From assembly GCA_016839815.1 (NCBI GenBank), contig JAEOTM010000204.1:1-64000 (forward strand): DNA of 64,000 bases, given 5' to 3'. The translations under genes and the position numbers were made by a program. The notes under the pieces are model-generated. The model saw only the letters and a program-made list of their open reading frames with translations, made no database searches and had not been told where the DNA came from. Source of the DNA: Candidatus Hodarchaeota archaeon (GTDB lineage: Archaea; Asgardarchaeota; Heimdallarchaeia; Hodarchaeales; Hodarchaeaceae). Within the stretch, counting starts at the first letter, position 1; each line of letters opens with the position of its first letter. Shown here one piece after another: positions 1-64,000 of this stretch.

Positions 1-59
1 CAATTATAAGAAAAAAGTAATATGAGGTAAAATTAACCTATCTATTTACCAATACAATA

Positions 60-68
60 TTAATATAT
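60..68 (+). promoter_or_regulatory. Possible TATA box of the DUF4129-MoxR operon
   Basis: An A/T-only stretch (TTAATATAT) lies about 50 bases before the first possible start of the operon. That would put transcription near 90 and leave a short leader. Seen as sequence only; the whole upstream region is A/T rich, so the assignment is weak. Confidence 0.3.
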
Positions 69-118
69 CAAGATTTACATAACTAAGAATTCAATAACAA
101 AACAAATTAGTGATAAGA

Positions 119-610
119 ATGAACGGATTAAATTTCTTTGCTCAGATTGGCCCAGAACTCTATATATTTGCTTTTGTTGTGCTAATAGTAGCTAGTGCTT
201 TGGTCTATTACTTTCGAGAACGAATTATAGATGCTTTAGGAATTACTGCAGCTAAAAAGACCATTCTCGAACAAGAAATTGAACAGCGACTAGTTCAAAT
301 ACGACAATTGGCACGACAACAAATGTTTAAGGATGCTGCTGTTCTAATGTGGCAAACTATGACTCTTGCTTCCGAAGGTTTCCTGGGAGTGGGTCGCGCA
401 CCAAATGAATCCGCACGACAGCTTGGTGTTAAACTCATGAACAGAGGTGATCTTGATCCTGGAGCAATTAACGCAATTATTATTGCATTCGAAAAAGCAA
501 GATATGGTCAAACTCCCTTAACTAATCAAGAATTCAAAGATGGCTTGTCAGGCCTTCATCAATTCCTCCAAATGGCAACATCACTTGGAGAAATTCCTAT
601 GGCAGAATAA
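119..610 (+). CDS. Membrane-anchored DUF4129 domain protein
   Basis: The protein has one N-terminal membrane segment (about residues 12-33). A basic juxtamembrane region and a helical cytoplasmic domain follow, with the FEKARYG signature typical of the DUF4129 C-terminal region. DUF4129 domains usually occur at the end of transglutaminase-like membrane proteins or as separate partners of MoxR/DUF58 operons. This one is separate and has no transglutaminase domain. It is the first gene of an operon with DUF4350, MoxR and DUF58 genes, 41 bases before the next gene. The ATG at 119 is preferred; an in-frame GTG at 110 would add three residues. Molecular function is unknown. A role in a membrane-associated MoxR chaperone complex is inferred from context. 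Confidence 0.7.
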   Translation: MNGLNFFAQIGPELYIFAFVVLIVASALVYYFRERIIDALGITAAKKTILEQEIEQRLVQIRQLARQQMFKDAAVLMWQTMTLASEGFLGVGRAPNESARQLGVKLMNRGDLDPGAINAIIIAFEKARYGQTPLTNQEFKDGLSGLHQFLQMATSLGEIPMAE

Positions 611-651
611 ACGAAATAAAAAACTTCAACACTTTTACGAAGTGAATATTC

Positions 652-2361
652 ATGGCTGAAATCAATAGAACAACTAGTGCTCTTATTATTCTAGCCATTT
701 TCATATCTTATCCATTTGTTTCTGCATCGATGCTAGGATTTCTTTTTACGAGGAATACAACCAATTTCTCAATATACAATACTGGTTGGAACGGGGCTAG
801 CACATTTAAAGACCTTTTTGAAGAGGAAGGAGCGGAAATAGCCACAATTGTTGGCAGTAGTAATGTTCTCAATCGTCTGAATGAAACGGATCTAGGAGGA
901 AATAGAGGTTCATTAATTATCCTCGGTCCCTCAGTTCACTACGATTTTTCAGAATCGCTGGCAGTGCTAATGTATGCAATAAATGGGGGACGAGTAATAA
1001 TTGCTGATGATTTTGGTACAGGTAACGATATTCTCAGTGTTTTATCAATTTTCTTAGGATTTATCTCCGAACTTGATCTTGGTTCGATGGGATTTGGAGA
1101 CTCAGGAGGCACCAATCCCCTTGGAATGAATACTAGTACCGCTGGTCAAAATACTTCACTTCCATTCCCGATTGCAGGCATTGCCATTAATGGAAGTTTA
1201 TTAGCTGATCAAGGTAGTTATGACGATACCCCACTCACACCTGTTTTTCATTCTCCAAGTACATCACAAGAAGGAACAACCTATAAAATGCCTGCGCCTT
1301 GGGTAACTGACTTTACTACGGGATTAAGTGGAAATGGAGTAATTGGAAATTTTGCTTCAATTATTACCATGAAAGTACGGTATCCAGACCCAAACACTAC
1401 TGAAACAAATCCTAACGCGACTGAATATATTACCAAATGGGTACCAATGGGAGAATTTCCAGCTTCTGCTGAAGCAGCCTATGAAAACCTCGAATTACCT
1501 CCTGGAATTGAGCTACCAGATATGTCATTTAGTCTCCAAATTGCTGTTCTGTATAGTAGCACAGAAGCATGGATGGAGTCTGATATTTCATCAGCAAAGT
1601 CTGATGTTAATAGCATTGAACCAAATCTGAACGAATGGGGAAACCCGAATATAGGATTTCCAGTTTTTGTATATTTCCCGTTTCCACTAGGTGGACAAAT
1701 AATCTTATGCTCAGATCCATCTATCTTTATTAATCAGTATCTAGATTCTGATAATGAAGATTATCCACTCGCTGACCAGTATGATAACCGAGCATTTGCA
1801 GATAATGTCATTAGAATTATGATGGAGAAGCGACCAGGGCAAACGATAATTTTTGATGAAGGTCACCTTGCCAACAATCCATTAACACCAATATTCCCCT
1901 TGAGTCTATATCTAAAATTCTTAGATATGATAACAATGTTTCCACTATTCGCAATATTTCTTGTACCTATTGCAGTAATTCTGTCACGTAAATTCATTCC
2001 TAGAAAAACTCAAGCAAAACCTTTACTATTCACAAGAGTTGAACGGTACTACGGCCGAAGTTTCTTTGCTGTAAAAATGAGATGGTTCCTTGAATATAAA
2101 CAATACTCAAGAGGACTTGAATTAATATTTAGACGATTAAAACGCAATATTATCAAACGATACAGTCCTGAAGAGGAGTTAACTCCTGATGTTATTGCAA
2201 CTTATTTAATAAATGAATTTCCAGAGAATTTTTCCTATAAAAACCTCGTAGAAAATTTTATACTTATTGAAACAATAATCGAAACACGATCATTAATATC
2301 TGAAGAGGAATTCCTTGATCACTACTTTTTCCTGAAGAATGTAGGGTCGACAATTAACTAA
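652..2361 (+). CDS. DUF4350-like membrane protein of the MoxR operon
   Basis: The 569-residue protein has an N-terminal membrane segment (about 9-32). A large extracytoplasmic region follows, then a second membrane segment near residues 425-447 and a basic cytoplasmic tail of about 120 residues. The extracytoplasmic part contains a Rossmann-like pattern (LIILGPS, GGRVIIADDFG, then IIFDEGH near 398-404) as in DUF4350, a GATase-like domain commonly paired with MoxR/DUF58/DUF4129. A long Gly/Asn/Thr-rich insertion sits between the two halves. No catalytic Cys is evident, so it is probably a binding rather than an enzymatic domain (inference). It is the second gene of the operon, 36 bases before MoxR. 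Confidence 0.65.
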   Translation: MAEINRTTSALIILAIFISYPFVSASMLGFLFTRNTTNFSIYNTGWNGASTFKDLFEEEGAEIATIVGSSNVLNRLNETDLGGNRGSLIILGPSVHYDFSESLAVLMYAINGGRVIIADDFGTGNDILSVLSIFLGFISELDLGSMGFGDSGGTNPLGMNTSTAGQNTSLPFPIAGIAINGSLLADQGSYDDTPLTPVFHSPSTSQEGTTYKMPAPWVTDFTTGLSGNGVIGNFASIITMKVRYPDPNTTETNPNATEYITKWVPMGEFPASAEAAYENLELPPGIELPDMSFSLQIAVLYSSTEAWMESDISSAKSDVNSIEPNLNEWGNPNIGFPVFVYFPFPLGGQIILCSDPSIFINQYLDSDNEDYPLADQYDNRAFADNVIRIMMEKRPGQTIIFDEGHLANNPLTPIFPLSLYLKFLDMITMFPLFAIFLVPIAVILSRKFIPRKTQAKPLLFTRVERYYGRSFFAVKMRWFLEYKQYSRGLELIFRRLKRNIIKRYSPEEELTPDVIATYLINEFPENFSYKNLVENFILIETIIETRSLISEEEFLDHYFFLKNVGSTIN

Positions 2362-2397
2362 TTAAAAAAAATTACTATACATGCTAATAAATAAGAA

Positions 2398-3465
2398 GTG
2401 GAAGAAATGAGTAATACCAGTGCAAAAGGTAAGGATTTCACAAGTGATGAAATCACCTATGAAATGCTTGAAGTGAGTGATATCGCACGAGCATACCAAC
2501 AAATCATGGGAGAAATCCGGAAAGTATACATTGGAAGAACTGAAATATTTGAAATGCTTTGGATAGCAATGCTAACTGGAAAGCATGTCTATCTAGAAGG
2601 GGTTCCAGGAATTGGAAAAACCTACATGGCCAATGCATTCTCACAATGTCTTGGAACTGAATTCAGTCGTATTCAGTTCACTCCTGATATGCTCCCATCG
2701 GACATAGTTGGTACGAATATCTTTAATCCGAAAACAGGCACTTTTAGGCTGAAAAAAGGACCTATTTTTGGCAACGTCATCTTAGCTGACGAGGTAAACA
2801 GAGCTCCACCTAAAACTCAATCCGCGATGCTTGAAGCAATGGGTGAAGGCCAGGTTTCGATTGAAGGAGAAACCCACAGATTAGAAAAGCCATTCGTTGT
2901 CTTAGCAACTGCCAATCCAGTCGAACAAGAGGGTACATATCCCCTTCCTGAGGCTCAGCTTGATCGATTTATGATTAAGGTAATTATTCATCATTCATCT
3001 CCTGATGATGAATTAAGAATTATCAAATTCAAAAATGAACCAGTTCCCGCCATAATCAAGCAGGTAGTCTCCCCTCAAACAATCGTAGCAATGATGGATG
3101 TTGTCAAACGTGTTTATGTAAGTCCAGAAATATTAGAAATGATCCGTGATATCACTGTATCTACTCGTACAGATCCAAGGTTAATTCTTGGGTGTTCTCC
3201 CAGAGGAAGTGAAAGCTTATTGCTTTCAGGAAAGTCACGGGCAGCTATTCACGGTCGAGATTTCGTGATTCCAGACGATATAATTCTCATGATCCCACAT
3301 ATCGTACATCATCGTCTGATTCTTAAACCTGAGGCTGAATTAGAAGGGATTACACAAATTCGAATTTCCGAGGATATACGAGATAGTTTAACAATTCCTG
3401 TCGACCCTGTTGAGGAAGAAATGGTGTATGAAGAATACATCGAAGAAATCGATGATGAGGATTAA
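2398..3465 (+). CDS. moxR: MoxR family AAA+ ATPase
   Basis: A typical MoxR ATPase of 355 residues counted from the GTG at 2398; an ATG at 2407 would give 352. It shows Walker A GVPGIGKT (68-75), Walker B ILADE (128-132), sensor 1 TANP (171-174), and the family-typical RAPPKTQSAMLEAM and EAQLDRF segments. MoxR proteins are chaperone-like AAA+ ATPases that work with vWA-domain partners to activate or assemble target complexes. Here the partner is the DUF58/vWA protein encoded 46 bases downstream. The last 20 residues are strongly acidic. The family assignment is secure; the target complex is unknown. Confidence 0.93.
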   Translation: MEEMSNTSAKGKDFTSDEITYEMLEVSDIARAYQQIMGEIRKVYIGRTEIFEMLWIAMLTGKHVYLEGVPGIGKTYMANAFSQCLGTEFSRIQFTPDMLPSDIVGTNIFNPKTGTFRLKKGPIFGNVILADEVNRAPPKTQSAMLEAMGEGQVSIEGETHRLEKPFVVLATANPVEQEGTYPLPEAQLDRFMIKVIIHHSSPDDELRIIKFKNEPVPAIIKQVVSPQTIVAMMDVVKRVYVSPEILEMIRDITVSTRTDPRLILGCSPRGSESLLLSGKSRAAIHGRDFVIPDDIILMIPHIVHHRLILKPEAELEGITQIRISEDIRDSLTIPVDPVEEEMVYEEYIEEIDDED

Positions 3466-3511
3466 GTAAAGATTCCAAACAATTGAATGGAGTACAAAGG
3501 TGTATCCTTGA

Positions 3512-4981
3512 ATGCTTTCGTCTCGTGGTGCGTTTATTGCAATTGGAGGAATTTTGCTTCTCTCGATTGGACTAAGTGCTAAGGGAATTGGAACTGTTAC
3601 TACTATGGTTCCTATTCTCTTCAGTGGAGAGGGATTAATTCAACAGTCCGGTAACCAGACAGCAAGCGGACTTCCAGAGGGAATGGAATTTCTGGAAGCG
3701 TTTGAAATTCTAAATAGTTCTCCAATTGTGGACTACAGTATGTTTCTGGGAACATTACTTATTCTGGCTAGTGTTATTGGATTACCATTCTTCAGAGCGT
3801 CAGCTAATGCATCTCTAATACGAGTTACTCGTATGGTTGATAGAGAAAAGGCTTTCGCTGGTGAATATGTACATGTAACGGTTAAAGTGGAAAATACAGG
3901 TAGAAAACGGATCGACTTCTTAGAAATATATGATGCTATTCCTGATATGTTCGAGATTGTTTTGGGAGAGAATTTTATTATTACCCAACTTGCTGGTCAT
4001 GAAACAAAGGAGTTTTCGTATATTGTACAGGTGAGTACTCGGGGAGTTTATCAGATTGGCCCTGTAAAAGTTATCATCCATGATCGGTTAGGCTTTTACT
4101 TTGAAGAAGATGTAAGACATTTTTATACTGAAGTGCTGTGTTACCCTTCATACGAAGATATACGCAGAATGGAAGCATTAAGTAAGCGAAGACAGCAAGG
4201 AAAAATGTTTGGTGCCCATAAAACCAAACAAAAGGGTATGGGTGATGATTTCCATTCACTGGCCCGTTATTATCCTGGTGCTCCATTCAAATCGCTGGAT
4301 TGGAAAGCTTTTAGCCGAACAGGGGAATTAATGGTACGTGAATTCGAAGCAGAAAAAAATATCCGAATTGTTCTATTTCTTGATCATAGTGGGAGTATGG
4401 GAGCAGGAATCCCAAACAATACTAAACTAGATTTTGCTATTCGATCAGTTATGCTTGTTATGAAAATGGCGGAAGAGCGTCAAGATCTTTTTGGACTCAT
4501 AACATATGCAGATAGACCTACCTCTTACTTACCCCCAGGAGGTAGTAAATCGATGTTCCATCAATTATTAGAAATTCTTGCACTGGTGGAGCCAGAAGGA
4601 CGATCTGATCCTCTTGCAGCTGTTGATTATGTCATGCAAAGATTACCACGGGCATCATTCTATGTTTTCTTAACTGATCTCGAATCCTCAGATTCTGAGA
4701 TTTTTACTGAAGCAGCTAAACGTGCACGTTCTACTAAAAACAGGATAACAGTGATTTCACCCTTTGGTCCGTTATTTGAAACCAAATTAACAGATTTATC
4801 AACTACTGAAAGAGCCATTGCAGAAGCTATCTTTGAGGAATATTTAGGTTATCGTAAACAGGTAGAAGATAGCTTAAGGGGACTTGGGGTAGAAATTATT
4901 AATGTAGGACCTGATGATATACTACCTAATGTGATTAAGACCTATATGAAAGGCAAACAAGCTGGTAAAGGATCGGTGTAA
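3512..4981 (+). CDS. DUF58 protein with vWA-like domain
   Basis: The protein has two N-terminal membrane segments (about 8-27 and 76-95). A beta-sandwich region of CARDB/DUF11 type (about 105-210) follows, and then the DUF58 core. That core holds the signatures YYPGAPFKSLDWKAFSR and LMVREFEAEKN and leads into a vWA-like fold with the metal-ion motif DHSGS (291-295) and LTDLES further on. DUF58 proteins are the usual partners of MoxR ATPases, which lie directly upstream here. The next gene starts five bases after the stop. The vWA half should be cytoplasmic, where it could meet MoxR. Confidence 0.88.
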   Translation: MLSSRGAFIAIGGILLLSIGLSAKGIGTVTTMVPILFSGEGLIQQSGNQTASGLPEGMEFLEAFEILNSSPIVDYSMFLGTLLILASVIGLPFFRASANASLIRVTRMVDREKAFAGEYVHVTVKVENTGRKRIDFLEIYDAIPDMFEIVLGENFIITQLAGHETKEFSYIVQVSTRGVYQIGPVKVIIHDRLGFYFEEDVRHFYTEVLCYPSYEDIRRMEALSKRRQQGKMFGAHKTKQKGMGDDFHSLARYYPGAPFKSLDWKAFSRTGELMVREFEAEKNIRIVLFLDHSGSMGAGIPNNTKLDFAIRSVMLVMKMAEERQDLFGLITYADRPTSYLPPGGSKSMFHQLLEILALVEPEGRSDPLAAVDYVMQRLPRASFYVFLTDLESSDSEIFTEAAKRARSTKNRITVISPFGPLFETKLTDLSTTERAIAEAIFEEYLGYRKQVEDSLRGLGVEIINVGPDDILPNVIKTYMKGKQAGKGSV

Positions 4982-4986
4982 TCAAA

Positions 4987-6360
4987 ATGGCCACAAGTCA
5001 AAGTGCAGCATATTTCTTCCGAGTTGTCTATATAATTTTGTTTGTTTTTTCAGGATTCCTCGTGATTTCCAGTATCGATCCGGAAATGTTTGATTTTACC
5101 AACGTCTTTGAAATTTTAAATTATTTACTACTAATCGTGCAAGGAGCTGTCAGTGCGATGGGAGAGGTAGCCAAAATGATTACTAATACAATCCTTTCTC
5201 GCAAATCAGCTATTCCACTCCTCGGAGATACAAGTTTAGGAACAATAAATGTAGCTGATATCGATATAATGCTTGACTCGATCTTTGATCCCAATAATGG
5301 ATTTTACCCTCATTCAACCATTGATCTCACTAAGGTAGATATTATCAAAGAGTTCTCAATTTTTATAGGAGCTACAACGATCCTACTTTTACTCCCTATC
5401 GCATTTTTCTCAGGAATTGGATTTCTACGTGAGGGAGATACTAAGCTAGCAATTTACTCATTTCTAGGATTTCAAATGATCTTGATCGTTGCAATATTTA
5501 CTCAGAATATAAATATCTCAACTAAGATAGATACAAGCTCATTAATTTCAATGATTTTGAGTCCAATTTTTACATTAGGATTTTTATTGTACTTACTCCT
5601 AGAAGTGGCTTTTCAAACCTCGTATACACTAAATATAATTGAACCAATGACAGAAAGGGAAAAACGAATTCAAGAGCATCTCAAGCGAATTCGTACCTAT
5701 GTACCAGTAGACGAAAGTTTGAAGGCTACTGACCAATCAATACAGAATGTGCAATCCAAAAAATTCGGATTACTAGCAGCAAGCTATTTGCGCGAAATGG
5801 TCGAACGTCGAGTATTTAGAAGAGGAGATATAGTCCGTGATTCGAAATCTATGATGAGATTGCAATCTTATCTCGCTAATCTACAACAGAGTGATCCCCG
5901 TACAGATTCAAAATTAGCCGCTCAGACAGCTCAACCTGATCCATCTACCTTAATCCTGTATTTTATCCCCGCGATATTGTTTCGGATTGTTGCCGTAGTC
6001 TTGCTTTCATACTTTGTAATGTCTCCTGAGGGACTACTGAATCTTGAAATTTTAGGAATAAAGATATTTATCTTTCCCGCTCTTCTAGACAGTCTCGAAT
6101 TATCTCAACCAGAATTTCAAACAATTGCTATATTGAACATGGCACTAATCCTTATTCTCATTAGTGCAGTATTAAATTATTTATCAGGTGGAAAAACAAG
6201 AACGGTTATGAAGCGCATGGTTCAACGGATTGACACACTGGTAGATTTTGATCGATCAAGTCCCCAACCCACAACTACGAGCGAATCACCTGAAGCAGAG
6301 AGTATGATAGAGGAAGAGGACGACATAACTGACGAGGAGGAAGAGGAAGAAGATACTTAA
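4987..6360 (+). CDS. Multi-pass membrane protein of the MoxR operon, unknown family
   Basis: The 457-residue protein has about seven hydrophobic segments (near 10-30, 40-60, 122-146, 152-172, 186-210, 322-345 and 378-400). A charged loop of about 100 residues separates the first five from the last two. The C-terminal 30 residues are almost all Asp, Glu, Ser or Thr. I recognise no family. It begins five bases after the DUF58 gene, so the two are very likely co-translated. A membrane scaffold for the MoxR/DUF58 pair is the simplest inference, but nothing in the sequence proves it. Confidence 0.7.
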   Translation: MATSQSAAYFFRVVYIILFVFSGFLVISSIDPEMFDFTNVFEILNYLLLIVQGAVSAMGEVAKMITNTILSRKSAIPLLGDTSLGTINVADIDIMLDSIFDPNNGFYPHSTIDLTKVDIIKEFSIFIGATTILLLLPIAFFSGIGFLREGDTKLAIYSFLGFQMILIVAIFTQNINISTKIDTSSLISMILSPIFTLGFLLYLLLEVAFQTSYTLNIIEPMTEREKRIQEHLKRIRTYVPVDESLKATDQSIQNVQSKKFGLLAASYLREMVERRVFRRGDIVRDSKSMMRLQSYLANLQQSDPRTDSKLAAQTAQPDPSTLILYFIPAILFRIVAVVLLSYFVMSPEGLLNLEILGIKIFIFPALLDSLELSQPEFQTIAILNMALILILISAVLNYLSGGKTRTVMKRMVQRIDTLVDFDRSSPQPTTTSESPEAESMIEEEDDITDEEEEEEDT

Positions 6361-6382
6361 TTTTCCTCTCGAGCGTGATACA

Positions 6383-6916
6383 ATGCCTAAATTAGATCCA
6401 GAGAGCAGCGATGCAAGAAAAAAGCTTGATAAAAAAATTCCTAGCTATCTGTGTTATGAGAAACAGCCAGATAGAAAAACCTCTGATATATCAATTAGAA
6501 ACTATTTAGAAAATCGGTTATCGACCAGTTCTGATGATGTGAAAAAAATTCAAGAAGCTGCGTTAATGAGTCAGATGATTACGACTTGGTCTGATCTTGA
6601 TCGGTTAGTATCGAGCTTTACTGATACACGATATTTGATTAAAGGTTCCAAATATGGAATTAGTACATTTTTTGATTCAGGAATTATCAAAGACTTCGAT
6701 CTGGGTTACCTCTACACCTTAGAAAAGACAATTCTTGATATCATTGACCGATTAGACGAAAAAATCAAGCAATTTGATGATTCGATTGAGAGTGGAATGT
6801 TATCGGATAGTAGTCGATTAACCAATGAAATTTTAGAGGATCTTAGTGCAATTCAGGACGCTTGGCTTGAGAGGCAAAAATTAGTTGCTGATTTTCAAAA
6901 ACTTGGACTGGTTTAA
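6383..6916 (+). CDS. Small soluble helical protein ending the MoxR operon
   Basis: The 177-residue protein has no membrane segment and no cysteine clusters. It is mostly helical, rich in Ser, Asp, Lys and Ile, with heptad-like spacing in the last third (about 110-165). It starts 22 bases after the preceding membrane protein and is followed by the convergent MFS gene, so it is the last operon gene. Function unknown. It may be the cytoplasmic adaptor or substrate of the MoxR module (inference). Confidence 0.6.
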   Translation: MPKLDPESSDARKKLDKKIPSYLCYEKQPDRKTSDISIRNYLENRLSTSSDDVKKIQEAALMSQMITTWSDLDRLVSSFTDTRYLIKGSKYGISTFFDSGIIKDFDLGYLYTLEKTILDIIDRLDEKIKQFDDSIESGMLSDSSRLTNEILEDLSAIQDAWLERQKLVADFQKLGLV

Positions 6917-6944
6917 GGAAAAAAAAGGGAGTATGATTACTCAC

Positions 6945-8276
6945 CTATTGTCGATTTAAATATTCAGCAAAAGTTGCTAATCCTACTGCGATTACTGCTC
7001 CAACTGCGCAAATTAAGAAAGCGGGTGAATATGAAGATCCCGTGATGGTTTCACTACTGCCTTTTATTGCATCAATGACTACTGCGGGAATAATTGCACC
7101 AAGAATCCCAGCAACTCCATAGGCTGAAAAGACAAAACCGTAGTTATTACCTACGTTTTTAGTTCCAAAGAAATCTGCAGTAGTTGAGGGAAATAAAGCA
7201 AAGTTTCCTCCAAAGCATAGTCCAATGACACAAGCTATTGCGGTCAATAGAAGAACATCTGTTTGAAAGCCAAAGGTGAACATTGCTACAGCCAGTAAGG
7301 CGAACATCACAATCATAGTGGGAGCACGATTTATTTTATCAGAAACAAAGCCCCAAAATATCCTTCCACCTGCATTAAATAATGCTAAAATTCCAACAAT
7401 GGATGCAGCCAAATTATCATCGATGGTACTATTTGCTGCTTGTAAAAAGGTTTTCAAAATACCTAATGTCATTAACCCAGCAGTAGCTGCTAACACAAAC
7501 ATACTCCAGAGGAGCCAAAACTGTGGAACTTTAAGCATTTCACGCCATTCGTAATCACGACCCAATCCTGTTGCCTTAGGTGCGGGTGGTTGCCATCCTT
7601 CTGGTGTCCATCCTTTGGGAGGATTTCTCAAGAGCTGAGCTCCAAGGACAACCGCGACAAGATAAATTAATCCACAGATCAATAACGCGGGAGAGATGTC
7701 ACTTACTAAAATTTTTCCATCCAAATCACGGGCGATTACATTAATAAACGCAGTTTCTACACGTGCAAAGATAAGTGCACCAGCTCCAAAGCCAGCTACT
7801 GCAATACCAGTAATTAACCCTTTTTTGTCGGGGAACCATTTTACCAGGGCTGCAATAGGACAAACATACGCTAGTCCAATACCCGCACCACCAATCAGAC
7901 CATAGGTAATAACAAGCCAAATAAGTGTTAAAGTTGGATCGGTTTCAAAAAAAGTTACCCCTGCTGATAGAATATATCCTAATCCCAGTAAAATTCCACC
8001 TGTCGTTGCAACACGGCGGGGACCAACTTTATCCTGCCACTTTCCAGCAAAAATCATTACTACAGCAAAAGTCGCTAATCCAATCGCGAATGGTAAAAGG
8101 CTTTCGAATGTACCTAATTCGTATGGCTCCACCTTCAACGATGTCTGAAAAATTGACCAGGCATAAATCGAGCCGAGACACAGTTGAACGATAAGTGCAC
8201 CTACAACAACTAGATACCGATTATACAATGTATCAGAAGTCTCTGTCAGTTTACTCACCATTAAATTTTGAACCAT
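6945..8276 (-). CDS. MFS transporter, OFA (oxalate/formate antiporter) type
   Basis: A twelve-helix major facilitator of 443 residues. The first helix carries the OFA signature LCLGSIYAWSIFQ, and the loop after helix 2 reads AGKWQDKVGPRR, the MFS cytoplasmic motif. A central loop rich in Pro/Gly (KGWTPEGWQPP) is also usual in this subfamily. OFA members carry oxalate, formate and other monocarboxylates. The gene is divergent from acetyl-CoA synthetase across a 440-base region, so uptake or release of acetate or a related acid is a reasonable inference. The substrate is not determined by sequence. Confidence 0.88.
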   Translation of the reverse strand: MVQNLMVSKLTETSDTLYNRYLVVVGALIVQLCLGSIYAWSIFQTSLKVEPYELGTFESLLPFAIGLATFAVVMIFAGKWQDKVGPRRVATTGGILLGLGYILSAGVTFFETDPTLTLIWLVITYGLIGGAGIGLAYVCPIAALVKWFPDKKGLITGIAVAGFGAGALIFARVETAFINVIARDLDGKILVSDISPALLICGLIYLVAVVLGAQLLRNPPKGWTPEGWQPPAPKATGLGRDYEWREMLKVPQFWLLWSMFVLAATAGLMTLGILKTFLQAANSTIDDNLAASIVGILALFNAGGRIFWGFVSDKINRAPTMIVMFALLAVAMFTFGFQTDVLLLTAIACVIGLCFGGNFALFPSTTADFFGTKNVGNNYGFVFSAYGVAGILGAIIPAVVIDAIKGSSETITGSSYSPAFLICAVGAVIAVGLATFAEYLNRQ

Positions 8277-8715
8277 GAAAAAGAACGGTTCTAAATTAAA
8301 AATATGACCTGATATTCGAAAATTTTTCTGACTATATATATTTAAAGTGAGATAAGTTGAATTAATAATGGATACAATAAAGCCGCTTTTTGGACAAGAT
8401 TTTTAGTCTCAGATAGGAATCAGAAAATAAAATCCGTTATATTTCGGTTCGTAATCTGTATTTTATAAAGAGAGCTAGCGAAATTATCCGAAAGAATGCA
8501 AATCCATTATTTATTCCTTATTTCGTGAATATTCTATTCATCTGTTATATATTAATTACAATACAAGAAAGAAACTTCTTAATCTTGAAACGAACTAATT
8601 TGAATTGGATTACAGAGTTAATTAACACTCTGTAACTCAACCTTGGCAGAATTTACTTACTGTCAATGGCATCATTCAAACAGGAATTAAATTAAAAAAA
8701 TATCTGGGCGATATT
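8277..8715. promoter_or_regulatory. Divergent intergenic region between MFS transporter and acs
   Basis: This A/T-rich stretch has no convincing ORF. A TATA-like sequence (CTATATATATTTAAA, 8332-8346) could serve the minus-strand transporter, placing its start about 35-45 bases before the ATG. A second A/T element (TTATATATTAATTA, near 8544-8557) could serve acs with a long leader. No clear operator repeat was seen. Confidence 0.4.
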
Positions 8716-10749
8716 ATGTCTGAGCTGACAGAGACAGAGAAAGAAAAGGCAAAAAAGTATTATCCTTTGCCAAAACTGGCAGAGAAAGCTCGTATTCAAA
8801 ATATGGACGCTTACTTCGAGAAATGGAAGTACTCAGTCGAGAATTTTGAAGAATTTTGGGCTGAAGAAGCGAAAATGATTGATTGGTTCACCCCTTATCA
8901 GAAAGTGTGGCAGGCTCCAACTGGAAATCAAGATGAATTCGTAGGAAAATGGTTTGTTGGGGGAAAACTAAATGTCACCTATAATTGTTTAGATCGTTGG
9001 ATAGAAAAGGGATATGGTGACGAAGTTGCACTCATCTGGATGGGAGAAGACGATACTGTAAAGAAATTTACCTATAAGTCATTAACAGAGCAAGTTAACA
9101 AGGCAGCTAATGCCTTGAAAGCATTAGGTGTTGAAAAAGGTGACAGGGTTTGTCTCTGGTTACCAATGATTGAACATCTCGCAATCGTGATGCTTGCTTG
9201 TGCTCGTATTGGTGCAATTCACTCGATCGTATTTGGAGGATTTTCCGCTGAATCTGTAAAAGATAGAATAGATGATTCAGAATGTAAAGTTCTCGTCGTT
9301 GCTGATGAAGTACGAAGAGCTGGTAAGAATAGACCAATGAAAGATAATTTAAAAGGTATTATTGATACCTGTGATTCAATTGAAAATGTAGCTGTGATTA
9401 AACTTACAGGTGGAGACGTTTACACATATGAAAAGGACGTTGATTTTCTAGCTTTAATGGAAGAACAATCTGCTGTCTGTGAAAGCGAACCCATGGATGC
9501 AGAAGATCCATTATTCATTCTTTATACTTCAGGAACCACTGGTAAGCCAAAAGGTGTTGTACATACGACTGCTGGTTATCTCGTTTTCGGAGTGTCGACC
9601 AACTACTATGTCTGGGATTATTCCTGCTTATTAGATCTCAAAGGCGATACATCTGCAAATCGAGACGTCTGGTATTGTACCGCAGACATCGGTTGGATAA
9701 CTGGTCATACCCAGATTATCTATTCACCACTTGCTCTTGGCTCTATTAGTGTAATGTATGAAGGAGTTCCCACTTGGCCCCATGGTGGTCGTTTCTGGGA
9801 AATTTGTGAGAAATTTGGAGTAACTCACTTTTATACTGCCCCAACAGCGATTCGTGCACTAATGAAATTAGGGGACGAAAATGTTACCAAATGGAATCTA
9901 GAAAAACTCAAGATGATTGGAACTGTTGGAGAAGTGTGCAATTGGCCTGAATGGAAATGGTACTGGGATATAGTCGGACAAGGCTCGAGTGGAGAAAAAC
10001 CCATTGGACGTCCCATCGTTGATAGCTACTGGCAAACTGAAACAGGATCTTACATGATGGTAAATCTTGGTTCGGTTACACCCATGAAACCTGGAAGTTG
10101 TACTTTCCCATTCCTTGGAATTAATCCCGTCTTATTAGATGAAGCAGGAGGAAAAATCGAGACTCCAAATACCCAAGCTTATTTTGCGTATGATAAACCA
10201 TGGCCAGGACTCATGCGTACAGTATGGGGTGATCATGAACGTTTTGTGAACACTTATCTAGCACAATTCCCAGGACACTACTTCACTGGCGATTATGCTC
10301 AAGTTGACGATGAAGGTTATTATTTCATACTTGGTCGATCTGATGATGTTATTAAAGTTTCAGGACATCGTCTGGGCTCTGCAGAAGTTGAAGCAGCAAT
10401 TAATTCACATCCAAAAGTTGCTGAAAGCGCTGTTATTCCTTATCCTCATCCTGTTAAGGGAGCAACAATCTTTGCGTATATTACATTAATGAATGACGAA
10501 GACGCAAGTGATGAAATGAAAAAGAATATTCAGAAACATGTACGGTCGGTAGCTGGTCCAGCTGTTTATCCTGAGATCATCATGTTCGCATCTGCTGTTC
10601 CAAAAACAAGATCAGGTAAGATAATGAGAAGAATCTTAAAAGCTGTGGCAGAACAAAGAGATATTGGTAATACAATGACCTTAGCCAACCCTGAAGTTGT
10701 TGAAGGATTAATCACTCGTCGTCAGATGATGGGCGAAATTAAGTTCTAA
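8716..10749 (+). CDS. acs: Acetyl-CoA synthetase (AMP-forming)
   Basis: It makes acetyl-CoA from acetate, CoA and ATP through acetyl-adenylate. The 677 residues match the family length (about 650). The N-terminal ACAS_N region (YFEKW, LNVTYNCLDRW) is followed by the P-loop-like motif YTSGTTGKPKG (near 270-280) and the Acs-specific segments WYCTADIGWITGH and SYWQTETGS. The hinge region GRSDDVIKVSGHRLGSAEVE follows, and the catalytic lysine is in RSGKIMRR near residue 633. It stands alone, divergent from an OFA carrier. Acetate assimilation is likely; related short acids could also be used. Confidence 0.93.
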   Translation: MSELTETEKEKAKKYYPLPKLAEKARIQNMDAYFEKWKYSVENFEEFWAEEAKMIDWFTPYQKVWQAPTGNQDEFVGKWFVGGKLNVTYNCLDRWIEKGYGDEVALIWMGEDDTVKKFTYKSLTEQVNKAANALKALGVEKGDRVCLWLPMIEHLAIVMLACARIGAIHSIVFGGFSAESVKDRIDDSECKVLVVADEVRRAGKNRPMKDNLKGIIDTCDSIENVAVIKLTGGDVYTYEKDVDFLALMEEQSAVCESEPMDAEDPLFILYTSGTTGKPKGVVHTTAGYLVFGVSTNYYVWDYSCLLDLKGDTSANRDVWYCTADIGWITGHTQIIYSPLALGSISVMYEGVPTWPHGGRFWEICEKFGVTHFYTAPTAIRALMKLGDENVTKWNLEKLKMIGTVGEVCNWPEWKWYWDIVGQGSSGEKPIGRPIVDSYWQTETGSYMMVNLGSVTPMKPGSCTFPFLGINPVLLDEAGGKIETPNTQAYFAYDKPWPGLMRTVWGDHERFVNTYLAQFPGHYFTGDYAQVDDEGYYFILGRSDDVIKVSGHRLGSAEVEAAINSHPKVAESAVIPYPHPVKGATIFAYITLMNDEDASDEMKKNIQKHVRSVAGPAVYPEIIMFASAVPKTRSGKIMRRILKAVAEQRDIGNTMTLANPEVVEGLITRRQMMGEIKF

Positions 10750-10760
10750 ACTTAATCCCA

Positions 10761-10776
10761 TTTTTCTTTTTTTTTT
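10761..10776 (+). terminator. Oligo-T terminator of acs
   Basis: A run of 16 bases with 15 T (one C) starts 11 bases after the acs stop. Oligo-T tracts are the usual intrinsic terminator in archaea. It reaches into the stop codon of the convergent DUF167 gene. Confidence 0.55.
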
Positions 10777-11038
10777 ACTTCAGGATTTCTAAAATTTCAA
10801 ATGGTTCAATATTAGATATCCGTAAAACTTTTGTAGTACTAGTTTGACCCGATTCTAGAACCACTTTAGTTTTAAAACGTTTCCGCATCAAGTTTATTAT
10901 AGTTTTATTGGCTTTGTTCTTTACTGGTGGATCTTTCACATATACAAAGAGTTCACCATCTACCAAGTGAATCAAATTAATGGATTGCCGTGTTTTTACT
11001 TGGATTGTGACCAATGTGTCTTTTCCTACTTGTCTCAT
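10775..11038 (-). CDS. DUF167 (YggU family) protein
   Basis: An 87-residue alpha/beta protein matching DUF167: a short beta hairpin, then VKDPPVKNKANKTIINLM (the conserved P-x-x-x-x-AN pattern), then a final strand with ESGQTSTTKVLRIS (the G-x-x-S/T-x-x-K pattern). The family is widespread and its function unknown. It overlaps the upstream 656-residue gene by ATGA, so the two are translationally coupled. Confidence 0.85.
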   Translation of the reverse strand: MRQVGKDTLVTIQVKTRQSINLIHLVDGELFVYVKDPPVKNKANKTIINLMRKRFKTKVVLESGQTSTTKVLRISNIEPFEILEILK

Positions 11039-13005
11039 AGAGATTCCTTACAAAAAAGTCCTTGTTCAGTTATTGAGTCAAATTCGGAAAAAGGAATGAA
11101 TTTTAAAGCAAACTTTGATTCTATTTCCGCCATAGTATTCGGAAGCATGTTAAATTCTTCTCGCATTGGAAAGATGAAATTTAGATAATAAACTGCCAAG
11201 TTATTTGGCCATAAGCTTTCGTTTTCAGGAACTGCAAGAGCTAATGATATTCTCTTTCGAAAACGGTCAACATGTTGATGGGAATGTTTTCTTCCGACTT
11301 GTTGCACTAATTGATCTGCTGAAAGGGGGGAATACAGTACGAAGAGACGATTATCTTTAACTTTAAACCCATAGATAGTCCCAAAGCTAGTATCATTCTT
11401 ATAAAGAGATTTTCCGATTAGAAAACGTAAAGATTCTGATATCGAATGAAAATAGATTCCAATTTTTGCTCTGAGTTCTGTTTTTCTGTTAAATGCACAT
11501 GATGGAACTATAGAATAGTAGGCAATGGCAATTTCGTGGGGAGAGCGCAATATTCTTTCTTGAAAATTAACTTTCCATAAATTTTCAGGGGAAAAAACTT
11601 CACCTTCACCGACTTTCAACTTTTTTGCTAAATAAAATCGTAACTCAGCCAAATTTTGTTTACCTAATCCCTGTAAAAATATGTCCAATAAACTAGAGGG
11701 AGGAATTAAACGCTCAATTATCAAAGAGTGACCCAACGGAGTTTTTTCCATCACTCCTGCAATTTTACCGAAATGAGTTCCTGCAATTCCCTTGATATCT
11801 TCACCGATTGGAGTGCTAAAAGCTGGGGAGGGACTAGGAGACGGTATCCATGCACGCAGGGTAATCTTTTGTAAATTTGCTTCATTAACCGTAATTGAAT
11901 TATTTGCTGAAATTCGAACCTTGTCTTCATTATAAAACCATATGTTAGCAATTTTGGGTTTAACTGGAGTAAAATCTTCAGATAGAAGGCTAAGCCATTC
12001 ATTGAAGAAAGATGGTTGAAATGTCAGCTGATGAGGTATCTTCAAAGTATCAGAAATCTTATTTTGCATTTCTTCTGTTGAAATGGAATTTAGATCTATT
12101 CCCAGATCATGCAACAAGGAAGAGAATTTGGATTTCATTCGGGTCAAGGTAAGAGATTCTTCTAGAACGATGGGAAGAAAGTTAATCTGGTTGACTTGAA
12201 TTGGTGCCCTAATTAATCCGATCGGTTTTTCTTCTAAATTATATGCTATTAATCCAACAGCATTCCATAAGTTAGCTTCATCGGTGGGAACAGGAGGAGA
12301 GTAATCATTGGATTGCACATCTGGTACAGAGCTTGAAGGAAATATTGGTTTGTGACTAATAATATCAGGTAAAGGTTTAATAATTTCTTCTAATTGGAAT
12401 TTTACTTGATTCTGGTCTGAAATGGGGGAGATAAACGCTTTTAGAATATCCGATTCAATGATTTCACTAACATTGAGGGTTTCAGGAGATTTTTGACCTC
12501 CTTGCTGGGATTGATGTTTTATCCAAATTTCAAGAAACGAATCTTGAAGGTTCTTATCTACCTTAAAATCGCTTCCGGTATATTCAGTTACAAAGAATTC
12601 GTGAGAATTGAGGTTGGAATCCTTTATAATCGAAGTAAGGTAATTTAACCTATCCGTGATAAAAGAATTAAGTAAATCTCTTCGTACTCCGTATGATTGC
12701 TTTAATTCGACAAGAGAAGAAATTTCATCCCGTGCATCGTTATCTGATAATGTTTTCCCTTCCCAACCAGTAATCACCGTTTCAATTTTACTTTCAATAT
12801 CTTCCATTTTTGAGATTAATTCTTTTAAGAACTTATTTTGTTCAACGGCTTGGAGTATAGCAAGTAAAGGGGGAGGAGGAGAAGACTTTTGTTTTTTTGC
12901 TAGTTTTTCCATTCTTTCAAGCTGTGATAAGAGTAAGCTTTCTTCTATCAACTTATCTGTCCGAAGTCTCATTAGAAGTTTGCGTAAATTATTCTCCTTA
13001 TCCAA
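11035..13005 (-). CDS. Large protein of unknown function with N-terminal coiled coil
   Basis: 656 residues, starting at TTG. Residues 1-110 are helical and charged and include the short run PPPPLL (44-49). A Pro/Ser-rich linker lies near 220-240. Two segments look like small beta barrels: VGLIAYNLEEKPIGLIRAP near 250, and GTHFGKIAGVMEKTPLG near 400. Both resemble PRC-barrel strands but fall short of a firm match. The C-terminal 200 residues are a mixed alpha/beta region with no motif I know. It is translationally coupled to DUF167. I do not recognise the family; an Asgard-restricted protein is likely. Confidence 0.65.
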   Translation of the reverse strand: MDKENNLRKLLMRLRTDKLIEESLLLSQLERMEKLAKKQKSSPPPPLLAILQAVEQNKFLKELISKMEDIESKIETVITGWEGKTLSDNDARDEISSLVELKQSYGVRRDLLNSFITDRLNYLTSIIKDSNLNSHEFFVTEYTGSDFKVDKNLQDSFLEIWIKHQSQQGGQKSPETLNVSEIIESDILKAFISPISDQNQVKFQLEEIIKPLPDIISHKPIFPSSSVPDVQSNDYSPPVPTDEANLWNAVGLIAYNLEEKPIGLIRAPIQVNQINFLPIVLEESLTLTRMKSKFSSLLHDLGIDLNSISTEEMQNKISDTLKIPHQLTFQPSFFNEWLSLLSEDFTPVKPKIANIWFYNEDKVRISANNSITVNEANLQKITLRAWIPSPSPSPAFSTPIGEDIKGIAGTHFGKIAGVMEKTPLGHSLIIERLIPPSSLLDIFLQGLGKQNLAELRFYLAKKLKVGEGEVFSPENLWKVNFQERILRSPHEIAIAYYSIVPSCAFNRKTELRAKIGIYFHSISESLRFLIGKSLYKNDTSFGTIYGFKVKDNRLFVLYSPLSADQLVQQVGRKHSHQHVDRFRKRISLALAVPENESLWPNNLAVYYLNFIFPMREEFNMLPNTMAEIESKFALKFIPFSEFDSITEQGLFCKESL

Positions 13006-13186
13006 GTACTCTTACATCCTTGGAATTGTTGTTTTTTTTCCTCACGATAAGATTAGTAGGAGGGTAAAAAAAGCTTATCGAAATCTAGGAACATTCTTTA
13101 CGTAATATAAACTTAAAGAATTGATAAATCTAATCCCAGTGAAGCATTAGAGGGAAAACAGTAGGAGAGATTCGTTGAATATACAT

Positions 13187-14215
13187 TTACTCTTCGTCAG
13201 ATGTTTGCGATTTCTTTTCGGTATCATCTTCCGCAAGTGATTCAGGAATTTCATATTTAAAAGGAGGTTTAGTTGTAATAATTACCCCTTCATCCTCAGT
13301 TAGAACAAATGTATGCTCATACTGAGCGACATAGCTGCCTTTTTCATCTGCAAGTGTTGGATAGACTATAACCCCACCATTGCTTAGTAACTCGCGTAAT
13401 GCAAACCGGACTCTAGCACGATTGAAATTGTCATAAGAACTTAACCATCTTTCCGCAAATGGGAGAGTCTTATATTTTTTATAAATTGTGGAGTAGATCT
13501 TTCGAGATTCTTGATTCCGAAGGGCAATTCGACGAGGAAGTAACATATATATGTATCTAGATCCTTTAATTTCATGGATACTCCCAGATCCTGTCGTAGC
13601 AAACGTCTCCAATGCATATGCTTCTCCAACTTCTAGTGCTGCTTCAGCTGGGTCAAATGGGGCACTTACACTTGGTAATCTCTTATCTCCGTGCAGTTCA
13701 AATCGTCCCAATTTATGACCTGTTAATTCCTTAATTGGACGATATCCATATCCAGTAATGGCTTCTTCAATTCTACCGCCCACCATCGATGGAAGTGTTC
13801 CAGCCTGGATAATTTCCATCCCAGCGTTAAACCCGTCCTCAGCCGCTTTCTTAAGATTTTTCAGCTCTTCGGAAAGAATTACTGTCAATGCGGTATCTGC
13901 AATATATCCATTCACATGTACACCGATATCTAGTTTAATACTACCTGAATCAGGAATAGTATTCTCATCTCCGAAGGGACTAGTATAATGGGCAGCAATG
14001 TTGTTGATTGAAACATTGGTCGGAAATCCAAACCCTTCTGCTCCCTTATCTAAGATCATCTTTTCAGCAGTCTCACAAATATCAATGATAGGTACCCCTG
14101 GCTTTATCATATCCTTGACTGATTGCAAAACTTCGTGAGCAATTTGCCCAGCCTTCCTATAATAGTAAATTTTCTCGTCCTCTGTAATCCCTTCTTCAGA
14201 TGTCCAGTCACTCAT
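13187..14215 (-). CDS. map: Methionine aminopeptidase, type II
   Basis: It removes the initiator methionine from new proteins in the cytosol. All metal and catalytic residues are visible: His76 (AAHYT), Asp96 (KLDIGV), Asp107 (IADTA), His167 (LTGHKLG), Glu203 (ALETFA) and Glu300 (QYEHTF). The roughly 60-residue helical insertion between the last two (about 215-275) marks the archaeal/eukaryotic type II form. At 342 residues it is longer than usual archaeal enzymes (about 295), because of short extensions at both ends and an acidic tail. It is divergent from the next gene across a 180-base region. Confidence 0.95.
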   Translation of the reverse strand: MSDWTSEEGITEDEKIYYYRKAGQIAHEVLQSVKDMIKPGVPIIDICETAEKMILDKGAEGFGFPTNVSINNIAAHYTSPFGDENTIPDSGSIKLDIGVHVNGYIADTALTVILSEELKNLKKAAEDGFNAGMEIIQAGTLPSMVGGRIEEAITGYGYRPIKELTGHKLGRFELHGDKRLPSVSAPFDPAEAALEVGEAYALETFATTGSGSIHEIKGSRYIYMLLPRRIALRNQESRKIYSTIYKKYKTLPFAERWLSSYDNFNRARVRFALRELLSNGGVIVYPTLADEKGSYVAQYEHTFVLTEDEGVIITTKPPFKYEIPESLAEDDTEKKSQTSDEE

Positions 14216-14394
14216 TTCTTACACCAATAGCTAATTTTTCTTTCGCAATCTTACAGTAGAGAGGAATAAATAAAAATAAGAAAAGATTTTTTATCGTAGA
14301 TATCCAATATACTTATCAGACCTTCTTTATGTCTGAAAAAATACTCCCTCAAATAAACTTGTGTGTGCTTCTATTCATTAGTGTGGATCCTTAA

Positions 14395-15621
14395 ATGAAT
14401 GAACTAACTGCTATAACGAAAATCAAAGAGATCTTTACCCAAGATTATCAAATTTCAGCTGAGAAAATTACAGAAGTAGTATCTATTTGTGATGAGCTCA
14501 ATGAATTATTAAGCTCTCATGAAAATCTAGAATTCGAATTCTATTTGCACATTCTCCAGAATTTACGCTTATTTTTTGCTAGTGAATTTCTATTTCTTAG
14601 AAATCGGACGGTCAAGGCTTTAAATAATTATCATAAAGTCCAAGAAGGAATCACAAAGATCCAGAGTAATTATCCAGAATTTTATTCCCAATGGCAGTAT
14701 GATATCGACCGTATTCTCTTAAGGACTGACGCCAGGATCCAAAACTTGCGTGCTCAGACCACTTTTGATGAAAATGATTTTGCACAGGCAGAGATTCTTT
14801 ATACAGAGGCAATTAAGCGATATTCCAATGAACTGGAAATTGAACAGAAGAAACAAGATTACTACCATTATTTCGATTCACTTAGGAATATGTACTATGT
14901 TACTGGACTTTTATACAATTTACGTGGTATCTCTACCTCTAAATCTGACGAAATGTATCAAGCATTACGATTCTTTCGTAAAGCTCGGTTTCTAGGTCAG
15001 GAAGCTAGTAATGATAATTTTAATAAGACACGGACTCAAATTAAAGGGATTTCTATTCAAAAATTAGAAAAACAAGCAGAATCTTTCTTCACTGCTGGTA
15101 TTCTGCACTCAGAAAATGAAGCTTATTCGCAGGCTTCTATTGAATATAATAAATCCGCACAACTGTACCGTTCTTTAGGTAAAATGCAAAGCAATATTGA
15201 ATATGAACTTCAAGAGCTTATACAAATGTCCTCATACTACGAAGCTCTTGCTAAAGATAATATGGTAAAGGATCAGAACGAGCTTGCCACAAAGAATTTT
15301 ACAAATGCCCGTAGAATCTTAGACAGTATGTTGGCAAAGCTCCCAGGAGAAGAACTGGCTACCTCCTTCCAACCTCAAATTCTGTATTTTGATGCGATGA
15401 CAATGTTTTGTACTGCCGTTGTTGAATACGATCAACTAATGCCCGAAGCAATGACACATTTTAGTGAAGCAACGGCATTACTGGAGACTGCAAAAGAAAA
15501 AGCTGAAGAATTAAATAATACTCCTCTGATTGAGGGATGCACCGAGGCAATAAATAAGCTTAACTCTTACCAGAATATCGCTGAAATAATGTTTCAGTCT
15601 GATGGCCTTTCAGAAGAATAA
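14395..15621 (+). CDS. Helical repeat (TPR-like) protein, unknown function
   Basis: 408 residues, almost entirely helical. Several segments resemble degenerate tetratricopeptide units: FDENDFAQAEILYTEAI, SFFTAGILHSENEAYSQAS and ELATKNFTNARRILDSML. There are no cysteines of note and no membrane segment. It probably acts as a protein-interaction scaffold. Its last 28 bases overlap the convergent small gene that ends at 15594. The ATG at 14395 follows a stop and is the only good start. Confidence 0.65.
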   Translation: MNELTAITKIKEIFTQDYQISAEKITEVVSICDELNELLSSHENLEFEFYLHILQNLRLFFASEFLFLRNRTVKALNNYHKVQEGITKIQSNYPEFYSQWQYDIDRILLRTDARIQNLRAQTTFDENDFAQAEILYTEAIKRYSNELEIEQKKQDYYHYFDSLRNMYYVTGLLYNLRGISTSKSDEMYQALRFFRKARFLGQEASNDNFNKTRTQIKGISIQKLEKQAESFFTAGILHSENEAYSQASIEYNKSAQLYRSLGKMQSNIEYELQELIQMSSYYEALAKDNMVKDQNELATKNFTNARRILDSMLAKLPGEELATSFQPQILYFDAMTMFCTAVVEYDQLMPEAMTHFSEATALLETAKEKAEELNNTPLIEGCTEAINKLNSYQNIAEIMFQSDGLSEE

Positions 15622-15935
15622 GATTGCTCGAGATTCTCCAAAATATAGAAAGCTTCAAGTAAAGGAATACTTAACCTACTGGCAAGATCTGGAGGGGTAA
15701 TTTTCGGATTTTTCGGAAGAATTTTCTGGCGAGTCCAAGCTAAATTCGCAAAAAATCCTGGTATGAGAGGGAACACTTCTTCTAGCAGTTCTAATAATTC
15801 CTTTTTTGATAAGTCATTGAGTGAGTGTGGGAGTTTGTTCCGAGTGAAAAGGATTGGTTTTTTTTTCTTGGTGGTTTCTTCGGATTTCAGTTTTCCCCCA
15901 ATTTCTTGTGAAAAAAACCGATTTAGATTTGACAT
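15594..15935 (-). CDS. Small protein with C-terminal helix-turn-helix-like segment
   Basis: 113 residues. A Lys-rich N-terminal third is followed by LSKKELLELLEEVFPLIPGF. The C-terminal segment (about 76-103, TPPDLASRLSIPLLEAFYI) has the spacing of a helix-turn-helix. It overlaps the convergent TPR-like gene by 28 bases at the 3' ends. No family was recognised. The ORF is short but ATG-started and its composition matches the neighbours. Confidence 0.5.
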   Translation of the reverse strand: MSNLNRFFSQEIGGKLKSEETTKKKKPILFTRNKLPHSLNDLSKKELLELLEEVFPLIPGFFANLAWTRQKILPKNPKITPPDLASRLSIPLLEAFYILENLEQSYSSERPSD

Positions 15936-16047
15936 CCGTGCATCACAATTTATAATCTCTTCTCCTAAGGTTTAAAAACCTTTTTCGTTGAGCAGTACTC
16001 ACACTATTCTTTTCTAATACGAAATTATTTTAGGTGTCACAAAGTTC

Positions 16048-16380
16048 ATGTCTGACAAAACTGAATCGAAGGGTGGAAGCAGTACTTCAAAGGTCGGTGG
16101 TGTTCGCCGTCTGGTGCTAGATGTATTAAAACTTCATGATCCATCTCTTGTGTCGTTTGCAACAGCACTCGAACAAGTTGATGGTGTAAATGCTGTAAAT
16201 TGTACTCTTGTTGAGATAGATGCAAAAACAGAGAATCTAAAGGTTGTATTGGAAGGTTCAAATATGGATTATGAACTGATCTCAAAAGCGATAAATGATT
16301 TACACGGATCAATCCATTCAATTGATCAAGTCATCTCTGGTAAGCATTTAGTAGAAGCCATCGAAACACCTCAAGATTAA
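16048..16380 (+). CDS. DUF211 family protein
   Basis: A 110-residue ferredoxin-fold protein specific to archaea. It shows VRRLVLDVLKLHDPS (24-38), GVNAVNCTLVEIDAKTENLK, and the conserved ending INDLHGSIHSIDQVISGK. DUF211 proteins are small oligomeric proteins, structurally known but of unknown function; a metal-binding or regulatory role has been suggested for the family. It stands alone and is followed by a hairpin with a T tract at 16422-16456. Confidence 0.88.
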   Translation: MSDKTESKGGSSTSKVGGVRRLVLDVLKLHDPSLVSFATALEQVDGVNAVNCTLVEIDAKTENLKVVLEGSNMDYELISKAINDLHGSIHSIDQVISGKHLVEAIETPQD

Positions 16381-16421
16381 GTAATCTAGCAATAATTTGT
16401 AGGAAAAATATTGTTAGATTA

Positions 16422-16456
16422 AATCTCACCTTTTATTAAGGTGAAGATTATCTTTT
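16422..16456 (+). terminator. Hairpin plus T tract after the DUF211 gene
   Basis: Arms AATCTCACCTT and AAGGTGAAGATT can pair with one bulged A around a five-base loop, followed by ATCTTTTTTAG. It lies 40 bases after the DUF211 stop. Confidence 0.45.
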
Positions 16457-16549
16457 TTAGGCACTCTTAGCTTATCCAGGGCCTTCAATATTCGTATATG
16501 TAAAGAAGAGTCTCCTAAAACATTATGGTGAAGCTATTCCTTAGGTAAT

Positions 16550-16861
16550 TTAATCTCTCAGCTCGATAGAAGATTCAGGAAAACCCTCTTTGACTAGGAT
16601 AGGGGCAACTAATCTCATGAAATTTCCTTGAAGTTCAATACGGCCTTCCTTTGTTGTACCACCCGTAGCTAACTTTTTCTTCAAGCGTTTAGTTAAGGGT
16701 TTTAAATCGATATCTTTTGATAAACCCGCTATCACAGTTACTTCTCTTCCCCATTTTCTTCTTTCAATAAAAACACGAATACTCGTCTGTTCTTCTCTTG
16801 CGATATCCGAACAGGCACATAGCTCTGTCGGTAAACCACAGGTTTTGCAAATTTCACTCAT
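16550..16861 (-). CDS. sui1: Translation initiation factor aIF1 (SUI1 family)
   Basis: A homologue of eukaryotic eIF1, which guards start-codon choice on the small ribosomal subunit. The 103 residues begin with the archaeal Cys motif CKTCGLPTELCAC (5-17). The SUI1 fold follows, with TVIAGLSKDIDLKPLTKRLKKKLATGGT and the ending ELQGNF. It is the last gene of a minus-strand run cobO-mcmA1-mcmA2-rpoP-sui1, 100 bases after rpoP. Confidence 0.95.
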   Translation of the reverse strand: MSEICKTCGLPTELCACSDIAREEQTSIRVFIERRKWGREVTVIAGLSKDIDLKPLTKRLKKKLATGGTTKEGRIELQGNFMRLVAPILVKEGFPESSIELRD

Positions 16862-16961
16862 TTTTTAATTATAGCCTCAGATTTCTGGTTGAATCAGCTG
16901 ACATTCACTAATTTATGAGAGAATATAAATTTATCTAGAGGATTCGGACATCCGACACTGA

Positions 16962-17108
16962 TCAATCGGTTTTTAATCGTTTGATAATTGGGGGTCGTTT
17001 TTTCAAAAGAATCCTATGTCCGCAAATAATACATCTAATCCCGGGTAATGTTTCCAATTCGGCAGGATCAATCTCTTGATGGCATTTTTGACATAAATAC
17101 GACGTCAT
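16962..17108 (-). CDS. rpoP: RNA polymerase subunit Rpo12 (RpoP, Rpb12 homologue)
   Basis: A 48-residue gene easily missed because of its size. It encodes a zinc ribbon with Cys6-x-x-Cys9 (YLCQKCHQE) and Cys26-x-x-Cys29 (GIRCIICGHRIL), then KKRPP. These are the hallmarks of Rpb12/RpoP, which joins the Rpb3/Rpb11-like assembly platform (Rpo3-Rpo11). It begins 38 bases after mcmA2 and is probably read through from that operon. The gene for its assembly neighbour Rpo11 is also in this window at 21978. Confidence 0.93.
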   Translation of the reverse strand: MTSYLCQKCHQEIDPAELETLPGIRCIICGHRILLKKRPPIIKRLKTD

Positions 17109-17145
17109 GTTTTAACCCAAAATTGTAGGAGTGTGGAAATCGATA

Positions 17146-17562
17146 TCACTCTTGTATGGTACGTTTAAGATTTGTTTTGATATAATTTGCTATGTCATCA
17201 GTTTCAGCCCCAGGACCGAAAATACCTCTTATTCCAATTTTTTCAAGTTTTGGCACATCATCATCTGGGATAATGCCTCCTGCGATAACAAGTGTATCCT
17301 CTTCCATTTCCTTTTCTGATAAGAGTTGCATAATTCGGGTGAATAAGGCCATATGCGCTCCACTTAAGCTAGAGAGACCGATAACATCGGCATCTTCTTG
17401 CAAAGCAGCCTCGATAATTGCTTCTGGACTCTTATGTAAACCTGTATAGATCACTTCCATTCCAGCATCCCGGAGAGCTCTTGCAACGACTTTAACTCCC
17501 CTATCATGACCATCTAATCCTGGTTTTGCTAATAAGACACGTATTTTTTGACTTGGTTTCAT
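17146..17562 (-). CDS. mcmA2: Methylmalonyl-CoA mutase, cobalamin-binding subunit
   Basis: The small B12-binding chain of the split archaeal mutase interconverts methylmalonyl-CoA and succinyl-CoA together with the large chain. It has the base-off cobalamin signature D-x-H-x-x-G at Asp17, His19 and Gly22 (PGLDGHDRG), followed by GLSSLSGAH and AGGIIPDDD. The 138 residues match the usual small subunit. It lies 18 bases after the large subunit gene, in one operon with a cobalamin adenosyltransferase. Confidence 0.95.
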
Positions 17563-17580
17563 CTTCTAACTTCCTCAATC

Positions 17581-19296
17581 CTAGAATAGCAGATCTCCTT
17601 TCCATTCACCGAAAACTTCCCTAAAAACATCACATATTTCCCCAATGGAAGCATATGCCTTAACCGCCTCCAAAATTGCTGGGAATACATTTTCATCTCC
17701 TTTTGCGGCTATCCGTATTTTTTCTAAAGCATTTTGCACCTTTTCAGAACTTCTTTCTTGTTTAACTTCTTCTAGTCGCTTTTGTTGTCGTTCAGCAATT
17801 TCATCACCGATTTGTAAGATTGGAATCTTAATTTGTTCACCTTTAGTAAATTCATTTACCCCTACAATGGTTCTTTGATTTGCCTCAATTTCCTTTTGAT
17901 ATTGATAAGCCGCGTTTGCGATTTCTTGTTGGAAGAAACCTTTCTCTATCGCAGGTATTACTCCACCAAGTTGGTCAACTTTCAGTATGTATTCCTCTAC
18001 CTCATCTTCCATCTTATTGGTAAGGCTCTCTACAAAATAACTACCAGCCAAAGGATCAATTGTATTTGTTAATCCACTTTCGTGAGCAATTATCTGTTGT
18101 GTACGTAGTGCTATTTCCACAGCATCCTCACTAGGTAATGCTAATGCTTCATCCAGTGAATTCGTATGTAATGATTGCGTACCTCCAATTACAGCAGCCA
18201 TAGATTGAACTGTTGTACGAATAACATTATTATATGGTTGCTGAGCAGTTAGCGAGCAACCAGCAGTTTGTGTGTGAAATCTAAGCCAAAGTGATCGTTC
18301 ATTCTTTGGTTTGTATTCTTTCATTTTTCGCGCCCAAATTCGACGTGCTGCTCTGAACTTTGCTATTTCCTCAAAAAAATCATTGTGAGAATTAAAGAAA
18401 AATGATAGTCGTGGAGCAAAATCATCGATATCTAGTCCTGACTTAACTGCCCATCTGACATATTCTAATCCATTAATGAGGGTAAAAGCCAATTCTTGAG
18501 CGGCTGTAGATCCAGCTTCACGAATATGATATCCGGAAATTGAAATTGTATTCCATCTCGGGACGTTTTCTGAACAATATTTAATAGTATCAACGATTAG
18601 ACGCATCGATGGTTTGGGGGGGAAAATATATGATTTTTGGGCCATATATTCCTTTAGAATATCATTCTGAATTGTTCCTCCGATTTGATCAGCAGATACT
18701 CCTTGTTTCTCTGCTACAGCAATATACATTGCAAGCAAGATAGCTGCTGGAGCATTTATTGTCATCGAAGTTGTAACCTGTTCAAGAGGAATCCCATCAA
18801 ATAAGATTTCCATATCTCTTAATGTATCGATAGCTACTCCAAGCTTTCCCACTTCTCCCAAGGACATTGGATGGGTGGATTCACGTCCATAAAGAGTAGG
18901 AAGATGAAAAGCAACGCTTAAACCTGTCATTCCATTTGCTAATAGAAATTTAAATCTTTTATTTGTCTCCTCTGCTCCTCCAAATCCAGCAAACTGCCGC
19001 ATTGTCCACAAACGCCCACGATACATGGTTTGTTGTACCCCGCGGGTATAAGGAAATTCACCTGGATAGCCCACATCGTTTGAGTAATTCCAATTACTGG
19101 GAATATCAGTAGGTCCATAAAGACGATCGATTGGAACGCTTGATGTTGTAATAAAACTAGATAGTCTTTCAGGTTTCTTTTTAACTAATGATTCATATTT
19201 TTCCTCCCACTTCTTTCGTTTCTGAAGGAGCTCAGCACGTGCAGAAGAATTCTCTGCACTAGAAACTTTATTGGATTTATTTGGAGACGTAGTCAA
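17581..19296 (-). CDS. mcmA1: Methylmalonyl-CoA mutase, large (substrate-binding) subunit
   Basis: The TIM-barrel subunit of the adenosylcobalamin-dependent mutase, 571 residues. Family segments are YPGEFPYTRGVQQTMYRGR (about 76-94), MRQFAGFGGAEETN, MTINAPAA, GYHIREAGSTAAQE, HTQTAGCSLTAQQPYNN and the late LTNTIDPLAGSYFVE. It starts with TTG, overlapping the stop of the adenosyltransferase gene (TTGA). It is likely used in propionate/odd-chain or branched amino-acid breakdown, or in the reverse direction; no epimerase or carboxylase gene is in the window. Confidence 0.96.
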   Translation of the reverse strand: MTTSPNKSNKVSSAENSSARAELLQKRKKWEEKYESLVKKKPERLSSFITTSSVPIDRLYGPTDIPSNWNYSNDVGYPGEFPYTRGVQQTMYRGRLWTMRQFAGFGGAEETNKRFKFLLANGMTGLSVAFHLPTLYGRESTHPMSLGEVGKLGVAIDTLRDMEILFDGIPLEQVTTSMTINAPAAILLAMYIAVAEKQGVSADQIGGTIQNDILKEYMAQKSYIFPPKPSMRLIVDTIKYCSENVPRWNTISISGYHIREAGSTAAQELAFTLINGLEYVRWAVKSGLDIDDFAPRLSFFFNSHNDFFEEIAKFRAARRIWARKMKEYKPKNERSLWLRFHTQTAGCSLTAQQPYNNVIRTTVQSMAAVIGGTQSLHTNSLDEALALPSEDAVEIALRTQQIIAHESGLTNTIDPLAGSYFVESLTNKMEDEVEEYILKVDQLGGVIPAIEKGFFQQEIANAAYQYQKEIEANQRTIVGVNEFTKGEQIKIPILQIGDEIAERQQKRLEEVKQERSSEKVQNALEKIRIAAKGDENVFPAILEAVKAYASIGEICDVFREVFGEWKGDLLF

Positions 19297-19883
19297 TATT
19301 CTACACCTTTTCGAGCGTTAATGTTCTGTTGATACGGATGTTTTTTGGATTCTACTATCGTATAATAATCAGCGATTTCAAAAAGGGCTTTAGTTGCATA
19401 TCTGCCTGTTAGTATAACCTCAAGATTTTTAGGTTTTGCGCTCAGAAGATCAAGAACCTCATCCTCTGGAATGAGCTGATAATCAATTGCCATATTTATT
19501 TCATCTAGAATAATGATATCCCATTCCTTTTCCATTTCTTTCTTGAAGTAAGCTAATCCTGCTCGTGCCTCACGAAAATCGATATGTAACGGACTTTTTT
19601 TATTTATAAAGTCAGGAGTTCCGTATTGGACAATCTGAAAATTTGGTAAATACTCTGCTGCTTTCAATTCTCCATAATCCCATCCTTTTTTCATGAATTG
19701 GATCATTAATATCTTAAATCCATGACCAGCTGCACGAAGTGCAATTCCTAATGCAGAAGTTGTTTTTCCTTTTCCATTTCCTGTTATGAGATTAATACAC
19801 CCAAGAGAAGAGGAATTAGTTTTTAAGTTTTCATTCTTCATAAAATCATTCCCAGGTTCACAATTATTATTCATTAACTGCAT
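19293..19883 (-). CDS. cobO: Cob(I)alamin adenosyltransferase, CobO/BtuR type
   Basis: It transfers adenosyl from ATP to cob(I)alamin or corrinoid. Walker A is GNGKGKTT (35-42); MIQFMKKGWDYGE and IIILDEINMAIDY follow, and HPYQQNINARKGVEY is the usual CobO ending. It is the first gene of cobO-mcmA1-mcmA2, so it probably supplies the cofactor directly to the mutase. Several ATG codons lie within the first 15 codons; the conserved part starts near residue 28, so the true start could be later than 19883. Confidence 0.93.
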   Translation of the reverse strand: MQLMNNNCEPGNDFMKNENLKTNSSSLGCINLITGNGKGKTTSALGIALRAAGHGFKILMIQFMKKGWDYGELKAAEYLPNFQIVQYGTPDFINKKSPLHIDFREARAGLAYFKKEMEKEWDIIILDEINMAIDYQLIPEDEVLDLLSAKPKNLEVILTGRYATKALFEIADYYTIVESKKHPYQQNINARKGVEY

Positions 19884-19974
19884 CCTACCAGACTAAAACT
19901 TATCACTTCTTGACTGTTTCACTCAAAAACGCATCAACATAAATAAATTGGTACTTAAACAAGTATAAAATGAG

Positions 19975-20075
19975 GGCCGATGCGGGGAATCGAACCCCGA
20001 CATGGTGGGCCACAACCACCGAGACTACCAATAGTCTATACACAAATATCTGTGTATATTTATCCTACATCGGCC
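19975..20075 (-). tRNA. tRNA-His (GTG) with intron in the D arm
   Basis: Read on the minus strand, acceptor arms GCCGATG and CATCGGC pair. An encoded G at position -1 faces discriminator C73, the tRNA-His identity pair. The anticodon arm is GGTGG-TTGTGGC-CCACC with anticodon GTG, and the T arm is CGGGG-TTCGATT-CCCCG. Between positions 10 and 11 about 28 extra bases interrupt the D stem, with an internal hairpin (ATACACA/TGTGTAT). Removing 28 of the 101 bases leaves a normal 73-base tRNA. CCA is not encoded. Confidence 0.9.
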
Positions 20076-20162
20076 AGTCCTTGAAATAATTTCGATTTTC
20101 ATTGATTTAAATCGTTATCTGTTATATTAGGTTTTTTATAAGCCTATTTCAATGATAATAAA

Positions 20163-20275
20163 CGTCGGGAGGGGGATTTGAACCCCCGAGTTCAAAGAAC
20201 ACCAACTTAGCAGGCTGGCTCCATTCTGGTCAAGTATGAACCTCATGGTTGAATACCAGGCTTGGATATCCCGAC
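20163..20275 (-). tRNA. tRNA-Ser (GCT) with D-loop intron
   Basis: Read on the minus strand, acceptor arms GTCGGGA and TCCCGAC pair, with discriminator G. The anticodon arm is CCAGC-CTGCTAA-GTTGG (anticodon GCT). A long variable arm with stem GTTC/GAAC and the T arm GGGGG-TTCAAAT-CCCCC follow. The D loop is expanded after CCTGGT by about 28 bases containing the pair AACC/GGTT. Without them the gene is about 85 bases, normal for a class II tRNA. Confidence 0.88.
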
Positions 20276-20471
20276 TTATTGTGTTAGCGACTATCCTATC
20301 CCTTTCTAATTAACTTTCGTATCTTGATGAAGGAAGGATAGATAATTATATCGTATTATTACTCACCAATATTAATGAAAGACCAACTTTTTTCCTGTAT
20401 TATGTTCATAATCTCTCATCAACCTAAGTGACTTCCTCTCCGTGTCACAACTATAAATTATTAGGAATTAG

Positions 20472-20963
20472 ATGATAATGACTGCCCAAAACTTACTCTT
20501 AGCTCTTCATAACACTCATAGCCCCAATACTGTGAAATTATTTGCAAACACTGTTGTGAATTTTCCTTTTTTATGTAAGAATGTAATCTTCAGTAAAATT
20601 ACCTCATCTGCGGCCTCAATGGGAATTCCCGATGCTCAAAAACTTATTCTTGCTTCTAATAAACATGGAAGCTTATTCTTTTTTGCTGAAATTTCTGACA
20701 TCGTTGACTCCTTACATCCTGACAAGATCTATTTACTAGTACCTCGGCGTTTTAGTCAGAACGTGGTTTCATTTAAGCAGATCACTCATGAATTAAAGGA
20801 ATCTAAAGTTTTAGTTGTTGTTGGAGGATCTTCTTCTGGTCTAACACGAAAGGAATTAGATTTAGGAGAATGTATTTCCCTAGAAGAATCTATTACTGAC
20901 CTTAATCCTGTTTCTTTAACGGCTATTTTTCTTTATGGACTGTCCCAACTGAGTTCTGAGTAA
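20472..20963 (+). CDS. SPOUT/RecB-like archaeal protein (COG4080 type)
   Basis: 163 residues with a pattern I associate with the archaeal COG4080 group of SPOUT-superfamily proteins, annotated as RecB-family nuclease or RNA methylase. The segments are SPNTVKLFANTVVNFP, SSAASMGIPDAQKL, DSLHPDKIYLLVPRRF, VVVGGSSSGLTRKELDLGE and NPVSLTAIFLYGL. The glycine-rich GGSSSGL segment fits the knot region of SPOUT enzymes. Activity is not shown for the family as far as I know. It starts the plus-strand run to rpoL, three bases before the methyltransferase gene. Confidence 0.55.
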   Translation: MIMTAQNLLLALHNTHSPNTVKLFANTVVNFPFLCKNVIFSKITSSAASMGIPDAQKLILASNKHGSLFFFAEISDIVDSLHPDKIYLLVPRRFSQNVVSFKQITHELKESKVLVVVGGSSSGLTRKELDLGECISLEESITDLNPVSLTAIFLYGLSQLSSE

Positions 20964-20965
20964 TT

Positions 20966-21937
20966 ATGGACTCTCAAACCATTCTTGACCTTTTTTGTGG
21001 AGCAGGGGGCTTTTCTCTGGGTTTCAGTTTAACTACCGACCGAAAAAAGGCAAGGTTGGCTATTGACAAGAATAACTGGGCTCTTGAAACTTACAAGAAG
21101 AACTTTCCATTCGCACGTACTCTCCAACGAGATATTACCCAGCTTCACTCCTTGGAACTCTTAAAACTATTAAATGTGACAGAACCAGATATCGTATTAG
21201 CAAGTCCTCCCTGTGAGGCGTTTTCCTCTGCGAACACGAATAGAAAATCTACTGATTACGATCGTTTATATTCTGACTCTACTGGGAGAAATATGCTACA
21301 TGCAATTCGTCTCATCATCGATCTTAATCCTACTTTTTTTTTCATTGAAAATGTCCAGCAAGTTGCCAATTATAATATGCAAAAGTATCTTCGCCGTGAG
21401 TTCTCGGATTCGACCTATTCAAAAATTTATTTCAATGTATTAGAGTCATTAAACTTTGGGGTACCAAGTGCGAGAAAAAGAGTCTTCATCTCGAACATCG
21501 AAATACCCTCAATTCCACGTGATAAAGAGTTTAGTAAAGTAAAAACTGCATTACAGGGATTAGAGGATACTGAGAGTTTTCATGAGTTTTTAAATCATGA
21601 AGAAGTTCCCCTTTCCCATAAAATTGCAAAAAAAATTCCAAGAACACCACCAAATGGAGCCTTGATTTATTTTCGGGGAAGTGGACGAAGAACGTTCCGA
21701 AACTATATCCGTCTGGATGCACAGTCATATGCACCTACGGTAATGGGGAAAAGTCGATTTATTCATCCACTAGAACATAGATTATGCACAGTCCGTGAAC
21801 ATGCCCGTTTAATGTCGTATCCAGACAATTTTGAGTTTATTGGTCCCCTTGTTGCCCAATATAATCAAGTTGGAGAAAGTGTCCCTCCCCTCATAAGTAA
21901 GGGAATTGCGAATTGCTTATCTCAAATAACTCAGTAG
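20966..21937 (+). CDS. DNA C5-cytosine methyltransferase
   Basis: It has the ordered C5-methyltransferase motifs: I (LDLFCGAGGFSLG, 8-20), IV with the catalytic cysteine Cys83 (ASPPCEAFS), VI (ENV, 128-130), VIII (ARKRVF), IX (VREHARLMSYPD) and X (QVGESVPP). At 323 residues the target-recognition region is short. Motif VIII has K instead of the common Q-x-R-x-R arrangement. No restriction endonuclease gene is adjacent. It sits in a housekeeping run between a SPOUT-like gene and rpoL, suggesting a solitary, possibly regulatory enzyme (inference). Confidence 0.9.
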   Translation: MDSQTILDLFCGAGGFSLGFSLTTDRKKARLAIDKNNWALETYKKNFPFARTLQRDITQLHSLELLKLLNVTEPDIVLASPPCEAFSSANTNRKSTDYDRLYSDSTGRNMLHAIRLIIDLNPTFFFIENVQQVANYNMQKYLRREFSDSTYSKIYFNVLESLNFGVPSARKRVFISNIEIPSIPRDKEFSKVKTALQGLEDTESFHEFLNHEEVPLSHKIAKKIPRTPPNGALIYFRGSGRRTFRNYIRLDAQSYAPTVMGKSRFIHPLEHRLCTVREHARLMSYPDNFEFIGPLVAQYNQVGESVPPLISKGIANCLSQITQ

Positions 21938-21977
21938 TATAAAAGAAAGTATTTGAACCTAAAACAGAAAGCTTTCA

Positions 21978-22289
21978 TTGATAAATCAATTACTTCTGGA
22001 GCGAAATTATCAATTGCAAGCCAAAGTCGTCCGAAAAGAAGAATCTTTACTTGAATTTGAGGTAGCAGGAGAAAATCATACCTTCTTAAACTTACTTAGA
22101 GAATCGTTAACGGATCAAAAAGGCGTTTTGTTTGCAGCTTATCGATTTCCTCATCCACTTCTTGAAAATCCAATATTCTACCTTCGCACTGCTGGTATCA
22201 ATCCTATTGACGCACTAGCAACTGCAGCAGAGAGCATCAATAAGCAATGTGACGAATTAACTAAGCAAATTAGTGAAAAAATAGATTGA
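21978..22289 (+). CDS. rpoL: RNA polymerase subunit Rpo11 (RpoL)
   Basis: The archaeal Rpb11 homologue forms the Rpo3-Rpo11 platform of RNA polymerase. The 103 residues include FEVAGENHTFLNLLRESL, then YRFPHPLLENPIFYLRT and a C-terminal helix. The start is TTG at 21978; there is no ATG or GTG at a suitable place. The RNase III-like gene follows 26 bases downstream. Confidence 0.93.
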   Translation: MINQLLLERNYQLQAKVVRKEESLLEFEVAGENHTFLNLLRESLTDQKGVLFAAYRFPHPLLENPIFYLRTAGINPIDALATAAESINKQCDELTKQISEKID

Positions 22290-22315
22290 AAAATTGATGA
22301 TGAACCCAAAGGAAA

Positions 22316-22783
22316 ATGGGTTTAAATTTGCCGTTCATTCAGGATCAACTGAAAACCACCTTCCAGGGAAAGGATGCTCAGAAAATCATTCGTGATTTTA
22401 TTTTTACCAAGGGAAACGCAAAATTGGGTGATTCGCTAGTAAATTTCATCTATTCTCTAGCGAAAAGTGGAATAACTGAATCTTCTACAGGCACCAAAGT
22501 ATCAGACCAAATCTTAGCTTTGGCTTTTAGATCGTCTCAATGGACTAAAGGGGATTATTTAAAGTTAAAGGGGAATAAAGGGCAGTTAGCTGATCAAGTC
22601 GAAGCGCTTATCCTTTTCTTTTGGATACAAGAGTTAATTTCTATTGATGACTATGTTAAATGTTTGATGCAAAATTTGAACCCTAAAAAACTACAGCACC
22701 CTCGAGAGGAAAAAGAAACAGCTATTCAAGGATTTATAGGGGTGCTAAATTTGTGCAATTCAACCTGGATTAACCTTATGTAA
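22316..22783 (+). CDS. RNase III-like protein (archaeal Ribonuclease III-like family)
   Basis: 155 residues, helical. The segment KLGDSLVNFIYSLAKSG (36-52) resembles the GD-x-x-x-x-F catalytic helix region of the archaeal RNase III-like family (Ribonucleas_3_2 type). It is followed by GTKVSDQILALAFRSS and GQLADQVEALILFFWI with acidic positions. No double-strand RNA-binding domain is present. The position after rpoL suggests a transcription or RNA-processing role. Family match from memory; activity unproven. Confidence 0.6.
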   Translation: MGLNLPFIQDQLKTTFQGKDAQKIIRDFIFTKGNAKLGDSLVNFIYSLAKSGITESSTGTKVSDQILALAFRSSQWTKGDYLKLKGNKGQLADQVEALILFFWIQELISIDDYVKCLMQNLNPKKLQHPREEKETAIQGFIGVLNLCNSTWINLM

Positions 22784-22806
22784 AGAAATAAAAAAAGGCC
22801 TCAATC

Positions 22807-22842
22807 AATATACCTAAAATTTCGATTAACTTTAGGTATATT
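22807..22842. terminator. Perfect inverted repeat between convergent genes
   Basis: Twelve-base arms AATATACCTAAA and TTTAGGTATATT are separated by 12 bases. The right arm contains the last codons and stop of the PAN gene; the left arm lies 24 bases after the RNase III-like gene. It could be a two-way terminator or a 3'-end processing signal. Confidence 0.5.
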
Positions 22843-24025
22843 CATTCTGACCGGTTATCGATTCTTTTTTCTTTGCAATCACTTTTCCAATTGCTGAACG
22901 GAAATGTTCTGACTTCACCATTGTGCCTCGCTCCCGAATAGCAAACATACCAGCTTCCTGTGTTATAGCACTAATATCAGCACCAGAGGCTTTCTCCATT
23001 TGTGTTGCAACCGACTCTAAGTCTACTTTTTTATCGATATTCATATTCCTGGTATGAATCTTCAAAATTTCTAATCTTTCTTCAAGATTGGGTAATGGAA
23101 CCTCAATATGGCGGTCAAATCGGCCTGGACGCATTAAGGCTGGATCAAGAATATCTACACGATTCGTCGCACCGATAATTTTTACGTCCCCTCGTGGGGA
23201 AAATCCATCTAACTCACTTAATAGTTGCATTAATGTTCGTTGTACTTCACGATCTCCACTTGTTGCAATATCAAGTCGTTTACTGCCAATTGCATCGAGT
23301 TCATCAATGAATAAGATACTAGGAGAATTATCACGGGCATAAGCAAATACTTCCCGGACAAGTCGGGCTCCTTCACCGATATATTTCTGAACGAGTTCTG
23401 ATCCAATGACACGAATGAATGTAGCTTGTGTTTCATGAGCTACTGCTTTTACCATCAATGTTTTTCCTGAACCAGGAGGGCCATGTAGCAGAACACCTTT
23501 GGGTGGTTCAATTCCTACCTTTTCAAATAACTCAGGTTGTAATAGTGGGAGTTCGACTGTTTCCCGAAGGTCTAATAGTTGATCACGCAGTCCACCGATA
23601 TCTTCGTAAGTTTCAGATGGTTTAGTATCAATTTCCATACTTCGTACGAGAGGATCTGTGCTTTGGGGAAGAATTTCTAAGATAGCAAAGTTTCTCTGAT
23701 GAAGAGCCACTCGACTATTTGGGACCAGTATATCCTTTGGAATGGTTGAATCAATCACAACAACAAATGAAGGGCCAGTAGAACTCTTCACAATAGCTTT
23801 TCCATTCTCTAGAACTTCCAATAATGTACCTGTAAACAGAGGAGGTTGTTTAAGTTTTTGTAGTTCAAGTCGTAAGTTATCTCGATCCTCTTCAAGCTTA
23901 TTTCGTTGAACTTCTAACAATTGTTTCTCTGTTTCCAGTGTGCGTATCCGACGTTCCATTGTACGAGTATAAGAATCAGTGAACTCATCGAACGTGGCTT
24001 TTTTATCATCCACAGTTTCTGGCAT
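22832..24025 (-). CDS. pan: Proteasome-activating nucleotidase (PAN)
   Basis: The archaeal 19S-like ATPase ring unfolds substrates for the 20S proteasome. The order is N-terminal coiled coil (15-60), OB domain (about 62-120), and AAA domain with Walker A GPPGSGKT (182-189), pore loop YIG (215-217), Walker B ILFIDE (237-242) and [21 protein letters not shown]. The protein ends Glu-Tyr-Thr. The tyrosine is in the HbYX position, but the hydrophobic residue normally before it is Glu, so gate opening may differ. It is divergent from aMBF1. Confidence 0.93.
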
Positions 24026-24377
24026 AATAATACCTACTTGAGTGATTAAGGTTAAACTCGTTCAAATCCTTACTAAAGATTCAAAGCGTATAAGTACTTG
24101 AATTTAAGGATAGAAAGAGCTTTTTTCCACTAATAGTTACAGACTGAATGATCCTTTATTTTTCTTTTCATACGGGTTACTGAAAAAACGACTTTTTTTT
24201 GTCCGTTCATTGAGATAGTCTGTGGAGTATCTCCTTCCTCTTCAATCGTTGAAAACGAATTTTCCGAGTTGATACTATAAAATTAGCTTTTGTCATCTTG
24301 GCCGAATTTTAATATTTTTAGCTAAGAGGTTAAATAGAAGTCAGGAATTTATTTTATATGTTGAGGAAGTCTTATTT
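24026..24377. promoter_or_regulatory. Divergent region between pan and mbf1
   Basis: About 350 A/T-rich bases with no coding ORF I would accept. It contains a T tract (24191-24198) and TTTTAATATTTTTAGC (near 24307-24322), which could be the mbf1 TATA region. No repeats or RNA gene were found. Confidence 0.35.
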
Positions 24378-24893
24378 TTGAGTAAAATACAGCAATGTGA
24401 AATGTGTGGGTCTGAAGGTTTTCTTTCACTTGTTGAAATTGACCATGTAGAACTTTATGCGTGTCCAAAATGCGCGAAATTTGGAAAACCTGTAATAAAA
24501 CGTCCAAAATCTGACCAACGAGCAAGATACAAAAAACACCAAGCTCAACCTCGAGCTAAGGCAAAACCTGTTATCCGAAAACCTCCAAAGAAAGATTTCT
24601 TACATGATAAAATCCTTGTGGATGGTTATGGACACCTGATCCAAGAAGCTCGCAAAGAACGAGGGTATGGACGAGCTCAGTTTGCTGGTTTAATAAAGGA
24701 AAAAGAGACTTTATTAGCACGAATCGAAGCTGAACGGGTTATTCCAACAGACAGAGTGGTCGCCAAGATTGAGCGGGAATTAGATATTGAGCTCAAAACT
24801 GAAATCGCTGATGAAAGCTCTACGGTGGAGGATATCATACCCCGAGCTACGACTATTGGTTCAATTGCAAAAATAAAACGAAAACAAAAGTAA
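24378..24893 (+). CDS. mbf1: Multiprotein-bridging factor aMBF1
   Basis: The archaeal counterpart of the eukaryotic coactivator MBF1. The N-terminal zinc ribbon has Cys7, Cys10, Cys29 and Cys32. A basic linker (about 40-70) leads to a Cro-type helix-turn-helix with GHLIQEARKERGYGRAQFAGLI and LLARIEAERVIPTDRVVAKIE. The protein is 171 residues and starts at TTG 24378. In archaea aMBF1 is reported to associate with the ribosome as well. It is followed 220 bases later by uS8. Confidence 0.9.
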   Translation: MSKIQQCEMCGSEGFLSLVEIDHVELYACPKCAKFGKPVIKRPKSDQRARYKKHQAQPRAKAKPVIRKPPKKDFLHDKILVDGYGHLIQEARKERGYGRAQFAGLIKEKETLLARIEAERVIPTDRVVAKIERELDIELKTEIADESSTVEDIIPRATTIGSIAKIKRKQK

Positions 24894-25111
24894 TCCTTGC
24901 CAATAGGATGGCTTACACAATCCAATATATTAGAAAAACCTTTACAGCGTATTCTGATAGTCTAACTACTATTTCCACTTCACGATAACCTTTAACAAGT
25001 GGGTTTAAGGACGGTATAGATGGATGGTAAGGTAAAGTAGGCCTCTCTAATCCAATAATTCGGCCTTACTAGCCATTTTCATTTGAATCAATCCTAAAAG
25101 AGAAGAATATT

Positions 25112-25498
25112 ATGGTTATGCATGACCCCTTAGCTAATGCGATGTCCACAATAGCAAACGCGGAAGTTCTCGGTCGTAAAGAAGTCACAATTAGACCTGC
25201 TAGTAGAATTATTGCGAATGTTTTGCGTGTGATCCAAAAATACGGAACCATTGGCGAATTTGAAGTTATGGAAGATTTATGGATTATCTCTGTTCAGCTC
25301 TTAGGCCGAATTACTAAAATTGGCGTTATAAAACCCAGATATCCAGTTAAAGTCAATGATTATGTAGAGTGGGAAAAAAGGTTCCTTCCTGCTAGAGACA
25401 TGGGAATTCTTGTTGTTTCAACTTCGGAAGGAGTCATGTCACATCATGAAGCTGCAGATAAAAATCTTGGTGGGAGACTATTAGCTTACGTATACTAA
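25112..25498 (+). CDS. rps8: Ribosomal protein uS8
   Basis: A small-subunit protein binding 16S rRNA helix 21. The 128 residues match the archaeal form: [14 protein letters not shown] at the N terminus, [19 protein letters not shown]-like [10 protein letters not shown], and the diagnostic [24 protein letters not shown] region at the C terminus. It is followed seven bases later by uL6, the usual order. The uL5 and uS14 genes normally upstream are absent; aMBF1 precedes it here. Confidence 0.96.
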
Positions 25499-25505
25499 TC
25501 TTGGA

Positions 25506-26069
25506 GTGAACATACCGATGACACATTTTACTGTTGAAAAAACTGTTGAAATCCCCGATGATATAAAGGTTGACATGAAACAAATTCGTGGGGGATATAC
25601 GGTTGAAATAGAAGGACCCAAGGGTAAAATTGAAAAGGATTTTACACGATTAAGTGTTAAAATCTCGCTTGAAGATAAGAAATTTGTTATTACAAGTCAT
25701 TTCGGCAAAAAAAGAGAAGCTTCAATGGTGGGTACTATTGCAGGTCATCTTAAAAATATGATCCAGGGTGTGAAAGAACTCTACACATACCAAGTCCAAA
25801 TCATTACTTCTCACTTTCCTGCTACAGTTGAAGTCCAAAAATCTGTTGTCCTCATAAAGAATTTATATGGAAGAAGAGATCCTATAGAAGTTCCATATGA
25901 TTCATCTGTTGATATAAAAGTCAAGGGAGATCTAGTCACTTTAACTGGTATTAATAAAGAATTAGTTTCACAAGCTGCTGCTCGATTAGCAGAATCTTCA
26001 AGATTACGAGGTCGTCGAAGTAAAGATCCAACCGTCTTTCAAGATGGGCTTTATGTACTAAATACATAA
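25506..26069 (+). CDS. rpl6: Ribosomal protein uL6
   Basis: A large-subunit protein at the base of the L7/L12 stalk. Two L6 repeats are visible, with YTVEIEGPKGKIEKDFTR in the first and VTLTGINKELVSQAAARLAE in the second. The archaeal ending DPTVFQDGLYV is present. The GTG at 25506 or the ATG at 25518 could start it; the latter follows GGAGTG at better spacing. The normal next genes of the spc cluster (eL32, eL19, uL18, uS5) are missing, replaced by tRNA genes. Confidence 0.95.
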   Translation: MNIPMTHFTVEKTVEIPDDIKVDMKQIRGGYTVEIEGPKGKIEKDFTRLSVKISLEDKKFVITSHFGKKREASMVGTIAGHLKNMIQGVKELYTYQVQIITSHFPATVEVQKSVVLIKNLYGRRDPIEVPYDSSVDIKVKGDLVTLTGINKELVSQAAARLAESSRLRGRRSKDPTVFQDGLYVLNT

Positions 26070-26128
26070 ATAACCAAGAATCTCAAGTCACTTAAGCAAT
26101 CTTGCTACAAAACAGATTAACATCTATT

Positions 26129-26234
26129 GGGCCTGTAGCTCAGTCTAGGATGTATATCGTCTTCATCCTCTGAAATGGTTAGAGCGTCCGGCTCATAACC
26201 GGATGGTTCGTGGGTTCAAATCCCCCCAGGCCCA
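26129..26234 (+). tRNA. tRNA-Met (CAT, elongator type) with D-loop intron
   Basis: Acceptor arms GGGCCTG and CAGGCCC pair, with discriminator A. The anticodon arm is TCCGG-CTCATAA-CCGGA. The T arm GTGGG-TTCAAAT-CCCCC has one T/C mismatch. The D stem GCTC/GAGC encloses about 40 bases instead of 10, so about 30 bases form an intron with hairpin AGGATG/CATCCT. The anticodon stem lacks the three G-C pairs of the initiator. A tRNA-Ile with modified CAT is possible, but the sequence looks like elongator Met. Confidence 0.85.
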
Positions 26235-26250
26235 CATTCTAGGTAAAAAA

Positions 26251-26417
26251 GGCATCATAGCTCAGTTAGGATAAAGATTTGATCTTTATCTCTGAAGAGG
26301 TAGAGCGTTCGGCTGTTAATTAATATCTTTCATTCAGAAGGAGACACAGACACCGAGTGGTCGCAGGTTCAAGTGTTAAACACGTTTAGTCTTTAACTGA
26401 AAATCCTGCTGGTGCCG
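26251..26417 (+). tRNA. tRNA-Asn (GTT) with three introns
   Basis: Acceptor arms GGCATCA and TGGTGCC pair with one G-T, and the discriminator is G. The D stem GCTC/GAGC has about 31 inserted bases in the D loop, containing a 9-bp hairpin (GATAAAGAT/ATCTTTATC). The anticodon arm TTCGG-CTGTTA/A-CCGAG is interrupted after position 37 by 33 bases (26319-26351), the canonical site. The T arm GCAGG/CCTGC is interrupted inside the T loop by 30 bases (about 26373-26402) with GTTAAA/TTTAAC. Subtracting 94 intron bases leaves exactly 73, a standard tRNA. Confidence 0.88.
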
Positions 26418-26525
26418 CTTCCTTCTTTTTATTCTATAAGCTCTAAAGATTTGATTACTAGAGAATTATAATCCCACTGTGAAAGCTTCAAGTGTTTAGA
26501 ATCAGTGGAGAACCTATCTAGGTTT

Positions 26526-28517
26526 TTACTCTTCTACTGTCTCTTTCGGGATTCTAGTTTGAAGGAAAGCTGTAAGCATTTCTTGAATCAATTGATAAGG
26601 AATGCCTTTGGTTGCAATAAGACTACTTACGTACATTAAGTTGAGGTGTTCTTCATCCTCTACTGGGAGTTGCGCTCCTCCTAGTTGGACGTTTATCAGC
26701 TGTGCAGTTAAAAATGGAAATTCCTCATCATCAACTGGTACTGTCTTCATTACGGTCTTCATATTCTGAATAAAAGAGATTCCGAGGTCGATAAAAAAAT
26801 TGGTCAGTGGAAGTTCAAAAAAATCATAATTGTAAATCAGTTCTTCAATTTCAATCTTTAAAGGTTCAGTTTCACCTCTGAGGATAGTATTCTGAGCAAA
26901 ATTTTCTAGTAATAATGCCCATCTTTTTTTCTTGAATAAATTATCAGTGCGTAGAAGATTCTTCACGCTTAAACGAACTTCATGATAATAGACATCATCG
27001 CACTCATCTTCTAGGTAGTGGATTGCCTGAAGGAGGGAAAGGATTGTCCGACTAAAGAGCTTAAATTTAAATTCCTCCCCTAAAAATACACTTTCTCTTA
27101 AATCTCGGGTAATTATCATAATTGACAATTTAATGAGATTCTGAAACATAAGTGGGGGAGAAGTTGCATGTTCAGTTGTCTCATCAATACTCTCTTCTAA
27201 TTCGAGAATTTCTTCTTTACTGATCTCATATCGTTCCATTTTAGTGGTTAGTTCTTCAATATTCTTCTTTTGAATCCCTTGAAGATGTTCTTTTTTATAA
27301 ATGTATGAAGCTTTCAGGATTGGAATCATTGCCATGTATTTTCTTTCTTCAGTTTCTTTACTACTGTAAAGCTCTTCTAAAAGTTCAGCTGCTTTGAAAA
27401 GATGATAGTACCAAAAATCTTCCCCAAGTAGATATTCAAGAGCCAAGTTGAAAATAGCTCCATACCATTTACGATGAAAACTCTTAGAAAACGAGAAACT
27501 TGTTAAGAATACATTTTCTATATGCCACATTTCTCGTGTAATCAATGACGGATTGATATAATACTTGTCAAACACGAAGTGTTTCAAGGCTCGGGAAGGC
27601 TTATAATCTTTAGAATCTGCTTCAAGTACCATGAAGGGTAGCCAGATTGGGATCAGTGCGACTGTATAATTGAAAGCCTCAGCAAAAGCATCTAGATCTT
27701 TAACCTTCTTAGGACCTCTACCAAACTTAACGCCGAAACGAGGAGGTTTAATATCAAAATTATCCCCAAATCCCAGTTCATCTCGGTAGAAAATTACCAG
27801 CCATTCCGCAAATCCTCGTTTAATTAGTTCAACATTTACAAATATGTCTTTTAAGGCGAATAAGGCAATTTGGGAAATTTTTTGAAGGAAAGAAAGTATC
27901 TGTTCCCGATTATGTTTGTCTGGAGGAATTATATCAGCTAATTGAGAAAAGAAATCCAAGCTGAAATCTAAAGAGTCGTGTAGACGAATCTCTAATCCTC
28001 GTTGTCGTTGTACGCCATGTAAAACCTCATGAATGATTAATCCAGTTAATCCTTTTCGATTTTTCTTTAGAAATAATTTTGTGCTCTCTTCCAACCGAAT
28101 GAAGACAAATTCTTTATCCTGGAATCCCCATGAAAATGAAGATTGGAACGGCCGATCAAAAAACTGTAGTATGTCTTTTAGATGATTTTCTGGAATTGTC
28201 AATGCTTTGAGATATTTCTTTAATTCGGTAGACTTTTGTATATCTGAAAAAATTATTGTCATATCAGTCAATGGTTCAAGAAAGGTCTGAACTTCATCAG
28301 ATCTCAATACTTTGTGAAGAATAGCCTTTTTTTTCTGAAAAAAGTCTAATAGGACGATTTTGCAACCATCTATCTCAAATTCCATTTTTAGTCCATCCAA
28401 GAGTGATCTAGCTCGAGCTATATTAATTAATCCTAGATGAACGAGAGTCACAAGAATACTAAATATTTCTATTCTTTCTACGAAACTGGATCTGGTCAGG
28501 CCTAATATCATGTTCAT
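26526..28517 (-). CDS. Large HExxH-containing protein, putative metallopeptidase
   Basis: 663 residues with the zincin motif HEVLH at 163-167 in a helix preceded by hydrophobic GLTGLII. A possible third ligand is the Glu in RGFAEWLV about 75 residues later. The N-terminal 150 residues are mixed alpha/beta with EFVFIRLEES just before the motif; the C-terminal 400 residues are helical and charged. There is no signal peptide or membrane anchor, so it is cytosolic. No family was recognised beyond the motif. It follows the tRNA cluster and ends about 110 bases from it. Confidence 0.6.
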   Translation of the reverse strand: MNMILGLTRSSFVERIEIFSILVTLVHLGLINIARARSLLDGLKMEFEIDGCKIVLLDFFQKKKAILHKVLRSDEVQTFLEPLTDMTIIFSDIQKSTELKKYLKALTIPENHLKDILQFFDRPFQSSFSWGFQDKEFVFIRLEESTKLFLKKNRKGLTGLIIHEVLHGVQRQRGLEIRLHDSLDFSLDFFSQLADIIPPDKHNREQILSFLQKISQIALFALKDIFVNVELIKRGFAEWLVIFYRDELGFGDNFDIKPPRFGVKFGRGPKKVKDLDAFAEAFNYTVALIPIWLPFMVLEADSKDYKPSRALKHFVFDKYYINPSLITREMWHIENVFLTSFSFSKSFHRKWYGAIFNLALEYLLGEDFWYYHLFKAAELLEELYSSKETEERKYMAMIPILKASYIYKKEHLQGIQKKNIEELTTKMERYEISKEEILELEESIDETTEHATSPPLMFQNLIKLSIMIITRDLRESVFLGEEFKFKLFSRTILSLLQAIHYLEDECDDVYYHEVRLSVKNLLRTDNLFKKKRWALLLENFAQNTILRGETEPLKIEIEELIYNYDFFELPLTNFFIDLGISFIQNMKTVMKTVPVDDEEFPFLTAQLINVQLGGAQLPVEDEEHLNLMYVSSLIATKGIPYQLIQEMLTAFLQTRIPKETVEE

Positions 28518-28897
28518 TCTTTTTCCAAACGTTTAAATAGAAATCCATCCGTATAATAGTTTTTGCCATTTTAGACACGGCTATTATCACTTTAACGGAG
28601 AATCCGTTAAGGAAAGAGAGAAAGAAGAAAAATAGAACAAGTACCTTCAAATATAGGCGCGCTTAACATCTATCTTATTGGTAAATTACCCGACTTAAAT
28701 CCTCAATCTAGAAATAAAGTTATATAGTCATGTAGATATTCGAACTAAATGAGGATTTTTTACTTCCAAAAAAAAAATGGGGAGTAAAAAAATGAAGAAA
28801 TTTAGACAAATTTGAATGCTAAAAATGTGAAGTTTTAGAATTTCCCATTGTCAAATTTGGTTCAACACAACTTAACTTACTGTGGAGTAAAAGAACT
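28518..28897. promoter_or_regulatory. Divergent region upstream of HExxH and wHTH genes
   Basis: 380 A/T-rich bases with no accepted gene. A TATA-like GTTATATAG lies at 28719-28727 and a nine-A run at 28770-28778. An ORF here on the minus strand is low complexity (Phe/Lys) and overlaps the HExxH start, so it was not called. Confidence 0.3.
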
Positions 28898-29497
28898 TTG
28901 CCACGAGGAAACGCTGATGAAACCGACGAAGAATTACTCCACAAACTCTCAAAATTTGAACGTCCTGTTACTATCAATGATTTGGTATATCGATTAAATT
29001 GGAGCCGAGGAAAAGTTGATGGTTCATTAGCACGATTGGTTGAGAAGCAAGCAATTGCGGTAGTAAACATTTCAAAACCAAAAGGTCAACGTCAACGATA
29101 CATTGGCCTCCCAGAAAAAGAATACTGGCAATCGTTCCATGAAAACTATATTATTGAACAGAAAGCTGTTTTAATTTACGATTCCTTTGGGGTTCTTCAA
29201 CCTTTTACCAGTTTCATTTTAGAAGCAACAGCTTCTAGCCGTAATACAAACGTTGATTCAACCATTCTTTCAGTCATTAATGATTATCTTGCTCAAATTA
29301 CTGAGGTTATCCAAGAAAGAGATCTATCAGCCGCACAGTTCATAGAAAACGCCATTCAATACTACATCAATCCAGAGTACGCAATATTAGCAAAAAATCT
29401 TGTTAATGTCGTAGTAGAAGCAATGAAATCTGAGGAAAATACAATTGAGAGCGAAACTGCAAGGTCTTTTGTTAAAAGAGCAGAATTATTAGGTTAA
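28898..29497 (+). CDS. Winged-helix DNA-binding protein
   Basis: 199 residues from a TTG. The first 80 form a winged helix: ELLHKLSKFERPVTINDLVYRLNW, recognition-helix region SRGKVDGSLARLVEKQ, and wing SKPKGQRQRYIGL. The remaining 120 residues are helical, possibly for dimerisation or ligand binding. It is followed 16 bases later by a zinc-ribbon/polyproline gene, so they form an operon. Regulator of unknown target. Confidence 0.65.
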   Translation: MPRGNADETDEELLHKLSKFERPVTINDLVYRLNWSRGKVDGSLARLVEKQAIAVVNISKPKGQRQRYIGLPEKEYWQSFHENYIIEQKAVLIYDSFGVLQPFTSFILEATASSRNTNVDSTILSVINDYLAQITEVIQERDLSAAQFIENAIQYYINPEYAILAKNLVNVVVEAMKSEENTIESETARSFVKRAELLG

Positions 29498-29513
29498 TTT
29501 GGAGATATAACTG

Positions 29514-30572
29514 ATGACAAAGAAAAGGAGGCAAATTCCGAGAAAAAAAGGCTCAACAGTTAACACGATTTTAGAGAGTCCATTTGAAAACTTGGAAAAG
29601 GTGATATCTCATTTAAAAACAGGTAATAGTCGCTCAGGATTATTATTAGCAGCAACTGATTCAAAAGGATCACTTAAAAAAAAGAAAACGAGGAATAAAC
29701 AATTCAAGCCCATTTTTTCAAAATTTGACGAGGTTTTTGTAGTCTGTCAAAATTGTGGTAAAAGATCAATATACAATGAGTTAATCTCTGGAATCTGTTT
29801 CACTTGCCATAATCAAGAAGAATTGAATCGTGTGGAGAAACAACTTAAGGAATCCAAGACTGAACAGCAAATTGTTAAATTAATTTCTCGTCTGGGTGAA
29901 TTAGAGACACAAATGAAATCTCTGGAAAACAAGCAACAAGAATTCACCTCGGAGGATTATTTATCAACAGTAATCGAAGAAATTAGTGGTACAGTCCGAG
30001 ACAGTATTACTTCTAATCTTACACAGCTTACAAGTAGTACACACTCCCCTTCCTCTCCCTCAAGTTTTAAAGTGATCAATCCCCCACCCCCGCCACCACC
30101 TCCAGGAGCCATACGTTCCCCAACACAACAACTTACTCCATCAGCAACTACTTCACATATCAATTTTTCCGAGCTAACTTTAGAGGAGTTATCAGCTTTT
30201 TCTTCACAAACACTGAATTCTCTATCATTAGAACAACGAAATAAATATACTCTTAGAATCAAAGAGCTACAACGACTTGAAAAAATGTCCCCCGCTGAAC
30301 GGAAAGCATATTTTCAAGAAAAAACAACTTTCAAAAAACAACACTCCGACCGCCAAAGCGTTATTACTAGTCTTGAAGATTTATCCAACCCTCTATTCAG
30401 AAAGATGAAGGAACAGGCAGATAAAACTATATTGGCGGGGAAAGGTACATTTGGCTTTTTTGCAGAAAAAAAGGTATTCATGCACTGTCACAACTGTAAC
30501 AACACGAATCAGATTATTGAGGGAGAAGAAGCGACCTGTAAATTCTGTAAGTCCCCCCTCAGCAATCGATAA
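29514..30572 (+). CDS. Zinc-ribbon protein with eight-proline tract
   Basis: 352 residues in five parts. They are a very basic N-terminal 65 residues; a first zinc ribbon (Cys78, Cys81, Cys95, Cys98); a coiled coil (about 103-145); a Ser/Pro-rich linker holding eight prolines in a row (190-197) followed by Gly-Ala-Ile; and a charged helix leading to a second zinc ribbon (Cys325, Cys328, Cys342, Cys345). No family was recognised. The wHTH gene upstream suggests a nucleic-acid context. Polyproline-Gly is the kind of sequence that profilin binds, which is of interest because Asgard archaea encode profilins (inference). Confidence 0.65.
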   Translation: MTKKRRQIPRKKGSTVNTILESPFENLEKVISHLKTGNSRSGLLLAATDSKGSLKKKKTRNKQFKPIFSKFDEVFVVCQNCGKRSIYNELISGICFTCHNQEELNRVEKQLKESKTEQQIVKLISRLGELETQMKSLENKQQEFTSEDYLSTVIEEISGTVRDSITSNLTQLTSSTHSPSSPSSFKVINPPPPPPPPGAIRSPTQQLTPSATTSHINFSELTLEELSAFSSQTLNSLSLEQRNKYTLRIKELQRLEKMSPAERKAYFQEKTTFKKQHSDRQSVITSLEDLSNPLFRKMKEQADKTILAGKGTFGFFAEKKVFMHCHNCNNTNQIIEGEEATCKFCKSPLSNR

Positions 30573-30578
30573 TTTCAA

Positions 30579-30678
30579 TTGACTTGTCCGATATCAACTT
30601 CAAAATATTGACTTTTTGTATGACAAGCTTTAAAAGTTAACAAGTCATTTGACAAGTTAAGATAGTTGACTTGTCAAC
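30579..30678. promoter_or_regulatory. Cluster of GACAAGT sites, probable SatD operator
   Basis: Five copies of GACAAG(T) or its complement ACTTGTC lie within 100 bases: 30582-30588, 30622-30628, 30640-30647 (shifted ACAAGTCA), 30651-30657 and 30670-30675. The last forms the perfect palindrome GTTGACTTGTCAAC (30665-30678). It sits directly before the SatD gene, whose product ends in a helix-turn-helix, so autoregulation is the simplest idea. Confidence 0.5.
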
Positions 30679-31360
30679 AAACCAATTTGTAGATATTGAA
30701 AAACATCCGAGTAGTGAAGATACAATGTTGTATTATGTGTTAACTTGTGATATCGTACATTCAAAAGAGATCACTAATCGACTTGCGGTTCAAGAAGAAT
30801 TAAAAGCAGTAATTAATCAAATTAATGTTGATTATTCAGAAAAACTACTTTCTCCCCTAATCATAGTATGGGGAGATTCATTTCAAGGGGTACTAAAAGA
30901 GTTGAAATATTTTAACCAAGTTTTTGAGCGTTTAGAAGATGACCTTTCATTTAAATTTCGTTGTGGTTTAGGAATAGGAACGATTAGCACTAAATTCTCT
31001 AAGATATCAATGGAAATGGATGGTCCAGCTTTTCACAGATCACGAGCGGCTTTGAAGATTGCAAGTGAAAATCGTCGTACAGTTTGGATACAATCAGAAA
31101 ACAAATCATTTGACCAATTGACAAATTCCTTATTAACTCTTTTAACTATCTTAAAATCAGGATTGACAGAAAGGCAAAAACAGGTAATTGCACTTCGAAA
31201 ACAAGGTTTAACATATGAAAAGATAGGAAAAACAGTTAAAACAGATAATAAACTGAAAATTACTAAACAAGCTGTTTCAAATATCCTTTCTAGTGCCCAT
31301 TGGGAGGAAATCTCATTAGCAATAGAAACATTAAATAATTTAACCTATTTAGAGAGTTGA
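30671..31360 (+). CDS. SatD family protein with C-terminal helix-turn-helix
   Basis: 229 residues. The SatD signature runs through YYVLTCDIVHSKEI, IIVWGDSFQGVL, FRCGLGIGTISTKFSKI and EMDGPAFHRSRAAL. A sigma-70 region 4-like helix-turn-helix follows (GLTERQKQVIALRKQGLTYEKIGK and KQAVSNIL). SatD was named in the Streptococcus satCDE acid-tolerance locus; its activity is unclear. The TTG at 30671 lies inside a palindrome, so the ATG at 30725, just before the conserved domain, is the likelier start. A membrane partner gene follows 17 bases later. Confidence 0.82.
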   Translation: MSTNQFVDIEKHPSSEDTMLYYVLTCDIVHSKEITNRLAVQEELKAVINQINVDYSEKLLSPLIIVWGDSFQGVLKELKYFNQVFERLEDDLSFKFRCGLGIGTISTKFSKISMEMDGPAFHRSRAALKIASENRRTVWIQSENKSFDQLTNSLLTLLTILKSGLTERQKQVIALRKQGLTYEKIGKTVKTDNKLKITKQAVSNILSSAHWEEISLAIETLNNLTYLES

Positions 31361-31377
31361 TCCTAGGAGGCTATTAA

Positions 31378-31794
31378 TTGTTTCAATGGGATTTATTTGT
31401 AATTCTTGTATTGCTTTACTTATGCGCTTACATTTGGGCAATTTTTGGGGGGGCAGTATTTGTAGGTCGTCTCTTATCACCCTATAAAGATAAAGATTCA
31501 ACCAAAAAACCAATGGGTCTTTCAGGAGCAGGAAGAAAGATTGGGCAAATCGAAAGAGCAATTATTCTAACATTGGCATTGATGGGAGAATTTGGTACAA
31601 TTTCTTTTGTATTCGTTGCTAAATCAATGGCTAGATTTGAACAATTAAAAGAGCGTGAATTTGCTGAATATTATTTGTTGGGAACATTATTGAGCATTTT
31701 CTTCGCACTATTCACCGCAATTTTAATCCAAGGTATAATCACATTGATTACAGTTACTCTAATTCCAGAATTACAAACTCTATGGGGATCATAG
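31378..31794 (+). CDS. Membrane protein paired with SatD
   Basis: 138 residues with three hydrophobic segments (about 5-29, 60-82 and 97-130). The pattern GAGRKIGQIERAIIL...FVAKSMARF resembles membrane proteins that accompany SatD in bacteria (DUF3307-related). The start is TTG at 31378, preceded by a strong AGGAGG about 10 bases upstream. With SatD it forms a two-gene operon. Confidence 0.65.
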   Translation: MFQWDLFVILVLLYLCAYIWAIFGGAVFVGRLLSPYKDKDSTKKPMGLSGAGRKIGQIERAIILTLALMGEFGTISFVFVAKSMARFEQLKEREFAEYYLLGTLLSIFFALFTAILIQGIITLITVTLIPELQTLWGS

Positions 31795-31932
31795 GAATAG
31801 TTATCAGCTTTGCGAAATTTAATAGTGCAATAAATCGAAGAAAGTTTCTCCTACAAACTTAAATATTGCTAGAAATATACAACTCATTTGATTATTCACA
31901 TAAAAATTCAAGGTCATTTGAGGAAATAAAAA

Positions 31933-33057
31933 ATGACATTAAGATCACTAAAAGAATTTGGACTAGAATTTATTAACGAAATGGCTAAAGACCGAAAGGT
32001 TTCTCAACAAGAGATTGGCGTAGTGGTCTCAGGTACGAAAAGTACACTACTCTCTCAGGGACTTCCGCACTTCAGTTATCAAGATATTGACAAATTAGTC
32101 AAGACTATTCGTAAAGAGACAGCTCGTATTGTGGATAGTGAATTAACGCGGATAACCATCAAATCATTGGGTCGATTCAAGGAGGGATTATCTGAAGGTG
32201 GTTTTATTGTCCAAGATGAATTATCACCTGAACAGAAAGAAGAATTAGAGAATCTGCGAGAATCAAATCAAGAATTTAAGATTCTAATCAAAGAAAAAAA
32301 TTCTGAGCTAAAGCAACTAGAAGACGAAAGGACTGGAATCCTTTCTCAGCTTGCTGAAAAAACGGATAAAATGACCACATTAGACGCTGATGTCAAGCGT
32401 GTTCGATCGCAGCTCGAAAATCAACAAAAAGAGCTTGAAGTTCATCAAACTCAATCTAAGGAATTGATCACTGAACTTGAAATGAAAGAAGCCTTAATCA
32501 ACAAATTGAAAGAAAACGAGCTGATTCATGAGAAGGATATCCAAGAAGCATTAGCTTCCGTAGCGGAAACTTACCAAATTCAAGAAAACTATTATCAGCG
32601 GATGCTTGAAGAAGGAATTCAGTCTCGGACAAAGGAAATCCGTCAAGAAATGAAGATTGATCTGGAAGAAATGAAAACAAAATTAGACACACAAAGTCAT
32701 CGATTAGAGGAAACCACACGACAACATAGAATTACTGTAGATCGATTGGAAGAAGCTCTGACTCTTGCTGAAGAAGAACTTTCAGATGCTAAATCCGAAT
32801 TGAAAAAAGCAATTACTGAACGTCTTGAGAAGAATGTACTGCTTGATTATACACAACGATTACTATCCACTCACCCGTTATACGCTTCAATCCTCATTTT
32901 ATTGAATTTAGGAGGTGTCCTCGATCTTCCGACATTAGCCATGTCTGTAGGGGCACATCCACTTAAATTGAGACAGATGCTTGAAGACCTCGTAAGTAAG
33001 GGTTTAATTACCATATCTTCAGACGATCCTCCAACAATCGCTGCGGTAATGGTTTGA
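31933..33057 (+). CDS. Coiled-coil protein with C-terminal winged-helix-like domain
   Basis: 374 residues. About 1-75 are a small helical domain. Residues about 82-295 are continuous heptad coiled coil rich in Glu, Lys and Gln. Residues about 300-374 (LLSTHPLYASILILLNLGGVLDLPTLAMSVGAHPLKLRQMLEDLVSKGLI) look like a winged helix. It is probably an elongated dimer that binds DNA or a partner. It converges on the HerA-like ATPase gene with 19 bases between stops. No known family. Confidence 0.65.
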   Translation: MTLRSLKEFGLEFINEMAKDRKVSQQEIGVVVSGTKSTLLSQGLPHFSYQDIDKLVKTIRKETARIVDSELTRITIKSLGRFKEGLSEGGFIVQDELSPEQKEELENLRESNQEFKILIKEKNSELKQLEDERTGILSQLAEKTDKMTTLDADVKRVRSQLENQQKELEVHQTQSKELITELEMKEALINKLKENELIHEKDIQEALASVAETYQIQENYYQRMLEEGIQSRTKEIRQEMKIDLEEMKTKLDTQSHRLEETTRQHRITVDRLEEALTLAEEELSDAKSELKKAITERLEKNVLLDYTQRLLSTHPLYASILILLNLGGVLDLPTLAMSVGAHPLKLRQMLEDLVSKGLITISSDDPPTIAAVMV

Positions 33058-33076
33058 GAATTCAGAAATTATTGAA

Positions 33077-35212
33077 TTAGTCGAAAGTAGGTTGATAATA
33101 GTTTTCAGCATAACTTTCTCTAAGACGGATCTGAACAGGCTTATTTTTGAGCATTTCAAAGATAGAAGAACTTGAGGAATTTAGCTCGAATTGGTCAGTT
33201 TTTATTAGTGTCACATTCTTATTAACTGATATCAAACACCGTCGTTCATCAGGTTTTGCTTTTAATAGGGAACTCATTTGATCATAAGTCTCTTTTGTAA
33301 CTCCTAATAAATTCGCAATTTTATATGGATCAAATTTCGAATAAAACATTGTAAGAACACCCGCATTCGTCAGCATGGGCAGATCTATTATTGGGTCTGT
33401 TCCTATAAAAACCATTGACACATCATATGCTCGTAATGTCCATGGTCCTCGACCAATTATTGATTTAGGGGTTGAATGCTTAAAGGGTGTTTGTGGTAAA
33501 AGCTTGTTAATTTCGTCCAGGATAATTACATTCTGAGGTAGTTTTTCCTCCTTGAAAGGAGGCCGAAATTTTCGAATGTAATAGTAAAGATACTGGAATA
33601 TTACTTCCAGGAGTAATTGACGGCCTCTAATATCCTCCATTGCTTCAAATGATGATAAATCCAAGATGATATTATGAGAAAGAAATTGAGAAATATCAAA
33701 AGTACTAGAAGTTACGGTAAAGCATCTTCCTGTATTCCCAAATAATAATTTTGTAATACGATTGATAGTGCCCGCAGAGGTGTTTTCTAAATATGCACCT
33801 TTAAGACCAAGGGCATTAGGTTTATTTAACCATTGCAGAAATAGTTTGAAGTCACCTTTTTCTTTGATAGTCTGAATTGTTGCTAATTGGATTAACCGTC
33901 TCATCTGAGGAGATAAAGAATCAGTATCATCAACTATATTCTCAAGTAATGAAACCACAAATTGAATATGATCTTCTGGGGATATTAATGGTTCACCCCG
34001 GGGATCTAATGGAATGTCAAAGATATTGATTCCCCAAGGAAACGAATTAGATCCAAGTTTAATATAGATAAAATCCTGACAAAATGTATGTACGGGGTAT
34101 ATATATTCACCTTTAGGATCGATAATTAGGAATTTCACTTGATTTTGATGAAATTCTTGAATTAAATTGAAGATAAATCTACTTTTCCCTTCTCCTGTCA
34201 TCCCGAATACCCCCATGTGTCGTGATAAATCTTTCCCTGAAAGAATCATAGGAGAAGATGATGTTTTTCCACTCATAATTGGTATACCAATTTTAATAGT
34301 TTCATCTGTATCAAGATGAGATGCTGGAGAAGATACTCTGTATTTTTCCTTATGAGGAACGATTTGATAGCCAAAAAGCGAGTACTGATTGGTAGGAAAT
34401 GATAGAAATCTCATGAGTGTAAAACCATCTGTGAGAAGAGATGGTTGAATTGAACGGTTTCTAACATGTGCTTTAAATCGATTGAAAGATCGTAAAAAAG
34501 CAGGATATTTTCGTGTCTTGATTCCATGGGCCTTTAAAAAGACAGCGACTCGTTCCAACTTAGTCTTAAGCTGCTCCTCTGTACGTTCGACTGCTAAAAA
34601 TCGAATCGCTAGATTAAAACAGCCAGATTCTTCCATAAGATTCATACTATAAGGTTGAAAGCGATGTTCAACTTTTCCTTCGTGAATATTAAATCTGACT
34701 TGGTTTCTATTGTTATTCTCTTCTTGGGAACGGAATTCGTTAGGAATTTTTTCAGAGATGAAATTAATCTGAAAAAGGGCAAAAGTGGGATCTTCAGTAA
34801 TGATTTCAAGTAATCCATTCATAAAATTTACGTGTGTTGTAGAGGGGATGGAATCTAACTCCAGACCGAGTAAACCTCCACTGTGAAGACACGGTTCTTC
34901 AGGATCGAGAAAAAATTTTGATTCAATCATACTCAAAAGCTTGGGTATCGGATCTCTACTTGGTTCCAAAAAATCTGAATGGAGTCCAAGAGAAGTTACA
35001 AATTGTTGAAGTGTCGCTATTGCAGATTGGGTATTCTCTTTGAAAAAACGTCTCTTAGGTTTAACATGCATGCATATGTGAACCGTTTTGGGTTCAAATA
35101 TTGCATATTCTAAAGTAAAAGTATGATGTACGTTTCTTAGAATATTAATGCAAGAATGATCAGTTTTTTCAGGTACGAATTCGAAATGAAATGAGGTAGG
35201 CCTAGCTTGCAA
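33077..35212 (-). CDS. HerA/VirB4-like ATP-binding protein
   Basis: 711 residues. The N-terminal 320 have no recognised domain. The ATPase core follows, with Walker A GMTGEGKS (near 338), FLIIDPKGEYIYPV, and Walker B VIILDEINKLLPQ (near 560). The late GTDPIIDLPMLTNAGV plays the part of the sensor region. This is the HerA/DUF87/VirB4 type of hexameric DNA or protein translocase. The start codon is TTG. No nurA, mre11 or rad50 gene is adjacent, so it is not the standard end-resection HerA. It has no membrane segment, unlike conjugation ATPases with a membrane anchor. Confidence 0.8.
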   Translation of the reverse strand: MQARPTSFHFEFVPEKTDHSCINILRNVHHTFTLEYAIFEPKTVHICMHVKPKRRFFKENTQSAIATLQQFVTSLGLHSDFLEPSRDPIPKLLSMIESKFFLDPEEPCLHSGGLLGLELDSIPSTTHVNFMNGLLEIITEDPTFALFQINFISEKIPNEFRSQEENNNRNQVRFNIHEGKVEHRFQPYSMNLMEESGCFNLAIRFLAVERTEEQLKTKLERVAVFLKAHGIKTRKYPAFLRSFNRFKAHVRNRSIQPSLLTDGFTLMRFLSFPTNQYSLFGYQIVPHKEKYRVSSPASHLDTDETIKIGIPIMSGKTSSSPMILSGKDLSRHMGVFGMTGEGKSRFIFNLIQEFHQNQVKFLIIDPKGEYIYPVHTFCQDFIYIKLGSNSFPWGINIFDIPLDPRGEPLISPEDHIQFVVSLLENIVDDTDSLSPQMRRLIQLATIQTIKEKGDFKLFLQWLNKPNALGLKGAYLENTSAGTINRITKLLFGNTGRCFTVTSSTFDISQFLSHNIILDLSSFEAMEDIRGRQLLLEVIFQYLYYYIRKFRPPFKEEKLPQNVIILDEINKLLPQTPFKHSTPKSIIGRGPWTLRAYDVSMVFIGTDPIIDLPMLTNAGVLTMFYSKFDPYKIANLLGVTKETYDQMSSLLKAKPDERRCLISVNKNVTLIKTDQFELNSSSSSIFEMLKNKPVQIRLRESYAENYYQPTFD

Positions 35213-35401
35213 TGATTCCGACTCTTCTATGACGTACTCTCAGATTATTTGTTCGAGGGTTCTGTTCTTGGTGGCATCATAGAATTGATTTTTGTACCTG
35301 AATTATAAGCTCCTAAGAATTTCTAACCTCCTAGGATAGTCCTAAGATAACAGTTTCATTAAGAAAGAATGACGTAAAAGGATGATTTGACGACGATGAG
35401 A

Positions 35402-35752
35402 TTATTCTTTTGTCCAATTGCGCTTTTTATTAATTTCTTCTTTTTCTCGAAATGCCTCTTCCAAATCGATACCATACCGATTAGCAATTGCGCATAGGAA
35501 AATAAAAACATCCACTAATTCGTAAGATATTTGAGATGTATTCGAATTCAGGTCAATATTTAATCCTTCTTTCTTACGTACAGCTTTAAATAATTCTCCT
35601 ACCTCTTCTCCGAGTAGTAAGCATTTGTCAATGACTGATTGATCTTTAAAGTCTCTCTCCTGTTCTAGTTCAGCCACATACTTTTGATAATCAATCAAAG
35701 GTGGATTTACTTTAAGAAACGGCATTAGATATTCTCTTTCCTTCCAGGCCAT
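35402..35752 (-). CDS. MazG-type nucleotide pyrophosphohydrolase
   Basis: 116 residues of the all-alpha NTP-pyrophosphatase fold. The metal-binding residues are Glu49, Glu50, Glu53 (LLGEEVGELFKA) and Glu78, Asp81 (YELVDVFIFL). Such enzymes hydrolyse (d)NTPs to monophosphates and clean the nucleotide pool. It is the third gene of the run dNK-CYTH-MazG on the minus strand, 25 bases after the CYTH gene. Confidence 0.85.
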   Translation of the reverse strand: MAWKEREYLMPFLKVNPPLIDYQKYVAELEQERDFKDQSVIDKCLLLGEEVGELFKAVRKKEGLNIDLNSNTSQISYELVDVFIFLCAIANRYGIDLEEAFREKEEINKKRNWTKE

Positions 35753-35777
35753 TTTCTTATACGATAATATTCAAACT

Positions 35778-36299
35778 TTATTGCCTCAGTATCATATCAG
35801 AATAAGAAATATCAATCAAGTCTTCTGCAGGGATTTGGAATAACTGTTGATAATAATCACATTGTTCCTGTAATTTTGCAGTACCAATTGATCCATCACT
35901 ATCAATTGCTTCTACTTCGACGAAATTTCCAAGATTCTTCACAGTATCAATATGAAATTTGACATTATCAATAAAAAAGATTTCACGCTCTTTATCGACA
36001 ATTGTTAACACACCTAAGGTTTTTATCAAGATTTCTTTTAATGAAGAAGTGTTATCTGCTTCAGGATGATGAAGAATTACTGTCGATTGCTTAGCATTTG
36101 CCACATTAGGCCTTTCATAATGAATCAATGCATTTTCAATATTTCCTTCCCGAAGCTTTAAGCGTCCAGATTGCACTTTGAAGTAGGTGTCAATTTGGTG
36201 ATCTTTTCCCTTAAAAAATGGATCTTTCGATAATAAGATCGACCGGATCTCCTTGGAATTCCTGCAATGAGCCTTAAACTCAATATTGATGTGTATCAT
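35778..36299 (-). CDS. CYTH domain protein (CyaB/ThTPase fold)
   Basis: 173 residues with the N-terminal E-x-E/K-like INIEFKAHC, then DTYFKVQSGRLKLREG, VDKEREIFFIDNVKFHIDTVKNLGNFVEVEA. This is the pattern of the CyaB-like class IV adenylate cyclase branch. CYTH enzymes act on triphosphates (cAMP synthesis, thiamine triphosphate or tripolyphosphate hydrolysis). The gene begins immediately after the deoxynucleoside kinase stop (36300), with MazG downstream. That context favours nucleotide or triphosphate turnover; the substrate is unknown. Confidence 0.85.
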   Translation of the reverse strand: MIHINIEFKAHCRNSKEIRSILLSKDPFFKGKDHQIDTYFKVQSGRLKLREGNIENALIHYERPNVANAKQSTVILHHPEADNTSSLKEILIKTLGVLTIVDKEREIFFIDNVKFHIDTVKNLGNFVEVEAIDSDGSIGTAKLQEQCDYYQQLFQIPAEDLIDISYSDMILRQ

Positions 36300-36983
36300 C
36301 TAGAGTAAATCCCTAATTATCCCTAAAACTTTTTGTATGGATTCTTCGGATTCTTCTGTGTTATTAAAAGGAAGGCGGATTACTTTCATTCCGCGACTCC
36401 ATGCTGGATAGGCCGATTCGATTTCGGATAACAACTCCAAATAGCCCTGTTCTAATTCTTGAAGATAAGCCAGAGGAATAAGATCTCCACGTTCAGCTTT
36501 CCGATCTCTATTCTTAATTCGGTGTTGGGCAATTTCTGGAGATACTTCCATAAAAATAATAACACTGGGAGGGATGAGTGAATTGGTCATAACTGAATAC
36601 GCTCGTTCGTAAATAGCCCATTCAATTTTATCCATTTTTCCTGCGTTATACAACATCTTAGCAAAAACACGATCACCTGGAAGTCCTCTATCAATAACTA
36701 CTCCCTTTCCTGTAATAGATTCAAAAGAACCCAGTTTTTGTAATGCATACCGGCGATGGAGAAGATCTATCTGCATGGCAAACGCCCAGCGGTCCTGATC
36801 TTTGTAAAACATTTCTAGTAATTCTAAATTTACAGGTTCATATATAGCACGAAAATCTAGTTTTCTGGAAATAGCTTTGGTCAATGTAGTCTTACCACAC
36901 CCAATTATCCCTTCAATCCAGATAACTGGTTTAGGGGTTGCTTCAAAAAGCTTATCTAGTTGAGTTTCCATTGCATACGACAT
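36300..36983 (-). CDS. Deoxynucleoside kinase family protein
   Basis: 227 residues. The P-loop is GIIGCGKT (25-32), Glu49 is in the substrate-side YEPVN, and the DRS-type motif reads DRGLPGD (98-104). The lid has KNRDRKAERGD, followed by LAYLQELEQGYLELL. This is the dCK/dGK-like family that phosphorylates salvage deoxynucleosides. It is the first gene of dNK-CYTH-MazG. The motif has Gly for Ser in DRS, a tolerated variation. Confidence 0.85.
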   Translation of the reverse strand: MSYAMETQLDKLFEATPKPVIWIEGIIGCGKTTLTKAISRKLDFRAIYEPVNLELLEMFYKDQDRWAFAMQIDLLHRRYALQKLGSFESITGKGVVIDRGLPGDRVFAKMLYNAGKMDKIEWAIYERAYSVMTNSLIPPSVIIFMEVSPEIAQHRIKNRDRKAERGDLIPLAYLQELEQGYLELLSEIESAYPAWSRGMKVIRLPFNNTEESEESIQKVLGIIRDLL

Positions 36984-37453
36984 CCATAGAAGAAATAATT
37001 CTTATTTCTATTTCTTAAATCGGTTTCAATTAAGCTTACAATATTACGTATGATAAAGGAACACCAAAATCTAACTTTTATGTTTCTCAAATGTGATTGA
37101 TTTTGATGTGAGTCGGAATAAATACTATTTTACTCTCAGGATTAAAAATCCATTCGTCTACTCGGGAAGTAGTACCCAATTGATACATTTTGAGACGTTC
37201 AATTGATTACTTCTTAGAATAAAGCGAATAAAACTTTCTAGACTAAAATAAATAAAATTCTATTGAAAGAAGTATCAACCAAAGGATGGAGAGTAACCTA
37301 AATTTACCCATGTACATCTGTGTTCTAAAGTTAGTACAGGTTTATAGGGTGTTAGAACACCTCAGAGCGATAGAAAGGTTTAAATCCAGTGTTTGTAAGG
37401 AAAAAATGATATATCTACAACGATTAACAGTGGAATCAAAGGATAAATATGAA
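36984..37453. promoter_or_regulatory. Divergent region before the solute-binding protein gene
   Basis: 470 bases, A/T rich. It includes an ATG-started extension of the next ORF (from 37286) that looks non-coding, since the signal peptide starts only at 37454. AAAATAAATAAAATTC (37246-37261) is a possible TATA region. No clear repeats. Confidence 0.3.
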
Positions 37454-39631
37454 ATGATAAAACGAAATGTCTTTTTATTGCTTCTAATAAACTTATTTCT
37501 ACTTTCATTTCTAAATTCATCTTATACTCCAATTTTGTTAACGCTACCTACTTCTTCAAATCAAAAAATTCAGGTTATTGATTATGGGGGAGATTCAAGT
37601 GAAAACCCACCTGAATCAATTACAATGATTAATCTTGTTATTGGAAGGAACAGGGTACCAATTTTCCACCCTATGCGTGATATTCACAACATTCTTTCAC
37701 TCCCATTTGATACGCTTGTAGAAGTAAATCCGACGACCGGGGAAGTACATCCGTCTTTAGCAAGACAATGGTTTGTTACCAGTGACAGTATGCATTACAC
37801 ATTCTATCTTCATGAAAATATTTATTGTCATGATGGATCAATTCTAAATGCTAGTGCTGTAGAGAGAACTTTTAATGCAATCCTTAATGAAAACAATTCA
37901 AGATTTCATCGTGAAGGTGGGTTACAGGAATTCTATACTACACCTCTTGACTCTGTAGAAATACTGAGTGAATACTCAATTCGAATAAATTTCTTTGAAC
38001 CATTTTCACCTTTCATCATGTCAATTGCTTCAAGAATTAGAATAGAATCACTCCTGGGTCCTGCTAATACTAGTACAGTAGAAGAAGTAGATTATGATTG
38101 GCCCATGGGAAGCGGTCCTTATGTTTTTCAGGGCGTAACTGCTGAAGAGGAATTTTATAACTATTCTTTCACTCGTTTTGAGAATTATTTCCGAGGATTA
38201 CCTCCTTTTAAGAACCTTCAGTATCATTTATACTTTGATCGCGAGTCTGCTGTTGAAGCTATAATTGCAGAAAAGGGGGATACCGCCCCTTACTTATCAT
38301 CTGTAATGAATTCCTCAGAATTAAACGAAAATTATTGGCAATATTACCCACTTCCCAGAGGGTTAGATTATGCTCTTCTAAATCATAATCGTGTTGAATT
38401 ATCTAATGAGAAAGTACGTCTAGCCCTGAATTATGCAATTGATAAAGAAGAGCATCAGAAGTACTTTAGTACTGATAAATATAGGAAATTTTATTACACA
38501 CACGATTTTATTTTAGACAACTCCTTACCGAGTAATTTCTCACGGCCTTTATATCCATATGATCTTTCGTATGCAAACCAGTTGTTGGATGAAGCTGGAT
38601 ATCCTGAAGGAATGGATGGTTATCGATTCTCCTTGGAAATTACAGGTCTTCCATGGATGGAATCCCATATTTTATTCTTACGTCCCTATCTTGACGCAAT
38701 TGGTATAAATTGTACCTATAAACCCCTAACTCCAACAAATTGGTGGGAAGTATACTATGCTGGTACATACGATATTTATATTGCTGGATATTCTTTTGAG
38801 TGGGATTGGATCTATAGTGCCTATTTAATGTTCCATTCAGATGGAACCGAGAATACTTGTGGAATTTCCGACCCTGATTTAGATTATTATATTGCACTCG
38901 CCTATCGAACTCCCCTGGGGATAGGACAGGAAAGACAAAGTTATCTAAACAGAATAAAACAGATACTCATAAATTACGCACCCCATATTCTTCTGAATGA
39001 ATTCGATTATGGCTGTTTAAAGACAAAAGAAGTCTCATCTTACGTTTGGTTCGATCCTATTCCATACTGGGGAATTTACTTCAATTATACCAGTTTTACT
39101 GAGACATTTCAACCACTAGTTGAGAGAGCAATAATTGACAGAGAATCAGTTTTTTTTCCATCAACAGATGGATTAATAACCACCGAGGATACATTAACAG
39201 TTTCGATTGAGCTTAGTCACGAACTACAGACATTTCTGCATGAATCAACAGAAACAGGGAAATTCTACAAAATTCTCGTCTCAAATCAAACAAGTAAATA
39301 CAGGCTTCGTTGTTTCTATGACTCAGACGAACTTCAAGGATTCCTTCCCGATGAACTTCATCTAAATAAGTGGGATAGCAATAGTCAGGTATGGAAGAAT
39401 ACTCAAATGGTTGAAAGAAATATCCTGTTCCAATATATCGAGATAGAGTTACGTGGTGATTCGATAATCCGCTTGGGAGAGAAAATTGAGGAATTTCTGC
39501 ATGTGATTACCTACAGGTTTCTACCAGGAATAACTATAGCCGTAGGAGTTCTTGTAACAATTGCAGCAGTGAGTATTCTTGCTAATAGAAAATTCACAAG
39601 GTATTTTAAGGAGGAATATCGATTAAAATGA
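37454..39631 (+). CDS. Family 5 solute-binding protein with C-terminal membrane anchor
   Basis: About 725 residues from ATG 37454, chosen because a signal peptide follows at once (KRNVFLLLLINLFLLSFL). An ATG at 37286 would add 56 unlikely residues. The SBP_bac_5 fold is clear: SLARQWFVTSDSMHYTFYL, GSGPYVFQGV, VRLALNYAIDKEE and LDEAGYPEG. After the binding lobes comes a beta-rich region, then a membrane segment near the C terminus and a basic tail. No ABC permease or ATPase gene is nearby. The stop overlaps the start of a membrane-bound winged-helix gene (ATGA), pointing to a sensory rather than a transport role (inference). Confidence 0.87.
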   Translation: MIKRNVFLLLLINLFLLSFLNSSYTPILLTLPTSSNQKIQVIDYGGDSSENPPESITMINLVIGRNRVPIFHPMRDIHNILSLPFDTLVEVNPTTGEVHPSLARQWFVTSDSMHYTFYLHENIYCHDGSILNASAVERTFNAILNENNSRFHREGGLQEFYTTPLDSVEILSEYSIRINFFEPFSPFIMSIASRIRIESLLGPANTSTVEEVDYDWPMGSGPYVFQGVTAEEEFYNYSFTRFENYFRGLPPFKNLQYHLYFDRESAVEAIIAEKGDTAPYLSSVMNSSELNENYWQYYPLPRGLDYALLNHNRVELSNEKVRLALNYAIDKEEHQKYFSTDKYRKFYYTHDFILDNSLPSNFSRPLYPYDLSYANQLLDEAGYPEGMDGYRFSLEITGLPWMESHILFLRPYLDAIGINCTYKPLTPTNWWEVYYAGTYDIYIAGYSFEWDWIYSAYLMFHSDGTENTCGISDPDLDYYIALAYRTPLGIGQERQSYLNRIKQILINYAPHILLNEFDYGCLKTKEVSSYVWFDPIPYWGIYFNYTSFTETFQPLVERAIIDRESVFFPSTDGLITTEDTLTVSIELSHELQTFLHESTETGKFYKILVSNQTSKYRLRCFYDSDELQGFLPDELHLNKWDSNSQVWKNTQMVERNILFQYIEIELRGDSIIRLGEKIEEFLHVITYRFLPGITIAVGVLVTIAAVSILANRKFTRYFKEEYRLK

Positions 39632-40203
39632 ACTCTCCACTCCAAGAGAATGATAATTCGAATCCTCCAATATTCTCATTATCATCTCATTATGGATCTG
39701 CAACCTTCATTCAAAATATTCTAGACTCAGGATCACCAACCATGTCAAAAGAATCACAAAAAACGTTACATGAAGATTTATTAAAAGGAAAGACTCTTCA
39801 AGTGTACTGGTGCCTTCTTACACATGGTAAAACAGGGGTTCGGGAAATCCAGCGTCTCCTTGATTTTTCATCGCCTGGAATTGTATCTTATCAACTGAAT
39901 AAATTAATTGAAGCAGGAATTGTAGCTAAAGACGAAGTGGGTGAGAAATATTATATTACTGAGGAAGTAAGGACCGGTATCCTAGGCTTTTATATCCGAT
40001 TTGGTTATCGAATTATTCCCCGTTTCACGATTTACTTATGTTTATGTATTTTAGGTTTATCTCTGTTTTTTTTGCTTGCATTGGTCATGGGAGATGACTT
40101 TATACAGCATCCAGGTAGTATTTTATTTTTTATTTCAATGGTTCTTGGAATTTTAGTTTTTGTTTTGGAATCAAAGAGAATTAGAGATCTGAAAATGCAT
40201 TGA
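39628..40203 (+). CDS. Membrane-bound winged-helix regulator
   Basis: 191 residues. A winged helix occupies about 50-115: LLKGKTLQVYWCLLTHGKTGVREIQRLLDFSSPGIVSYQLNKLIEAGIV in pieces, then EKYYITEEV as the wing. Two membrane segments (about 134-156 and 163-182) and a short basic tail follow. The DNA-binding part should be cytoplasmic, tethered to the membrane. It overlaps the solute-binding protein gene by four bases, so the two are produced together. Confidence 0.75.
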   Translation: MNSPLQENDNSNPPIFSLSSHYGSATFIQNILDSGSPTMSKESQKTLHEDLLKGKTLQVYWCLLTHGKTGVREIQRLLDFSSPGIVSYQLNKLIEAGIVAKDEVGEKYYITEEVRTGILGFYIRFGYRIIPRFTIYLCLCILGLSLFFLLALVMGDDFIQHPGSILFFISMVLGILVFVLESKRIRDLKMH

Positions 40204-40446
40204 AGAGGATATATTTCTATTTTTCAAATCTAAATGACTAAAGGTTCAGCTAAACGTATTGATGTGACATTTCTTTTAACCTTCAAATGGCCTTGTCAAG
40301 ATGTACTAACCATAGAACAGGTTAGTTCATTGTGTACCAACGTTAGAACGACAGAAAACCTAGAAACGTTTAAAAATATCTTTATTTTCTTAATTAGAAC
40401 ATGTATAGGGGTTGAAATGATAAACTATACATATTGAGGACAAAAA

Positions 40447-40956
40447 ATGAATAAAACAAAGAAATTTTCAGCTATTATAGGACTTACATTATTGGTAAGC
40501 ACCTTTTTGGCAGGAACAATGATAGTACAAGCGAAATCTTCACATACAAGGCTTAGTTTCGTATACACGCTAGTTCCTACAGATATGGGAGACCCTGAGC
40601 CATGGCAATCAGGGAAAGTATGGCATCTTCGAAATGTTGGTCATATCGGTGAGGCTTGGAGTGATACGGCAGATTTCTACGGAACGGTTAGTTACCTGGG
40701 GAATTTGAATCTTTTTGATGATCTAAATGCACCTACAACTATGAACAGCGTGGGTTGGGGTGCCTTTAGTTTTACAGGGTGGTATAATGGGGAATATGTG
40801 AGCTTTGAGGGGACCCTTGTTCTGAAGATAAACGATTTTTATGTAACAGGGATGTTTGTCTGCAAGGGAAGTGATGGATTTCAAGGAATGCGAATCATGG
40901 GGATTTTTGAAGGAATCATTGGGACAGTTTATTCTGCTCAATGTATTATTCATTAA
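40447..40956 (+). CDS. Secreted protein of unknown family
   Basis: 169 residues with a signal peptide (about 1-30, cleavage likely after VQA). The mature part is beta-rich and aromatic (WHLRNVGHIGEAW, GWGAFSFTGWYNG, FEGTLVLKI), possibly a small beta barrel such as a lipocalin-like fold. A TATA-like TTTAAAAATA at 40370-40379 and an oligo-T run after the gene suggest a single-gene unit. Not recognised. Confidence 0.6.
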   Translation: MNKTKKFSAIIGLTLLVSTFLAGTMIVQAKSSHTRLSFVYTLVPTDMGDPEPWQSGKVWHLRNVGHIGEAWSDTADFYGTVSYLGNLNLFDDLNAPTTMNSVGWGAFSFTGWYNGEYVSFEGTLVLKINDFYVTGMFVCKGSDGFQGMRIMGIFEGIIGTVYSAQCIIH

Positions 40957-40979
40957 ATAAACCAGGATTCCCCTTCCTC

Positions 40980-40988
40980 TTTTTTTTT
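40980..40988 (+). terminator. Oligo-T terminator of the secreted protein gene
   Basis: A run of nine T starts 23 bases after the stop, in a C/T-rich stretch, ahead of the convergent kinase gene. Confidence 0.5.
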
Positions 40989-41011
40989 GACAGATCTGTA
41001 TTCTACTAAAT

Positions 41012-41986
41012 TTACCAATGATCTGAATATTCATGTGCGAGAGTGAAGTATTTCTTAGAAAGTAAGAATAAATCTTCTTTTTTCTGATTGTCCTTCTCTT
41101 GAATCGCCTGAAATCCATAAACTTTACCACGAACAAATGCACGGTAACATTTAAAGAAGTCTATATTCTCAAGTATGAGATCATCTCCACTAAACTCAAT
41201 ATACATCTCTACAAAGTAATCTGATAGATCTTTTTCTCCCCAAAAATCGAGATCCATCGAAAGGAATCCAACATCCTCAGCTACATCTCCATATCGAAGG
41301 AGCGAATTGAATTCTATACAATCAAAAATCACAATTTTTGAATCAGGAGGTAAACAGATATTTCTAGCTTGGAAATCACCATGATTATCGGTTATCCGAT
41401 TTTCATTCATCCGCTCACGAAATAATCCTCGATTTCCTCGTAAAAAACAGGTCACCTTTTCACGAAATGTTTTATCTGCTGGATAGAAAGAAGCTGTTGT
41501 CCTAAAATTCTCGTCCCACTTCTCCCCGATATATTTCAAACCACCATATTCAGGAACTTTTGTAGTTTCATCATGAAAATTTGCAAGGGTTTCAGCAACT
41601 ACAGCTACAGATTCTTTTGTCACCTTTTTTTCCTTTAATAGGTTAACTAGGAGATAAGCTTCGTCTAAGCGTTTCATTTTTACGCCATACTCAATAATCG
41701 TCCCAAATCCATCAATCTTACCTGTATTATCTATTGTAAATGTATCTATATACAACTCAGGAGAAAATCGGGAATTTAACAATATTTCCTGTTCACAGAA
41801 TTCTTTTCGTAATTCGAGAGTGGTGAAATCTAATATTTCACCGAATTTAATGGGTTTTTTCACCTTATAAGCGAAATCTCCACTCAAAAAAACCCAAGAA
41901 AAGGGAGTTTCTCTCATAATGATGTTTTCCACTGGATACCCATAAGTAGAAGGACTGAGAAGCATTTTAGGTTGGAATTCATTCAT
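41012..41986 (-). CDS. APH-like kinase (COG2187 type)
   Basis: About 324 residues of aminoglycoside-phosphotransferase-like kinase fold. The nucleotide site lysine is in FAYKVKKPIKFG, the catalytic loop is NHGDFQARNICL, and the metal loop is IVIFDCIEFN followed by RYGDVAEDVGFLSMDLDF. These match COG2187, often fused to a second P-loop kinase; here only the first domain exists. The ATG at 41986 has AGGTAGAGAAG upstream; another ATG at 42010 would add eight residues. The substrate is unknown, probably a small molecule. Confidence 0.8.
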   Translation of the reverse strand: MNEFQPKMLLSPSTYGYPVENIIMRETPFSWVFLSGDFAYKVKKPIKFGEILDFTTLELRKEFCEQEILLNSRFSPELYIDTFTIDNTGKIDGFGTIIEYGVKMKRLDEAYLLVNLLKEKKVTKESVAVVAETLANFHDETTKVPEYGGLKYIGEKWDENFRTTASFYPADKTFREKVTCFLRGNRGLFRERMNENRITDNHGDFQARNICLPPDSKIVIFDCIEFNSLLRYGDVAEDVGFLSMDLDFWGEKDLSDYFVEMYIEFSGDDLILENIDFFKCYRAFVRGKVYGFQAIQEKDNQKKEDLFLLSKKYFTLAHEYSDHW

Positions 41987-42066
41987 TTCTTCTCTACCTC
42001 TATAATGCATGAACTAGGAATGTAAGGAATGATATGAGGTCGAATCTATCAAAGATAAAAATTTAA

Positions 42067-43743
42067 TTGCCTAGGAAGAGACTTAAAACGAGAAGTGAAC
42101 TTTTCTACTTTCTAAACGAATATAAGAGGAATAGCCGATTGGGATATCAAAAAAGTTTGAAATTTAAGATCCTTGGATTAAGTCTGTTATTATTGAACTT
42201 AAGAATAATTCCAGTCGTATCCAGTACAGAATTAGGAATGAATATTACTACCAGTCATTCAAGCAGTAATGGAGTCTCAATAATCTTGATGATTGGTGAT
42301 GGGATGGGATTTGAACACGTAGAACTAGCACAATGGGTTGAAAAAGGAGTTAATGGATCATTAAATATGCAGGAACTTCCTATCAAAGGAAAAGTAACAA
42401 CTCATAATATATTGAATGCAATAACTGACAGTGCAGCCAGTGCAACCGCTATGGCCACGGGTTACAAAACTCATAATAGTATAATCTCACAAAGTTTAGC
42501 GGGTGTCGATTTAGTAACAATATTGGAACTTTCTGAACAATTAAATAAATCGACAGGCATCATCACCACAACTGAAGTTACCCACGCAACTCCTGCGGCC
42601 TTTTATGCTCATACGTTAAGTCGTGATAATGAATACGAAATTGGACAACAGCTGATTCCGAGTGGTCTTGATACAATTATGGGTGGGGGAAAAAATAAGT
42701 TCCTTTCCCAATTAGACACTCTTCAAACCCAAGGATATACAATTTTGGAAAATCGATCTGAACTCTTAACAAGTTCTGCCGAGAAAATCTTTGGTCTCTT
42801 TACAAATAGTGCATACCCATATGAGCAGGATCGAGATCGGGAACTAGTTCCATCCCTAGCTGAAATGACAGAAAAATCGATAGAAATCCTTTCCCATAAC
42901 GATAATGGGTTCTTCTTACTAGTGGAAGGAGGACAAATTGATTGGGCTAGTCATGTAACCGAAGCAAAGAACACTGCGCTAGAGACAATTGAGTTTGATA
43001 AAGCAGTAAAGAAGGCTATTAATTACGTAGAAAGCCATAATAATACGATCCTAATAGTTACAGCTGACCATGAAACAGGAGGATTGGTTATTTCCTCAGA
43101 AATGTTTAAGACTCCTCTTCCCAATGAAAATAATACCGATGAGTTGAATGAAGAGTTAAGAATTAATCGAACACGTGAGATCGCTCTTTCTTGGGATACA
43201 GGGGGCCATACAAAGGCAAATGTTCCGCTTTTTGCATACGGAACTTATCTTGAATCAATTCATAATTCCACCATTGATAATACGTATATACATTTGATAA
43301 TGAAGAATTATCTTCTACCTTATGATCAGGGGAAACCTGAACTCACAATTGTCTCCCCAGAAAATCGATCGTATGACAAATCAACACTTATCCTATCACT
43401 CGATTCAAATGAGTCTCTTACATGGGTTGGGTATTCATTAAATAATGGCCCCAATGTATCTGTTCACTCATTAACGAAACACCTTTCTCTTAGTGATGGA
43501 AACTATTTCCTAAAGGTGTATGGGAACGACACAATGAATAATTTTGCGTCTGCCGAAGTCTACTTTACAATTAGTGAAACACAAGAGTCTTCAACAACCA
43601 CAAGCTTAGAAACAACAACTGAATCAACAGTTTCCTCCTTGGATACATCAACTCCAGCTTTTCGATTCGACGCAGTGATGTTTATCTCATTCATAGCACT
43701 ATTCTACTTATCTAAGAAAAGACATCTAAAAGTCAAGTCATAA
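42067..43743 (+). CDS. phoA: Alkaline phosphatase, surface-anchored
   Basis: It releases phosphate from phosphomonoesters outside the cell. Metal Asp78 is in IGDGMG and catalytic Ser122 in DSAASATAMATG. FLLVEGGQIDWASH, TADHETGG and WDTGGHTKA complete the metal sites. A signal segment lies near 33-52. The C terminus has a Ser/Thr-rich linker, a membrane segment and a basic tail, anchoring the enzyme to the membrane. The start is TTG 42067 or, with a better GAGG, TTG 42139. A beta domain (about 440-500) precedes the linker. Confidence 0.93.
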   Translation: MPRKRLKTRSELFYFLNEYKRNSRLGYQKSLKFKILGLSLLLLNLRIIPVVSSTELGMNITTSHSSSNGVSIILMIGDGMGFEHVELAQWVEKGVNGSLNMQELPIKGKVTTHNILNAITDSAASATAMATGYKTHNSIISQSLAGVDLVTILELSEQLNKSTGIITTTEVTHATPAAFYAHTLSRDNEYEIGQQLIPSGLDTIMGGGKNKFLSQLDTLQTQGYTILENRSELLTSSAEKIFGLFTNSAYPYEQDRDRELVPSLAEMTEKSIEILSHNDNGFFLLVEGGQIDWASHVTEAKNTALETIEFDKAVKKAINYVESHNNTILIVTADHETGGLVISSEMFKTPLPNENNTDELNEELRINRTREIALSWDTGGHTKANVPLFAYGTYLESIHNSTIDNTYIHLIMKNYLLPYDQGKPELTIVSPENRSYDKSTLILSLDSNESLTWVGYSLNNGPNVSVHSLTKHLSLSDGNYFLKVYGNDTMNNFASAEVYFTISETQESSTTTSLETTTESTVSSLDTSTPAFRFDAVMFISFIALFYLSKKRHLKVKS

Positions 43744-43768
43744 TATATTGTATATTTTTCGCGTAAAC

Positions 43769-44785
43769 TTAGGAGAGTGCTTCCTCAAGAATTGGAAGAC
43801 GTAGACCTGTAATATTCTTTACAATTTTTGCTAGATAAGTAGTATAAGAACGATAAGTAGTTAGAAACATTTTTTTTGTGATTTCTGTTTCCCCCGTAAT
43901 CTGGGGATTAAGTAATGCACTATAACACCGTAAAAGATTATGTAAAATTGATAAAATCAGGAAATATTCAATATTGGTTACTTGTAAATCCGAATAAGTT
44001 TGATATAAGTCTACAAACGTCTCTTGAACATCTGTTCCTGCAGACGATGTAGCTACAATCGCAAAGGCTAAATCATGACGGAAATCACCAAGTTTAATAT
44101 CTGCCCAATCAATGACTACGAGCTTTTTCTGTGGAGTTATAATCACATTATTCATGTGATAATCTCCGTGCAATAATGATAAATTCTCAGTTTTAACCTT
44201 ATTATCATCTAACCAATCTATCAATGGTTTTAAATCGTTAATGTTATGGAGAGAGGTCATTCTTTTAGGAAAGCTAATGAGATTATATACATATACATAC
44301 GGATTGGACTTAATATCAAGGATGTTAAAGGAGAAGGAATTATTTAATTCATTCCTCCAATCATAATTATGAATATGAACCATCTCTCGAATAAACATGG
44401 TAATTCCTTCCATCTTTAGCTTATCTGAGTTAGAGTGGAAAATATAATCCGAGAGTAACTTTCCTGGGATCTGTTCCATTATTAAGAAACTTCGAGAGAG
44501 TGTCTCGGAGTTTTTTTTCCAAAGATAGGGACTTGGAACGGAAATTCCCCTAGATTTTAGAGCACTCAATATGCTAAATTCGATCTTTGCACGGTTAGAG
44601 TTTCGTCTATACACTCGTAAGATGAGAGGAATAGTATGATTATTGGTGTTAAAAGAAAAACTAAAGGTTTCTGTATCCGCTCCCTGTAATTTATGAAATT
44701 TGTCAACAGTTGATGTTTCTGAGGAAGGAAATACTTTCGTTAATTCAGTTATTAATTCGTCTTTCAGGTCTTTGCTGATTTCCAT
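43769..44785 (-). CDS. Aminoglycoside phosphotransferase family kinase
   Basis: 338 residues. Features are the lysine region IPLILRVYRR, FLIMEQIPGKLLSDY, catalytic loop LLHGDYHMNNVII and metal loop VVIDWADIKLGDFRHDLAFAI. This is the APH/choline-kinase-like family; antibiotic resistance is not implied, and small-molecule phosphorylation is the general role. It stands alone, convergent with alkaline phosphatase. Confidence 0.85.
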   Translation of the reverse strand: MEISKDLKDELITELTKVFPSSETSTVDKFHKLQGADTETFSFSFNTNNHTIPLILRVYRRNSNRAKIEFSILSALKSRGISVPSPYLWKKNSETLSRSFLIMEQIPGKLLSDYIFHSNSDKLKMEGITMFIREMVHIHNYDWRNELNNSFSFNILDIKSNPYVYVYNLISFPKRMTSLHNINDLKPLIDWLDDNKVKTENLSLLHGDYHMNNVIITPQKKLVVIDWADIKLGDFRHDLAFAIVATSSAGTDVQETFVDLYQTYSDLQVTNIEYFLILSILHNLLRCYSALLNPQITGETEITKKMFLTTYRSYTTYLAKIVKNITGLRLPILEEALS

Positions 44786-45399
44786 CTTGATCTAGCTGAA
44801 ATCATTGTTAATATATATTTTCCGTTAAAAAATTCTGCTAATTTCTCTAACAAGCCGCATCAAAAGCAGGAGGAGCACACCAACAAATTAATATTTCACA
44901 GAAATAAATAATATCAAGGAGGATGTTAGGAAGGATACGTATATATAGACCTTTGAACCAGAATAACGTGGAGGTAAAGAAAGCCAACAATAGAATGAAA
45001 AGTATAGAAAAAAAAGAGCGAAAAATAATCAAAGGCTCCCCTAAACCCAAAACTCAAGCGAAAATTAAAACTCATCTCAATTCTAAAATTTCTATTAACA
45101 AAGATCGTGTTCAATCCGTTAATATTTTCCTCTATTCCTACCCCTTTATGCAAAGATATCGATCAAATTCTTACTATCGCCCTACTCTTTAGAAATATCA
45201 CAAGTCCACAAAAATGAATCTTGGACTTTAGTAATAGACCACACCCTTTATTTTTTTGTATCCTATGAGCTTCATATCGAATGAAGTAATCAAGAGATAT
45301 ATATGCCTAAATTTCTTTTACGAGGAGATTTCGATTTAGTAAAGAATTTATAGTCCGTAACCTATAAATTATTAGAAAAACTAATGAGGGATAAAAATC
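44786..45399. other. Long intergenic region without a convincing gene
   Basis: 614 bases. Three overlapping ORFs of 67-89 codons in different frames have low-complexity or shadow-like products. TATA-like sequences are ACGTATATATAGAC (44938-44951), GATATATATGC (45295-45305) and CTATAAATTA (45362-45371). The last probably serves the secreted protein gene at 45400. A small RNA or small membrane protein cannot be excluded. Confidence 0.4.
45362..45371 (+). promoter_or_regulatory. Possible TATA box of the secreted protein gene at 45400
   Basis: CTATAAATTA lies 29-38 bases before the ATG, so the leader would be under 20 bases. GAGGGATAAAAATC before the ATG provides a ribosome binding site. Confidence 0.4.
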
Positions 45400-46260
45400 A
45401 TGAAAAATCGAACTAAAAGTTTTACGCTTAGTATTGCATTTGTTATATTATTATTCGGGTTAACTATCTCAACGACTCAAGTTTCTGTGGGAACCAGTCC
45501 CATGATAGAAATTCCTGGCAGTTTTGTTTATACGGTAGATTCTAACCATTTTGATATCGGAATGTTAATTGGAAATTCAATGTGTTTGGAATTCACTAAA
45601 TTAAATCCTACTGAATTACCATACAATGTAGAAGATAGAATGAATTATACATTGATCGACGTACAACCTGACCAGTACATATTTGACGAGATCATCTATT
45701 CACCTAATGGTACTATTCATATGGAAGGAAATTATTCAGTTTCCAGACTCGAAATTAGAATTCCATTATTTGTTACAACAAACAACCAAACACTGATTCA
45801 GGAGGCTTTCAGTACCACTCCAGATTGGAATATCTCTTACTTCGAATATTTTCTTTACATGAAACAAACAGCTTATGATTATCCTGAACTCGGAGATACC
45901 ATGTACTCAGAGTATGTTTACGACAGTCGTTCTGGATGGTTGATGAGCTTATACCAAAAGAGGACAGCAGCAGATCAAACAATTACAATGGAAATGGAAC
46001 TTATTGCCATTACTGCGACATTGCCCCCAATAACAACTATTCCCCCTACCTCAACTGAAATCCCAACAACAATGGAAGAAACTTCAGAATCAACAACAGA
46101 ACCGACATTGGAAAATACAACAACATCAGAGCTGACAACTGATGATTCAAATACTTCAACTAATACCACGACTATCCCAGATATCTCGAGTTTTGTAGGA
46201 TTCGCGGAAATTCTCGGAGTAATCGCTTTCGTAATTGTCATCTATCGTAGGAAAAGATAA
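45400..46260 (+). CDS. Secreted protein with Thr-rich stalk and C-terminal anchor
   Basis: 286 residues. The signal peptide is about 1-30. A beta-rich domain with several N-x-S/T glycosylation sites follows (about 35-205). A stalk of Thr, Ser, Pro and Glu (about 208-262) leads to a membrane helix and the basic ending YRRKR. The architecture matches that of the alkaline phosphatase in this window. No family was recognised for the outer domain. Confidence 0.7.
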   Translation: MKNRTKSFTLSIAFVILLFGLTISTTQVSVGTSPMIEIPGSFVYTVDSNHFDIGMLIGNSMCLEFTKLNPTELPYNVEDRMNYTLIDVQPDQYIFDEIIYSPNGTIHMEGNYSVSRLEIRIPLFVTTNNQTLIQEAFSTTPDWNISYFEYFLYMKQTAYDYPELGDTMYSEYVYDSRSGWLMSLYQKRTAADQTITMEMELIAITATLPPITTIPPTSTEIPTTMEETSESTTEPTLENTTTSELTTDDSNTSTNTTTIPDISSFVGFAEILGVIAFVIVIYRRKR

Positions 46261-46852
46261 TATTCGTTTTCAGAATAATCTATAGTAGAACTTGACTATC
46301 ATTCTAGGTGAAAGTAAGGGAAAACTACAATTAATTCTGAATCCTATCTCTTCTACTAGAATTCCTAGAAAATCTCCATGTTACAAGGAATTAAAAGAAA
46401 GTGAAATCAGTGAAATTCAATTTAAGTGACATATTTGTCATTTTCGGTTATCTCAGTAGAGGAAATCAACGCTGATCCCATTCCAGTGGAGGTGAAGGGG
46501 TGCAAAATTAATGGGCCCGTGAAATTATCTGAGTAAAATCGGAAAGTTAAAAGAGCACGGCATTTTTATTGAACTACCCACGTTACGCGGTAAAAAACGC
46601 TTTTTACATTCGCTAAATTACTTATTTACGACTTTTCGATAATTCTTAGTAATTCTTTTGGTCTGAACAAATTAGGAATATTTAGACTTAAGCATTCATT
46701 ATAGTTGTGTATTTTCTTCAATCTTGAGAAACTCAATCTAAATTCATTATAGTGCTGAGGTTATCTCTGAGAGTTGTTGTTCTGCTAAATTGAGAATGGA
46801 TGAATCCTCATGTCCAGAACTCTTTTAAAAGAATTATTAGATAATTTCAATT
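46261..46852. other. Intergenic region with a short hairpin
   Basis: 592 bases without an acceptable ORF. A hairpin GTAAAAA-ACGC-TTTTTAC lies at 46590-46607, in the only GC-richer part of the gap. I saw no tRNA-like arms or direct repeats. Confidence 0.35.
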
Positions 46853-48382
46853 ATGAGTAAGATAGAGAATTTGAAGAAAAGCCTCAACACTATCTTACTC
46901 CAATTTCCCAAGTTTGTTGAAAAATATTCACTAGAGGATCAGCAATTAATAGCTGAGTTTTTAAATGTAATAAAATTTTATGAGGAGGCAGATAACCGTC
47001 GAAATGTACTATTAGCACGCTTTACGGAATTTATCACTAAAACGAGAAATAGAAAACAATACTACGACTTACCCTTTCTCGGATTAACTGTAGTAATCGC
47101 AGAGAACGCAGTATATCACTTAAGTATTGCACGATTCTACCCCTTGGAGTTTTACAACTCACTTTTACAGCAGCTTCGGCCCCTTTTTCAACTTATTAGG
47201 CGAATAGAACCATTAATTAGCTTGAAGTATGAGGAAACACTCCAGGCGACAAGAAGTCTGTACTCACCATTATCCTCTGATGAATATCGACTGTTACAAT
47301 ATACATATTCTCTTCTAAAATCAGAAGGATTAACATCTTTAAATTCTAATTATATTAAAACAGAATTTGGAAAAAAAGAAGATATTCCCAGACGATTAAA
47401 AAAGGAAATAGAAATTTCTCGTTTTTATACATTAATTGAGGGCAGATGGTGGATTCATTTTCATTTTCCAGCCTTTGGATTAAGTCAAGTAGTATTTCAT
47501 TTTGAATTAATTGATAACACATCATTAATTGATCTAATTGACCTTAATAATCCGAATAACACAGTTTTAACCTATAGTAACGTTTTTCAAGTTTTGAATT
47601 CAAACAGTGAATATATTGGTATTTTCACTATTCCCAATAACGATATTAATCTTCTTAAGGATCTTTTTCAACGGTATGAACAGAGTAGATTAGTCAAACG
47701 AAAAGAATTAACTGTAATCAGTCATCGACTAAGGAGTACATCTTTTGATTATTATAAGGAGGAAAAGGGGTGGAGGAACTTATCAGCTAACAAAAAACAA
47801 AGTATTAAACAAGTATTGAGTTCTACAGATCCTGAAGTATATAATTTGGAGCAGAGTTCCTTTAATATTCCAAATTTTAACAATTCAAATTGGTCATTCT
47901 CTGAACACCAATCTCCTGAAAAAATTATCAAATTTTTTTGTACAACACCTTCTGAATTCGCTTATACAGGTCTTCCATTAAACATACCTTCATCAGACTA
48001 TCCTAACTCTCTTAATAGGGATGACATTGAGTTAATACATTATTTTTATTCACAAAAGGTATTAAGTATAGGTTTTATTCCTTGGCGTTTAATAGATGAT
48101 TATTCGTTAAATATCTATGTTGTAAAGGTTCCAGCTGTGCCATTAGCGAAGTTAGAGCACTTCTTAAGTGTTATTCCTTATGCCGAGATTTATTTTGCTC
48201 CAGATAGTTACTATCTGTGGACCGTTCTCCCACCCACTATAATCAGCTGGATAAAAAATACTCTTAAATGGTCTATCATTCCTGTACAACGAATTCATGT
48301 AAGACAGGAATTAACATCAGAGTGGTTTGATACGAAATCACTATTATGGACTAGACCTGAAATTTTGGGACGAAATAAGTAA
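46853..48382 (+). CDS. Large protein of unknown function
   Basis: 509 residues, soluble, rich in Tyr, Phe, Leu and Asn. Pattern elements such as YYDLPFLGLTVVIAENAVYHLSIARFYP and VVFHFELIDNTS suggest mixed alpha/beta domains. There is no P-loop, zinc site, signal peptide or membrane helix. It stands alone between two long gaps. I do not recognise a family. Confidence 0.55.
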   Translation: MSKIENLKKSLNTILLQFPKFVEKYSLEDQQLIAEFLNVIKFYEEADNRRNVLLARFTEFITKTRNRKQYYDLPFLGLTVVIAENAVYHLSIARFYPLEFYNSLLQQLRPLFQLIRRIEPLISLKYEETLQATRSLYSPLSSDEYRLLQYTYSLLKSEGLTSLNSNYIKTEFGKKEDIPRRLKKEIEISRFYTLIEGRWWIHFHFPAFGLSQVVFHFELIDNTSLIDLIDLNNPNNTVLTYSNVFQVLNSNSEYIGIFTIPNNDINLLKDLFQRYEQSRLVKRKELTVISHRLRSTSFDYYKEEKGWRNLSANKKQSIKQVLSSTDPEVYNLEQSSFNIPNFNNSNWSFSEHQSPEKIIKFFCTTPSEFAYTGLPLNIPSSDYPNSLNRDDIELIHYFYSQKVLSIGFIPWRLIDDYSLNIYVVKVPAVPLAKLEHFLSVIPYAEIYFAPDSYYLWTVLPPTIISWIKNTLKWSIIPVQRIHVRQELTSEWFDTKSLLWTRPEILGRNK

Positions 48383-48662
48383 GATTAAAGATGTGTTCTG
48401 TAGAAAAAAAAAGGAGGAAATATAAGGAATAGTATCCTTAAGTTATCACAATTATTTACCGTTTCCACGGTCTCCTGGGGGCATCATCTTAAAGACCTCA
48501 ATTCTTAGATTTGAAAGAGCTTTTTAAGAACCTTAAAATCCACCCAGTGTCACTAAATATTAAAGAGATAAAATAAAAATAATTAATACACTTCTGCAAA
48601 CTGTTTATGAAAATAAATATTAAACTGAAGAACAGGATAACTTACTCTGGATGAAAGGGATA

Positions 48663-50747
48663 ATGAACTCACAACAAAAGGGAGAAAATCAAACTGAGGA
48701 AATCCAGATGGTTGAGCGTATGATTAGAGAGGGGGAATATAACGACGCTCTATCACTAATCAATACAGCCATAGATAAGTTACCGAGTAATTATCGTCTA
48801 GAAGATGAAATTCAGTATAAATTACCGAAAACAGAAATTTTAATACATCAAGGTAAGTATAAGAAAGCTTTAGAGATAATAAAACCTTTAAATGCTCAAA
48901 TTATAAATGTAGAAAATTGTATTTTAAAAATAAGGATTATCACAGTTTATGCTGATGTATTATACTATTTAGGAACTTTCACAGACGGATTGGAAGTTCT
49001 GTCAAATGGGGAGAAGTTATTGGAGGAAGCATTGTCATTTACCAATCAGAATTGTTCGAAAGAACAAGCACATTTATTGAAAGTGAAAGGAAAGATTTTA
49101 GAGAAACTGGGAGAGGAGGAAGAGTCATTAGCTCATTATCAGAAGAGTCTAGCATTATTTCAGGAGATTAAAGATCAAATAGGAATTTCTTCAATTTTGA
49201 ATAATATAGGCATAATTTATCGTAAACAAGGGGCATTAAACCAAGCATTGGAATATTATCAACGAAGTTTGGCCATTAGAAAGCGATTGGATAATAAACT
49301 TGACATTGTTGCCACTCTTAATAATATTGGGATTATTTATATGTTCCAAGGTGACCTGAATAGGGCTTTAGCTCATTATCAGGATGCACTGACTATCCTA
49401 GAGGAAATTGGGCATAAACAATATATGGCCGCAATCAACAACAATATAGGAAATATTTTTTTCGATAAAGGGGAGCTAGATACTGCTTTCAGTCATTATC
49501 AAACAAGTTTAACCTTATGGGGAGAATTAGGCCATCAACAATATAATGCTTATGGAATTAACCACCTTGGTAAAATCCATAGACGGAAAGGTGATCTTGA
49601 AGAGGCATTAGTCCATTATCAACAGGCACTATTATTATTAAATGAAATCGGGAATAATCTGGATATTTCAATCACCTTATTCGATCTTATTTCGACTGCA
49701 TTAGACAAGAATGATGATCAGCTTGCACAGGAATATTTACTGGCTTTAAAACAGATAAAAGAGCAAGAAAAAAATAGAGTAATCGATCAAAGATATCGAG
49801 TGGCAAAAGCTCTACAATTGAAAAATGATGAACGATCTCGAAAGAGAACTAAGGCCGAAGAATTACTGGTTCAGGTTATTAATGAAGAAATTATTGATCA
49901 TGAAATAACTGAATATGCTATGCTTAATCTGTGCGAATTATATATCGATAATCTAAAACGTACAAATGATAGAACCATTTTAATGAAGGTACAGAAGTTA
50001 GTTTTAAAATTATCAGAGGTAGCAAAAGATCAACATTCACATTGGTTAATAGCAGAGGCCTATTTTCTAAAAGCGAAACTATTCCTAATTGATTTAAATC
50101 TCGATAAAGCCCGCGAATTCTTAGGACAAGCGCAGATTATAGCTGAAGAACGAGGAATGAAAAATCTTGCAATGAAGATATCATATGAGCATGATTTACT
50201 ACTCCATGATCTACCCAAGTATGCTGAACTTAGCGAAAAAGACGCCCCCTTAGCCGAACGATTGGAATTCGCAAAATTAGATCATCTTATCAAACGATTA
50301 ACACATATGCGATTATTAGAACTTCCAGCGCTGAAAGAAGAAGAACCAGTATTAGTTTTGGTAATGGCGGAAAACGGATTAAGCTTATTTTCAAAACCAT
50401 TTCTTCCAGAAGGAGAAATCAACCCTCAATTATTTGGAGGTTTTCTTTCTGCTATCCACTCCTTTTCAGAAGCGGTTTTTTCGAGAACATTGGACCGTGC
50501 CCTCTTAGGTGAATATACCCTTGTCATGAAAACAGAAGAACCTCTACTAATGTGTTATATCTGTAAAGGACAGGCATTCTCTGCTCTTCAGAAGCTTAAT
50601 CAGTTTATCCAACATACCACTAAATCTGATAAGTACTGGAATGCTCTATTGCAAGGGAGTCAAACAGGAAAAACCCTTGATAACTCAGACTATGCGTCTC
50701 TTGAACATTTGGCCAGCTCTATCTTTTCACAAACAAGAGAAGAGTAA
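48663..50747 (+). CDS. Tetratricopeptide repeat protein
   Basis: About 694 residues from the ATG at 48663 (an ATG at 48651 is also in frame). Residues about 140-340 hold at least five clear TPRs of about 40 residues, each with LNNIGIIY...GDLNRALAHYQ-type helices. More degenerate repeats follow to about 530. The C-terminal 160 residues form a separate alpha/beta domain (EEPVLVLVMAENGLSLFSKPF) of unknown type, resembling a longin/roadblock-like sheet only loosely. Probably a scaffold. Confidence 0.85.
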   Translation: MNSQQKGENQTEEIQMVERMIREGEYNDALSLINTAIDKLPSNYRLEDEIQYKLPKTEILIHQGKYKKALEIIKPLNAQIINVENCILKIRIITVYADVLYYLGTFTDGLEVLSNGEKLLEEALSFTNQNCSKEQAHLLKVKGKILEKLGEEEESLAHYQKSLALFQEIKDQIGISSILNNIGIIYRKQGALNQALEYYQRSLAIRKRLDNKLDIVATLNNIGIIYMFQGDLNRALAHYQDALTILEEIGHKQYMAAINNNIGNIFFDKGELDTAFSHYQTSLTLWGELGHQQYNAYGINHLGKIHRRKGDLEEALVHYQQALLLLNEIGNNLDISITLFDLISTALDKNDDQLAQEYLLALKQIKEQEKNRVIDQRYRVAKALQLKNDERSRKRTKAEELLVQVINEEIIDHEITEYAMLNLCELYIDNLKRTNDRTILMKVQKLVLKLSEVAKDQHSHWLIAEAYFLKAKLFLIDLNLDKAREFLGQAQIIAEERGMKNLAMKISYEHDLLLHDLPKYAELSEKDAPLAERLEFAKLDHLIKRLTHMRLLELPALKEEEPVLVLVMAENGLSLFSKPFLPEGEINPQLFGGFLSAIHSFSEAVFSRTLDRALLGEYTLVMKTEEPLLMCYICKGQAFSALQKLNQFIQHTTKSDKYWNALLQGSQTGKTLDNSDYASLEHLASSIFSQTREE

Positions 50748-50776
50748 CAGTAGGTTTACATTTGATTTAAACGTTC

Positions 50777-51565
50777 TCAATCAGAAGAACAGGAGAAAAT
50801 TGAATAATTTCTTTTGTGAGAAAACCCTACTTTTTGATAAAGGCGTATAGCAGGAAAATTATCTTCAGCCACAAATAATGAAACTATCTCTTTCTTTTTC
50901 AGGATCTCTTTTCCAATAGTAGAGACTAAGTTCTTACCAATCGACTGGCCGCGAAATTCTGGCAGGACAAGGATATTCCCTAAATGTGCTAATTCGGGAG
51001 TTTCAAAATGAGTGCCACCACATGCAATGATAAATCCCTTTTTCTTCTTAAAGAAGTAGAATTGGCTTTCTAGCTGAATTGGATTCCAAGGAAAGGTATT
51101 ATTTTTTTTATAAAATGCATTTATGTGGGTTAAATCTGCGGTAGAAGCATGAGTAAATGAAATATCTGCCTCATGAAAGAGTGCGCAAGTACGATTGGTT
51201 ACCATACAAAATTCCGCACTTTGATCATTGAGAGAGAAATTCTGGCGTAGTAAAGTTGCATCGATGGTTGAGGAAACCAATACAAACTGTCTAGGAAGGA
51301 TTGAACGCAACCTGGATAGGATAAACTCCATTATTGCATCGGATGTGTTTAATATTACGACAGAGGGAACTTGAAACCCTTTAAACACCGTAAAAAAGGA
51401 GAGAAGATTATTTCCCTCAAAAACACCAAAAATATCAGATAAATCTAAGCAAGGAGGAAATAAATCACCAATCAACACAAGATTTTCGTATAGGTCTTTT
51501 TTGGCATATTGATAACAACGATTGAGTAAATCTTGATTGTCTTGCGAAATTGGATGGATTTTCAT
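50777..51565 (-). CDS. GNAT family N-acetyltransferase
   Basis: 262 residues. The first 130 are a degenerate N-terminal half. The GNAT core follows, with HLGNILVLPEFRGQSIGKNLV (the acetyl-CoA loop R-G-Q-S-I-G) and SLFVAEDNFPAIRLYQKVGF. The two-domain arrangement resembles the FR47/GCN5-related group. It is one of three adjacent GNAT genes on the minus strand. The substrate is unknown. Confidence 0.85.
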   Translation of the reverse strand: MKIHPISQDNQDLLNRCYQYAKKDLYENLVLIGDLFPPCLDLSDIFGVFEGNNLLSFFTVFKGFQVPSVVILNTSDAIMEFILSRLRSILPRQFVLVSSTIDATLLRQNFSLNDQSAEFCMVTNRTCALFHEADISFTHASTADLTHINAFYKKNNTFPWNPIQLESQFYFFKKKKGFIIACGGTHFETPELAHLGNILVLPEFRGQSIGKNLVSTIGKEILKKKEIVSLFVAEDNFPAIRLYQKVGFSHKRNYSIFSCSSD

Positions 51566-51582
51566 GAAGAAAATTCAGCACC

Positions 51583-52083
51583 TTATATTTGGTAAACCAT
51601 CTGATAATGAGTTTCAGTTTCATCTTTTGTGACGAAACCCAAATTTTTATACAGATTAAAGGCTTTATGATTCACTTTGAGGACCTGCAACATGATATTT
51701 TTGTTTTCATTTTTTCCTCGTTCGATAATCTCCTTAATTAGCTTTGATCCAATTCCTTTATTCTGAAATATTGGAAGAATTTCTATCACACTAAGAACGA
51801 GTGTATCTGATCTCTGATCAACCTCGATACATCCAATATCCTTCCCAGATATTTGAATAATCTTATACAATTCAGGATTCACAGTCTGTTGATGACGTGT
51901 ATATTGAAAAGCATCATCCCAACCCCAAATTTGGGCTACATACTCTTTAAGTGTTGCTTTCTTGAGAACAAACAGAAACTCTAAGTCCTCTGGGATCCCC
52001 GAACGAAGTGTGATATTTTCCAGCATAAATAGTTGAAAAGAATTAGGGGTTTTTTCTCTTTCTTTCTCACTCAAATGATTCAT
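51583..52083 (-). CDS. GNAT family N-acetyltransferase
   Basis: 166 residues with a complete GNAT core: LVLSVIEILPIFQNKGIGSKLIKEII (acetyl-CoA loop Q-N-K-G-I-G) and LQVLKVNHKAFNLYKNLGF. It lies 17 bases before the next acetyltransferase gene and 21 after the GNAT-OB gene, so the three are probably one transcript. Confidence 0.85.
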   Translation of the reverse strand: MNHLSEKEREKTPNSFQLFMLENITLRSGIPEDLEFLFVLKKATLKEYVAQIWGWDDAFQYTRHQQTVNPELYKIIQISGKDIGCIEVDQRSDTLVLSVIEILPIFQNKGIGSKLIKEIIERGKNENKNIMLQVLKVNHKAFNLYKNLGFVTKDETETHYQMVYQI

Positions 52084-52104
52084 CTATAAACCAGTATATT
52101 CATC

Positions 52105-52887
52105 TCAAAGTAGAATAATAAGCTTACCATGCCAACCGATATTTAACTGATTTTCTCCCTGATAAGTATTCACATGGCCAAATTCAACTCTTATTTGGGT
52201 ACCAACTTGCACTTGGGAAATCTGCTCATTCCATAAAACAAGAGTAATATTACCAGTAGTGTCTCTAAGTTCAGCATGAGCTACTGATAATCGCTTACCG
52301 GTCGATCGAGAGATTACTTCCTTTGGAGATGAGATAGAATGAACAACCCCTTCCACATTAATATCTTTCAATCCCTCTGTTAGGTCATGTATCTTTTGAA
52401 GTATAAATGGAGAAGAAGTTGTCAGTGCTTTTTGATACCAGATTCCTCGCCAATCGAAAGGTCCGACCTCCCAGCCGACCTGGACAAAACCGTGTTTTTT
52501 GTAGAAGTTCTGAGTTCTCTTATTCCAGTCTGGGGTCCCTAAAGTCCAGAACTGGACCTGAGGATATCTTTTCCAGAGCAATGTCATAGCACGAGAGGCT
52601 AATCCCTTGTTATGGAAAGGAGGATCAATAAATATTCGTTCAAGAACACGATGATGTTTTCCCCGAGCTGTTACTAATAAACCTCCCACAATGTTTTCAC
52701 CCAACATAATTTTATAATAATCAAGAAAGCCCATAAAGCGTTCTTGAAAGGAGGTAGAGTCGTAACCAGGAGGACCCCCCAATCCAGGGGCTCCTACTTC
52801 AGTATCACTATCAAACGCTCGCTTGGAGATTGCAGTTAGTTCCATAACATCTTTTTTTTCGGCAGCTTCGAGTCTAATGATATCCAT
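52105..52887 (-). CDS. GNAT acetyltransferase fused to an OB-fold domain
   Basis: 260 residues. Residues 1-150 are a GNAT domain, with acetyl-CoA loop FHNKGLASRA (91-100) and NKRTQNFYKKHGF. Residues about 172-258 read like an RPA/SSB-type OB fold: VEGVVHSISSP, AELRDTTGNITLVLWN, VGTQIRVEFGHVN and NQLNIGWHGK. The join lies inside one uninterrupted frame. An acetyltransferase carried to single-stranded nucleic acid or to an RPA complex is possible (inference). It leads a run of three GNAT genes. Confidence 0.8.
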   Translation of the reverse strand: MDIIRLEAAEKKDVMELTAISKRAFDSDTEVGAPGLGGPPGYDSTSFQERFMGFLDYYKIMLGENIVGGLLVTARGKHHRVLERIFIDPPFHNKGLASRAMTLLWKRYPQVQFWTLGTPDWNKRTQNFYKKHGFVQVGWEVGPFDWRGIWYQKALTTSSPFILQKIHDLTEGLKDINVEGVVHSISSPKEVISRSTGKRLSVAHAELRDTTGNITLVLWNEQISQVQVGTQIRVEFGHVNTYQGENQLNIGWHGKLIILL

Positions 52888-53047
52888 ACAACCATTCTCC
52901 GTTCTCAGTCATCAAATCGTCAATCGGTGTCTAAAATGTTCTATTCTTTTTCTCGTATTAACCAGATGATTGTGGTAATAAAAGTTGCTATTGACTTGGG
53001 ATTGATTATTATTCTGAAATTAAAACTGATAAATTTTGAGAAAACAG

Positions 53048-53701
53048 TCAGTCATCTGATTTTTTGGATGATTTACATGTAGGAATGATGTTGAATAGGT
53101 GTGAAATTAACCGAAGAAAATAAGAAGTAAGATAAGCACGATAAAGGGAGAAGAATAGCGCAATTGACTTAAGAATTTCTTTAGCGGGATGAGTAGAGGG
53201 ATAGATGACGTTTCGTGCTAAGGATGAAAAAACGTGGGCAATTTCGGGACACGATTTAGACCGACATTCAAAATACTTCCCGTTGAAAGATTTAGCAACC
53301 ATCAAAGCTTCTTCATGGGATACAACAGGTGAGGATGAAGTAATTCCAACAAGAGCAAGGGGAACTTCTGGTAGGATATATTTTTGAAATTCAATTATAT
53401 GGTTGGGAATTTCTAAAAATGATTTTCGATTATTTCGATCAAAAAAGATGATACAGGCCGAAGCTCCACGATAATAACTAGGTCTCAGTTTACCAAAGAA
53501 TTCCTGTCCAGCTGTGTCTACTATGATCAATTTAACCCCGATACCATTTAGAGTGATCTTTTTTGTAGTAATATCGACGCCCAATGTTGGTAAATAATTT
53601 GTGTCAAACTTATTTTCCGCAAAGCGTCGGATAAGGGGGGTTTTTTCCACGCTCCCAGACCCTATTGCACATATTTTCAAGAGATATTCATTTGAATACA
53701 T
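53048..53701 (-). CDS. Degenerate Ras/Rab-like small GTPase
   Basis: 217 residues of Rab-like fold. The G1 loop is GSGSVEKT (14-21) with Glu for the invariant Gly before Lys-Thr. T39 in YLPTLGVD and DTAGQEFFGKLRPSYYRGA (62 onward) are normal. The base-specificity motif NKxD is replaced by GITSS near 119. After the fold there is a hydrophobic and basic tail of about 50 residues, which could sit on the membrane. GTP binding is doubtful. It is divergent from an FtsX-like permease gene. Confidence 0.82.
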   Translation of the reverse strand: MYSNEYLLKICAIGSGSVEKTPLIRRFAENKFDTNYLPTLGVDITTKKITLNGIGVKLIIVDTAGQEFFGKLRPSYYRGASACIIFFDRNNRKSFLEIPNHIIEFQKYILPEVPLALVGITSSSPVVSHEEALMVAKSFNGKYFECRSKSCPEIAHVFSSLARNVIYPSTHPAKEILKSIALFFSLYRAYLTSYFLRLISHLFNIIPTCKSSKKSDD

Positions 53702-54030
53702 CAGTAACTAGCTCAGCTAGAATCCAGCTTTTATAGCCGACGAAATCCACCATTCGTTTTATGGTTAACTAGTATGATCGATAACAGTTAAAGAATTAAC
53801 TAGAGAATGTATTCGAGAAAAAGGGTATACGAAAAATAGAAAAAAGAGGAATACTACAAATATTAACCAGTATTGTGTTATTCACCTCACTACTTTAGAA
53901 TCCCTCAAGATAGTCGAAAATCCTTTTAGAAAATTGTACGAACTAGGAGGTACAGGTACTTTTAAAGTGGAAAAAATCGTCAATTTGCAGGGAAAAACAC
54001 ATTCTCCTAGCAATACCTAAGGGTGAGAAG
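53702..54030. promoter_or_regulatory. Divergent region between pseudo-GTPase and FtsX gene
   Basis: 330 A/T-rich bases, no ORF. A TATA-like ACTTTTAAAGT lies at 53957-53967, about 65 bases before the permease TTG, which has GGTGAG at good spacing. Confidence 0.35.
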
Positions 54031-56706
54031 TTGCCTATATTTAACAGGTATCTATTCAAGAAACTCATTAGAGATTCCGGAAGGACAAAATTATTAGTAA
54101 CATCTCTCCTTCTCTTGAGCATTATTGGGGTGGCATCATATATTGCTTTAGTAATGGGATATCAATCTCTTGAGTACTCGTATGAGCGATTTTACATAGA
54201 AAGTAGCTTCCACGATTATGAAATTCAGGCAACGGAAGGACAATGGTTAGATCAAAGCCAGCTGAGTACCCTTACTGAAGGTTTCCTAGTACAAAATACT
54301 GCTATCCAGGCGATTAATTACCGTTTGTTAATAGAAAGTGGTTATAACTATTCTAAGAAAGACATCTTCATCACTGGGGCAGGAAAGATTGTAGGATACA
54401 ATACAAGCACTCCGTACGAACAGCAAATTAACCGTTTATCCATTAAAGATGGAAAGGAGTACATCCCGAATGGAAACTCGAGTATCTCATCGAATGGATC
54501 ATCGAATCAGGTCATAGTGAACAACCAATTTGCAGACAGGCTAAATCTAAAAATTGAGGACCAGATTACCCTTCGAATGAATAAAGGAAAACAGGTTACG
54601 ATACGAGGAATTGCGTATTCCCCAGAATACGCTGTGGTTATTCCTTCTAAGTGGGGATCTATCATTCCGATGAACCAATATGGAATATTTTACATGCCAC
54701 TTTCCACTGTTCAGATGGATCTTAACTTAACAGGGAGAATTAATAACATTCTAATTAAATTTATACCAGAAACCACAGATTTGGTACAAAAACAAATCAT
54801 AAAAGATTATCAGAATTTAATCATACAATCATTAAACGTCAGTCTCCTTGATCCTGTATCATCAGAATTTCAAGTCTCTAATTGGTTTATAAGACTGAAT
54901 ATTGAAGGATTCAGAGAAATTGCACAATTCTTACCCTTTCTTGTATTGTGTGTGGCCACTCTTACCATTTTTGTATCGTTTAATCGACTAATCTATCACC
55001 AAAAACGTGAAATTGGGGTCATCCTCTCCTTAGGATTTACTCCAAATGATATTCTTATCCATTATATCAGCTATATCCTAATAATTGCTGGAATTGGAGC
55101 CATTTTAGGAACAATCACAGGGATATTCTTCACTCATGTGGTTGCGAGTTTTTTCGGGATAATCTCTTCGATTCCACATATATTAGTTAAGATTGATCCC
55201 TTGGTTATTCTCTTTGCAGGTTTAATGGGATTTCTAGCTTCTTTTATTGGCGGATTCTATCCAGCTTTTATTGGAAGTCGCTTAAATCCAAAACAGGCAA
55301 TAGGGAATTACACTAAAGCACTAAACCTTGGAAAATTGGCAAAATTAGGGATTATTGACAAATCTCGTCTTAATGTACAGATAAAGATGTTATTTAGGAA
55401 CATCTTCAGAAATGGATGGAGAAGTCTCACAAACACCATGGGGGCTGCAGCTACCATGATAGTTCTATTTATATCACTTACTCTACTCTTTGCCATGACG
55501 ACAACTATAAATACAGAATTTAACCAGATTAATGATTACGATCTAGAACTTACATTTACAAAACCGAAATTAGGAGATTTAAATCTTTATAGTGAATTAT
55601 CAAAATTAAAAACTATAAAGACGGAATATGGAATAGAGGCTTACGACTGTGTTTTGGAAATTCCAGTAATTTTTTTTTCCGATGACCTAAAAAAGTCAAA
55701 TGAAGGAATGTTAATTGGATTTAATTCCAGCACTCCTATCACTCACAATTTTAAGTGGGATACTCAGTTTTCTACTCAGTGGGAGAGTCCTAAATCAACC
55801 ATAGTGTTAACATCCGGACTGGCAAATTTTTTCGGACTTGAAAATAGTGTAGACAATGAGATAGTTGTAAAACATCCACGAGTACTTAGCGTAGAAGAAG
55901 AACTGTGGTTACGATTATTTTATTTCCAGAATGGAAGAAATACAACTCTCACTCTATTACAGGATCAATTCGAGGATAGTCCATATGTAATGAACTACAA
56001 TCAAAGTACTGAGTTCCAGACAAAGAACAGTCGAATCTCTGTTGGTGGAGTATCAAAAGAACTCTGGGGAACAATGAATTACGTTTCATTAGACAAAATG
56101 ATAAGTATGTTAGGCCTGAGTTTATTTAATGAATTAGGAATCGATCTGACTCCAGTGTCGAAAATTTATATCAAACTCAATTCACACGGAATAAAATTTC
56201 AATCACAAATTGAAAGTAAACTATTATCCACTCTGAATGATATTGAGTCTATTACAACAATAACACAAATTCAAGAAGGAACGGAAGCGTACTTAGAAAT
56301 TTTAAATGTCTTAATCCTTCTCCTAATAATTGTAGCTATTATAATTTCAATCTTATCACAAATAACAACCGTTTTTCTCAATACTCATGAAAGAAAGAAG
56401 GAACTCCTAACTATGCAAGTCCTAGGATCCTCAGATTTTGAAATTTCGTTTGGTTTCTTAGCTGAAAACTTACTTCTTACAGTACTTGGATTGATATTAG
56501 GGGCCCCTATTGGCTTCAGATTGACCCAAATGATCGTTACTACCATGTTCCCAATGATGGTGTATCTTCACATCACATTCGAGGTTGAAATTGTCATTCT
56601 CATTATTCTAAGTGTCATAATAACAAGTATTGTTACTCAAATTCCCACATTATTATCTCTTTTCAAATTAGATTTATCATTGATCTCAAAAGAGTTTATT
56701 GGATAA
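54031..56706 (+). CDS. FtsX-like ABC-type permease, two FtsX units
   Basis: 891 residues. One membrane segment (about 19-43) is followed by an extracellular domain (about 45-285), then three membrane segments with FtsX signatures (KREIGVILSLGFTPNDIL). A second unit starts near 450 with its own extracellular part and ends in three segments (RKKELLTMQVLGSSDFEISF). This is the MacB/LolC-like duplicated permease fold, which moves lipids or proteins or transmits force rather than importing solutes. No ATPase gene is in the window. The start is TTG at 54031. Confidence 0.88.
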   Translation: MPIFNRYLFKKLIRDSGRTKLLVTSLLLLSIIGVASYIALVMGYQSLEYSYERFYIESSFHDYEIQATEGQWLDQSQLSTLTEGFLVQNTAIQAINYRLLIESGYNYSKKDIFITGAGKIVGYNTSTPYEQQINRLSIKDGKEYIPNGNSSISSNGSSNQVIVNNQFADRLNLKIEDQITLRMNKGKQVTIRGIAYSPEYAVVIPSKWGSIIPMNQYGIFYMPLSTVQMDLNLTGRINNILIKFIPETTDLVQKQIIKDYQNLIIQSLNVSLLDPVSSEFQVSNWFIRLNIEGFREIAQFLPFLVLCVATLTIFVSFNRLIYHQKREIGVILSLGFTPNDILIHYISYILIIAGIGAILGTITGIFFTHVVASFFGIISSIPHILVKIDPLVILFAGLMGFLASFIGGFYPAFIGSRLNPKQAIGNYTKALNLGKLAKLGIIDKSRLNVQIKMLFRNIFRNGWRSLTNTMGAAATMIVLFISLTLLFAMTTTINTEFNQINDYDLELTFTKPKLGDLNLYSELSKLKTIKTEYGIEAYDCVLEIPVIFFSDDLKKSNEGMLIGFNSSTPITHNFKWDTQFSTQWESPKSTIVLTSGLANFFGLENSVDNEIVVKHPRVLSVEEELWLRLFYFQNGRNTTLTLLQDQFEDSPYVMNYNQSTEFQTKNSRISVGGVSKELWGTMNYVSLDKMISMLGLSLFNELGIDLTPVSKIYIKLNSHGIKFQSQIESKLLSTLNDIESITTITQIQEGTEAYLEILNVLILLLIIVAIIISILSQITTVFLNTHERKKELLTMQVLGSSDFEISFGFLAENLLLTVLGLILGAPIGFRLTQMIVTTMFPMMVYLHITFEVEIVILIILSVIITSIVTQIPTLLSLFKLDLSLISKEFIG

Positions 56707-56800
56707 CAATGTGATGTGTAATCTCTGATATACTCCCTCTCATGAGTTTACTCGGAAGGGAGTTAAGTTTATGAATATATAGTTCTCCTCAGCTACCAAG

Positions 56801-58228
56801 ATGGTTTCTTCAAGATTCTATTTGATTCTCATTTTAACCTCATTTTTTGCATTTTTCCTTGGACAAATAAGCACAATAACAGTGACATACCAAATACTAC
56901 AAGATCCTATCCCAGATTATATTTTTTATAATGGAACTGTTATTACCATGGAAAATAATCAACCTAGTGCGGAGGCAGTTGCGGTTATGGGAAATCTCAT
57001 TAGTACTGTTGGAACAGAAGCAGAAGTTTTTTCTTACGCTGATTCTACAACCGTATTGATCAATTTACACAAAAAAACACTGGTTCCAGGATTTATTGAT
57101 TCGCACTCTCATTGGATTGGAGATCGTGGATTAACCAATACCACAGAATTGAATGATGTCATCAATGCCTTAATCTCTTATGGATGGACCAGTATTTCGG
57201 AGCTATTTGTAAATCAGGATCGGCTAACTGAACTCCAAGCTGTAGATGACTCTAACTTATTAAAAGTTAGAGTTAATTGCTATCTCCCTTTAGGTTATGG
57301 ATTTGATAGGTTTGGGGATTGGTATCAAGCTTATACTCCTGGTCACGAATTTAGCTCTCGGTTACGAATCGCTGGAGTGAAATTATTTGCAGATAGGTGG
57401 TATTTTGAACCTCTAATTCTGATCAATCAGTCTGAAATGTATCAACTGGTTCAAGAAGCGCATGCATTAGGATTTCAAATTGCTACACACAGCGTAGTTC
57501 CTAATGCAACGGATATTGTCCTTAATGCTTACCAATCGGTGATAGGTAGCGGAACAAATGAGCTTCGACATCGAATCGAACATCTGGTGTTGCTCAGAAA
57601 TGATCAAATTACGAGGTTGGCAGAACTGGCGATTCTTGGATGTATTCAGCTTCCTTGGTTTAATTCAGATTGGAATGATAGAATTGAACCTGCAATTGGT
57701 AGAGATAGGGCACTTCTGGTAGGACGATGGCGAGATCTACTTAATGTAGGAGTTCACCTCATGGGGAGTACTGATTATCCGTACGTCCTTGGGGAGGTAA
57801 AGACTCCAATGGGTTGTTTAGCCTCTGCGGTCACAAGGATAGGTACATTGGGTGAGACTCCTGTCGACTTTATGTTAAACGAAAGGATAACTCCTGAACA
57901 AGCTTTACGTACATTGACCATAAATGGTGCTTACGGAACTTTCCAAGAAAATGTAAAAGGCAGTATTCGATTTGGCAAGTTAGCTGATTTGGTCGTCTTA
58001 TCAGACAATCCTCTAATGGTTCCTGAAACCAATATCCAAGATATTGAAGTACTATTAACAATGATTGATGGAAAAATCGAATATTTGAATCCAGAAGGTC
58101 CTGAAATTACTAATTTTCTCTCTAGTCGAACTGCTCCCATAAGCTCTGCAACATCAGTTGGGATTCTTCCTTTAATTATTACTTTTGGTGTCCTCTTCCA
58201 AATTAGAAATCTACAGAAAAAATCCTAA
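56801..58228 (+). CDS. Membrane-anchored amidohydrolase (YtcJ-like)
   Basis: 475 residues. An N-terminal signal or anchor (about 6-25) precedes a composite beta domain (FYNGTVITMENNQPSAEAVAV). Metal His102 and His104 in FIDSHSHW follow; later come VKLFADRWYF, THSVVPNA, RIEHLVLL and STDYPY for the remaining ligands. A membrane helix and basic end close the protein. Amidohydro_3 enzymes hydrolyse amide or related bonds and are usually cytosolic. The two hydrophobic ends suggest an extracellular enzyme (inference). Confidence 0.87.
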   Translation: MVSSRFYLILILTSFFAFFLGQISTITVTYQILQDPIPDYIFYNGTVITMENNQPSAEAVAVMGNLISTVGTEAEVFSYADSTTVLINLHKKTLVPGFIDSHSHWIGDRGLTNTTELNDVINALISYGWTSISELFVNQDRLTELQAVDDSNLLKVRVNCYLPLGYGFDRFGDWYQAYTPGHEFSSRLRIAGVKLFADRWYFEPLILINQSEMYQLVQEAHALGFQIATHSVVPNATDIVLNAYQSVIGSGTNELRHRIEHLVLLRNDQITRLAELAILGCIQLPWFNSDWNDRIEPAIGRDRALLVGRWRDLLNVGVHLMGSTDYPYVLGEVKTPMGCLASAVTRIGTLGETPVDFMLNERITPEQALRTLTINGAYGTFQENVKGSIRFGKLADLVVLSDNPLMVPETNIQDIEVLLTMIDGKIEYLNPEGPEITNFLSSRTAPISSATSVGILPLIITFGVLFQIRNLQKKS

Positions 58229-58271
58229 TCTCAAAGCTTGAACACTAAAGCAAGAATTCGGGATTAGGTTC

Positions 58272-58778
58272 TTAATCTTGAGTCAAGATCAATTCCGTAA
58301 GTCTAGTGAAAATAAGATCCATTTGTGATAGATCAGAAAGAGGACATTCAAAATAATGAAGATTAAGTGTCTTTGCTAATTGTTGGCCTTCCTCGGAGGA
58401 AATAGATTTATTGTTTCCATTCACCGCAACAAGACCTATGGGAACTAATTTACCTTGAATTTCCTGAAATTCGTGACACAATTCTTCAACTTTCTTAAAA
58501 GAATCAAGATCGCCTTTATCATAGAAAATAAGACACCCGTGGGCCCCTTGATAATACATACTACGTAACGCTTTATATTTTGCTCTTGAAACGATGTAAA
58601 TTTTCAATTTGACCTCAGTAGACCTTATCTTAACAGTCTTCAAGCCAAAATCGCTCCCTACAGTCGATGAATAATCAATTTTAAATGTAGAATCGGCTGT
58701 TAAACGGCCAAGATGTTGAATCAAGTGAAAATTGGTACCAATCATACAAATCTTGAAATTAAGTTTATCAGAGGTCAT
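58272..58778 (-). CDS. Small GTPase-like protein without nucleotide motifs
   Basis: 168 residues from ATG 58778 (a TTG at 58835 would add 19, Cys-rich). The Rab fold is recognisable from FKICMIG, LRSMYYQGAHGCLIFYDKGDLDSFKKVEELC and EEGQQLAKTLNLHYFECPLSD. The P-loop is GTNFHLIQ, with no Gly-Lys-Thr. DTAGQ is replaced by VSRAK, and NKxD by NGNNK. It cannot be a normal GTPase; a binding-only pseudo-GTPase is likely. It converges on the amidohydrolase gene. Confidence 0.75.
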   Translation of the reverse strand: MTSDKLNFKICMIGTNFHLIQHLGRLTADSTFKIDYSSTVGSDFGLKTVKIRSTEVKLKIYIVSRAKYKALRSMYYQGAHGCLIFYDKGDLDSFKKVEELCHEFQEIQGKLVPIGLVAVNGNNKSISSEEGQQLAKTLNLHYFECPLSDLSQMDLIFTRLTELILTQD

Positions 58779-58907
58779 TTTACACAAACTCATACACTTC
58801 TCTCCACAAACTCCAAAATGAGAAGTGATCTTCAATTCGAAAATTTCAATTTACCATAAAATAAAGATTCTTATTCCACACGCTTCTAGAAAGAACGAGA
58901 TACTAAC

Positions 58908-58914
58908 AAGGAGG
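58908..58914 (+). promoter_or_regulatory. Ribosome binding site that places the PhzF start upstream
   Basis: AAGGAGG lies seven bases before the in-frame ATA at 58922. No ATG, GTG or TTG lies between this site and the Leu-Ala-Thr at 58991, yet the codons in between encode the conserved PhzF N terminus. Confidence 0.5.
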
Positions 58915-58921
58915 TTTACGT

Positions 58922-59827
58922 ATACGCGCTTATGATTTTATTCAAACGAGTGTTTTTACTGATGATCGATATGGATTCTCGGGAAACCAGTTGGCAACGT
59001 TTTGGAATCTAAAAGAGAATGATCTAACACAGGAAGAGATGCAAGGTATTACTCGTGAAATGAATTTCTCTGAAACAACATTTGTATTTCCCTCTACAAT
59101 TAAGAAATGTATTAGAAAAGTACGAATTTTTACTCCAGGTCTTGAAATCCCATTTGCAGGCCATCCAACATTAGGAACAGCATTTGTATTAAAACATCAA
59201 GATATACTTAGTCATGATCAAATGACAGCATTTTTAGAGTTGGGAATCGGTCCAATTGAGGTGAAATTTAAAACAAACCATCATATACAGATGTATCAAT
59301 CGAAACCTGAATTTCAGGAAGTATTCGAGGACAAAGAAGTAATGGCACAAATTTTAGGAGTATCTCCTGGCGTAATTGCAGATTATGGACCCATGCAATT
59401 TATTTCAACAGGTTTTCCATTCTTAATCGTCCCTATTACCACACTAAAAGCGATTCAAGCAATCAAACTTAATTCAACTCTTTTGATGGACACTTTAAGC
59501 AACTATCCATCTCAGGATTTAGTAGTGCTTACCCCTGAAACCATTCATCCTGATTCACAGGCACATGTGCGAATGTTTGCGCCATCTGCTGGAGTTTTTG
59601 AGGATCCAGCTACAGGAAGTGCAGCTGGACCGATTGGAGGATATATTGAAGCCCATAGAATTCTAAAAAATCATGTTAAGGGGTCAAAAATATCTTTAGA
59701 GCAGGGACATGAGATTAATAGACCAAGTAAACTTATTGTAGAGTGCCTCTTCGAAAAAGAGGAATTTCAACAAATAATTGTTGGTGGTACAGTGAAGTTA
59801 ACTGCGGAAGGAAGATTTGTGCTCTAG
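58922..59827 (+). CDS. PhzF family isomerase-like protein, probable ATA start
   Basis: About 301 residues if begun at ATA 58922. The first standard start, TTG 58991, would remove the conserved N terminus (IQTSVFTDDRYGFSGNQLA, matching the usual V-D-x-F-T-x-x-x-x-x-G-N-P). Further segments are MNFSETTFVFPS, with the catalytic Glu equivalent in SET, PFAGHPTLGTAFVL, APSAGVFEDPATGSAAGPIGGY and the ending QIIVGGTVKLTAEGRFVL. PhzF proteins isomerise or epimerise small acids; the substrate is unknown. The 3' end overlaps the convergent kinase by four bases. Confidence 0.88.
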   Translation: MRAYDFIQTSVFTDDRYGFSGNQLATFWNLKENDLTQEEMQGITREMNFSETTFVFPSTIKKCIRKVRIFTPGLEIPFAGHPTLGTAFVLKHQDILSHDQMTAFLELGIGPIEVKFKTNHHIQMYQSKPEFQEVFEDKEVMAQILGVSPGVIADYGPMQFISTGFPFLIVPITTLKAIQAIKLNSTLLMDTLSNYPSQDLVVLTPETIHPDSQAHVRMFAPSAGVFEDPATGSAAGPIGGYIEAHRILKNHVKGSKISLEQGHEINRPSKLIVECLFEKEEFQQIIVGGTVKLTAEGRFVL

Positions 59828-60750
59828 GGTGACTTAAGCAGAATCCTCTCAATTTGATCTTTCTGTTCATAGATCCAGTAGAAAATCTCCTCTGCACGTT
59901 TTGCTTTTGATATATCTACAGGATGGTAATAAAGTAAGAAAAACAGCTGGATTTGCATTAAAACTGACCAAAATCCTTTTTTTTCATTTTCATTCATGAT
60001 ATTGGTTTGTAAGTATCCATTTACCATAGAATGTAAAATTGTGTACCAACTAGCAGAAAAATTTGTATTATGGGAATCAAAGATCGCACTTAAGACTCCT
60101 GATACAAGATAACATAAATCAAAAATCTTTATCCCATATGTAACTAATTCAAAGTCTAAGATGGCAATAAGTTGTGCATTTTTATGAGTTCCTTGAAAAA
60201 GAAGGTTTTCTAGATGAAAATCTCGGTGAATAACTTGCCTGGAGAACACTTTTTCGAAAGAGGAGAAACTACTTTCAACAAGATCAAGATAGGGAAGGAT
60301 TCGACTTGCATTATACCTTCCAGAGGCTTTCTGAAAGAACTTCAATACTCTTTCTCTCAACCCTTCAAAGAGTGGAGGAATATCACTGAAGTTCAACAGT
60401 GGAGCGGGAAAAAGACTAAGACTGCTATGTAATGATCCTAAAATGATTCCAAACCGTTCACACCAAGAAACATTTTCTGAAATTATTTCTAGATCAATAG
60501 TAGTACCTTCAAGGAAGGTATATAAGCAATAAGGAGTATTCTCTGTTATGGTAAACTGAGAATGATCTTGTGTTCTTAATGGAGAATTTACTGGGATTCC
60601 CTCCTTATGTAAGAATTCAAGGATTAAATTTTCTCTTTGTAGCTGATTCAAATCTTGTTTAGATTTCAGAATATACCGTTGTTCGGGAGTAATGATCAGC
60701 TTACTCCTCTTATCTTGACCAAGCTCTTTAATTTGATGGGAATGTGCCAA
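59824..60750 (-). CDS. APH/choline kinase-like phosphotransferase
   Basis: 308 residues. Features are KLIITPEQRYILKSK, CLYTFLEGTTIDLE, catalytic loop VIHRDFHLENLLFQ and metal loop AILDFELVTYGIKIFDLCYLV. This is the third APH-fold kinase in the window. The start is TTG 60750; in-frame codons continue upstream to a stop at 60786-60788 and could add about ten residues from a rarer start. Substrate unknown. Confidence 0.82.
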   Translation of the reverse strand: MAHSHQIKELGQDKRSKLIITPEQRYILKSKQDLNQLQRENLILEFLHKEGIPVNSPLRTQDHSQFTITENTPYCLYTFLEGTTIDLEIISENVSWCERFGIILGSLHSSLSLFPAPLLNFSDIPPLFEGLRERVLKFFQKASGRYNASRILPYLDLVESSFSSFEKVFSRQVIHRDFHLENLLFQGTHKNAQLIAILDFELVTYGIKIFDLCYLVSGVLSAIFDSHNTNFSASWYTILHSMVNGYLQTNIMNENEKKGFWSVLMQIQLFFLLYYHPVDISKAKRAEEIFYWIYEQKDQIERILLKSP

Positions 60751-60951
60751 TTTCCATGCTTGAAGAATCTTTTCCAGATTTTACCCTCAGATACGTTTAG
60801 TTGTCTCCGTAGATTTAGTCTTAATCTACATACTTAACTTTGATTTATTTTTGTGATATACATTTGATTAGAGGGATATTACAGGAAAATTTGTAAGGAA
60901 TCAAAATTTATACCCCCAGAGGAGTAAAATCAATTTCTGAGAGTTAAGATA

Positions 60952-61476
60952 ATGAATTCAGCAACACAACACAAGTTCAAGTGGCCTATAGGTGTTACTT
61001 TACAATTCTCCGCATCCGCCGAAGAAGTATGGGATCTAATATCCACTCCAGAAATTTTGGAGAAAACTCATCCATTCTGTAAAAGAAACCCAGTTCATAC
61101 CTGGTTTGGTGAGGGATCCAAGGATACTATTGAATATTACAATGGTAGAATCATGCATAGAGAGTTTTACTTTTGGAAAGAAGGACTGGGATATGATCTC
61201 TTGATTGGTCGAGAAGGAGGACGAAAATCAAAAGTGACATGGAGAATTAAACCTCAAGATACAGAAAATAGTGCTCTAACGATTACGATTTTTCCGAATA
61301 ATCTACAGGAGCGGTCGTGGATAAGATCAGTGCTTTTATACTACAGTGTAGTCAAACCTATGCTTAAAAAATATCTTCTTTCGGTATTAACTGGATTCGA
61401 TCATTACCTCAACACTGGTGAGCCAGTCTCCAAAAACCAGTTTGGTACTCATAAATGGTTCTCTACTCAAGATTAG
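60952..61476 (+). CDS. SRPBCC (START-like) domain protein
   Basis: 174 residues with the SRPBCC opening PIGVTLQFSASAEEVWDLISTPEILEKTHPF. Beta strands follow, ending in a long C-terminal helix (VVKPMLKKYLLSVLTGFDHYL). This helix-grip fold binds hydrophobic ligands. It lies about 100 bases before the 4Fe-4S gene on the same strand. The ligand is unknown. Confidence 0.8.
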   Translation: MNSATQHKFKWPIGVTLQFSASAEEVWDLISTPEILEKTHPFCKRNPVHTWFGEGSKDTIEYYNGRIMHREFYFWKEGLGYDLLIGREGGRKSKVTWRIKPQDTENSALTITIFPNNLQERSWIRSVLLYYSVVKPMLKKYLLSVLTGFDHYLNTGEPVSKNQFGTHKWFSTQD

Positions 61477-61574
61477 TTGTTCCAAATACATCCTCAATCA
61501 ATTCCAAGGTGAGGAGCTGGAAGGGAAATTCTACCCAAATCTATTTAAAATCATTAAAAGTGTAAAGTTGATTT

Positions 61575-62426
61575 ATGTGCCTCACCTGCTACCAACATAC
61601 ACGGAAAATCTGGTACCAACAAAAAGATGCGTATGATATCAGTTCTGGACGATTTTTGAAAATCTTTCCTGGAAAATTTCGGGAACATTGGTATAATTTT
61701 TATGGTGCACGTCTGCAAAAGATGGTAGATAATGCCACCTATGATATTGCTGCTGATGCGAATCGGAAACCGTACACAGGCCTGAAAAAAGCATTTTACA
61801 ATTATTTTGCAAGGAATTTTTTAGGGGGACAAGTAGCTTCGTCTCTTGATGAATTACTCCAAGTACTTGAGAACGCAGAGGACCTCTATTTACATTATTG
61901 CAGTTGTAAAAAGGGAGCAACAGGTGAAGCTGATCTTCGATGTATTTTTATCAATCATTTAGCTCGGTACAATCGGAAACGTCATATTGAGGGCGAAGGA
62001 CGCTTTCTCGACAAGGATGAAGCTAAAGAGATTATTATTGATCGTCGAAATCAAGGACATTATGGGACCATTTTGTGGGGGATGCGGCCCAATATTGATA
62101 GTATCTGTAATTGTGATCAGAATTGTGCTGGTTTGTATACTCCTGAAATCCGTTGGGGACTCCTCCCATCATTCATGATTAGTCAAGTTGTGAATGCTGA
62201 TAAATGTGATCCACACTGCAATAGCTGCTTAACTACCTGCTATTCAAAAGCGATTCTTAAACAAGAAGACTCTCCAGTAGATAGCGTGGATCAGGAAAAA
62301 TGTATAGGCTGTAATTTATGTGTCGAACGTTGTCCATATGGTGTGTTTGTGAGTACCCCACGAAAAATTTACTACGATGCTGCTATTGGCAAGAAAGTGG
62401 AGCTAGAAGCCTTAGAGCTTGAGTAG
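61575..62426 (+). CDS. 4Fe-4S cluster protein
   Basis: 283 residues, 16 of them Cys. The C-terminal quarter is a ferredoxin-like domain: CDPHCNSCLTTCYSKAI, then CIGCNLCVERCPYG, a complete C-x-x-C-x-x-C-x-x-x-C-P set. Additional Cys clusters are YCSCKK near 110-115, CNCDQNC near 177-183, and CLTC at the very N terminus. An electron-transfer protein or maturation factor is likely. It is unaccompanied by redox enzyme genes. Confidence 0.75.
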   Translation: MCLTCYQHTRKIWYQQKDAYDISSGRFLKIFPGKFREHWYNFYGARLQKMVDNATYDIAADANRKPYTGLKKAFYNYFARNFLGGQVASSLDELLQVLENAEDLYLHYCSCKKGATGEADLRCIFINHLARYNRKRHIEGEGRFLDKDEAKEIIIDRRNQGHYGTILWGMRPNIDSICNCDQNCAGLYTPEIRWGLLPSFMISQVVNADKCDPHCNSCLTTCYSKAILKQEDSPVDSVDQEKCIGCNLCVERCPYGVFVSTPRKIYYDAAIGKKVELEALELE

Positions 62427-62438
62427 ATCGCTTAGAAC

Positions 62439-62768
62439 CTACTTGTGTGGTAAGGTTGAAGTAAATGCAAGTCCTTTTTCAATCCAAAAATGAAGAATAG
62501 AATCCTCTGAAACACCTTCCTCATCTACAAAGATCATTCCTCTTAATGGTTTCCCAGTAAAGTCCATTTCGCGAGTAAACTCTGTTTTTAATGCTTGTTC
62601 GTAGTGTTCCTTGCCAACTCTCACCATAAGATCGTCCTTTATTACTCCAACAGTCATATTTCCATTCAGCATGAATGCAAGTCCTCCAAACATCTTTTTT
62701 TCGGTTACTCCAGGAGCTGCATCTAAAAATTCTCGAATTCGTTGAGCTAAACCTTCATCATAGACCAT
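62439..62768 (-). CDS. TfoX N-terminal domain protein
   Basis: 109 residues from ATG 62768 (a GTG at 62780 is also in frame). The TfoX_N pattern is complete: YDEGLAQRIREFLDA, KKMFGGLAFMLNGNMTVGV, DDLMVRVG, MDFTGKPLRGMIFV and a final helix. The domain is common in bacteria as a stand-alone protein of unknown function. It was probably acquired from bacteria (inference). Confidence 0.87.
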   Translation of the reverse strand: MVYDEGLAQRIREFLDAAPGVTEKKMFGGLAFMLNGNMTVGVIKDDLMVRVGKEHYEQALKTEFTREMDFTGKPLRGMIFVDEEGVSEDSILHFWIEKGLAFTSTLPHK

Positions 62769-62936
62769 TCGGGAGAACACCTGTTGAAGATGGATAATTA
62801 AGTAGAAGATTGTGTAAGAAAATATAGATACTTGTGTGAAAATCTCGTTTTGAGATTTATAAATTCACCCTGCCAGAATGACAACGTAATGAGCGAGATT
62901 TTAATAGAAAAGTCAGAAAAAAGAAGAGAATGGGTA

Positions 62937-63131
62937 TTAATACCCAATAGGGGGATAAGGTCCTTCTAGCGGGTCAGCTATCCCTTGACTGAGAGCAAAG
63001 AATGTTACAACCAGCCAAAGGGTGATCCAGAAGATTTTCATCCAATTTTTTCGCTTCGGGATTCGATTAAACACTTTTGGTCTCCTTCTGTATAATTTGT
63101 CAAAAAGGACTCTGAGCAATCTACTGCTCAA
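62937..63131 (-). CDS. Possible small membrane protein
   Basis: 64 residues from TTG. A very basic N-terminal half (RRRPKVFNRIPKRKN) precedes one membrane helix (about 33-49) and a short outer tail rich in Pro and Gly. A TATA-like CTTATATATT lies at 63151-63160 (read as AATATATAAG on the minus strand), about 25 bases before the start, which fits a leaderless transcript. No family was recognised. Confidence 0.4.
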   Translation of the reverse strand: MSSRLLRVLFDKLYRRRPKVFNRIPKRKNWMKIFWITLWLVVTFFALSQGIADPLEGPYPPIGY

Positions 63132-63218
63132 TGAGTATTGTGATTCAGGCTTATATATTCGAAAGCAGTTCTTGGGAGACTTTAATCAAAAAGAGGGGTA
63201 AACTAATGGGGAAAGTTA

Positions 63219-64000
63219 ATGCACCAAAGTCAGGAAGTAGAGCCTCTTTTTGAATCTACTGCCATTGTAGATCCTTTTGTACGAGATTTCTGTGCATTTT
63301 GGGAACACATTCACACCGAAGTGATAAAACGTAGGGTACGGAAAATATCGAAAACCGCAGAAATCACTCAAGCTCTCAAAGATGTCCAAACTATTCGTTT
63401 TTATGAAAAGTACAAATCTCATCCCTTACTTGAATACTCGGAAGCGTGGATGAAAACATTGGGGTCATTCTCAATCCTCTGGTATGGAGGTCGTGTGTTA
63501 ATTCCCCTTCGATTAGTAACTTATGAGCTAGCATATGCACAGGATCAATTATTACATACGTTCTTGAAGAATATCTCAACCAATCAGATCCAAGGAAATG
63601 AGGAGACCTTATTTCGGGTTCTTTTTCCCAAGTTACTTGAAATGGCACTTCCTTTATCTAAATCAGATCTTATTTTATTGAAAGGATTCCAAACGGCATA
63701 TATAAAAAGTCAGAACCGTCGAACTGGACCCTCCACTCAAACCTTTGCATACCATATTCCGGAATTAAACGCTGAGACGATCCGCAATAAACTAGAATAT
63801 TTCCGTTATTTTCAGCTAGCCATCCCTATGCATTTTCTCGATATGGGAAAATTAGGTTATGAAACATATCTAACAGTCCATTCGAGCATGGTACCTGACC
63901 AGCTTTCACGATATTGCCTAATAGATATCAACATGGGAAGTGCACGATTAGGCCTTTTCCAACTGCCTTATAGTAGACCGGAACTACTTACACTTCTAAA
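63219..64000 (+). CDS. Protein of unknown function, cut by the window end
   Basis: An open frame from ATG 63219 to the last base, 260 codons without a stop; an in-frame TAA lies 15 bases before the ATG. The product is soluble, rich in Leu, Phe and Tyr, with no recognised motif (segments such as VVxxL-like VPDQLSRYCLIDINMGSARLG near the end). Minus-strand ORFs over the same bases are shadows. Confidence 0.65.
   Translation, partial: MHQSQEVEPLFESTAIVDPFVRDFCAFWEHIHTEVIKRRVRKISKTAEITQALKDVQTIRFYEKYKSHPLLEYSEAWMKTLGSFSILWYGGRVLIPLRLVTYELAYAQDQLLHTFLKNISTNQIQGNEETLFRVLFPKLLEMALPLSKSDLILLKGFQTAYIKSQNRRTGPSTQTFAYHIPELNAETIRNKLEYFRYFQLAIPMHFLDMGKLGYETYLTVHSSMVPDQLSRYCLIDINMGSARLGLFQLPYSRPELLTLL

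Follow-up and report, generated by a model that had tools for sequence, protein, structure and literature searches.

Three introns within a single tRNA gene are known from Pyrobaculum, in tRNA-Pro(UGG) of P. islandicum, where they lie at 25/26, the canonical 37/38 and 56/57, and in tRNA-Glu(UUC) of P. calidifontis (PMC4390854, PMC4090602). Among Asgard archaea, complete genomes of Atabeyarchaeia and Freyarchaeia carry introns in 92-95% of their tRNA genes and several in over half of them, often outside the anticodon loop, according to a 2024 report (PMC11291895); the extent of multi-intron tRNAs in Asgard archaea, which the preliminary description of our locus had left uncertain, is thus on record for these two classes. 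The nuclear tRNA-Ile(UAU) of the red alga Cyanidioschyzon merolae is interrupted in its D, anticodon and T arms alike, an arrangement that overall matches ours (PMC9602550), and intron presence or absence at one locus among close relatives has likewise been described for tRNA-Thr(GGU) of Caldiarchaeum subterraneum (PMC3293823). Three-intron tRNAs and multi-intron Asgard tRNAs are therefore already known, and the Hodarchaeales tRNA-Asn is a further example.

The gene considered here lies in a 64,000-nt stretch of DNA (the window) from a Candidatus Hodarchaeota archaeon (GCA_016839815.1, contig JAEOTM010000204.1) and was confirmed, at the level of sequence comparison, as a gene for tRNA-Asn(GUU) interrupted by three introns (26251-26417, +). 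It shares three introns per tRNA with Pyrobaculum but differs in the tRNA and the non-canonical sites concerned, and the Pyrobaculum hosts are hyperthermophilic Thermoproteales (PMC4390854, PMC4090602). Atabeyarchaeia and Freyarchaeia belong to other Asgard classes, and neither Hodarchaeales nor a genus-wide series is described in the available part of that report (PMC11291895). C. merolae, in contrast, is a eukaryote with its own endonuclease, and an independent origin is probable (PMC9602550), whereas the variation in Caldiarchaeum occurs within one population, and its authors linked it to the integration of mobile elements (PMC3293823). A literature search of partial coverage returned no paper on Hodarchaeales tRNA introns. 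To these cases the present locus contributes a series of presence and absence across a whole genus, at a single tRNA-Met/tRNA-Asn pair.

The tRNA-Asn gene combines the canonical 37/38 site with two non-canonical sites, in the D loop and at 59/60, in the order exon 1, 30 nt, exon 2, 33 nt, exon 3, 30 nt, exon 4 (Table 1). The Rfam tRNA model covers the gene from end to end, with a score above the gathering score of 29 bits. Removal of the introns, 93 nt in sum, leaves a standard 74-nt cloverleaf with a 9-nt D loop and the anticodon GTT (asparagine), whose arms are identical to those of naturally intronless orthologs. The preliminary description had proposed three introns within one tRNA-Asn gene, and the Rfam match, orthologs with empty sites and bulge-helix-bulge (BHB) geometry uphold it. 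Its exons adding up to an exact standard tRNA and its anticodon-loop (33 nt) and T-loop (about 30 nt) intron sizes stand; the D-loop intron is 30 rather than about 31 nt and the mature tRNA 74 rather than 73 nt, each noted figure lying within one base, and its intron total of 94 bases is replaced by 93 nt. ARAGORN, run on the window, made no call at this gene, as expected given its D-loop and T-loop introns.

Table 1. Positions of the tRNA-Asn gene, its parts and neighbouring features in the window (+, forward strand; -, reverse strand).
Feature	Position	Strand	Evidence
tRNA-His, apparent ~29-nt intron	about 19974-20075	-	
tRNA-Ser(GCT)-like gene, apparent D-region intron	about 20171-20270	-	Rfam model, 15 bits
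Presumed C5-cytosine DNA methyltransferase gene	20966-21937	+	motif
tRNA-Met(CAT), 16 nt upstream of tRNA-Asn	26129-26234	+	sequence and orthologs
tRNA-Met D-loop intron, 30 nt	about 26146-26175	+	sequence and orthologs
tRNA-Asn(GUU) pre-tRNA gene, 4 exons and 3 introns	26251-26417	+	Rfam RF00005, 31.8 bits; orthologs
Exon 1: acceptor 5' strand, D-stem 5' strand, D-loop start; GGCATCATAGCTCAGTT	26251-26267	+	identical in all orthologs; mature-sequence match
D-loop intron, 30 nt	26268-26297	+	missing from G003, G005, G006, G007, G009 and G010:C105
Exon 2: remaining D arm, anticodon-stem 5' strand, anticodon GTT to position 37; AGGTAGAGCGTTCGGCTGTTA	26298-26318	+	BHB cut against orthologs; mature-sequence match
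Anticodon-loop intron, canonical 37/38, 33 nt	26319-26351	+	missing from G003; pair counts
Exon 3: anticodon-stem 3' strand, variable loop, T-stem 5' strand, T loop to 59; ACCGAGTGGTCGCAGGTTCAAG	26352-26373	+	BHB cut against orthologs; mature-sequence match
T-loop intron at 59/60, 30 nt	26374-26403	+	missing from G005, G006 and G009; compensatory intron-stem changes
Exon 4: T-arm end, acceptor 3' strand, discriminator G73, CCA not encoded; TCCTGCTGGTGCCG	26404-26417	+	sequence; mature-sequence match

A BLAST search with the whole pre-tRNA over 97 related genomes identified an orthologous tRNA-Asn at the corresponding locus of 11 congeneric genomes, among them Ca. Hodarchaeum mangrovi (G003), which belongs to the same genus as the window genome. 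The ribosomal protein L6 gene (rpl6) just upstream shares 82-86% identity with its counterparts in several Candidatus Hodarchaeota/Heimdallarchaeota bins. All three introns were present in four congeners at 87-90% identity and in two further ones at 75-77%. The D-loop intron alone was absent from G007 and from a second gene copy in bin G010 (contig C105), the D-loop and T-loop introns from G005, G006 and G009, and the D-loop and anticodon introns from G003, whose intronless anticodon arm has the loop CTGTTAA. Each of the three sites is thus filled in some congeners and precisely empty in at least one, and the boundaries were settled by these empty sites together with BHB-directed cuts that restore the intronless sequence. 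The D cut gives the identical mature arm GCTCAGTTAGGTAGAGC in every ortholog, and the T cut rebuilds the intronless arm GCAGGTTCAA[G/A]TCCTGC in every gene. Bin G010 holds two different tRNA-Asn genes, on contigs C28 and C105 (L037, L077), with three and two introns, respectively, and is most likely a mixed bin.

Each of the three junctions is able to form a BHB-type motif, a point on which the preliminary description had made its proposal depend, though the ViennaRNA minimum prefers somewhat different pairings. A 4-bp central helix (4/4 pairs, a few of them G-U) with 3-nt bulges was found at all three introns and in every intron-bearing ortholog tested. The T-loop junction is a complete canonical hBHBh' (GCAGG-TTCA-AG^T ... 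TGAA-AA^T-CCTGC), with the central helix TTCA/TGAA, a 5-bp exon stem and the 6-bp intron stem GTTAAA/TTTAAC. The anticodon junction is a relaxed BHB (central helix CTGT/ACAG, bulges TA^A and AC^A) with a full exon stem and an intron stem displaced by an internal loop, and the D-loop junction is a relaxed BHB (TCAG/CTGA, bulges TT^A and AG^A) with an adjoining intron stem of at least 9 bp. Over 12 sequences, the pairing that we propose holds in 92.8% of cells, and in 38-53% after the structure has been slid; nine pairs are changed on both sides (two in the anticodon stem, the remainder in intron stems) against 3.9 in shuffles. With shuffled introns, the central-helix position formed four Watson-Crick pairs in 2-3% of trials; a central helix with its adjoining intron stem arose in 0.07% (D) and 0.025% (T). 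The cleanly missing insertions in orthologs, the covariation of the intron hairpins and the shuffling together exclude a chance origin. Compared with the BHB folds as written, the minimum-energy folds of the isolated arms gained 2.8-4.5 kcal/mol in stability and lacked the exact central helices; since energy-only folding missed these helices, the motifs were judged by geometry, orthologs and covariation.

The D-loop junction has only one exon pair directly outside its central helix, and its ViennaRNA minimum-energy fold uses other pairs, which could mean that just two of the insertions are BHB introns, with the D-loop insert either excised along another or a less specific pathway or left in place as an expanded D loop. 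We consider this very unlikely, because the insert is precisely absent from five congeners and the second G010 copy, because the neighbouring tRNA-Met shows the identical TCAG/CTGA geometry, and because the BHB cut yields one mature D arm in 7/7 D-intron-bearing genes. These include G008, G004 and G002, whose inserts differ at their edges and in which alternative cuts would alter the mature D arm.

The gene appears to be the only tRNA-Asn of its genome. A second, uninterrupted tRNA-Asn(GTT), which the preliminary description had named as evidence that would count against it, was found neither by a search of the genome with the mature sequence, which matched the exons of this gene alone, nor by an anticodon-arm pattern, which occurs once in the window genome and once each in G005 and G009, two congeners assembled as single contigs; a loose 8-base anticodon pattern returned nothing beyond background. 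The window genome is a bin with an estimated completeness of 89.5% and contamination of 7.8%, so its single-copy status is strong but not final. This incompleteness is what a decayed pseudogene with three random insertions would call on, as a working copy elsewhere could be unassembled. Such decay is nevertheless highly improbable: the exons are near-invariant over 12 aligned genes (13 with G003) while the introns diverge, the insertions occupy corresponding positions and show both BHB geometry and covariation, and G005 and G009 likewise show just one tRNA-Asn. The estimated contamination, and the two different tRNA-Asn genes in the related bin G010, might instead suggest misassembly or an interrupted gene binned from another organism, an explanation to which we give almost no weight, as the gene sits inside a 113.6-kb contig and the order rps8-rpl6-tRNA-Met-tRNA-Asn recurs in independent assemblies of congeners. 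Pseudogene, assembly artefact and expanded D loop were each considered and rejected on orthologs, BHB geometry and contig context.

A tree of rps8 and rpl6 was too weak, and two flanking proteins were added; the resulting four-protein tree has one firm node bearing on intron loss, which joins G004 (three introns) and G005 (anticodon intron only) as sisters with a support of 98, the other nodes being weak. Loss in G005 is the simplest reading, since the introns of G004 resemble those of the window's clade. The presence/absence series suggests recurrent, independent turnover in the genus, in which introns would come and go independently of each other. No copies of the tRNA-Asn introns were found in other genes by whole-pre-tRNA BLAST over the 97 genomes, a search for which 30-nt introns lie at the edge of sensitivity.

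The tRNA-Met/tRNA-Asn pair is kept in 12 genomes with a spacing of 14-17 nt, and the recurrent gene order and this spacing make it likely that the two are co-transcribed. Their D-loop introns occupy the same site, agree in the central helix (TCAG/CTGA) and resemble each other at the ends, and an intron transfer between these neighbours is possible. In congeners, tRNA-Met carries D-loop and anticodon introns or none, in a presence/absence pattern unlike that of tRNA-Asn, and the introns therefore behave as separate units. About 19 of 30 other recovered tRNA genes of the window genome, read by eye, are interrupted, many in the D loop and some in the variable or T loop; since the model is poor at finding multi-intron genes, these are under-represented in the count. 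The tRNA-Asn genes of other Asgard families span the range between no intron (L121) and three insertions (L122). Within family f9, L113 and L122 have insertions in the anticodon loop, variable region and T loop, and L121 is intronless.

Elsewhere in the window, the apparent intron of tRNA-His lies between the acceptor stem and D stem, and ARAGORN calls this locus as an uninterrupted 73-nt gene, apparently with a wrong 5' end. The tRNA-His/tRNA-Ser cluster adjoins a gene that, judging by motif, we take to encode a C5-cytosine DNA methyltransferase. ARAGORN reported one tRNA in the window, where at least four are present, a practical warning that it undercounts tRNAs.

Two PF01974 genes were identified on contig C6 of the window genome; most of the 97 relatives also have two. 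The alpha subunit (L022) aligns over its full length with that of Aeropyrum pernix (E 2e-43), retains the active-site Tyr, His and Lys, and aligns gap-free across the 'Crenarchaea-specific loop' with a kept Lys at position 44 (counted from the alignment), whereas the second subunit is missing both the catalytic His and the loop. Loop and lysine are also kept in 11 alpha subunits from other Asgard genomes (L134-L145), so the 'Crenarchaea-specific loop' extends beyond Crenarchaeota. Efficient excision of relaxed-BHB introns is restricted to the (alpha-beta)2 and epsilon2 enzymes, and the loop lysine matters for this activity (reviewed in PMC6379350). On sequence grounds, the subunit pair matches the broad-specificity (alpha-beta)2 splicing endonuclease and is expected to assemble as a heterotetramer. 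A full-length RtcB is encoded on contig C206; a second RtcB-like gene, divergent or partial, lies at G000:C145:1816-2493 (L132, L133).

Collectively, we propose that tRNA-Asn(GUU) is transcribed together with the preceding tRNA-Met and that the pre-tRNA would fold into a BHB or relaxed BHB around each of the three insertions. The heteromeric (alpha-beta)2 endonuclease would cut two nucleotides past the central helix in each 3-nt bulge, freeing introns of 30, 33 and 30 nt, and RtcB would ligate the four exons into the standard 74-nt tRNA-Asn. We put the probability of this mechanism at roughly 94%.

Alignment with intronless relatives establishes a three-intron tRNA in Hodarchaeales, the order proposed as closest to eukaryotes in recent phylogenies. 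The genus-level series and the specificity loop common with Crenarchaeota are worth following: with all three sites both occupied and empty within one genus, intron gain, intron loss and endonuclease specificity become directly testable in an Asgard lineage. A broader scenario, which we regard as speculative and rather doubtful, is that non-canonical introns of Hodarchaeales actively turn over through spread between neighbouring tRNA genes and repeated precise loss. A widespread Asgard endonuclease with the 'Crenarchaea-specific' loop would make this turnover possible, so that the present state may mirror the endonuclease setting in the archaeon from which eukaryotes descend.
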